This document shows positions 1-32,787 of a stretch of 32,787 nucleotides of DNA, one piece after another (positions within the stretch are counted from its first letter, which is position 1; every line of letters starts with the position of its first letter). Position numbers and translations under genes: made by a program. A model generated the notes under the pieces. It was not told the DNA's origin, did not search any database, and saw only the letters and a list, made by a program, of their open reading frames with translations. Source of the DNA: a bacterium (GTDB lineage: Bacteria; B130-G9); assembly GCA_035527515.1 (NCBI GenBank), contig DATLAJ010000065.1:1-32787 (forward strand), read 5' to 3'.

Positions 1-219
1 CCCACGGGCCTGGCGCTCTTCGCATACCCCGTGCCCTACTTCGCGAACGTCCCCCTTCCCGCATACGGCGCTATCGACGACCTCGTCCTCCTGAACACCA
101 CCCTCCCCGAGCAGGCCCCAGCCGGCGCATACACGTTCCACGTCGGCCTCACCGCCCCCTCCTCAATCTCAAACCTCTATCGCACCGCCTCATCCCCCTT
201 CGAGGTGAGAGATGATTGA
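1..219 (+). CDS. C-terminal end of a secreted or surface protein (5' end outside window)
   Basis: The frame is open from the first base of the window to the TGA at 217-219, so the start lies upstream. The 72 visible residues are rich in Pro, Ala, Leu and Thr and look like the last strands of a beta-sandwich. They resemble the last 70 or so residues of the beta-helix protein at 20875-22671: both have a run of the type LxTTxP followed by a Pro/Gly and an aromatic strand (AGAYTFHVGLT here, PGDYLFAAALT there) and end in a PF-x-(V/I) strand. I infer that this is the same C-terminal domain on another exported protein. The function of the missing part is unknown. The frame is clear; the family link rests on alignment by eye. 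Confidence 0.6.
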   Translation, partial: PTGLALFAYPVPYFANVPLPAYGAIDDLVLLNTTLPEQAPAGAYTFHVGLTAPSSISNLYRTASSPFEVRDD

Positions 220-231
220 TGGTAGTTCTGT

Positions 232-260
232 CCACGAAGGGCCACGAAGGAGCACGAAGA
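232..260. repeat. Three short tandem repeats, 10-bp period
   Basis: CACGAAGG occurs at 233-240 and 243-250, and CACGAAGA at 253-260, giving a 10-bp period just downstream of the first gene. It is non-coding as far as I can tell. Similar simple phrases occur in intergenic DNA of many uncultured bacteria; no function is suggested. Confidence 0.5.
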
Positions 261-446
261 TGCGGGTGGCCACGGCACTCGGGCAGCTGTTTGGATGGTT
301 GGTGCAGGGGTCCCTCGCACATTCCCAGCTCAGCTCAGCAGCCGAAACGACGCGTATGCGGCGCCTCGGCCCAGGGTAATGGTGTGGCCACGCCACCCTC
401 GGCCCAGTCTATGGGAGCGGAGGCTCTCCGGTCGCGGAGGGGGCAT

Positions 447-471
447 GGGGGACACGCGATGGCTGTCCCCC
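447..471. repeat. Perfect stem-loop, 8-bp stem
   Basis: GGGGGACA (447-454) is the exact reverse complement of TGTCCCCC (464-471), with a 9-base loop. No T-run follows on either strand, so it is not a canonical intrinsic terminator. It may be a REP-like palindrome or an mRNA 3' end structure for the gene ending at 219. Confidence 0.5.
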
Positions 472-569
472 ATAAACTGCCTCACCTCACGGACGGCGAC
501 AGCCGCTAAACATGCTCATCTTATGAACTCTCCTGCCTCCAATCTGATTTTTCTGGCTAGCTGCTCGGC

Positions 570-598
570 TTGATTCTGCTGCCGAACCTGGCTATCTT
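570..598 (+). promoter_or_regulatory. Sigma-70-like promoter for the acyl-CoA ligase operon
   Basis: A -35 box TTGATT (570-575) and a -10 box TATCTT (593-598) are separated by exactly 17 bases. A transcript would begin at about 604-606, immediately before the ATG at 607. The start codon has no Shine-Dalgarno sequence, so the mRNA may be leaderless. Confidence 0.45.
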
Positions 599-606
599 GT
601 TGCCCT

Positions 607-2151
607 ATGGAGAAAAATATCAGCGCCAGCGGCGGTGAGAACCTATACGGGCTGTTCCGGGCCTCTGCCGAGCGCTTTTCTGGGAAACCAGCTCTGCACT
701 ACTCCTCCGCAACCTTGACCTACGGCGAGCTCAACTCCGAAGTGAACCGCCTCGCAAAGGTGCTCTCGGGAGTTGGAGTCACAAGAGGCGACCGAGTGTT
801 TCTGTCCCTGCCCAATTCAGCGGCCTTTTTTGTGTCATATCTGGCCGCATTCAAGCTGGGTGCGGTCGCTGTCCCATTCTCGACAAGCTTCACGCCGGCG
901 GAGATCGCCAGTCTGCTTCAGCATTCACGGGCATCTTTCGGGATCGTCTTTGACGGATTACCGGACACGGTCGAGGCAGGCGTTGCGCAGGCGGGTTCAA
1001 AGCCCACGTTGATAACCGTTGCATGGGATGCGGGCGGGGACATCCGCTATTCCGCCCCTAAAAACGAGGCGCTCTCGCCATCGGCACATACCGAGGTCTT
1101 GTCGGGCGATCCGGCAGTAATACTTTACACGTCCGGCACCACGGGCAGTCCCAAAGGTGTTGTCCTGTCGCACCGCAACATCGTATCGAACGCGATAAGC
1201 TGCTCTGCTGCGCTGCCGGTTTCTCAGGACGATGTGTTCATCACCCTCATTCCGATGTATCATTCGTTCGGGTTTACCGTGTGCACGATGTTGCCGCTGC
1301 TTCTTGGCTCAACCTGCGTCGTTTTGCCCGGCCCAAAAAAAGAGCTCGTAGCCGACGCGGTCAAGCGCTTTGGGGTTACGGTTTTCGTTGGCATCCCCGC
1401 GCTGTTCGGAATAATGGCCCTGGCAGACCAGGGCACTGCATCCTGCTTCGATACCGTCCGCTTCTTTGCATCAGGCGCAGCGCCTCTTTCGATTCGGACG
1501 ATTGAGATGTTTTCAAGAAAATACAGGGCCCCGTTGCTCGAGGGCTACGGCCTGACGGAGGCCGCGCCGGTTGTCTCGCTCAATCCGCATGATGGGATTC
1601 GCAAGAACGGCTCTATCGGTGTTCCTGTGCCAGGCGTTTCGGTAAAGGTTGTTGGCGAAAGCGGCGAGGAGCTTGCTAGGGGCGAGGTCGGCGAGCTTCT
1701 GGTCAAAGGCCCGAACGTTATGTCCGGCTATTTCGGGGATGAGGTTGCCACCGAGGAGAGAATCGCCGATGGCTGGCTTCGATCGGGTGATATGGCGAGG
1801 ATGGACAGCGACGGATATATCTACATAGAGGACCGAAAAGACGACATGATTCTTGTCCAGGGCGCTAACGTCTATCCGCACGAGATTGAGGACCTGATAA
1901 GGGATATCCCTGGTGTGCTGGAGGTCGCGGTTGTGGGTGTTTCGGACTCGCACCTGGGCAAGCGGCCGGTCGCCATCGTCCAACGTGCAAAAGGAGCGTC
2001 TCTTGACGAGGCAACGGTTACCGAGCACTGTCGCAGGGGCCTCTCGGCTCACAAGGTGCCCAGGCGGGTTGATTTCTGGGATGAGATTCCACTCTCGCCC
2101 CTTGGGAAGCCCCTCAAGTGGCAGATAAGAGAGATGTTGATTCAGGGTTGA
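607..2151 (+). CDS. AMP-forming acyl-CoA synthetase/ligase (ANL superfamily)
   Basis: The 514-residue protein has the usual length for a long- or medium-chain acyl-CoA ligase, which activates a carboxylic acid through an acyl-adenylate. The phosphate-binding loop YTSGTTGSPKG lies at residues 174-184. The adenine-binding GYGLTEAAP motif is in the middle, the hinge region follows (DRKDDMILVQGANVYP), and the C-terminal catalytic lysine is K501 in PLGKPLK. No carrier-protein or condensation domain is fused. The ATG at 607 lacks a Shine-Dalgarno sequence but sits just after a plausible promoter. The next gene starts 22 bases downstream, so the two are probably co-transcribed. The acyl substrate cannot be told from the sequence; the FAD oxidoreductase neighbour hints at a lipid or surface-glycolipid pathway. 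Confidence 0.9.
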   Translation: MEKNISASGGENLYGLFRASAERFSGKPALHYSSATLTYGELNSEVNRLAKVLSGVGVTRGDRVFLSLPNSAAFFVSYLAAFKLGAVAVPFSTSFTPAEIASLLQHSRASFGIVFDGLPDTVEAGVAQAGSKPTLITVAWDAGGDIRYSAPKNEALSPSAHTEVLSGDPAVILYTSGTTGSPKGVVLSHRNIVSNAISCSAALPVSQDDVFITLIPMYHSFGFTVCTMLPLLLGSTCVVLPGPKKELVADAVKRFGVTVFVGIPALFGIMALADQGTASCFDTVRFFASGAAPLSIRTIEMFSRKYRAPLLEGYGLTEAAPVVSLNPHDGIRKNGSIGVPVPGVSVKVVGESGEELARGEVGELLVKGPNVMSGYFGDEVATEERIADGWLRSGDMARMDSDGYIYIEDRKDDMILVQGANVYPHEIEDLIRDIPGVLEVAVVGVSDSHLGKRPVAIVQRAKGASLDEATVTEHCRRGLSAHKVPRRVDFWDEIPLSPLGKPLKWQIREMLIQG

Positions 2152-2173
2152 GCTAGCGACTCGAGGGCCATTC

Positions 2174-3511
2174 ATGTCAGAGGAAAAGGTTACAGGGCCG
2201 AGCGTAGCGGTTCTCGGCGGAGGAATACTAGGTCTGTCCGCGGCGTTCTATTGCTTGCGACAGCGCCTCGGCCACGTCGTCGTTTATGAGGCGGACAAGG
2301 AGTTGGGAGGGCTTGCTGGGACATTCGACGTCTGCGGGACGAAGCTCGAGAAATATCACCATTTCATCTGCCACGGCGACAAGGTCATCTTGAAGGAGAT
2401 GGCCGAGTTTGGGCTAGACGATTCAGTTCAGTGGGCCGATTGCCGAATGGGGATGTTCGTTCACAATCGTCTGTTTGACTTCACGACGCCGGCAGATCTT
2501 CTGCGCTTCAGCGCGCTGGACATCGTGTCCCGGCTGCGGCTGGGCGCTGCGATGGTCTGGCTGATGTTCAAGAGGGATTGGAGGGCGCTGGAGAGCGTCC
2601 CTGCGTCGAGATGGCTCAAGAAATGGGCGGGCGTGCGAGGCTACGAGGTGGCATGGTCGCACCTTATGAAAAGCAAGTTCGATGTGTTCGAGGACCATAT
2701 CCCGCTTTCGTGGCTCTGGGCAAGAACCAAGAGGCGCTCGGACTCAAAGCGAAGGGGCAGCGCGCTGGAGCATTTCGGATACGTGAGGGGCAGCCTTGCG
2801 GTTCTGATTGACCAATATATCAGGAGGATAGACGACCTGGGCGGAGAGATTCTGACCGCCTGCCCCGTCAAGCGCATCTCGAGGACAAAGGAGGGTCAGT
2901 ATCTGGTGGAATCGGCACAGGGTGAACGGACATACAAGGCGGTCATCTCAACCCTGCCGCTGCCCGCGCTCCTCGATGCCGCCACATTCTTTTCTGACGG
3001 CTACAGGACAAGGCTTTCGTCGATCAAATACCAGACTGTCCTGAACATGGTGCTTGTCCTCAAGCGCAGCCTGTCGAGGTTTTTCTGGCTTAACATCGGC
3101 GACGGCTCAATGCCCTTCCCGGGGGTCATTGAATACTCGCGCCTTCGCTGCGCCTCGGAGTTCGGCGGCAAGACGATAGTATATCTACCGAACTACCTTA
3201 CCGCCGACCATCGCCTGAACAAGCATTCAGACGAGGAGCTGCTGGAGGTTTACGTCCAGGCGCTCTCAAGGATATTCCCTGAGCTGCGGATGGATTGGGT
3301 TGAGCAGTTCTTCGTCTTCAGACACCCGTTCGCCGATCCTTATTATACGCTCAATTACTCCAAGCTCGTTCCCGAGCACAATTCGCCCTATCCGCGGTTC
3401 TACATCTACAACACCGCGCAGATATACCCGATCACGAGAAACGTCAGCAATTCGATTCTGTTTGGCCGGAACGCGGCTTCGTCGCTTGCTCGGGAGATGA
3501 ATGCCGAGTGA
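2174..3511 (+). CDS. FAD-dependent oxidoreductase (protoporphyrinogen oxidase/amine oxidase-like)
   Basis: The 445-residue protein opens with a Rossmann dinucleotide-binding motif, GGGILG at residues 15-20, with the acidic ribose-binding residue E39 ending the second strand. The typical GG motif (ELGGLAGTFD) of the amine-oxidase/UDP-galactopyranose-mutase superfamily follows. The rest is of normal length for the NAD(P)/FAD-dependent proteins often found among polysaccharide or lipid biosynthesis genes. The C-terminal NSILFGRNA region matches the usual second FAD-contact position. It lies 22 bases after the acyl-CoA ligase and overlaps the next gene by four bases, so it is central in a three-gene operon. 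The substrate is unknown. True protoporphyrinogen oxidase is unlikely, since no other heme genes are nearby. Confidence 0.8.
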   Translation: MSEEKVTGPSVAVLGGGILGLSAAFYCLRQRLGHVVVYEADKELGGLAGTFDVCGTKLEKYHHFICHGDKVILKEMAEFGLDDSVQWADCRMGMFVHNRLFDFTTPADLLRFSALDIVSRLRLGAAMVWLMFKRDWRALESVPASRWLKKWAGVRGYEVAWSHLMKSKFDVFEDHIPLSWLWARTKRRSDSKRRGSALEHFGYVRGSLAVLIDQYIRRIDDLGGEILTACPVKRISRTKEGQYLVESAQGERTYKAVISTLPLPALLDAATFFSDGYRTRLSSIKYQTVLNMVLVLKRSLSRFFWLNIGDGSMPFPGVIEYSRLRCASEFGGKTIVYLPNYLTADHRLNKHSDEELLEVYVQALSRIFPELRMDWVEQFFVFRHPFADPYYTLNYSKLVPEHNSPYPRFYIYNTAQIYPITRNVSNSILFGRNAASSLAREMNAE

Positions 3512-4086
3512 TCAACGTCACGGATTGTCTTTTTGAGATCACGGCACACATCTGCCAGAACGTCTCAATCTTCTCCCACATCGACCCTAACGGTCTGCTC
3601 GTCTGCTATGCGAGGTCCAGGAAGCAGTCCCTGCAAGGTGTGTATGCCAAAATACACCCCACCACCTTCCGGGGCGGCAACAAAGAGATAGAACATCGCG
3701 GCCGCAAGTTCGCATACCCAACTATTCAGATCGGCTCCCGGAGAATCCTATACGTGATGTATTTCTACTACCCGAGGTTCCAGAACCTCCTGCTCGAGAC
3801 GAAGTTGCTGACGGTCTTTCACGAGCTCTACCACATCAGCCCAGACTTCGACGGCGACATCAGGAGGTTTTCAGGCAAGTATTTCGCCCATGGCAAGTCA
3901 CAGAAGCAATACGATGCGAGGCTAAAGCGCGAGGTAGATGCATATCTCAAGAGGTTTGGCGAGGATGAGCTGCTGGATTTTCTGAGAATGGACTTCAAGC
4001 AGATTCAGGCGAAGTTTGGCCGCGTTATGGGTCAAACGATAAAGATGCCGAAGGCCGTGGCGGTCTTTAGCGCCAGCGGGCACTGA
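3508..4086 (+). CDS. Putative zinc metallopeptidase (HExxH)
   Basis: This 192-residue protein starts with GTG at 3508, inside a GTGA overlap with the stop of the preceding oxidoreductase, which indicates translational coupling. The centre carries HELYH at residues 105-109, the zinc-binding and catalytic motif of zincin peptidases. About ten residues later a DGDIRRFSGK stretch resembles the region after the motif in phage-type putative metallopeptidases. There is no signal peptide, so it probably acts in the cytoplasm. The C-terminal third is basic and charged (KRFGEDELLDFLRMDF). The target is unknown. Coupling to the ligase and oxidoreductase suggests a role in that operon, but it may only share the promoter. 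Confidence 0.65.
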   Translation: MINVTDCLFEITAHICQNVSIFSHIDPNGLLVCYARSRKQSLQGVYAKIHPTTFRGGNKEIEHRGRKFAYPTIQIGSRRILYVMYFYYPRFQNLLLETKLLTVFHELYHISPDFDGDIRRFSGKYFAHGKSQKQYDARLKREVDAYLKRFGEDELLDFLRMDFKQIQAKFGRVMGQTIKMPKAVAVFSASGH

Positions 4087-4142
4087 AAATTGCAGAGGGA
4101 ATGTGGCGCGATATGCAACGGCATCCCCCCATCAAATCGCAA

Positions 4143-5627
4143 TTAGTCTTTCGGTCTCCAGCGCAGCACCGGTCGTCGGGCAGCTCGAACCTCGTCGAGG
4201 CGCGAGAGTTTGGTCTTGTGCGGCGCGGACTTTACAACTTCGGGGTCGGTCTGTGCCTCCTTCGCGATGGCGATCATTGCGTCGATGTATTGATCGATCG
4301 AGGCCTTATCCTCCGACTCGGTTGGCTCGACCATAATGGCGTGGTTGACTATCAGCGGGAAGTAGTTAGTGGGTGGGTGCATCCCGTAGTCCATGAGTCG
4401 CTTTGCGATGTCCATGGTGTTGACGCCGTCCGGGAGCTGGCTGGCGTCGGAGAAGACGCACTCGTGCTTGCACAGACGGTCATAAGGGAGGTGGTAGTGC
4501 TTCTTGAGGCGTTGTCGGATGTAGTTAGCGTTTATGACGGCGTTCTCCGTCGCAGCCTTGATCCCGTCCGGCCCCAGCGAGCGTATCCAGCAGTAGGCCT
4601 TGACCATGACCCCGAAGTTGCCGTAGAAGCTGATTATTCGCCCGATCGAGTCTGCCGAATCGTAGTTGAGGTAGAACCCGTGCGGGCCCTTCTCGATGGT
4701 GGGGAGGGGTAGGAAAGGGGCGAGCTTCTCGACGACCCCGACTGGCCCTCCTCCGGGGCCGCCGCCTCCGTGTGGGGTCGAGAACGTCTTGTGCAGGTTG
4801 AAGTGCATCACATCGACGCCCATCTCGCCGAACCGGGCGATGCCCATGACTGCGTTGAGGTTGGCGCCGTCGCAATATACGAGTCCGCCCTTTGAGTGGA
4901 CTATCTCAGCGATCTCGCAGATGTTCTCCTCAAATATCCCGAGCGTGTTAGGGTTGGTGATCATTATCCCCGCCACGTCATTGGTCATGACGGCGGCGAC
5001 CGCGTGTGGGTCAGCGCAGCCGTGCTCGTTCGATCTGATCTCGATCGACTCGTAGCCACATCTGGAGGTTGACGCGGGGTTCGTGCCGTGTGCCGAGTCG
5101 GGCACGATGATCTTGGAACGAGGGTTGCCGCTCCTAGTGTGGAACGCCCGAATGATCGCCGTCCCAGTAAGCTCCCCGTGCGCGCCAGCAGCGGGCGCAA
5201 GACTCACCTTGGCCATTCCGCCGATCTCGGCGAGAAACTCGGCCAGCTCGAGCATCAGCCTCAGGGCTCCCTGAGACAGCTCATCGCCCTGATACGGGTG
5301 CGATTGGGCGAACCCCGGCAGGCGAGATATGTCCTCGTTCACCTTAGGATTGTATTTCATCGTGCATGAGCCCAGCGGGTAATAACCCGTATCGACACCG
5401 TAGTTCCACGTGGAAAGCCTCGTGAAGTGCCGCACCACATCGACCTCGGACACCTCCGGGAAACCCTTGAGCTCATCCCTCAGTAGGTTGCCCGGGACAA
5501 TCTCGGCAAGACCCCGCACGGGGACATCCGGCTCGGGCAGCGAGAAAGCCCGCTTGCCCTCACGGCTACGCTCGAAGATGAGGCCCTCTTCCTGCACCAA
5601 GCCTTCCATGAATCTCCTTACTGTCAT
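4143..5627 (-). CDS. gcvPB: Glycine dehydrogenase (decarboxylating) subunit 2, GcvPB
   Basis: This is the pyridoxal-phosphate-bearing half of the split P protein, which decarboxylates glycine and passes the aminomethyl group to the lipoyl arm of GcvH. The protein has 494 residues from the start chosen here. K280 in NLHKTFSTPHGGGGPG is the PLP Schiff-base lysine and the Gly-rich loop follows. I prefer the ATG at 5627 because it forms an ATGA overlap with the stop of gcvPA and has a strong GGAGGTGA ribosome binding site seven bases upstream. A frame seven codons longer would begin with TTG inside that site. It is the last gene of the gcvT-gcvH-gcvPA-gcvPB operon. Confidence 0.96.
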   Translation of the reverse strand: MTVRRFMEGLVQEEGLIFERSREGKRAFSLPEPDVPVRGLAEIVPGNLLRDELKGFPEVSEVDVVRHFTRLSTWNYGVDTGYYPLGSCTMKYNPKVNEDISRLPGFAQSHPYQGDELSQGALRLMLELAEFLAEIGGMAKVSLAPAAGAHGELTGTAIIRAFHTRSGNPRSKIIVPDSAHGTNPASTSRCGYESIEIRSNEHGCADPHAVAAVMTNDVAGIMITNPNTLGIFEENICEIAEIVHSKGGLVYCDGANLNAVMGIARFGEMGVDVMHFNLHKTFSTPHGGGGPGGGPVGVVEKLAPFLPLPTIEKGPHGFYLNYDSADSIGRIISFYGNFGVMVKAYCWIRSLGPDGIKAATENAVINANYIRQRLKKHYHLPYDRLCKHECVFSDASQLPDGVNTMDIAKRLMDYGMHPPTNYFPLIVNHAIMVEPTESEDKASIDQYIDAMIAIAKEAQTDPEVVKSAPHKTKLSRLDEVRAARRPVLRWRPKD

Positions 5628-6976
5628 CGCCGCGTCACCTCCTCGCAAAACGTGTCAATCGCATCTTTGGACACGCTTTCGGTGCAACATGCGAGCATCG
5701 TTCGGTCGTCAAACTGCGAGTAGAAACGATTCAGCAAGAGCCCGCCGATGATCCCGTGTTTGCGAAGCGCCTCGTTGACAACATTCACTGGCCGTGCGGT
5801 CTTCACAACGAACTCGTTGAAGACGGGTCCTGAGAACACGAGTTGAGCTCCCATGTCCGAGAGTCGATTCTTGGCGTAATCCGTCTTGAGAAGGTTGAGT
5901 TCGGCCACCTTGCGCATCCCGGCCTTTCCCATCGTCGTCATATACACGGCGGCCGCAAGCGCCATTAGTTGGTGGTTAGTGCAGATGTTGGACGTTGCGC
6001 GGGCGCGCCTGATGTGTTGCTCGCGCGTGGCAAGCGTCATGACGAAACCTGGCCGCCCATCGTGGGTAACCGTGCGGCCAGCGAGCCTACCGGGCATCTG
6101 CCTAACGTATTTCTCGCGGCAAGCGAACAGCCCCAGGTGCGGCCCGCCGAACGACATCGGGATGCCGAGGCCCTGGCCTTGGCCCACCACAATATCGGCG
6201 CCGAGCTCGCCGGGCGACTTCAGAATACCGAGCGAAATGGGGTCTGCAACTGCCACGACCAAAAGTGCCCCGACGCCCCTCGTCGCATCCGCCAGCGCCG
6301 CAAGGTCCTCTATCACCCCGAAGAAGTTGGGCGACTGCACGATGACCGCCGCCACGTCGTCGTTAAGCGAGTTCTCAAAAGAGGCAGTATCGACCACCCT
6401 CCCAGACTCGCTGAAGCCAAACTCCTGCACCTTGAGACCAAGCCGCCCAAGGTAGCCCCTCAGCACGGCTCGATACTCGGGATGAACGCTACTTGCAACA
6501 GCAACAGACCCACGTTTCGCTCGAACGCGGGTGGCCATTATTGCCGCCTCGGCGAGCGCCGTCCCGCAGTCATACATGGAGGAGTTGGCGACCTCCATTC
6601 CGGTCAGCTGGCAGACTAGCGTCTGAAACTCAAACATGGCCTGTAGCGTGCCCTGGCTGAGCTCGGGCTGATACGGTGTGTAAGCCGTATAGAACTCCGA
6701 GCGTGTTAGGACGTGGTCGATGATACTGGGAATGTAGTGGTTGTAGCAGCCCGCCCCGAGAAAATAGGTATATTGCTCTGCGCTAGCGCATCTGGCCGAG
6801 AACTCTCTCATCAACGACATGAGCTCTGGCTCTGAGAGCGACTCGGGCAGCTTGAGTCGCCGACGTAGCCGCACCTCGGCTGGAATGTCGGCAAACAACT
6901 CCCCCACGTCATTGACGCCAATCTCGCGAAGCATCGCCTCGCGATCAGCGTCCGTATTGGGAATGTACCGCCTCAA
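5624..6976 (-). CDS. gcvPA: Glycine dehydrogenase (decarboxylating) subunit 1, GcvPA
   Basis: This is the N-terminal-type half of the split glycine decarboxylase, which forms the active heterodimer or heterotetramer with GcvPB. The 450 residues match the usual subunit-1 length, and family stretches such as RYIPNTDADREAML near the start and FLGAGCYNHYIPSIIDHV are easily recognised. The start is a TTG at 6976 that overlaps the gcvH stop (TTGA), with AGGAGG ten bases upstream, so the rare start codon is well supported. The four-base overlaps on both sides suggest coupled translation that keeps the subunits in balance. Confidence 0.96.
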   Translation of the reverse strand: MRRYIPNTDADREAMLREIGVNDVGELFADIPAEVRLRRRLKLPESLSEPELMSLMREFSARCASAEQYTYFLGAGCYNHYIPSIIDHVLTRSEFYTAYTPYQPELSQGTLQAMFEFQTLVCQLTGMEVANSSMYDCGTALAEAAIMATRVRAKRGSVAVASSVHPEYRAVLRGYLGRLGLKVQEFGFSESGRVVDTASFENSLNDDVAAVIVQSPNFFGVIEDLAALADATRGVGALLVVAVADPISLGILKSPGELGADIVVGQGQGLGIPMSFGGPHLGLFACREKYVRQMPGRLAGRTVTHDGRPGFVMTLATREQHIRRARATSNICTNHQLMALAAAVYMTTMGKAGMRKVAELNLLKTDYAKNRLSDMGAQLVFSGPVFNEFVVKTARPVNVVNEALRKHGIIGGLLLNRFYSQFDDRTMLACCTESVSKDAIDTFCEEVTRR

Positions 6977-7359
6977 TGCTCGCCAGCCTCCTCTTTGACG
7001 AACTTGTCGTAAACTGCGGCGCTCATCAGCTCGTCGATCTCGGCCGGATTCTTGATCTCGATCCTAATCAGCCAGCCCTTCTCGTAAGGGTCTTGATTGA
7101 TGACCTCAGGAGCCTCCAACAAGTCCTCGTTAATAGCGAGCACCTTGCCGGAGACGGGCAAATAACAGTCGCTCACTGACTTCACTGACTCGACCGAGCC
7201 GAATCTCTCGCCCTGGGCAAACTCGCTGCCAACCTCGGGAAACTCGACGAAGACCATGTCGCCAAGCTGCTCCTGGGCTGGATCCGTAATCCCCGTTTTC
7301 CCCGTCTTGGGATCAAGCCACTCATGCGTCGCAACGTATTTCAGATGCTCCGGAATCAT
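6973..7359 (-). CDS. gcvH: Glycine cleavage system H protein
   Basis: This is the lipoyl carrier of the glycine cleavage system, shuttling the aminomethyl group from the P to the T protein. The 128-residue length is standard. K60 in ESVKSVSD is the lysine that becomes lipoylated. The N-terminal THEWL and the ITDPAQEQLGDMVFVELP-like strand region are typical. AAGGAG lies nine bases before the ATG. The gene follows gcvT by 40 bases and overlaps gcvPA by four. No lipoate ligase or lipoyl synthase gene is in the window, so lipoylation must be encoded elsewhere. Confidence 0.96.
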   Translation of the reverse strand: MIPEHLKYVATHEWLDPKTGKTGITDPAQEQLGDMVFVEFPEVGSEFAQGERFGSVESVKSVSDCYLPVSGKVLAINEDLLEAPEVINQDPYEKGWLIRIEIKNPAEIDELMSAAVYDKFVKEEAGEH

Positions 7360-7399
7360 TACATCTAACTCCTTTCTAGCTAATCACTCGGATACAGAC

Positions 7400-8515
7400 T
7401 TAAGTTATCCTCTTTTTCTTCCTGGGCCGTTTGTAGAACGGCGTCGCTACTACTTTCGCCCTAACTGCACGACCCCGTATCATAATATCCAGCTCTGTTT
7501 CGAGCTCCGTCAACTCAACCGGCACGTAACCCAGGCCGATCGGTTTCTTCAGGAAAGGCGCCATTGTCCCACTCGTTACATAGCCAACCTTCGCCCCGTC
7601 GCTGTGAATCTCATACCCGTGCCTCGGGATGCCGGCCACAAGCATCTCGAAACCAACCAGCCGGCGCTTGATACCGTTCTCAATCTGTTTTTGCAGCGCC
7701 TCTCGCCCGATGAAGTCGCCCGCATCCATCTTGACGATCCAGCTGAGATTCGCCTCGAGAGGCGTCGTCGTGTCGTCGATATCGTTACCGTAGAGCATCA
7801 TGCCGGCCTCGAGCCGGAGCGTGTCGCGGGCACCCAGGCCGGTGGGCTTGATGCCGAACTCCTCGCCGGCCTTCATCATCTCGCGAAAAATATGCTCAGC
7901 ACGCTCATTCGGAACGTAAATCTCGAACCCTCGCTCTCCCGTGTAGCCAGTAGCGGCGATAAGGAGGTTCTCAACGCCAGCAACGCTCCCGTGAGTGAAC
8001 CAGTAATAGCGAATCTGACTCAAGTCAACCGGCGTTATCTTCTGTAGTATGCGACTCGCCTTGGGTCCCTGAAGCGCGATCTGCGCCGTCTTCAGGCTTG
8101 CATTCGTGACATCTACGTTCCCGAACGTGTTCTCTTTGACCCATGCGAAGTCCTTGTCGGAATTGCCTGCGTTGACGCAAAGCATGTAATAGTCATCGGC
8201 GATCTTGTGAACTAGAAGATCGTCAACGAATGTGCCGTTGGGGTAGAGCATCCCCGTGTACATGGCCTGACCAATTGACATCTTGCTAACGTCGTTGCAG
8301 ACGAGCTTCTGCAGCGCCCTGAGCGCATCGTCGCCCCTGAACTCAATCTCTCCCATGTGGCTGACGTCGAAAAGGCCAGCCGCGGTCCGAACAGTGTTGT
8401 GCTCATCGATTATGCCGGAGAATTGTACCGGCATCTCCCATCCGGCGAACTCCACCATTCTGCCGCCGAGCTCCTTGACAACAGCATTTAGAGCAGTCTT
8501 TTTTGTTTGTGTCAT
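7400..8515 (-). CDS. gcvT: Glycine cleavage system T protein (aminomethyltransferase)
   Basis: It transfers the methylene group from the GcvH lipoyl arm to tetrahydrofolate and releases ammonia. The 371-residue protein has the normal length. The N-terminal EFAGWEMPVQFSGIIDEH and FDVSHMGE stretches are family signatures, and D98/D99 in NGTFVDDLLV sit at the position of the catalytic aspartate. The ATG at 8515 has GAGGAG seven bases upstream. It is the first gene of the operon; the promoter should lie in 8516-8742, shared with the divergent rdgB. The C-terminus ends in a basic run (KRPRKKKRIT) that is slightly longer than usual. Confidence 0.96.
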   Translation of the reverse strand: MTQTKKTALNAVVKELGGRMVEFAGWEMPVQFSGIIDEHNTVRTAAGLFDVSHMGEIEFRGDDALRALQKLVCNDVSKMSIGQAMYTGMLYPNGTFVDDLLVHKIADDYYMLCVNAGNSDKDFAWVKENTFGNVDVTNASLKTAQIALQGPKASRILQKITPVDLSQIRYYWFTHGSVAGVENLLIAATGYTGERGFEIYVPNERAEHIFREMMKAGEEFGIKPTGLGARDTLRLEAGMMLYGNDIDDTTTPLEANLSWIVKMDAGDFIGREALQKQIENGIKRRLVGFEMLVAGIPRHGYEIHSDGAKVGYVTSGTMAPFLKKPIGLGYVPVELTELETELDIMIRGRAVRAKVVATPFYKRPRKKKRIT

Positions 8516-8742
8516 CTCATATCTCCTCTAATGTAGAAACAGGCCAAGAACCTGACACAAGACTCTTGAGCTGTCAAACGAAAGATGGGGTGAGTCTGCC
8601 GCAGCTGACTTCTGATTCAGCCCCGATCGCATGGCAGCAGAAACAGGGCTCTTTCGGGCAGCTACGTCAGTGATTTGAAAACTACGTCGTGACCGAATAG
8701 ATTCTGTGATAGGACGGACGTTTTGGAGGCAAGGAGACTAGG
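8516..8742. other. Divergent intergenic region between gcvT and rdgB
   Basis: These 227 bases must hold promoters for both the gcv operon (minus) and rdgB (plus). On the minus strand a TTGACA is present at 8572-8577, but its partner -10 near 8549-8554 is poor. I do not see the paired conserved cores of a glycine riboswitch, which is a common leader for this operon in other bacteria. No gene is evident. Confidence 0.45.
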
Positions 8743-9345
8743 GTGAAGGAAGATGTTCTTATCGTAGTGGCGTCATCGAACGAGGGCAAAGTTAAAGAGC
8801 TGGCTGGTTTCTTGAATGGCGCCCCTGTCCGCGTGACGATATTGCCCAATGCAGGAGCTATCCTTGAAGGCACAGAGGGCCGGAGCGATTACGAGGCGAA
8901 CGCCGTCGCGAAGGCGCGCCGTGCGGCGGAGGCCTCTGGCAATCTCTCGCTCGGCGAGGATTCTGGCCTTGAGGTTGACTGTTTGGGAGGTGCTCCTGGG
9001 CCGTTGTCCGCACGCTTCGTCTCCGCCAGCGCATCGCCGGATGAGAGAAACGAGGCACTGCTTCAGAAGCTGAGCGGCGTCCCGAGAGATAAGCGAACCG
9101 CACGATTTGTCTCTGTCGTTGCGATTGCCGAGGCAAATGGCGAGGTTCACATCTTCCGAGGCGAGTGCGAGGGCAGGATTGCTTTCGAGGCGGCAGGCGA
9201 GCATGGCTTTGGCTACGATCCGTTGTTCATTCCGGACAGATATGATAGAACCTTTGGCGAATTGAGTGCGGACGTCAAGAACAGGATCAGCCACCGCGCG
9301 GTAGCGATGGCACAGGCGAGGGAATACCTTGTGTCTAATGTCTAG
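8743..9345 (+). CDS. rdgB: XTP/dITP diphosphatase (RdgB/HAM1 family)
   Basis: It hydrolyses non-canonical purine nucleoside triphosphates (dITP, XTP) to monophosphates and so keeps them out of DNA and RNA. The 200-residue protein has the family motifs in order: SSNEGK at residues 11-16 (triphosphate-binding loop), EDSGLEVDCLGG with the catalytic-site acids E72/D73, GFGYDPLF, and a final SHRAVAM. The start is GTG, preceded closely by AGGAGA. The gene overlaps the start of the next gene by eight bases, so the two are likely coupled. Confidence 0.95.
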   Translation: MKEDVLIVVASSNEGKVKELAGFLNGAPVRVTILPNAGAILEGTEGRSDYEANAVAKARRAAEASGNLSLGEDSGLEVDCLGGAPGPLSARFVSASASPDERNEALLQKLSGVPRDKRTARFVSVVAIAEANGEVHIFRGECEGRIAFEAAGEHGFGYDPLFIPDRYDRTFGELSADVKNRISHRAVAMAQAREYLVSNV

Positions 9346-10231
9346 GTTTCGGGAGCTTGCAGGGCACATGTTCAAAACATCAGTGTGGTGTGCCATTGGG
9401 GTTGCTCTTCTGGTTTTGATGGGGTGTGTCAAGCCCGTGGTTGTGCAGCGCGGCCAGGACGAACGTTCCCAGCCTTCTTTTTCTACAGAGGAGCTTGAGG
9501 ATAGACTTGAGCACTTCAATCAGAGCCGCAACTCGATCAAAACGTTCGCTATGAGCCTGACTATGTCCATCTCGCGTACGAATGAGCGAGTCCTATTCTC
9601 GAAGTGCTTTCGCTGCGAGGCTGTCTGCGACGTCCCAGACAAGTTGAGGATGAAGGGCTATGCCGGCGGCACGGTTCCGGCGTTCGATCTCTTGACGAAA
9701 TCCCGCAAGGTACAGCTGTATCTGCCAACGCGCAACGAACTCATTCGGGGCACAAGGTCTCGGTTCAAAGAGCTCACTATTGCTCAGAAGCATGGCATCA
9801 GCGAGGTCCTGGAGGCAGACCTGGCCGATCTTTTTGTTCAGAAACTGCCGTCTAAGGACGTCTTCTGGGAGGCGACATCAGACGGTATCTGGCTTTACAG
9901 CGACGCCTCCCACGGCCAGTCATGGCAGCGAACGCTGCTTGATTTCGAGACGCTCCTACCTGTCCGGCAGGAGGTTTTCTCACAAACTGGTCAGATGCTG
10001 CTTGAGGTCCAGTTCGCTGACTACCGCCGGGTCGAACAGACCTATTGTCCGTTCGAGCTCAATATCAGGTCTAAGATTGACGGCTTCATAATCAAGATAG
10101 TTATCGGTTCAGTGAGAGCTAATATACCCATTGCTGGTGGTGCCTTTTCCATCCAGGTCCCCGATAGTGTTACCAAGATTCCTCCCAGCCAAGTTGAAAC
10201 CACAATCCAAGAATCTCCTGATAGTCCTTGA
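9338..10231 (+). CDS. Putative outer-membrane lipoprotein with a LolA/LolB-like fold (DUF4292-like)
   Basis: The N-terminus has a hydrophobic segment ending in LVLMGC, a lipobox that makes C30 (numbering from the ATG at 9338) the likely lipidated residue, with a Met at the -2 position. A second ATG at 9368 would give a more compact lipoprotein signal; the start is therefore uncertain by ten codons. The mature part alternates short beta-strands in the way of LolA/LolB and DUF4292 proteins (curved sheets that bind lipid), with long stretches such as KLRMKGYAGGTVPAFDLL. This fold assignment is by pattern only. It sits between rdgB and a glycosyltransferase, overlapping both. A role in envelope lipid or polysaccharide handling is plausible but unproven. 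Confidence 0.65.
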   Translation: MSRFRELAGHMFKTSVWCAIGVALLVLMGCVKPVVVQRGQDERSQPSFSTEELEDRLEHFNQSRNSIKTFAMSLTMSISRTNERVLFSKCFRCEAVCDVPDKLRMKGYAGGTVPAFDLLTKSRKVQLYLPTRNELIRGTRSRFKELTIAQKHGISEVLEADLADLFVQKLPSKDVFWEATSDGIWLYSDASHGQSWQRTLLDFETLLPVRQEVFSQTGQMLLEVQFADYRRVEQTYCPFELNIRSKIDGFIIKIVIGSVRANIPIAGGAFSIQVPDSVTKIPPSQVETTIQESPDSP

Positions 10232-11342
10232 TTTCCCCCATATTGGTGGTGCTGAGCGCGTTGCTCTTCAGATCGCCTCGCACATTGACACCAACCGCTT
10301 CTGCCCCATAGTCGTCGTGCCTCACAAGGGCATACTCTACCAAGAGCTCAAGAATAATGCTGTTCAGACGCATCTGATAGACCTCGATGGCCTAAAGAGA
10401 ACGTGCCGTTTCGTCCTGCCGGTGTTCAATGCGATCAAAGAGCTCGTCCAGCTCATCAGGCGTGAGAAAATCGACGTCGTGCACGCCAACTCGCTCTGGG
10501 CGCTCAAGTTCTGCACAATCGCGTCCTTAATCACTGGAGTCCCAACTGTCGCGATGATCCACGCCTATCCCAAGATACACAGCCGGCCGAAAAGAATCTT
10601 CCACCTCTTGACGAGGCGCTTCTGCTATGGGAGGGCGAGGAAGTTAATCGCGGTCTCCAGTGCGCTGAAGGACGCGTTAGTAGCGGACAAGGCTTCCCCC
10701 AGTAAGATCATTGTCATCCCGAACGGAGTCGAGGCCGAGGGCTTTGTGCAATCGCCTAAACAGCCAACCGGACGAACAAAGACAATCCTCACGGTCGGGC
10801 GCCTCCACCCCGGTAAAGGCCAGCAGCTGTTCCTGAAAGCTGCCGCAATCGTTCGCAAAGAGCTTCCGGATACGGCGTTCGTCGTGGCCGGTGAGGAATG
10901 TCCGACTTCGCTCGAGAACCTGGGATTCAAAGAGAAACTCGTCCAACTCGCCAATGAGCTCGGCCTCTCCGACTGCGTCCAGTTCGTTGGTTACACGAGC
11001 AGGCTCCGCGAGCTCTACCGGCGATGCAGCGTAGTCGCTGTCGCCTCGTTCGAGGAGACTTTTGGCCTGGTCGCGCTCGAGGCGATGGCTGCGGGGCGTC
11101 CTGTTGTTGCGTCGCGCATCCCCGGTATCACGGAGCTCGTCGATGATGAGAAGACAGGACTTCTGTTCGAGCCTGGCGACCATGAGGACTTAGCCAGGAA
11201 GGTCATCCGGCTCCTCTCCGATGCCGGTCTCAGGGCTGATCTCTGCGGCCGTGCGCTTGCCGTTGCGAAGGCGAAATACACCCTTGAATCCACGATCGAG
11301 AGGGTGCAGAGCGTTTACGAGGCAATCATAGCTGAGCGCTAG
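10194..11342 (+). CDS. Glycosyltransferase family 4 (GT-B fold)
   Basis: This retaining GT-B glycosyltransferase is expected to act on envelope polysaccharide or glycolipid precursors at the inner membrane face. The N-terminal domain opens with NLLIVLDFPHIGGAERV, the GGAE loop typical of GT4 enzymes. The C-terminal domain has IPNGVE, TVGRLHPGKG and the E-x7-E signature within FEETFGLVALEAMAAG, followed by the donor-binding PGITELV segment. I chose the TTG at 10194 (382 residues) because little sequence normally precedes the first strand. The frame extends up to 21 codons further, to another TTG at 10131, but that would overlap the lipoprotein gene by about 100 bases. No clear ribosome binding site marks either one. 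Confidence 0.85.
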   Translation: MKPQSKNLLIVLDFPHIGGAERVALQIASHIDTNRFCPIVVVPHKGILYQELKNNAVQTHLIDLDGLKRTCRFVLPVFNAIKELVQLIRREKIDVVHANSLWALKFCTIASLITGVPTVAMIHAYPKIHSRPKRIFHLLTRRFCYGRARKLIAVSSALKDALVADKASPSKIIVIPNGVEAEGFVQSPKQPTGRTKTILTVGRLHPGKGQQLFLKAAAIVRKELPDTAFVVAGEECPTSLENLGFKEKLVQLANELGLSDCVQFVGYTSRLRELYRRCSVVAVASFEETFGLVALEAMAAGRPVVASRIPGITELVDDEKTGLLFEPGDHEDLARKVIRLLSDAGLRADLCGRALAVAKAKYTLESTIERVQSVYEAIIAER

Positions 11343-11530
11343 CAAGCGTCGGCAATTGGCTATCGCGGGCTGCACGTGCCCACACGGCCAGGTAACACTC
11401 CGCGGCGACAATTCAGGTTGCATATTGCCGTGATAATGTATAGATTTCGCTCCCCAACTTGCCGATCGCCTACGTCGGCGCTCGCATTTGACGGAGTTAT
11501 CGAACTGTTTTGGCACGTATAGGAGTCAGG

Positions 11531-11920
11531 ATGAAGGATGCCGAGCTTGTAACCTGGGCAAGAAAAGCCGCCGAGAACGCAATCGTTCCCTTCTCAGGAT
11601 TTCGCGTTGGCGCGGCGCTCCTATCTTCGGACGGGAGGTTATTTCTCGGCTGCAACATCGAGAACGCCTCGCTGTCGATGAGTGTCTGTGCCGAGCAGGT
11701 TGCGCTGACGAACGCTCTTTCCAGCGGTGTAAAGAGCTTTGAGATGATCGCAGTCTGGGGCGCTGCCGACGATTTCGTTACGCCTTGCGGGAAGTGCAGG
11801 CAGCTGATCCTGGAGTTTGCGCCAAATGTCCAGGTAATCATGGCCAACAGGGATTGCGAGTTCGTCAAGAAACCGATTGAGGCGCTGCTTCCTGAACCGT
11901 TCCGGCACAGGACAGGATAG
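11531..11920 (+). CDS. cdd: Cytidine deaminase
   Basis: It deaminates cytidine and deoxycytidine to uridine and deoxyuridine in pyrimidine salvage. The 129-residue protein matches the homotetrameric class. The zinc site is complete: C53 and catalytic E55 in VCAEQ, then C86 and C89 in PCGKC. PFSGFRVGAAL and GCNIENAS are the usual substrate-binding stretches. The ATG at 11531 has AGGAG five bases upstream; a longer reading from the TTG at 11510 would run through that site. The 188 bases before it contain no gene. It is the last ordinary housekeeping gene before the accessory region. Confidence 0.95.
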   Translation: MKDAELVTWARKAAENAIVPFSGFRVGAALLSSDGRLFLGCNIENASLSMSVCAEQVALTNALSSGVKSFEMIAVWGAADDFVTPCGKCRQLILEFAPNVQVIMANRDCEFVKKPIEALLPEPFRHRTG

Positions 11921-11998
11921 AGGGCGGCCGGGAATCTGGGACTCTTCCGGCTGGATTATGGGTCAGAGGTTTTTTCAGGAGACCTGCCGTTTGGGGCG

Positions 11999-12676
11999 CT
12001 ATTCGTTTGGGTTATTCAACTCTTTCTGTGCGACGTTCTTCAGATCGTCATAGAAGCCTTTGAAGTATGAGCAGCTCCGATAGACGACGTCGAACCTAGC
12101 TTTCTTGAACATGCTTGTCCCGTCCCTGACCTCGCCGTACCCGTCTCCCTTCCGCAGGCGTTTGAGTACCTTATCCACGCGAGCTTTAGGAGGATTCTCG
12201 AAGTTCTTGTTCTCGGCATTAGGATCCGGCATGACGCTCTTATCAATGCACTTCCCATCCGCAAGCAGCCATGCCTCGACCTCGTGAACCGAGACGTGAG
12301 GGTGAAAGAACCCCCGTAGGTTTGCATCAACACCATCCCTCAGCCAAGCGCGAACTGCCTCAACCTTCTCCTCGAGTGCGCTGTCGGACTTGCGCACGAC
12401 CCGATTCATGCCATAGAGATCGATCAGAGTGAAAATCGCAATGACTTTCGGATCCTTGCGGAATCTCACTACACTGCCAAATACGTCGTCGAGTTTGGCC
12501 TTGAGATTGATCGGATGTAGGGCGATTGATCTCAGGTCTTCTGCGTTCCAGCAGCGCTTGACGAAGTGTTCGACGGCGATCATCTCGGTCTTACCCTCGC
12601 AGAGAATAACGATCGTCCTGGCCCGGCGAAGCCGCGATCCACTCAAGGGCGACCCCCGATATGGCCGGATGTCCAC
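11999..12676 (-). CDS. DUF4276 family protein (TOPRIM-like), partner of the adjacent ATPase
   Basis: The 225-residue protein shows the DUF4276 pattern: an early VILCEGKTE (E27, E31), a middle strand with TLIDLYG (D86) and then HEVEAWLLAD (H131, E132, E134, D140). These positions match the acidic metal-binding layout of TOPRIM-like folds, so a nuclease activity is possible. It overlaps the upstream ATPase gene. The frame allows a GTG at 12676 or a TTG at 12646; the latter would form a tight TTGA overlap with the ATPase stop. Pairing with an SMC/ABC-type ATPase recalls RloA/RloB, AbiL and PARIS (AriA-AriB), where the second protein is the effector. The role here is inferred from that layout. 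Confidence 0.75.
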   Translation of the reverse strand: MDIRPYRGSPLSGSRLRRARTIVILCEGKTEMIAVEHFVKRCWNAEDLRSIALHPINLKAKLDDVFGSVVRFRKDPKVIAIFTLIDLYGMNRVVRKSDSALEEKVEAVRAWLRDGVDANLRGFFHPHVSVHEVEAWLLADGKCIDKSVMPDPNAENKNFENPPKARVDKVLKRLRKGDGYGEVRDGTSMFKKARFDVVYRSCSYFKGFYDDLKNVAQKELNNPNE

Positions 12677-13869
12677 AGGTCGCCGAGGCGGAACTTATCG
12701 AGCCAGACGGCGAGCTCTTCCTCGGACAAGCGCTCCATGACGGTGGCGCCATCCTCCTTCTCGACCACAATCACCTCGTTAGGCTTCAGCTTCGATACGA
12801 GCTCCGGCGAGTGAGTCGCGACTATGACCTGGGTCCGAGTGGCTGCCGATTGCAGGAGCTCTGCAACCAGTTCCACAAGCTCAGGATGCAGCCCGATCTC
12901 AGGCTCATCTATGCAGATCAGAGGCGGCGGGTCAGGAGTCATCAGTATCGCAACGAGCGCTAGCATTCTCACTGTGCCATCGGAGAGATACTCCGCAGAA
13001 AAACCGGCCTCATTCTCGAAGGGCTTCTCGAACCAGCGTAGATTAACTTTTCCGTCTCCGCCTTCCGGTGGGAATCTGATGTCGTCGAGCTCGGGGTACG
13101 CGACACGCAAGACATCGAGCATCTCTGCCCAGACGGTCTTATTGGTTTGACTCACCGCATGGAGCACAGCAACTGCGTTGGAGCAATTTGAAAATACACG
13201 GAACCCGGGCCGGATTGTCTCTGGCTGCCGGATTTTAGTTTGCGCCCCGATATCTATGGGAGGATAGACCATCCAGTTCTCCAACGTCTGTAGAATCACG
13301 TATTGACGCCAATAGGCTGCCCGGTCTTTGACCTGAAAAATGGCCAATTCGGACTCACTCTCAAGTTCTTTGATCTGAGGAGGAGGGACGTCCGGGCATC
13401 CGTCCGGACCCATGTAGAGCACCGCTTGGTTCGGTTTATCGCTGGTGCGGGACATGATCATCTCCTCTATAGTCTCGAGCCCTCCAGATTCTGGTTCATC
13501 AGGATTCTCTGGCTCCCAACCTGGAACCCACATCTCCTCAGCCTGCACTATTGGAAAGGTGCCACGGGCCTTAACAGAAACAGCATAAGAGATGCATAAA
13601 ATGCTGGGAGCCACCAACTCCCGGCTCCCGAAGTCCAACCTGAACGCCAGCCCAATCTCGCCGCCCCTATGCTGAATGCTCGCGATGCCGCCTCGCCTTT
13701 CAATGCCTTCGCTGAGCCCGCCGCGTGCAGCCTGCTTGAGCAGGGCAAAGACATCCATGAAGTTGGACTTGCCGCAGCCGTTGGGGCCGATCAGGACGTT
13801 GAGCGGCTCCATATCGAGGCGAACGTCCTTCAGGCTGCGGTAGCCCCTAATCTCAATGTGTGTAAGCAT
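12643..13869 (-). CDS. AAA family ATPase of the RecF/SMC-ABC type (AAA_21-like)
   Basis: This 408-residue protein has a single ABC-type ATPase core. Walker A is GPNGCGKS at residues 28-35, preceded by IRGYRSLKDV as in RecF-like proteins. A signature-like stretch YLSDGTVRMLAL follows, then Walker B LICIDEPE at 317-324 and the H-loop ATHSPE with H353. No long coiled coil or fused nuclease is visible, unlike OLD-family or Rad50 proteins. The start ATG has GAGGG just upstream. The downstream DUF4276 gene overlaps its end, so the two form one unit. By analogy with AriA-AriB and RloA-RloB the ATPase would be the sensor or regulator. It may be a phage-defence module, but this is inference. Confidence 0.8.
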   Translation of the reverse strand: MLTHIEIRGYRSLKDVRLDMEPLNVLIGPNGCGKSNFMDVFALLKQAARGGLSEGIERRGGIASIQHRGGEIGLAFRLDFGSRELVAPSILCISYAVSVKARGTFPIVQAEEMWVPGWEPENPDEPESGGLETIEEMIMSRTSDKPNQAVLYMGPDGCPDVPPPQIKELESESELAIFQVKDRAAYWRQYVILQTLENWMVYPPIDIGAQTKIRQPETIRPGFRVFSNCSNAVAVLHAVSQTNKTVWAEMLDVLRVAYPELDDIRFPPEGGDGKVNLRWFEKPFENEAGFSAEYLSDGTVRMLALVAILMTPDPPPLICIDEPEIGLHPELVELVAELLQSAATRTQVIVATHSPELVSKLKPNEVIVVEKEDGATVMERLSEEELAVWLDKFRLGDLWTSGHIGGRP

Positions 13870-13994
13870 TAGTCCCTCGAGTCAGGAAGTTCGACTCCAT
13901 AAAGCTATTATAACAGCTCTTGTTCTTGGCGCTCGATCCAGAATATACAACCGGCCCATCATTGCGCCAACGACATTCAATCTCCGGCCGGGAA

Positions 13995-14076
13995 CTACAA
14001 AAACTGCCGGTCGAGAGTCCTATATTACACCGCCTCGGAGATGTGCTCAGGGAGAAGCTTCGCCTCGTCAGCGAGG
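13995..14076 (-). repeat. Copy A of the yifB 3' end (diverged fragment)
   Basis: Read on the minus strand, this is the last 25 or so codons of a yifB gene: LADEAKLLPEHISEAV, a TAA stop in place of CAA, then YRTLDRQFL and a TAG. It has about 63 of 75 aligned bases in common with the intact gene end at 19063-19137. Many differences are at third codon positions, but AK replaces PN, and one codon has become a stop. There is no yifB sequence upstream of it. It marks the left limit of the module that holds the methyltransferase. Confidence 0.8.
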
Positions 14077-14112
14077 CCTGCGAAGCCATGCCAGGCATTG
14101 CAGCCCCTCTCC

Positions 14113-14141
14113 TTGACACCCCCCCAACGATGATTGAGAAT
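14113..14141 (+). promoter_or_regulatory. Possible promoter for the methyltransferase
   Basis: A perfect -35 box TTGACA (14113-14118) is followed after 17 bases by GAGAAT (14136-14141), four of six matches to the -10 consensus. It lies about 100 bases before the ATG at 14246 and directly right of yifB copy A. The spacer contains a run of seven C, which is unusual. Confidence 0.3.
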
Positions 14142-14245
14142 AAAACTGGGAAGTCAGATCATCTATGGCCTGAGGATTCGGCAATTTAGCTTGGCCCAGG
14201 AGCGAGTGTGCGCTACACGACATTGAGCGACAGAATCGAGATCAG

Positions 14246-15115
14246 ATGTCTTTGATTCCGCCGGGGACCATTATCCAGGATGACGTTCTTACGGTCTTGC
14301 CTGAGCTGCCAACGTGCCATGCGCAGGCCATAATCGCTGACCCACCCTATTACAACGTCCTGGAAGAGGATTGGGATACTCAATGGCATCAGGTCTCTGA
14401 GTATCTGGAATGGAGTGGGACTTGGGCCTCGCAGTGCATGCGCATTCTCAAGGACGATGGTTTGTTCTTCGTTTTCGGGCAGCTAGGAAAGCGAGAGCAC
14501 GGATTCATTCACCTGATGTCACAGCTTTGCGTGAGATTCACGTTCCACGACCTTATTATATGGGATCGGGTCGTTGGGTATAATGAGCGACGAGACAGTC
14601 TCACTCCAGCATACGAGATGATCCTTGTGCTCCGGAAGAGCGAGAAAGTCAAATTCCGCAAAGATAGAGTCCGGATTCCCTACGATGCGAAGAAGATCGA
14701 GACCTACCTTCGTGACAAGAGATATCGGGATAAGAGGGCCCGACTTGAGCATCTCTCCAAGGGACGATATGCAACCAACATCCTGTCCATACCAAGCCTA
14801 AAGGGAGCATCCAAAGAGAAGAGTGGCCACCCTAGTCAGAAACCAATCGAGCTGATCAGCAAGCTGATTATCATTTCCAGCGATCCGGGGGACCTGGTTC
14901 TTGATCCATTTCTCGGATCGGGAACAACGGCGGTAGCTGCCGAGACACTCAGCCGAAAATGGATAGGCATCGAGATCAACGAGAGCTATTGCGCTATTTC
15001 CCGTCAGAGGATCGATGAAGTGCGTGTCAAAGACAGACCAAGCGCAACTGAAGAAGCCCCCAATAAGATGGCCGGGAGCAGCTTTGGCTTAAGCGCCAAG
15101 TCTAACAGAGATTGA
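14246..15115 (+). CDS. Solitary DNA methyltransferase, beta class (probable N6-adenine)
   Basis: The 289-residue protein has the catalytic motif DPPYY at residues 32-36 and the S-adenosylmethionine-binding DPFLGSGTT at 220-228, in that order, which defines the beta class of amino-methyltransferases (CcrM and HinfI types). DPPY favours N6-adenine; N4-cytosine remains possible. A target-recognition segment probably lies between the motifs. No restriction endonuclease is adjacent, so it is an orphan enzyme, which may regulate, protect or be left over from a restriction system. It is the only gene between yifB copies A and B, and the ribosome binding site is weak. Confidence 0.9.
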   Translation: MSLIPPGTIIQDDVLTVLPELPTCHAQAIIADPPYYNVLEEDWDTQWHQVSEYLEWSGTWASQCMRILKDDGLFFVFGQLGKREHGFIHLMSQLCVRFTFHDLIIWDRVVGYNERRDSLTPAYEMILVLRKSEKVKFRKDRVRIPYDAKKIETYLRDKRYRDKRARLEHLSKGRYATNILSIPSLKGASKEKSGHPSQKPIELISKLIIISSDPGDLVLDPFLGSGTTAVAAETLSRKWIGIEINESYCAISRQRIDEVRVKDRPSATEEAPNKMAGSSFGLSAKSNRD

Positions 15116-15139
15116 CGCCGAGGCGCCGCCAGCACAGAT

Positions 15140-15234
15140 CTCAAGTAAACTGCCGGTCGAGGGTGCGGTATTGCACCGCCTCGGAGATGTGCTCCGGGAG
15201 GAGATTCGGCTCATCAGCGAGGTCAGCTATCGTC
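15140..15234 (-). repeat. Copy B of the yifB 3' end (near-identical fragment)
   Basis: Bases 15140-15234 match 19055-19149 of the intact yifB in 89 of 95 positions. On the minus strand it encodes the last 29 residues, from TIADLADEPNLL through TLDRQFT, and a TGA stop. Three of the internal differences and TTC/TTT are silent, and the final residue is T instead of S. Homology ends abruptly on both sides. Only a gene end that was under coding selection would differ in this way, so the fragment is not a random decay product of the intact copy. Confidence 0.9.
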
Positions 15235-15294
15235 ATTCCGCGAGAGTTTCTTCATAGAGCGACACGCAGAGGCCTATGACCTTATGAATATTTC

Positions 15295-15711
15295 CTAAGT
15301 GGGCGTCGAGAATGGGGCTATCCGCTTCCGTAATCTCTCAAGTGTCTCCAGCCACTGTCTGAAGTGCGGACATCTATTGCGCATCACGTCTAGACCTGTT
15401 CGGGGGGCTATCAAGGACCCATAAAGCGGTTTCTGGTAGCCCGGATATAGGCGCTCTAAACGAGCACTTGGGCAGGTCTGAGGATTGTCATCAATCTCCT
15501 CCGGACTCTCGAATCGATTGGCTATCTGAGCTAGCCTGGAAGTCTGATCAGGTCCATCGGGGAACGCCCCAGCGATTTTCTTTGGATCAGAGAATAGAAG
15601 TGCCTCGAATTCGTGAAGCTGGCAGTGCGGAATGAACCGCTCATGCCCGATGTCAACACGGAGCTGCTCTTCAACATATCGTACACGCTCAAAGCAATAT
15701 CTGCTTCCCAC
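15295..15711 (-). pseudogene. 5'-truncated DUF4276 family gene
   Basis: The 138 residues begin at a GTG with no ribosome binding site and correspond to the C-terminal two-thirds of a DUF4276 protein. The motif region is QLHEFEALLFSD, the equivalent of HEVEAWLLAD in the intact family member at 11999-12676. The N-terminal strand with the CEGxTE glutamates is missing, and an in-frame TGA lies eight codons upstream of the GTG. No ATPase partner adjoins it. The two DUF4276 sequences are otherwise quite different, so it is not a recent duplicate. It looks like the remnant of a second ATPase/DUF4276 cassette. A shortened functional protein cannot be excluded. Confidence 0.6.
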
Positions 15712-15841
15712 CTGATGGAGGACGCTGCCTCACATGACTACGAAAACTTCTCAAGATCAGGGCTTGGCAAGACGCCCGCGTCTTCGGTATTATACTCGAT
15801 ATTACTCGATGGACGAGTGAACGTGTTGGAAAGAGAGACTG

Positions 15842-15988
15842 ATGGAAACGGAATGGCCGACAGTCATTGAAGTGGCCGAATAACTGAAGATGGGTAGATC
15901 GACCGTGTATAAGCTGGCGCAGGAAGGTAAATTGCCGACGCACGAAATCGAGCGGCAATGGCGTCAAGAGCCTCGTGGGGATTTGTAG
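15842..15988 (+). pseudogene. Broken excisionase-like helix-turn-helix gene
   Basis: A short reading frame from ATG 15842 to TAG 15986-15988 translates as WPTVIEVAE, a TAA stop, then LKMGRSTVYKLAQEGKLP and ERQWRQ. This is the pattern of HTH_17/excisionase-family DNA-binding domains, whose usual form is EVAxxLxVSxxTVYxLxxxGxIP and GRxWRF. The TAA replaces the residue between Glu and Leu, so one base change has broken the gene. The end also strays from the family after the conserved GRQWR position, which suggests a further frameshift. A purine-rich GGAAAGAGAG lies before the ATG. Such domains occur as excisionases or regulators of mobile elements. Confidence 0.65.
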
Positions 15989-16172
15989 AGGGGGAACGAA
16001 GGTGCTTTATATAGAACCATATATCTCCCCGCGGCGACTGCAAAGCATGTCTTAACGCTCTGTAATACAGGGCTTATGCAACCCTGTGCAGTGCGGGCTT
16101 ATGCCGCGATCTCGCGACGTAAGGGTGTTATGAAGAAGCCATATAAACATTGTTTAGCCGGAGAGAGAGCAA

Positions 16173-17120
16173 ATGCCACAGTACGACTTCCGCCTAGAAT
16201 TCCGCCTCCCGGGTCAGGACCATATCAACGAGGATGCCGAGGAGCTTTCTGTACTCAACGATAGCGGCGAAGTGACGATCCGTCTGCGTTCCGGAGCCCG
16301 AGGCAGCCCGATCAAGAAGCACTCGCGTGCGGCCCTCATCGGCGGGCCATACCCGAGCGCCGCAGACGCACAGACTGCGGCGGAGCGTGCCAAGCGGGCG
16401 TTGCTCCTCTGGGCGGTTCGTAACCGCATGGGGATAGACTTAGGTGGCAGACCCCCACGGGCCTTCATCACCAGTGCAGGATTGCAGTGGCAGGAAAGGC
16501 AGATCGGCGCTCCTGTCCGTGCCGCGGTTCACGGGATCGACGTCTACGAGCACATCGACGGGTTGGTCTTCGTTGCGTTGAATTTCGAGGCCAGCGTTGG
16601 CAAGGCGGCACGGGCATTCGTCGAGCAGGTTGCAGGTGCCATTAAAACTCCCCTGGCCATGAGTCCAAAACAGGAGCTGGCCGGCGAGATCCTATCTGCC
16701 TCCTACTTCGAGCCCTCCGATCGTTCGAGATTCATCACTCGCATGACCGCAGTCGAGGCCCTACTGGATCCCCAGCCAAGGCCGCCGGCGGCGCAGGACC
16801 TTGTGGCGAGACTGGTTGAGATCGTAAACAAGAGTGGGCTCGACGACGCTACGCGAGCCGCAATGTCGGGAAGCCTCCAGTGGCTCAAACAGGAGTCTAT
16901 AGGACAGGCGGGCCGGGCGTTAGCAACTCGGCTACTACCCGGCAGGATCTACTTAGAGCTGGCTCCGGGACGCTTCTTTACCTTCTGCTATGGCTTGCGA
17001 AGCTCGATCCTGCACAGCGGGACGGTACCTGCAGAGGTTACTGATTTCCCGAGCGTGTGCGCCGCGGCGCATGAGTTCGTGTGCGATCTTCTAATCGCGT
17101 CGTTCGCGGAGGCCGGCTAA
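16173..17120 (+). CDS. HEPN-domain protein (ApeA-like), probable integron-type cassette gene
   Basis: The first 150 residues of this 315-residue protein show no domain that I recognise. The C-terminal half resembles ApeA-like HEPN domains: a helix with SRFITRMTAVEALLD near residue 190 and, near the end, LRSSILHSG, in which R276 and H281 form the R-x4-H motif of HEPN ribonucleases. Such domains are common effectors in phage-defence and toxin systems, though many are uncharacterised. The ATG at 16173 follows GGAGAG at seven bases. The TAA stop lies inside an attC-like site (17115-17172), as is typical for integron cassettes. Its GC-rich codons differ from those of the next gene. No antitoxin partner is visible. 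Confidence 0.65.
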   Translation: MPQYDFRLEFRLPGQDHINEDAEELSVLNDSGEVTIRLRSGARGSPIKKHSRAALIGGPYPSAADAQTAAERAKRALLLWAVRNRMGIDLGGRPPRAFITSAGLQWQERQIGAPVRAAVHGIDVYEHIDGLVFVALNFEASVGKAARAFVEQVAGAIKTPLAMSPKQELAGEILSASYFEPSDRSRFITRMTAVEALLDPQPRPPAAQDLVARLVEIVNKSGLDDATRAAMSGSLQWLKQESIGQAGRALATRLLPGRIYLELAPGRFFTFCYGLRSSILHSGTVPAEVTDFPSVCAAAHEFVCDLLIASFAEAG

Positions 17121-17172
17121 CAGTGGGCTGGAGCGGACCGGCTCCGCCGGCCACTTAGCCTAGGCGTTGTGC
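17115..17172 (+). repeat. attC-like integron recombination site
   Basis: GGCTAAC (17115-17121) contains the stop codon of the HEPN gene, and GCGTTGTGC closes the site at 17164-17172. Each outer box is one base away from its attC consensus (RYYYAAC and GTTRRRY). Between them AGTGGGCTGG can pair with CCGGCCACT with one unpaired G, as expected for the L''/L' arms with an extrahelical base, and GCGGA-CCGGC-TCCGC forms an inner hairpin. The total of 58 bases is in the normal attC range. The spacers next to the outer boxes are uneven, so it may be decayed. Confidence 0.5.
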
Positions 17173-17215
17173 CCGCCCGTAAAGATTGAGATGCGGTTTT
17201 ATCTTCGGAGAAGAT

Positions 17216-18667
17216 ATGGCAATACGAGCATTTGACCTCAACATCGAAGAAGTCCTGGAGAATTGGGAAGTTGAACACGCCTTGCGAGAAGTCATTGCCA
17301 ATGCGCTTGACGAGCAGGTTATCTCCAAAACTGCCGAGATAGAGATTTCCAAAGACAGGCAGGGCGATTGGCATATTCGGGATTTTGGGCGTGGTCTCCG
17401 AATCGAACACTTTACCCTGAACGAGAATCAAGAGAAACTGAATGAGCTTTCAGGAGTCATAGGCAAGTTCGGCGTCGGACTCAAAGATGCACTGGCTACC
17501 TTCCATCGGAGGGATGTCTGTGTTCTTATTCCTTCTCAATTCGGCACATTTCGCCTCAAGCAAGAGCATAAGCACGGTTTTAGTGACATTGTGACTCTTC
17601 ATGTGGAATACGATGACTCGCCTAACAATATGCGCGGCACGGAGTTCATTTTGCATGGTCTGACCGACGCAGATATGACAAAGGCCAAATCACTCTTTCT
17701 GACATTCGCTGGTGAAGAAATCTTGGAAACAACTACCTACGGTCAAATTCTGCGGCGCAAAGGGAATACTGGTCGTGTATACATTTTAGGGGTATTCGCC
17801 AGCGAAGAACCTAATTTTCTATTCTCTTACAACATCACGAGTTTGACCGAGTCCATGAAAAAGAAACTCAACCGAGAAAGGTCGAATGTGGGCAGAACCA
17901 CCTATGCTGATAGGGTAAAAGCCATCCTCAAGACTGCAAAAAGCAAAGCGGTTGAAGATTTGCTTGTAGAGCAAGTTGGAAAGCGTGCAACTGGAGAGCA
18001 AAGCGACGAGATGGCTTGGATTGAAATTAGCCAAATGGCTCTAAACCTGATGCACCAACGGCAGAAGGCGGCGTACTTCACAGAGCAGGAGATTCAGTCA
18101 AGACCTAATATCCTCGACAATGCGAGGTCAGATGGCTACCAAGTCGTCGTTATTACCGAACAGCAAAAATCAAAGTTGCAGGCCCAAATCCAAATGGGTG
18201 GACCACAGGTTCGAACACTAGAAGCCTATGTGCAAGAATACAATGCTAGTTTTGAATACCAGTTTGTTGACCGAGCCAAATTGACGCGAGAAGAGCGCCG
18301 CATCTTCGACATCACGCCCAAGCTACTGGCGCTTGTCGGTCTCAGTCTCAATCGCGCTCCGCAAATACGAATTTCGGAGACAATGAGAGTGACGACCGAC
18401 GGCACCGAAGGCGTTTGGGATTCATCAATTGCCGCCGTAGTCATCAAGCGTAGTAGACTCTCGTCTCTCATTGGCTATGCCGCAACTCTACTGCATGAAG
18501 TTGGACATGCAACCACAGGCGCAGTTGATGCGACACCGGAATTTGAGCGCGTACTAACAGATTATTTGGGGAGAACATCAGTAGCGGCAACGACGTTTTC
18601 AGCTGACGCCACGCCGCTGCGCTTTACGGCGCGACTGATACGCAACTTGTTCTTCCCCCATTCCTAA
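17216..18667 (+). CDS. GHKL-type ATPase with a C-terminal HExxH motif
   Basis: The N-terminal 100 residues form a GHKL (Hsp90/MutL/MORC) ATP-binding site: N box REVIANALDE (E25, N29), G1 box DFGRG at 56-60 and G2 box GKFGVGLK at 83-90. The middle part is unassigned, charged and helical. Near the C-terminus HEVGH at 427-431 looks like a zinc-peptidase active site, with E442/E444 as possible third ligands. The start at ATG 17216 has GGAG five bases upstream; the frame extends ten codons further to a TTG with no such site. The gene is visibly AT-richer than its neighbours, suggesting transfer. Its 3' end overlaps a convergent startless frame by four bases. ATPase with peptidase in one chain suggests a regulated protease. 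Confidence 0.75.
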   Translation: MAIRAFDLNIEEVLENWEVEHALREVIANALDEQVISKTAEIEISKDRQGDWHIRDFGRGLRIEHFTLNENQEKLNELSGVIGKFGVGLKDALATFHRRDVCVLIPSQFGTFRLKQEHKHGFSDIVTLHVEYDDSPNNMRGTEFILHGLTDADMTKAKSLFLTFAGEEILETTTYGQILRRKGNTGRVYILGVFASEEPNFLFSYNITSLTESMKKKLNRERSNVGRTTYADRVKAILKTAKSKAVEDLLVEQVGKRATGEQSDEMAWIEISQMALNLMHQRQKAAYFTEQEIQSRPNILDNARSDGYQVVVITEQQKSKLQAQIQMGGPQVRTLEAYVQEYNASFEYQFVDRAKLTREERRIFDITPKLLALVGLSLNRAPQIRISETMRVTTDGTEGVWDSSIAAVVIKRSRLSSLIGYAATLLHEVGHATTGAVDATPEFERVLTDYLGRTSVAATTFSADATPLRFTARLIRNLFFPHS

Positions 18668-19026
18668 GCGATTTCGATAGCGTCCTGCTTGCCCTTCTCG
18701 GCCAGTTCCGCGCCGGCCGCCTTCTCCGGGGGTTTTATGAGTTGCTGCTTGTTCTTGAGGGGGCCGATGTGGTGTTTCTTCATGGCCGCGATGAGGGCCT
18801 TGCCCGAGAGATTCGAGTGGTCCGCGCCGGGCTCGAGCTCGTCCAGCAGCTTGATGAATTCGGCCTTCGCACGGGCGATGGAGACGCCGTTCGTGTCGGG
18901 CGTCCACCTGGATTCCGGGTTCTTCCTACCTCGAACGAAGGTCTTGGAGCACCTGGTCCGGGATGACCTGCCCAGCGGCTCTGTTCTCTGCGCAGAGCCT
19001 CTCGGACAGTCCTGGTCACTTCCTCC
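18664..19026 (-). pseudogene. Startless, coding-like frame; 5'-truncated gene
   Basis: An open frame of 120 codons runs on the minus strand from just after a TAG (19027-19029) to a TAG at 18664-18666, with no ATG, GTG or TTG near its beginning. The last 85 or so codons have the strong G/C third-position bias of a real gene and read as a hydrophilic helical tail, with TPDTNGVSIARAKAEFIKL, LSGKALIAAMKKHHIG and PPEKAAGAELAEKGKQD. I do not recognise the family. The other two frames in this stretch are arginine-rich shadows. It lies between the GHKL gene and the intact yifB end, so it is likely the 3' remnant of a gene cut by the rearrangements here. Confidence 0.55.
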
Positions 19027-19054
19027 CTAGGAAGAGAGTCCTCTCAACAACGTG

Positions 19055-19149
19055 CTCAGCTGAACTGCCGGTCGAGCGTGCGGTATTGCACCGCCTCGGA
19101 GATGTGCTCGGGGAGGAGATTGGGCTCATCAGCGAGGTCAGCTATCGTC
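19055..19149 (-). repeat. Copy C of the yifB 3' end (within the intact gene)
   Basis: This is the reference copy of the repeated gene end. It codes for the final 29 residues of YifB plus the stop. It shares 89 of 95 bases with copy B and about 63 of 75 with copy A; all three copies lie in the same orientation, about 1.1 and 3.9 kb apart. In an insertion model this copy is the one joined to the gene body after the latest event. Confidence 0.9.
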
Positions 19150-20585
19150 CGGGCGACCTTCAGGATGCGGTCGTAAGCGCGAGCGCTCATGCCCATTCTG
19201 TTGATCGCTGCCTCCATTATCGCCTCGCACTGCTCATCGAGCCGGCAGTAGCGTTTGATGTCCCTGGATTGCATGTGGGCGTTGCAGAAGAAAGGCTCAT
19301 CCCGGAAACGTTCCTGCTGGACCTTCCGTGCGGCGTTGATCCGTGTCCTAACCGCCTCCGACTTCTCGCCGGGCGACCATTTGGCAAGGTCGGAATAGGG
19401 AACGACTGGGACGTCGAGGTGGATGTCAATTCTATCTAGCAGGGGACCCGAAATGCGCGAACGATACCGCTGAATCTGGACGGGTGTGCACTTGCAGGCC
19501 ACCTTGGGGTTCGTTAGGTGGCCGCATGGGCAGGGGTTCATCGCTGCCGCCAGCATGAACCTCGTCGGGAACTTCACCGAAAGAGCGGCCCGTGAGATCG
19601 TAACCGAGCCATCCTCCAGCGGCTGCCTCAAGACCTCGAGCACGTTGCGGTGGAACTCGGGCATCTCATCCAGAAACAACACGCCGTTGTGGGCGAGGCA
19701 GACCTCACCCGGGCGAGGATACGCTCCCCCGCCGATCAAACCCGCGTCTGAGATGGTGTGATGTGGGGACCTGAAAGGCCGGGTCGCGACGAGCGATTGG
19801 CCCTTGCTAAGCTGACCCGCGACGCTGTGTATCTTGGTTGTCTCAAGCGACTCCTGAAGCGTCATCTCTGGTAGGATCGTGGGGAGTCGCTTGGCAAGCA
19901 TGGTCTTGCCGGCGCCCGGTGGGCCGATCATTACCACGTTGTGTGCCCCGGCGACCGCAACCTCAAGCGCTCGTTTGGCGTACAGCTGGCCTTTGACATC
20001 GGCGAAATCGACCCGGTAATGTGAGGCGGTCTCGAAAGCTTGCTTCATGTCAACTACCGTGCGAGGTATCTGGACGTTGCCATTGATGAAATCAATAGTC
20101 TGCGCGAGCGAGCTCACGGCGAAGACGTCCACACTGTCAACGACGCCGGCCTCGCTGGCGTTTGCATCAGGGACGATCATGGCGGCGCAGTTGACGTCGC
20201 GGGCGGCCATGGTCATCGGTAGCAGACCGGCGACCTCACGCACGCGGCCATCGAGCGACAGCTCGCCTATGATGCAAAACTTAGCAAGAGAAGGCCGCTC
20301 AACGAAGCCCTGCGCGGCGAGGATGCCCACAGCTATCGGCAGGTCGAGGCCTGCCCCCTGTTTCTTGACGCTGGCTGGGGCAAGATTGACGGTGATGCGA
20401 CCGTCCGGAAGGTCGAAGCCCGCGTTCCGAAGCGCCGCTATCACGCGTTCTTTGCTCTCCTTGACGGCTGTGTCCGGCAGCCCAACCACCGAGTAGATGC
20501 ACGTGCCCGGTGCGAGGTCAACCTCGACCTCGACCATCTTGGCCTCGATCCCGACCACAGCGCAGCTCTTCACCTTCGCCAGCAT
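19056..20585 (-). CDS. yifB: YifB/ComM family Mg-chelatase-like AAA+ ATPase
   Basis: ComM, the characterised member of this family, is a hexameric helicase that promotes branch migration when imported DNA is integrated during natural transformation. The 509-residue length is normal. In order: an N-terminal lon-protease-like fold (VEVEVDLAPG, GLPDTAVKESKERV, INLAP-like strand), Walker A GPPGAGKT at 221-228, Walker B LFLDEMPEF, the four-cysteine NPCPCG...CKC insertion, and the C-terminal Mg-chelatase domain ending in YRTLDRQFS. The start is ATG 20585 with GGGGAGG upstream; the frame continues 126 codons further but without family similarity. Its last 95 bases are repeated at 15140-15234 and, diverged, at 13995-14076. 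No other competence genes are in the window. Confidence 0.95.
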   Translation of the reverse strand: MLAKVKSCAVVGIEAKMVEVEVDLAPGTCIYSVVGLPDTAVKESKERVIAALRNAGFDLPDGRITVNLAPASVKKQGAGLDLPIAVGILAAQGFVERPSLAKFCIIGELSLDGRVREVAGLLPMTMAARDVNCAAMIVPDANASEAGVVDSVDVFAVSSLAQTIDFINGNVQIPRTVVDMKQAFETASHYRVDFADVKGQLYAKRALEVAVAGAHNVVMIGPPGAGKTMLAKRLPTILPEMTLQESLETTKIHSVAGQLSKGQSLVATRPFRSPHHTISDAGLIGGGAYPRPGEVCLAHNGVLFLDEMPEFHRNVLEVLRQPLEDGSVTISRAALSVKFPTRFMLAAAMNPCPCGHLTNPKVACKCTPVQIQRYRSRISGPLLDRIDIHLDVPVVPYSDLAKWSPGEKSEAVRTRINAARKVQQERFRDEPFFCNAHMQSRDIKRYCRLDEQCEAIMEAAINRMGMSARAYDRILKVARTIADLADEPNLLPEHISEAVQYRTLDRQFS

Positions 20586-20793
20586 CGTCCTCCCCTCGTC
20601 AAGTTCCAACTCAGCAAGAACCAAAGAATAGCAGCCCGAATCTTGTCCTCTCGCCTCACGGCTGTCAACTGACAAGAAGCGACACGGCCAAACGAGCCAC
20701 GTGTAGGCGATAAATGCGCCGACCCGCCGCACTCCAAAACCTCCAACTGACTCTTTGCGGCGATGGGCAAACTCCTGCGTGTCGAAAGGAGTA

Positions 20794-20822
20794 TTGAACG
20801 AGCACGATTGGCGAGGTATTCT
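20794..20822 (+). promoter_or_regulatory. Putative promoter of the beta-helix protein gene
   Basis: TTGAAC (20794-20799) and TATTCT (20817-20822) are 17 bases apart. The predicted transcript starts about 45 bases before the ATG at 20875, which has a strong GGGAGGG ribosome binding site. The rest of the 289-base gap between yifB and this gene shows no gene. Confidence 0.45.
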
Positions 20823-20874
20823 CGGACAGTCGAAACGTGCAAAACTAACGGGTCTTTGACTTTGGGAGGGAAAG

Positions 20875-22671
20875 ATGACCAGGTTGTTTGGCTGCCTTGG
20901 GGTGTGTTGGTTGCTTCTTTCTTTATCAGCCTTTGGTGCGTATGCCGCTGAGTACGATGTCAATCAAGATGGGACGGGCGACTTTGAGGCGATTCAGGAT
21001 GCGATTGATGTCACGCTTGATGGCTACGTCATAATCGTGCATCCCGGGACCTACTACGAGAACATCCACTTCGATGGCAAGAACATAACGCTGCGTTCGC
21101 TCGACCCGGAGGACGAGGAGATCGTCGCCTTGACCATAATCGACGGTGCCCAAAAGGGCAGCGTAGTTACGTTTGCCGGGACGGAGGATGAGACTTGCCT
21201 GCTCTCCGGCTTCACGATCGCTAATGGGACGTTCGGATATGGCGGTGGAATATACGGAGCGGGGACGTTCGCTGGAGTCAGCAACTGCACGATAAGCGGC
21301 AACTCGGCAGAGTACTGCGGCGGCGCGCTTCACAAGTGTAGCGGGACGATCAGCGACTGCACGATAAGCGGCAACTCGGCAGGCTACGGCGGCGGGCTTT
21401 ACGACTGTGACGGGACGATCAGCAGCTGCACGATCAGCGGCAATTCGGCTGGTTACGACGGCGGCGGGCTTCACAAGTGTAGCGGGACGATCAGCGACTG
21501 CACGATAAGCGGCAACTCGGCGGAATACGGCGGTGGGCTGGCCGGCTGCAACGGGACGATCAGCAACTGCACCATCACCGGCAACTCCGCGGTGTGGGTA
21601 GGCGGTGGGCTGCACCAGTGTTACGCGACGGTCACCGACTGCACGATCAGCGACAACGCGGCGCAGGACATTGGCGGCGGGCTCTCCGAATGCCACGGAA
21701 CGATCAGCGAATGCACGATCAGCGGCAACTCGGCACCCTCAGTCGGCGGGCTGGACTGTTGCAGCGGCGTGATCAGGAACTGCACGATCACCGGCAACTC
21801 GAGCGGCGGGCTTATGGGCTGCGACGGTTCAATCAGCAACTGCACGATCACCGGCAACTCGGCGACCGGGGAGTATGCGCGCGGCGGCGGGCTGGACTTT
21901 TGCAGCGGCGTGATCAGGAACTGCACAATCACCGGCAACTCGGCGGAATACGGCGGTGGGCTGCACCAGTGTTACGCGACGGTCACCGACTGCATCATCT
22001 GGGGGAATGACGCGCCCAACGGTGGAGACCTGTGGGACTGTGGTAGTGCCACCATCACATACTCCTGCGTCGGGGTCTGGTTTGGCGGGGGCGAGGGCAA
22101 CATCTCGGATAATCCCCTCTTCGTCTCTGGCCCGCTCGGCGATTATTATCTATCCTGCCGGGCAGCGGGGCAGGATGCCGACAGCCCGTGCATAGACACA
22201 GGAAGCGGCACGGCGGAGAGCCTGGGCCTCGACAAGCTCACCACTAGAACAGACAGCGTTCCAGACACGGGCGTTGTCGATATGGGCTATCATTACCCGC
22301 TGACACTGGAACAGAACCCACAGATCGTGTGCTCGCTCAACGAAAGCGAGTTCGCCCCGGGCGAGACGCTTGTCGGGTTCATCGAGGCGCAGAATCCCGG
22401 GCCAGATGTCGCGGTTGACGCCTACGTCGCGTTCGTTCTGCCGAATGGGACGATAATCTCGCTCACCAGCAGCGGCCTCGCGATTGGGACATACCCCTGG
22501 GTCTCCAATGTCGTGCTGCCGAGCGGGTTTGATTTCGGGCCGACCGAGGTCCTCCGGACGACCGTCCCACAAAGCCCCGGTGATTACCTCTTTGCCGCCG
22601 CGCTGACCAATCCGGGCCAATTGGCATTCATTGGCGACCCGTGCTTATTCCCATTTACTATCACCGACTGA
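20875..22671 (+). CDS. Secreted right-handed parallel beta-helix repeat protein
   Basis: The 598-residue protein has a signal peptide of about 24 residues (hydrophobic core, AYA before AEYD). Residues 25-135 start like pectin-lyase-fold proteins (DVNQDGTGDFEAIQDAID, then HPGTYYENI). From residue 138 to about 395 follow ten or eleven rungs of the type CTISGNSAxxxGGGLxxCxGTISD, 18-26 residues each, forming a parallel beta-helix. Each rung has two cysteines, giving two Cys ladders that may be disulfide-bonded. The final 130 residues form a beta-rich domain shared with the protein that ends at 219. There is no catalytic carbohydrate-active motif, so an adhesin or structural surface protein is likelier than an enzyme. 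The start is fixed by GGGAGGG four bases before the ATG. Confidence 0.8.
   Translation: MTRLFGCLGVCWLLLSLSAFGAYAAEYDVNQDGTGDFEAIQDAIDVTLDGYVIIVHPGTYYENIHFDGKNITLRSLDPEDEEIVALTIIDGAQKGSVVTFAGTEDETCLLSGFTIANGTFGYGGGIYGAGTFAGVSNCTISGNSAEYCGGALHKCSGTISDCTISGNSAGYGGGLYDCDGTISSCTISGNSAGYDGGGLHKCSGTISDCTISGNSAEYGGGLAGCNGTISNCTITGNSAVWVGGGLHQCYATVTDCTISDNAAQDIGGGLSECHGTISECTISGNSAPSVGGLDCCSGVIRNCTITGNSSGGLMGCDGSISNCTITGNSATGEYARGGGLDFCSGVIRNCTITGNSAEYGGGLHQCYATVTDCIIWGNDAPNGGDLWDCGSATITYSCVGVWFGGGEGNISDNPLFVSGPLGDYYLSCRAAGQDADSPCIDTGSGTAESLGLDKLTTRTDSVPDTGVVDMGYHYPLTLEQNPQIVCSLNESEFAPGETLVGFIEAQNPGPDVAVDAYVAFVLPNGTIISLTSSGLAIGTYPWVSNVVLPSGFDFGPTEVLRTTVPQSPGDYLFAAALTNPGQLAFIGDPCLFPFTITD
21286..22060 (+). 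repeat. Degenerate tandem coding repeats (54-78 bp units)
   Basis: About eleven units each begin at a TGC of the CTI motif. Some segments are copied exactly: 54 bp at 21327-21380 recur at 21468-21521, and 43 bp at 21601-21643 recur at 21952-21994. Other units differ by a few bases. Such patchy identity suggests recent recombination or gene conversion between rungs and possible variation in copy number. Confidence 0.8.
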
Positions 22672-22857
22672 TCGTCTTTTGAGACCGCTCCTCACGAAGG
22701 TCGGTCTGTCGGGGAGTTATTTGGTTCGGGTGGCAGCCGAGCCTGCGACGCTCAACTTCATCTTGAACCTCTCAGCCAGAGAGTCTTGGTTGAGCGGCAC
22801 GCCGTTCGTAGGTGTAAGTACAGATGCGCCTGCACATTCGCTCGCCGGAGACGGCCC

Positions 22858-22885
22858 AGATGCACGTGCCAGGTGCGAGGTCAAC
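22858..22885 (-). repeat. 28-bp match to the yifB 5' coding region
   Basis: Bases 22858-22885 match 20495-20522 of yifB in 27 of 28 positions; the one difference (CCT versus CCG for Pro) is silent in the yifB frame, which reads VDLAPGTCI. Flanking bases do not align well. It could be a relic of a second yifB 5' end, or part of another decayed gene. A minus-strand frame running on from here to a stop near 22722 (ending SLAERFKMKLSVAGSAATRTK, in a shifted frame) has mild coding character. The gap 22672-22921 contains nothing else I can name. Confidence 0.45.
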
Positions 22886-22921
22886 TAGCTTTGACCTTCA
22901 GGGGTGTCGCAACCGATAGTG

Positions 22922-24109
22922 TTACTTCTTCGCTTGTTTGGGTTTGCGACTTATCTGCTCTTTGCTTGACTTGACGCCCTGCTGCGCCTCGAGATTGCTG
23001 GGAGCCAACTTCAAGACCTTCTGGTAGGTCTCGAGAGATTCGTCGTACTTACCTTCCCTGTAATAGCAGTGGCCAAGCATCAGAAGCGGAGTAACGCTCT
23101 TTTGCCATTCGTAAGCACGGCGATAATACCCCTCCGCCTCGAGGAACTCCTTGCGCTGGTAGTAGATGCTCGCCAAGAGATTCGCAGCGTTGCAGGCTCC
23201 ACCGTTGTCCAGTTCAAAAACCTTCTTGAGGTCCGGGACCGCCTTGTCCGGCTGATTGAGGCCCTGCCAAGCTTTCGCCCGAAGCATGTAACCCCTGTAA
23301 TCATTTGCCGCAACGACAGCCATCTTGTTGCCAGTTGATAGCGAGGCTTTGTAATCACCCGCTCCAAGCTGCGCCTCGCCCAACGTGTTAAGTGCCTCCA
23401 CGTTGCCCGGCTCCTTGGCCAAGACCGGCTTCACAATCGCCACGGCCTTCTCGTGTTTCCCGAACCGCTGATAAGAGTCGGCCAATCTCAGCTGGGTCTG
23501 AACGTGTTCGGGCTTCAACAGGCTGGCTTTCTCAAGATACTTGATTGCCTCCTCATACTTCCCTAAAGACCGGAGAACAACACCGTAGAGATAATTGAAC
23601 TGGAAGCGATTCAGAGCCTTGCCCGTAACCTTTGACAGAGTATTCGCGGCCTTCTCGTAGTTGCGGAGCTTCACGTATGCCGTAGCCAAGCCATAACTGC
23701 CTTGATAATCTCCCGGCCGGTAGGCGAGTCCTTGTTCAAACCGCTCTACAGACTTCTGATAGTCCTTTCTCTTTAGAAACAACCTTCCGAGAAGGAACAG
23801 AGATTCGTAGTCGTTGGGCTTGAGGCTCACGCATTTCTCAAGAGCCCTGATGGCCTCTGCATCCCTTTTTTCCTTCAAGAGGATCAGCGCCTTGAGATAT
23901 AAATACTTCCGATTGTCGGGGTCCTTCTTGACCGCCTCGTCGATCGCCTTTTGTGCGGCGGCCCAGTCCTTTGCCTTGTAGGCGTCATAGGCTTGCTTAT
24001 ACTCTATAACGTCCTGAGCGAGGATCAAAAGCGGCAGCGTAAGAACAAGACCTGCGACCAGAGCTGTTATCGCCCGGCCATAACGGCTTCTCAACGTAAT
24101 GCTACTCAA
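22922..24109 (-). CDS. Secreted or periplasmic tetratricopeptide-repeat protein
   Basis: The 395-residue protein has an N-terminal hydrophobic signal segment (ITALVAGLVLTLPLLILA, likely cleaved or anchored near residue 31), followed by about ten TPR units over almost the entire remaining length, with repeats such as YKAKDWAAAQKAIDEA, LKPNDYESLFLLG and REGKYDESLETYQKV. It ends in a short basic tail (KPKQAKK). TPR arrays act as protein-binding scaffolds, often in envelope assembly. The TTG start at 24109 is well supported by GGAGGT six bases upstream. It follows the DksA-like gene by 66 bases and is the last gene of a four-gene operon. The partner proteins are unknown. Confidence 0.85.
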   Translation of the reverse strand: MSSITLRSRYGRAITALVAGLVLTLPLLILAQDVIEYKQAYDAYKAKDWAAAQKAIDEAVKKDPDNRKYLYLKALILLKEKRDAEAIRALEKCVSLKPNDYESLFLLGRLFLKRKDYQKSVERFEQGLAYRPGDYQGSYGLATAYVKLRNYEKAANTLSKVTGKALNRFQFNYLYGVVLRSLGKYEEAIKYLEKASLLKPEHVQTQLRLADSYQRFGKHEKAVAIVKPVLAKEPGNVEALNTLGEAQLGAGDYKASLSTGNKMAVVAANDYRGYMLRAKAWQGLNQPDKAVPDLKKVFELDNGGACNAANLLASIYYQRKEFLEAEGYYRRAYEWQKSVTPLLMLGHCYYREGKYDESLETYQKVLKLAPSNLEAQQGVKSSKEQISRKPKQAKK

Positions 24110-24175
24110 CTAATACCTCCATTCAATCAGCGCGACCGCCCCAGCAGACCTAACGTGGCACACAGACAAGAGACT

Positions 24176-24532
24176 TCAGACTTCCTCTGACTCCTGATCC
24201 TGCTTGCACTCGATGCACAGCGTTGCGACCGGCCGCGCCCGGAGCCGCTCCAGGCTGATGTCCCCGCCGCAATGTTCGCATATACCATAAACGCCTCTAT
24301 CGAGCTTGGCAAGTGCCTTGTCGATCTTGGCAAGCAGCTTCTGTTCTCTTTCCCGCAGCCTAAGCTTCAATGTCCTGTTCGATTCTTGGGACGCTATGTC
24401 TGCAAAGTCACCACTTTGGGGGCACGAATCACCGCATGACTCTTTCAACGTTTTTGCGGCCTGCGAAAGCAGAGCAGCCCTGTGTTCGATTAGCATGTTC
24501 TCAAACGAAACTAATACCTTCTTGTCCAGCAT
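24176..24532 (-). CDS. DksA/TraR-family C4 zinc-finger protein
   Basis: The 118-residue protein has an N-terminal coiled-coil hairpin (residues about 10-75, with long Leu/Lys/Glu helices) and a C-terminal zinc finger of the form C-x2-C-x17-C-x2-C (C85, C88, C106, C109), as in DksA. It has only the short DksA-like form, with LDRGVYGICEHCGGDI before the finger. DksA-type proteins enter the secondary channel of RNA polymerase and modify promoter responses, often together with ppGpp. The tip residues needed for full DksA activity are not plainly conserved, so a TraR/YocK-like role is also possible. It starts 12 bases after the phosphohexomutase stop, so it is co-transcribed. Confidence 0.85.
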   Translation of the reverse strand: MLDKKVLVSFENMLIEHRAALLSQAAKTLKESCGDSCPQSGDFADIASQESNRTLKLRLREREQKLLAKIDKALAKLDRGVYGICEHCGGDISLERLRARPVATLCIECKQDQESEEV

Positions 24533-24544
24533 TTCTCTGTTGCC

Positions 24545-25930
24545 TCAAAAGGCCCCGGAAATATCCACAGACTGATATTTCGACAACAATCGCTTGAAAT
24601 CCGCCTTTATGCCCTTAAGCGACTCCTCCGACTCTGCCTCGAACCTAAGCACTAGCACCGGCTGCGTGTTCGAGGCTCTAACAAGCCCCCAACCTTTATC
24701 GAATAGAACTCTCGCACCATCTATGTCGATAACCTCGTGGCCTTTCTTAAGTTCCCGCGCAATGCTTTTGACGACGTCAAATTTGTCCTCGTCTGAGCAC
24801 GGCACACGTATTTCAGGTGTGTTGTAAGTCTTGGGCAGGGCATCGATCGACTCGGCGAGCGACTCTTTGCTCTGAGCGAGAATCTCTGCCAGCCGGCAGG
24901 CGGCGTATAGCGCATCGTCGTAGCCAAGATATCTATCGGCGAAATACATGTGGCCGCTCATCTCGCCTGCGAGCAAGGCTCTCTCCTCGAGGACTTTGCG
25001 CTCGATCAGCGAGTGCCCGGTCCTCCACATTATTGACTTGCCTCCCATGCGCTCTATCTCTTGCCCAAGCACTTGAGAGCACTTGACCTCCGATATGATC
25101 TTGGCGCCTGGATGCTCTGATAGCACCTGTCTTGCATAAAGCAGGAGCAGAATGTCGCCCCATATCGGCCGTCCCCTCTCGTCTATGACGCCGATCCGGT
25201 CAGCATCCCCGTCGAACGCAATCCCCGCCATCGCGCCTGTCTCCCCGACTTTCGCCGACAAGGCGGAGAGGTTCTCGGGCACAGTCGGGTCCGGGAAGTG
25301 ATTGGGGAAACTACCGTCGAACTCGCAGTAAAGCGGAACAACCTCGCAGCCCATTCTACTCAGCAGACGAGGCGCGAGCTGGCTGGCTGTCCCGTTGCCA
25401 GCATCGATGACCAGCTTCACCCTTCGGCCCGAGGTCATCTTGCCCATATCGATCGAGTTCTCAAATAGATAGTTGACGTAGTCCTCCTCGACGTTCTTTT
25501 TGTCGAGCTTGCCTAAACCGCTGGCGAAATCGCCACGCTCAACGGTCGCACGAAGGGCCTGAATCTCTCTGCCAAAGATCGTATGCTTGCCCTTACAGAC
25601 CTTCAAGCCGTTGAACTGCGGTGGGTTATGGCTGCCCGTGATGACGATTCCACCATCAGCATCCAAATGTCGGAGTGAGAAGTAAAACACTGGAGTCGGG
25701 ACCATGCCGATGTCCGTTACATTGCAGCCCGTAGATAAGATCGCATCAATCAGTGCCTTGGCAAAGCTGGGCGAGGAGAGCCTAACATCCCTTGCAACCA
25801 CCAGATTGGCAAGGCCAGCCCTCTTGATGTCAGTCCCGAACGCCTTGCCTATGCCGGCCACGACGTCCACAGTCAGGTCCTCGCCGACTATCCCACGAAT
25901 ATCATATTCCCTAAAGATCCGCGGATTCAT
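24545..25930 (-). CDS. Phosphomannomutase/phosphoglucomutase
   Basis: This alpha-D-phosphohexomutase interconverts hexose 6- and 1-phosphates (mannose or glucose), feeding nucleotide-sugar synthesis for surface polysaccharide. The 461 residues match the AlgC/ManB group. The phosphoserine is S100 in TGSHNPP, the Mg-binding loop is DGDADR at 240-245, and the sugar-specificity loop is GEMSGHMYF. The GEMSG form is typical of dual-specificity PMM/PGM enzymes. The C-terminal phosphate-contact RASNTQPVLVLRFE is present. The product would supply the glycosyltransferase and polysaccharide exporter encoded elsewhere in the window, which is an inference. It starts eight bases after the TPR membrane protein gene. 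Confidence 0.93.
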   Translation of the reverse strand: MNPRIFREYDIRGIVGEDLTVDVVAGIGKAFGTDIKRAGLANLVVARDVRLSSPSFAKALIDAILSTGCNVTDIGMVPTPVFYFSLRHLDADGGIVITGSHNPPQFNGLKVCKGKHTIFGREIQALRATVERGDFASGLGKLDKKNVEEDYVNYLFENSIDMGKMTSGRRVKLVIDAGNGTASQLAPRLLSRMGCEVVPLYCEFDGSFPNHFPDPTVPENLSALSAKVGETGAMAGIAFDGDADRIGVIDERGRPIWGDILLLLYARQVLSEHPGAKIISEVKCSQVLGQEIERMGGKSIMWRTGHSLIERKVLEERALLAGEMSGHMYFADRYLGYDDALYAACRLAEILAQSKESLAESIDALPKTYNTPEIRVPCSDEDKFDVVKSIARELKKGHEVIDIDGARVLFDKGWGLVRASNTQPVLVLRFEAESEESLKGIKADFKRLLSKYQSVDISGAF

Positions 25931-25938
25931 GTCTTTGC

Positions 25939-26880
25939 CTATTTACCTGTTGGCTTTGGGCTCTTCGTGCCGTTTTTCTCCAGCTTGACAGTCCTTTTGC
26001 CAGTCTCGTCTTTCCCAACAACGACGCGATGCACTTTGCTGGCATCAAACCCCGGCGGAAGCTTCGAGAGATCCGCTCCGATCTTGGGTGGGCGGCCGGC
26101 ACCCGTGGCGCCGGGGCCCTCCAGATGCCTGAGCGCCTCATTGGCCTCACGTTCCCACTGCGAGCCAGGATAGAGCGAGGCGATTTTTGCATAGACCGTC
26201 TTTGCCGAGTCGGGCTTGTTCATTCTCTCGTATAGCTCTGCCAGGTTGAAATAGTATGGCTGGATTCCGGGAGAGTTGCCTTGCGTTTTGAACAGCTGCT
26301 CGTAGCTTTGCACCGCCGCACCGGGCTCCCCCATCTGCTCCTGTGTTCTAGCTATATTGGCCCGGCAAAGCGCACTGAAGGCTCCATCCGGGAATCTCTT
26401 GAGGCAATTTTGGAACGCACGAAGTGCCGACTGGTAATCGGCGAGCTGGTAGCGAACGATTCCGATGTACAGTAGGACGCGCTCTATGTTCCTGGCTCTA
26501 GGGTAAGCCTTCTGTAACTCCTCAAACTGGGCAACCGACTTCTTGAGCAATGACTGCTGCTTGTCGAGTCGCTCGGCCAGCGATGTCTTCTCGTCTTCGC
26601 CCTGCTGGGCCTCGCTGTTTGGCGTGAGGTCTATTGCCATCGCCTGTTGATAAAGGTCCGCCGCGAAGTACTCCATCGTTGCGGATGCCGTGATCCGACC
26701 CTCGCGATACGATCTGTAGGCAAAAGACCCGGCAATCACAACTGCTACCGCTACAATGGCAAAGAGTATGAACCTGCTGTTCTGCTTGCTGAAATCAATA
26801 ATATGAGTAAGAAGGTCTTTCGGGAGCGGCCGATCCTGCCCCCTCACCTTCTTCTTGACTCTGATCGTTCTTCCAACCAA
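25939..26880 (-). CDS. Membrane-anchored TPR protein (YfgM/TPR_21-like)
   Basis: From the start chosen here the protein has 313 residues: a basic N-terminus (VKKKVRGQDRP), one transmembrane helix at residues 37-55, a linker with a charged coiled-coil stretch, and then four to five TPR units (LLYIGIVRYQLADYQSALRAF, YYFNLAELYERMNKPDSAKTVY). It ends in a Gly/Pro/Lys-rich tail. N-in topology with periplasmic TPRs recalls YfgM, an ancillary SecYEG factor. I chose the TTG at 26880, which has GGGAGG seven bases upstream; the frame extends 23 codons more to a TTG at 26949 that would sit at the predicted transcript start. It is the first gene of the operon. Confidence 0.75.
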   Translation of the reverse strand: MVGRTIRVKKKVRGQDRPLPKDLLTHIIDFSKQNSRFILFAIVAVAVVIAGSFAYRSYREGRITASATMEYFAADLYQQAMAIDLTPNSEAQQGEDEKTSLAERLDKQQSLLKKSVAQFEELQKAYPRARNIERVLLYIGIVRYQLADYQSALRAFQNCLKRFPDGAFSALCRANIARTQEQMGEPGAAVQSYEQLFKTQGNSPGIQPYYFNLAELYERMNKPDSAKTVYAKIASLYPGSQWEREANEALRHLEGPGATGAGRPPKIGADLSKLPPGFDASKVHRVVVGKDETGKRTVKLEKNGTKSPKPTGK

Positions 26881-26958
26881 TAGCTGTCCTCCCAATCGCC
26901 AGGGAATTACTCCTGGCCCTGTTTCTTTTTTGCGAGCGAACAATATCAAACCACTATT

Positions 26959-26987
26959 AATATAACAACTCCAATGCGAGCGCCCAA
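26959..26987 (-). promoter_or_regulatory. Promoter of the TPR-phosphohexomutase-DksA-TPR operon
   Basis: On the minus strand TTGGGC (26982-26987) and TATATT (26959-26964) are 17 bases apart. Transcription would start near 26950, leaving a leader of about 70 bases before the TTG at 26880. The stretch from here to the terminator at 27197 contains no gene. Confidence 0.4.
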
Positions 26988-27196
26988 CAATCGGATTGAA
27001 CTATAAAGATGTCTTGCCGCGAGCCCGCATAACAGCTTTGAAAGGGACTTGTTCTTCACACTTCAGGTTGCTTCAGGCGAGAGGGAATGACTACCAGTCT
27101 GGTTTCTTGGCTGTAAGCTGAGGGCTTAGAACTGGTGGAACATGGAGCTTCAGTAAGATGGCATCTGGCTGCAACCAGTCAAGCGCGTGCTCGGGC

Positions 27197-27227
27197 AAAA
27201 AAAGAGGCCCGGACATCTGCCCGGGCC
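27197..27227 (-). terminator. Intrinsic terminator of hsp20
   Basis: GGCCCGG (27206-27212) pairs with CCGGGCC (27221-27227) across an eight-base loop; on the minus strand the hairpin is followed by TC and a run of seven T. It lies about 30 bases after the stop codon of hsp20, so the gene is likely transcribed alone. Confidence 0.9.
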
Positions 27228-27259
27228 CCAACATTAGTCAGCTCGCTAGGACTACGAGA

Positions 27260-27712
27260 TTACTTCCCCTGGACCTCGATCTTGATCTGCTTCGGCTTGG
27301 CCTCCTCTGCTTTCGGAAGCGTCACGCGCAGAACGCCATCGCTAAACTTGGCCTTGATCTTGTCCTTCTGTACACGGCTCGGGAGAGCGAACGACCGGCT
27401 GAAGCATCCGTAGCTCCGCTCGATTCGATGGTAGTTCTCCTCCTTGGTCTCCTTCAACATCGTGCGCTCACCAGAAAGCGTCAAGACGTCATTCGCGAGC
27501 GAGATATCAACATCAGAAGCCGTCAGGCCAGGCAGCTCCGCCCTGAGCTCGATGTTGTCCTTCGTCTCTAAAACGTCCACCGCCGGCGACCAGTCGCCCT
27601 TGATCATCGGCGACAGCTCGCCCTTTCTCTGGAACGCCTCGTCGAAGAGACGGTTCATCCTCTCCTGAAATGTCATCAGGTCTCTCAGTGGCTCCCATCT
27701 CACAATTGCCAT
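27260..27712 (-). CDS. Small heat-shock protein, Hsp20/alpha-crystallin family
   Basis: This ATP-independent chaperone holds unfolding proteins. The 150-residue protein starts MAIVRWEPLRDLMTFQERMNRL, the common N-terminal form of bacterial Hsp20s. The alpha-crystallin domain covers about residues 40-135, with ELPGL and the conserved FSDGVLRVTLPK strand, and ends with an IKI (I-x-I) motif for oligomer contacts. I chose the ATG at 27712 with AGGAG eight bases upstream; an extra 19 codons upstream lack family similarity. It has its own promoter (27766-27794) and terminator. No CIRCE element is visible, so HrcA control is not suggested. Confidence 0.93.
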   Translation of the reverse strand: MAIVRWEPLRDLMTFQERMNRLFDEAFQRKGELSPMIKGDWSPAVDVLETKDNIELRAELPGLTASDVDISLANDVLTLSGERTMLKETKEENYHRIERSYGCFSRSFALPSRVQKDKIKAKFSDGVLRVTLPKAEEAKPKQIKIEVQGK

Positions 27713-27765
27713 TTCACTATCTCCTGTTTTTGATGTTTTGTTGTGATGTTCATCTTTCATCAGAG

Positions 27766-27794
27766 ACAATAGACCTTTAGTCGGGAGTTGTCAA
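27766..27794 (-). promoter_or_regulatory. Sigma-70-type promoter of hsp20
   Basis: On the minus strand a perfect TTGACA (27789-27794) and TATTGT (27766-27771) are exactly 17 bases apart. The leader to the ATG is about 50 bases and is rich in A. Heat control might therefore act on mRNA structure or through a factor not visible here. Confidence 0.65.
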
Positions 27795-27956
27795 ATAGTT
27801 TAATATGATCTCTGATACATCCGCCAAACCAACCTACCAACGCCATATCTCACGCCACTCATCCTCTTCCTCCTGAAACCGATGCCCGCCACAAACCCAA
27901 AAACTTGACGACCATGCCCATAACATCCTATAAGAAACGCATTGGACTCAACAATA

Positions 27957-28793
27957 ATGCACGAGGCAGATGACGTGAGATTCCCGACCTTTCGAGACCT
28001 GAAAGAGCTCTGGGCGAGGCGAGAAGTCCTGCTCAACCTCGTGATGCGAGACCTCGAGGTCAAGTATAAGGGCTCCGTGATCGGGATATTCTGGTCGCTC
28101 CTTAACCCGCTCATGATGCTTCTGATCTATACGATTGTATTTCGCTATGTGATCGGGATGAACGTAAAAAACTTCCCGGTTTTTTTCATGTGTGGTTTTC
28201 TGCCCTGGATATTCCTCTCAAACTCCGTAACGATGGCCGCGCCCTCAGTTATTAACAACCCAAACCTCGTCCGCAAGGTCTATATGCCAAAGGCGATAAT
28301 CCCGCTGTCTGCGATGGTTGCCTGCCTTGTTGAGTTTGTGATGACACTCGTCATCTTGCTGCTAGCTCTGCCTTTCTTTGGACATGCTCCGGGGCATCTA
28401 GCGTTCCTATTGCCGCTTCTGGTGCTCGCACAGGCCATCTTCGTGGGCGGACTTGCCCTGCTTTTCTCGGCGAGCACGGTTCATTTCAGAGACGTCAAGC
28501 ACCTTCTAGATATTCTGCTAATCGTCTGGTTTTGGCTGACGCCGATAGTATATCCGATGAGCAAGGTCGCCTCTCTCAAGCTTCCGTGGCCACTTTTGGG
28601 AAACGTCGTGGTCTGGCTCATAAGCTACAACCCAATGTCGGTCTTCGTGTGTGCTTACAGGGCGGTCTTGCTCCAAAATGCTCTTCCGACAGGGCTAACG
28701 ATTGCCCTGGTTGTCATTTACACGTTCGGCTCGGCCGCAGCTGGTTGGCTGCTCTTCGCCAGGTCGAGCGCCAGGTTCGCTGAGGTCGTCTGA
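27957..28793 (+). CDS. ABC-2 type polysaccharide export permease (Wzm/TagG/KpsM type)
   Basis: This is the inner-membrane subunit of an ABC exporter for O-antigen, capsule or similar glycans. The 278-residue protein has the family's N-terminal amphipathic region (LKELWARREVLLNLVMRDLEVKYKGSVIG), six hydrophobic helices and the typical GIFWSLLNPLMMLLIY and FLPWIFLSNSV stretches. I start it at the ATG at 27957; a TTG five codons upstream is also possible, and neither has a clear Shine-Dalgarno sequence. The TGATG junction with the next gene couples it to its ATPase. The upstream gap shared with hsp20 shows no further gene. Confidence 0.93.
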   Translation: MHEADDVRFPTFRDLKELWARREVLLNLVMRDLEVKYKGSVIGIFWSLLNPLMMLLIYTIVFRYVIGMNVKNFPVFFMCGFLPWIFLSNSVTMAAPSVINNPNLVRKVYMPKAIIPLSAMVACLVEFVMTLVILLLALPFFGHAPGHLAFLLPLLVLAQAIFVGGLALLFSASTVHFRDVKHLLDILLIVWFWLTPIVYPMSKVASLKLPWPLLGNVVVWLISYNPMSVFVCAYRAVLLQNALPTGLTIALVVIYTFGSAAAGWLLFARSSARFAEVV

Positions 28794-29578
28794 TGTCAAA
28801 CGAAGGCCGACTGCGTAATGAGCCGAGCAGCTCTGACGTTATTCAGATGCGGTCGGTGTCTAAGAGATACCGGGTCTATTATGAGAAGAGCGAGAACATA
28901 AAGTACCTCATCATCAACCTGTTGAAGGGCAAGCGGGACAGATACCGCGACGTTTGGGCGCTGAGAGACGTTGCCTTATCCGTGTCGCGAGGCGAGACGC
29001 TGGGGATAGTCGGCGAGAACGGCTCGGGCAAGAGCACTCTGCTGAAGCTTCTCTGCCGGATACTGCTTGCTGACGAGGGCCATGTCGAGGTCAGTGGCAG
29101 AGTTGCGACGCTACTCGAGCTGGGCTCGGGCTTCTCGATGGAGCTATCGGGCCGCAAGAACATCTTTATGAACGCCTCGATTCTCGGCCTCTCTCGGAGA
29201 GAGGCACGGGGGAGGCTCGATGAGATAATCTCTTTCTCCGAGCTCGGCGACTTCATAAATGCACCCATCAAAAGCTATAGCAGCGGAATGCTAGTGAGGC
29301 TCGGTTTTGCCGTCGCAATTAACGTAGAGGCGGACATTTTTCTCATAGACGAGATCCTTGCGGTCGGCGACGAGCGCTTCCAGAAGAAATGCCTCGATCG
29401 GATCAGGGGGATGCAGCGGCAGGGCAAGACGATAGCGCTCGTCTCGCACAACATGGACATAATCAGGGAGTTCTGTAGCCGCGCGATCCTCTTGTCCAAG
29501 GGCAGGCTCATGGCCGATGGCAGGCCGGACGCTGTGATCGAGGCATACAGGCAAGTTCAGCGTTCTAACGTAAGATGA
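28793..29578 (+). CDS. ABC transporter ATP-binding protein for polysaccharide export (Wzt/TagH/KpsT type)
   Basis: The 261-residue ATPase partners the preceding permease, from whose stop it overlaps by one base (TGATG). Walker A is GENGSGKS at 74-81, the signature is YSSGM at 162-166, Walker B is FLIDE with D186/E187 and the H-loop histidine is H219. The N-terminal RYRVYYEKSENIKYLI and the DEILAVGD segment are typical of the TagH/Wzt subfamily. The C-terminal carbohydrate-binding domain of long Wzt proteins is missing, so export is probably not coupled to recognition of a terminal sugar cap. No glycosyltransferase cluster adjoins; the nearest is at 10194. Confidence 0.93.
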   Translation: MSNEGRLRNEPSSSDVIQMRSVSKRYRVYYEKSENIKYLIINLLKGKRDRYRDVWALRDVALSVSRGETLGIVGENGSGKSTLLKLLCRILLADEGHVEVSGRVATLLELGSGFSMELSGRKNIFMNASILGLSRREARGRLDEIISFSELGDFINAPIKSYSSGMLVRLGFAVAINVEADIFLIDEILAVGDERFQKKCLDRIRGMQRQGKTIALVSHNMDIIREFCSRAILLSKGRLMADGRPDAVIEAYRQVQRSNVR

Positions 29579-29711
29579 TCAATGTGATGAAGGACTTGAG
29601 ATATGTCCGGCGGCTTCTCGTAGTCGATAGAGCGCCTCGTCAGCGAACGCCGGGCAGTCAGGCGCCAGGTCTCGTCTTCTTTCATTTCGGTTCATTCGTG
29701 GCCAAGCTCTC

Positions 29712-30185
29712 GTGAAGCGCTTCGAGATCATTGGAACCACGGCCGACGCTGGATTTGTTGCCTACGGTGAGAGTCTCGAGGCGCTCTTTACGCACGCGGC
29801 AGAGGGGATGTTTGCGATCATATTCGGGCAAGAGCCCCAGCTTCCGTGCCCCGATAAGACCGATACGTTCGCTCTCTCCGCCGTTGATATCGAGTCGCTC
29901 CTTGTTGATTTCCTGTCCGAGCTCCTCTGGCGTTTCGACACGGACCTCCTCGTTCCCTCCGCAATAAAGTTATCGATCCGCGTGCCCGAACGTCTGACGA
30001 GAGAACCGGCCCCAGGTGGCGGCTCGGAGCGTGGCAGACCGACGCTTGAGGCGCGTGTAGGTTTTGCTGGCTGCAAGCGCCTCGCGCAGAAGCCAGTTAC
30101 GGACGTTAAGGCGGTTACGATGCACAACCTCGCTATCGTGAGAGAAAGTGGTGTTTTCAGTGTGAAGGTCATCTTGGATATATGA
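29712..30185 (+). CDS. Archease family protein (RtcB co-factor)
   Basis: Archease speeds guanylylation and multiple turnover of the RNA ligase RtcB, which joins broken tRNAs and other RNAs. The 157 residues show the family pattern: TTADAGFVAYG near the start (with D12), EALFTHAAEGMFAII, the ESLLVDFLSELL helix, and a C-terminal KAVTMHNLAIV strand ending in ILDI, the metal-binding end. A Gly/Pro/Arg-rich insertion, about residues 95-112, is unusual. No rtcB is in the window. The GTG start at 29712 has no ribosome binding site. The 133 bases before it and the 94 bases between its end and the tRNA promoter show no gene. A tRNA-Gly gene lies 140 bases downstream. Confidence 0.85.
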   Translation: MKRFEIIGTTADAGFVAYGESLEALFTHAAEGMFAIIFGQEPQLPCPDKTDTFALSAVDIESLLVDFLSELLWRFDTDLLVPSAIKLSIRVPERLTREPAPGGGSERGRPTLEARVGFAGCKRLAQKPVTDVKAVTMHNLAIVRESGVFSVKVILDI

Positions 30186-30278
30186 GTCTCGCTGTCCGGG
30201 TGGAGCAGTTCGCGGCTGTGCCCCGGGGGCCGGACGACATTGAAAACGAACGTCTCAGTCCTGTTCATCGGATCGGAC

Positions 30279-30308
30279 TTGACATCTCCTTTGGGGGGAA
30301 CCTAAATT
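30279..30308 (+). promoter_or_regulatory. Promoter of the tRNA-Gly gene
   Basis: A perfect TTGACA (30279-30284) and TAAATT (30303-30308) are 18 bases apart. The transcript would start about ten bases before the mature tRNA at 30325, as is usual for single tRNA genes. Confidence 0.6.
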
Positions 30309-30324
30309 GATGGGTAGTTCTAGA

Positions 30325-30399
30325 GCGGGAATAGCTCAGAGGTAGAGCATCGCCTTGCCAAGGCGAGGGTCGCGGGTTCAAATCCCGTTTCCCGCTCCA
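30325..30399 (+). tRNA. tRNA-Gly (anticodon GCC)
   Basis: The acceptor stem GCGGGAA pairs with TTCCCGC, followed by a T discriminator and an encoded CCA. The D arm (AGCTC...GAGC), the anticodon stem TCGCC/GGCGA with loop TTGCCAA (anticodon GCC) and the T arm with GGTTCAAAT are all present. It reads glycine codons GGC and GGT. The region that follows carries accessory genes, so the tRNA may be an insertion site, but no duplicated tRNA 3' end is visible in this window. Confidence 0.97.
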
Positions 30400-30865
30400 G
30401 CCATTTAGCCACCTGCCCATCGATTCACACCTACGAAATGCCCTGACTTCGCTCTGTTCTGCAATAGGCTGTTTTACGGTCTTTTCATTTCTTGTGTGCG
30501 CGTTTGTGGGCACAAATAGGGCACACCCTGGGCACAGTGTTCCGAGACACTATGATTGGTGTGTTCATTATGGCGGCGCAGAATACAATCATTGGATGAA
30601 TGGCTGTATGGGCGGTATGACAACGATTGTGGGCACAAATAGGGCACACTGGCAGTTTGACAGTTACCGTGAGTCGGTCGATAAGACCCACAGTAGCCCC
30701 AATAATTCTTTGACGGCGTTCCTCGGGCTTCTAACTAGTGGGGCAGTGGAGGAAATCAGGAAAGGTGTAAAATGTCTCTCGCGTTCGCTGGTGGAATCCC
30801 AATTCGCTTCTTGAAGTGCAGAGCTTTTGCAGTTGTTCTCTTTGTTGTCCACATCGTTGAGCAGG
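30400..30865. other. Intergenic region with two 23-bp direct repeats
   Basis: This stretch lies between the tRNA and the ParB-like gene. Short frames exist on both strands but have no recognisable domain, no plausible start context and no coding-like composition. The only clear structure is the 23-bp direct repeat at 30504-30526 and 30627-30649. Confidence 0.5.
30504..30649. repeat. Pair of exact 23-bp direct repeats, 123-bp period
   Basis: Bases 30504-30526 and 30627-30649 are identical (TTGTGGGCACA followed by AATAGGGCACAC). A half-match, GGGCACA, lies just after the first copy. They sit about 105 and 228 bases downstream of the tRNA-Gly. Candidate roles are arm-type recombinase sites or a binding site for the ParB-like protein; the sequence does not decide. 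Confidence 0.75.
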
Positions 30866-31861
30866 CTATTGGTCCAGTCCTTTGAGCAGGCCATTGCATC
30901 GTTTCTCTATTTTCCTAAGTTCGAATTTGCACTTCGCTTGGATCTGCTCCTCCATCTCATCCATATCCTCAACTCGTTCTGCGTCAGCAAGCCACGTCCG
31001 GAATCGCAGCAGCTTCCCATAGCAGACATTACCAACACCTCTAGTTTGAGCGCTCTCATAGGCTTGCTCAAAGTCCTTTTTCTCATGGATGAAGTCCCGA
31101 AGTGCCCTGTTAGATTTCACGATGGCTTTCAGCTTGTCTCTAATATCGACAGCGCGGGGGATCTCCCGGTTCTTGATTTTTTTGACGACCACCTGGTCTA
31201 TTCTCGGGTAGGCCTCTCTCGCTCTCCCTATAGCCCTGCATTTTAGATATTCTTCGTAGTAACTCCACCGTTTGACGTCATTCTCTTCGTGATCGACCAT
31301 GAATGCATACACGGCGATGAGCTGCTCGACCTTCTTGCCCGACAGCCCCAACTCCCTGCCCATTGTGGTCGGGGAAACGCCATGTCGCTTGTGGCGTCGA
31401 TAGAGATAACCAGCTTGCTCATAGGGTGCCCAGTCCTTCTTGCCGATGATATGGTACTCCCCAAGGAGGGCAAATACGTCCTTTTCGGCTATGTTATGCG
31501 GAAGCAGCTTGCATTTGACCTTGCCCCATCGAAGAGGGTCTTGGACAAACAGCATCCTGTATGCAGCGAGACGGGAATTCCCTTCCAAAACGACCAAATC
31601 CCCCTTACGCACAAGGAGAGGATCAGTAAGGCCCCCGTTGGCCTTTATCGACTGTGCCAGCTGTCTCACATGATCCATGGCCTTCAGTGCCTCTTCGATT
31701 TGATCCTGCGTTGCCTGGCGGTCATCTGCCGATATAATGGAGTAGATTCGGGGATTTTCCGGATAGAACTTAAGTTCGACCTGCAGTAAGAATCCGACTG
31801 TGACCTCTATCTCTTTTCCGCGCAGAGTCATGGTGTCTTGATTGAATTCGGCCCCTTTCAT
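30866..31861 (-). CDS. ParB-like N-terminal domain protein
   Basis: The 331-residue protein carries the ParB/sulfiredoxin fold: FYPENPRIYS (NPR at 36-38), GGLTDPLLV at 76-84 and EGNSRLAAYR at 93-102. A helix-turn-helix-like stretch, GVSPTTMGRELGLSGKKVEQ, follows in the middle, and the C-terminal half is charged and helical. This domain occurs in plasmid and chromosome partition proteins and in many accessory proteins, where it may bind CTP or act as a nuclease. There is no ParA nearby, so partition is unlikely. Its ATG overlaps the stop of the SNF2 gene (ATGA at 31858-31861), so the two are co-translated and probably act together. Confidence 0.75.
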   Translation of the reverse strand: MKGAEFNQDTMTLRGKEIEVTVGFLLQVELKFYPENPRIYSIISADDRQATQDQIEEALKAMDHVRQLAQSIKANGGLTDPLLVRKGDLVVLEGNSRLAAYRMLFVQDPLRWGKVKCKLLPHNIAEKDVFALLGEYHIIGKKDWAPYEQAGYLYRRHKRHGVSPTTMGRELGLSGKKVEQLIAVYAFMVDHEENDVKRWSYYEEYLKCRAIGRAREAYPRIDQVVVKKIKNREIPRAVDIRDKLKAIVKSNRALRDFIHEKKDFEQAYESAQTRGVGNVCYGKLLRFRTWLADAERVEDMDEMEEQIQAKCKFELRKIEKRCNGLLKGLDQ

Positions 31862-32787
31862 CTCGTCTCCCTATCCTCTCTTCTAATATTTAGTATATCC
31901 CTCAACATCTCGGCGAATCCGTACTCCATCTGATTGCTATAGTACTCGCGGGAAATATCCCCTTGTGCGAGTTGAGCGGCCAGCCGCTTGGCGTGAAGTA
32001 GAACGTCCACCCATTCGTCAATAGAGTCGCTCATTAGGAGGTTGACGACCTCACAGCGTCGCTGCTGGGAAATCCTATGAATCCGATCCTGTGCTTGGAG
32101 GTAATCATCGAGACTGAAGCTCCGGTCGAAGAAGATGGCGTGATTGGCAACGGTCAAAGTAAGCCCCTCCTTGGCGGCACCCGGTGTAGCCACAAGCACC
32201 CCGCGCTTTGGGTCGGTCATGAATCTGTCGATGGCCTTTGTTCGTCGCTCCATGGGAAGCTTGCCATGTACTTTCTCGGTACCGAAGGGCGCTAGCTCGA
32301 ATGCCAGCCATTCAACATTGTCTGTGAAGGTAGTCCACACGATGCACTTCTCGTCGTTGCGGCGAATGTTCTGAACTAGTTCTTGCAGCGGCTCAAACTT
32401 CCCGGGCTGTGCCGAGTAGCTCTGGTCTATAAGCTTGGGATTGGACGCAACTTGGACCAGGCGGAGCATGCGCTTTAGGATCGACTCAGATTCGTCCTCA
32501 GTGGGCAAACCCTCACGCACGACTACGGCGCGCATTTCATCGCGTATGCTGTGATAGAGTTCCAGTTGGCGCGGCTCCCAATCTGTGAACACAGAGCGAA
32601 TGGTCTTCCTTGGCAACGTGATTATCCCACTGTCCTTTGTCTCCCGCACCGAGAATTCGGATATCATGTCCCTGAGAGACTCAAGTCGGTCTTCAAACTC
32701 ATCCCTAGCCGAATTGCTAGCTGCAAGCCTGCCTGATAGGTCGAGTTCTTTTCGGAACTTCACGAAATCCCTGCCCAGACTCTCCCC
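31858..32787 (-). CDS. SNF2-family helicase, C-terminal part (5' end outside window)
   Basis: The frame is open to the end of the window, where GESLGRDFVKFRKELDL reads like the segment after the DExx half of a SNF2 motor, so most of the N-terminal half lies beyond 32787. An internal GTG at 32761-32763 is probably not the real start. The visible 309 codons hold the helicase C domain: CIVWTTFTDNVEWLA (motif IV), RGVLVATPGAAKEGLTLTVANHAIFFD (motif V) and YLQAQDRIHRISQQ (motif VI). SNF2 proteins translocate on double-stranded DNA and occur in defence systems such as DISARM and in mobile elements. Coupled here to a ParB-like protein; partner genes may lie upstream, outside the window. Confidence 0.85.
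   Translation of the reverse strand, partial: GESLGRDFVKFRKELDLSGRLAASNSARDEFEDRLESLRDMISEFSVRETKDSGIITLPRKTIRSVFTDWEPRQLELYHSIRDEMRAVVVREGLPTEDESESILKRMLRLVQVASNPKLIDQSYSAQPGKFEPLQELVQNIRRNDEKCIVWTTFTDNVEWLAFELAPFGTEKVHGKLPMERRTKAIDRFMTDPKRGVLVATPGAAKEGLTLTVANHAIFFDRSFSLDDYLQAQDRIHRISQQRRCEVVNLLMSDSIDEWVDVLLHAKRLAAQLAQGDISREYYSNQMEYGFAEMLRDILNIRREDRETR

Follow-up and report, generated by a model that had tools for sequence, protein, structure and literature searches.

The locus analysed here raises the question of what is done by a single gene that joins a putative ATPase to a putative peptidase in one polypeptide, and whether such a protein could act in the conflict between cells and mobile elements. 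The gene lies at positions 17216..18667 of the forward strand in a 32,787-nucleotide stretch of bacterial DNA, hereafter referred to as the window. It consists of one open reading frame with an ATG start and encodes a GHKL (Hsp90-like)-zincin fusion protein of 483 residues. A putative ribosome-binding site, GGAG (17207..17210, +), was recognised in the sequence, and GGAGGAG stands at the matching position in L001, whose copy of the gene is 87% identical. An earlier note had described the gene as AT-rich. Its G+C content is indeed lower than that of its surroundings (0.48 versus 0.56 for the whole window), as is its GC3 (0.50 versus 0.55-0.78 in the other window ORFs that were inspected), but the gene is not strictly AT-rich. 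The residue numbers given there, E25 and E428, are correct in the 483-residue protein.

An Hsp90-like ATPase domain at the N-terminus

The N-terminal half of the protein bears the elements of a Bergerat/GHKL ATP-binding site. The N box (EVIANALDE, residues 25-33; 17288..17314, +) has the full pattern R24-E25-x3-N29-x2-D32-E33, in which E25, the predicted catalytic base, and D32 are invariant while N29 is nearly so. It is followed by the G1 box (DFGRG, residues 56-60; 17381..17395, +), with D56, G58 and G60 invariant in the near family, and by the G2 box (GKFGVG, residues 83-88; 17462..17479, +), in which G83, F85, G86 and G88 are invariant across alignment A5. The T-box GT (G141-T142; 17636..17641, +) is invariant in alignments A1 and A2. 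In an alignment spanning 22% identity, the three boxes and the T-box GT are invariant or nearly so. The complete N, G1 and G2 boxes noticed earlier are thus all present and conserved, profile and fold matches agree with them, and together with the catalytic Glu they place the window protein in the Bergerat/GHKL superfamily.

Within this superfamily, hhalign comparison of the window-protein profile gave E 9.8e-13 for Hsp90, represented by an alignment compiled from fetched genomes, and 3e-7 for GyrB. The top nine PDB fold matches of the whole-chain model belong to the Hsp90 family (E 1e-9, at a low TM-score of 0.2-0.36), and the sacsin ATPase domain was the sole NCBIfam family matching the protein, under its cut-off. 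No match to Pfam HSP90 (PF00183) was found in the window protein. The N-terminal domain is nearest to Hsp90 and sacsin-type modules, nearer than to GyrB or MORC. The MORC-type label originally given to it had to be abandoned: MORC2 came as PDB match 27 (E 2.4e-3), behind Hsp90, topoisomerases and MutL, and Pfam and NCBIfam scans of the window protein returned no MORC family match. This exclusion is one of relative similarity, and it covers MORC2 and the MORC families of Pfam and NCBIfam.

The middle region contains the motif NRER (residues 219-222; 17870..17881, +), with R220 and R222 invariant in alignments A1 and A2. In a relaxed colinear hhalign alignment to HtpG, NRER falls on LNVSRE, with R222 on its Arg, and an alpha-beta stretch follows; the middle region alone gave E 0.058 against Hsp90 in hhalign, which is below significance. 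From this alignment, R222 is a candidate catalytic Arg.

A zincin-like metallopeptidase domain at the C-terminus

Residues 350-465 (18263..18610, +) form a zincin-like metallopeptidase domain according to the AlphaFold model, Foldseek matches to minigluzincins and a profile match to Wss1p. AlphaFold prediction of the whole protein with 21 sequences gave a pLDDT of 83 and a pTM of 0.64, and residues 350-465 gave 91.6 and 0.85, respectively. In this model, strands 383-387, 399-402 and 407-411 make a three-stranded sheet, accompanied by helices 418-434 and 441-461. The motif HEVGH (residues 427-431; 18494..18508, +) was placed on helix 418-434 by DSSP of the model. The HExxH peptidase-like end pointed out in the earlier note therefore lies, in the predicted structure, on a zincin-like helix beside a small sheet, and the combination of GHKL ATPase and zincin in one chain is borne out by the ATP-site motifs and this predicted fold. 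Foldseek placed three minigluzincins, projannalysin, selecase and proabylysin, at the top of the PDB matches of the peptidase domain (probability 0.94-1.00, mostly 0.99-1.00; TM 0.5-0.6; best E 7e-3), and the best PDB match in a profile search was Wss1p (E 9.8e-5). By composition, 0.025 HExxH motifs are expected by chance in the window chain, and in nearly all full-length relatives the motif falls in one and the same column of the alignment; its presence is thus not fortuitous.

In alignment A6 the peptidase domain has just four invariant positions, H427, E428, H431 and D438. Judged by this conservation, D438 (18527..18529, +) is most likely the third metal ligand among the nearby acidic residues, a role that may be taken by His where the Asp is replaced. 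By inspection, D438 is His in one Chloroflexota clade, in the form NHG (HEIAHASSGGNHG), and L052 and L053 are readable likewise, with IHG 11 residues past the first His. The alternative ligand, E444 (18545..18547, +), is invariant in alignment A2 and kept in the F-E subgroup only. It was rejected as a universal third ligand, being Met in one Chloroflexota clade and not conserved in one phage group; L113-L117, L121 and L056-L061 do not keep it.

The protein ends with a 25-residue tail (residues 459-483; 18590..18664, +) that is common to no relative and has a pLDDT below 50 over most of its length. DNA homology with L001 starts about 42 bases upstream of the gene and runs through residue 458, stopping at 18588, with none beyond. 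The tail is probably a recombination scar.

Distribution and evolution of the family

Nearly full-length copies, 87, 77 and 67% identical, were found in metagenome-assembled genomes (MAGs) labelled Proteobacteria, Verrucomicrobiota and Chloroflexota, and plasmid copies in bacteria and haloarchaea show 39-46% identity. Full-length relatives, the most distant with about 18% identity, occur in bacteria, archaea, plasmids, prophages and phages, and almost always keep HExxH. A profile search added 17 more distant viral contigs. Sixteen distant viral relatives span the whole C-terminal region, and every one of them carries HExxH; ten of these do not have the D-x-T-x-x-F-E motif, which means that they were found through the ATPase pattern and not through the peptidase pattern. 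Viral scans using single distant proteins, or the peptidase domain alone, gave no matches. The prediction that homologues keep HEVGH holds for almost all full-length relatives but fails for a Halorussus plasmid member, which has lost HExxH, and for shorter phage relatives in the family PHROG_6077 (e.g. L018 and L065), in which the whole peptidase domain is absent. These exceptions indicate that the ATPase part can work without the peptidase. One Chloroflexota copy is broken.

Some family members depart from the common layout. Two Bacillota plasmid proteins of approximately 1000-1100 residues (L014 4260-7241 and L015 2952-6263) comprise two or three GHKL units in tandem and a single HExxH end, and in L042/L045 (G576) the family gene is interrupted by an insert of about 500 bases near profile position 323. 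The model also matched in fold BFVD A0A3Q8Q6V3, a "putative structural protein" of Sulfolobales Beppu filamentous phage (E 4e-14).

The family is rare, patchy and sporadic. It was found in one of 98 genomes of a broad sample, where weaker matches were partial and came from long gyrase/MutL-type ORFs, in one of 388 genomes of a Verrucomicrobiota sample, in 15 of 400 genomes from the phylum of L003, and in five of 399 (two of them distant) sampled around the Proteobacteria-labelled genome.

Both halves of the protein co-evolve, as the distances between 39 members measured on the ATPase-plus-middle part correlate with those measured on the peptidase part (r=0.86; 0 of 2000 permutations). This correlation indicates that the fusion is old and has been inherited as a unit. 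The closest pair is under strong purifying selection, with a dN/dS between the window gene and L001 of 0.084 over the whole gene and 0.147 for the peptidase part. Moreover, the gene has been transferred, as had been proposed from its composition and neighbours: the 87% and 77% copies come from MAGs that carry the labels of other phyla and have no neighbours in common with the window. An identity of 87% between phyla points to recent transfer, part of which could be mimicked by MAG binning errors. Mobility as an integron cassette was considered and rejected; a hairpin precedes the gene, but convincing attC sites were not found by inspection.

Genomic context

Upstream of the gene, the window carries a 315-residue gene without family, an N6/N4 methyltransferase gene and AAA_21/DUF4276 genes. 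The AAA_21 ATPase and DUF4276 pair (11999-13869, -) is matched by HEC-01 models. A second, truncated DUF4276 copy (15295-15711, -) lies 1.4 kb further on, and the DNA methylase (14246-15115, +) stands between the HEC-01-like pair and this copy. The 315-residue protein (16173-17120, +) has R-x4-H at residue 276 and could be HEPN-like; Pfam, PADLOC and NCBIfam gave no match to it. In L003 a sub-threshold HEPN gene lies upstream of the family gene. A HEPN gene as fixed partner was nevertheless dismissed, for want of a family match and of conservation between loci. On the other side, a ComM-like gene adjoins the fusion gene on the opposite strand, with a degenerate frame between them (18668-19000, -) that looks like a gene remnant. 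Farther away, a gene run at 4143-8515 (-) was read by eye as an ordinary glycine-cleavage cluster (GcvP subunits, GcvH and GcvT). The end of the window (30866-32763, -) encodes the C-terminal part of a SNF2-type helicase (ZorD/DpdE-like) and a weakly PDC-M38A-like protein; with the adjacent tRNA-Gly (30325-30399), this could be a second defence locus.

Elsewhere, the family gene of the Salinibacter plasmid pSR56 is inserted between hsdS and hsdR, with gaps of about 50 bases, that of Halorussus lies beside hsdM/hsdS and a helicase gene, and in Natrinema pAgo, SIR2 and PLD genes are near it. In L019, amidase and tail genes adjoin it at the edge of a viral contig or prophage. Many bacterial copies, those of L001, L002 and several Chloroflexota among them, sit by themselves amid ordinary genes. 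A HerA-NurA pair read by eye in L111 was not used, as Pfam and NCBIfam gave no match. The loci surveyed are few, too few for a statistical test of defence enrichment. Gene context suggests an anti-phage or defence role, and the abundance of the family in lytic phages makes a role on the phage side possible as well.

Proposed function and alternatives

Taken together, these features are best explained by a cytoplasmic metalloprotease that is gated by ATP and acts in conflicts involving mobile elements, a reading in which we place about even confidence. The Hsp90-like N-terminal GHKL domain would bind ATP and, as in Hsp90, MutL and GyrB, would dimerise, giving a clamp that closes on its client, a protein or a nucleoprotein. 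Through the middle region, ATP turnover would be coupled to the Wss1/minigluzincin-like zincin. There, H427, H431 and D438 (a His in one clade) would hold the zinc, and E428 would serve as general base in cutting the client. The gene moves singly among bacteria, archaea, plasmids and prophages; activity against phages or other mobile elements is the most likely reason, and the relatives in lytic phages would probably serve takeover or counter-defence. A more specific version can be put forward only tentatively, namely a new type of immune system made up of one gene, in which the Hsp90-like clamp would sense an invading protein or nucleoprotein and feed or switch on the built-in Wss1-like metalloprotease, phages using the same family for the opposite purpose.

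The main rival, which we consider rather unlikely, is that the protein serves in repair: a Wss1/SPRTN-like protease for DNA-protein crosslinks or nucleoprotein, whose GHKL part would be a DNA clamp, as in MutL and topoisomerases, that delivers the zincin to proteins trapped on DNA. In phages, the protein would then serve to clear host proteins off the phage genome, and phage copies do sit among helicase, ligase, dUTPase and SSB genes. The closest PDB sequence relative of the peptidase domain, Wss1p, is a DNA-protein-crosslink protease (PMC5557861), and an SbcCD-like pair lies near the Croceicoccus copy. A Y-family DNA polymerase gene accompanies the homologue, adjacent or nearby, in four members of a single Chloroflexota clade (L116 2974-4035, for which the family was checked, L117 7188-8264, L115 10619-11851 and L120 4842-6128). 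This link is, however, limited to that clade, and the genes are convergent where adjacent. Moreover, the N-terminal domain is nearer to Hsp90 and sacsin than to GyrB, and occurrence in one of the 98 broadly sampled genomes is unlike that of housekeeping repair.

It is less probable still that the family belongs first of all to phages, serving host takeover or counter-defence, its cellular and plasmid copies being captured passengers or means of superinfection exclusion. Relatives occur in about 90-110 phage records, including Moorella, Exiguobacterium and Vequintavirinae phages, and all 21 members of alignment A5 match the phage family PHROG_6077. On the other hand, the bacterial, archaeal and plasmid sequences form one clade with support of 100/100, apart from nearly all phage sequences; the closest pair of this clade is under the strong purifying selection described above, and one of its members lies inside an hsd operon. 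Finally, a chaperone-like ATPase with the zincin as a non-proteolytic binding module, HExxH holding a structural metal, is very improbable: Hsp90 itself is a chaperone, and the motif or the domain is missing in the Halorussus member and the shorter phage relatives, but the presumed general base E428, needless for a structural metal, is invariant in alignment A6 with both His and the Asp.

If active, the protein would be a protease that has an Hsp90-type cycle, and not an AAA+ unfoldase, as its gate. It would also provide a testable function for PHROG_6077, a family of unknown function found in many sequenced phages, whose proteins are mostly annotated as hypothetical and sometimes as histidine kinase-like ATPase or RIIA.

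Comparison with known systems

No PADLOC family matched the window protein, which corresponds to no known defence family, Tiamat included. A curated description of the fusion is absent from Pfam, NCBIfam and PADLOC, in keeping with the undescribed effector suggested beforehand. Nor did the literature searched contain a GHKL-metallopeptidase fusion, which is weak evidence, since subscription papers were mostly outside its coverage.

Among phage proteins, T4 RIIA likewise combines a GHKL domain with a variable part C-terminal to it; however, the alignment covers about 75 columns of the GHKL core and no more, and orthology with RIIA was rejected for this reason. The PHROG_6077 profile, 366 positions long, matches residues 14-326 of the window protein (E 9e-23) and its match ends ahead of the peptidase domain. 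Some distant relatives show weak, GHKL-only similarity to Tiamat (TmtA), whereas the window protein has no match to it, and the TmtA profiles that matched those relatives span 1063-1538 positions.

With Hsp90/HtpG, the window protein shares the Hsp90-type N-terminal GHKL domain and the colinear NRER/LNVSRE motif, but it has a zincin where Hsp90 has its C-terminal dimerisation domain. With Wss1/SprT-like proteins and the minigluzincins proabylysin, projannalysin and selecase, it shares a minimal zincin of three strands and two helices, with HExxH on the active-site helix; here, unlike in Wss1 and the minigluzincins, this zincin is fused behind a GHKL ATPase. Wss1, which has been placed in the minigluzincin family, binds zinc via His-115, His-119 and His-125, the third ligand being 10 residues past the first His (PMC5557861), whereas the Asp proposed here is 11 residues past it.

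The nearest parallels in design come from defence or restriction-modification contexts, in proteins whose GHKL domain precedes a C-terminal effector. VcSduA is a Shedu protein with a GHKL N-terminal domain, in which mutation of either active site abolishes protection (PMC12137116), and paraMORCs include fusions of GHKL with REase and TIR (PMC2292703) and with HEPN (PMC3710099). The effectors of VcSduA and of the paraMORC3, paraMORC4 and Ymh-HEPN fusions are a PD-(D/E)xK nuclease, TIR or HEPN and not a metallopeptidase, a distinction drawn from their published descriptions; the DUF4263 nuclease domain of Shedu type I-D (VcSduA-like) gave no Pfam match in the window protein. Fusions of GHKL with nuclease, TIR or HEPN effectors are thus already known, and the new part here is a protease as effector. 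The fusion is common to many uncharacterised phage, plasmid and bacterial proteins, and may represent an undescribed ATP-gated protease in phage-host conflict.
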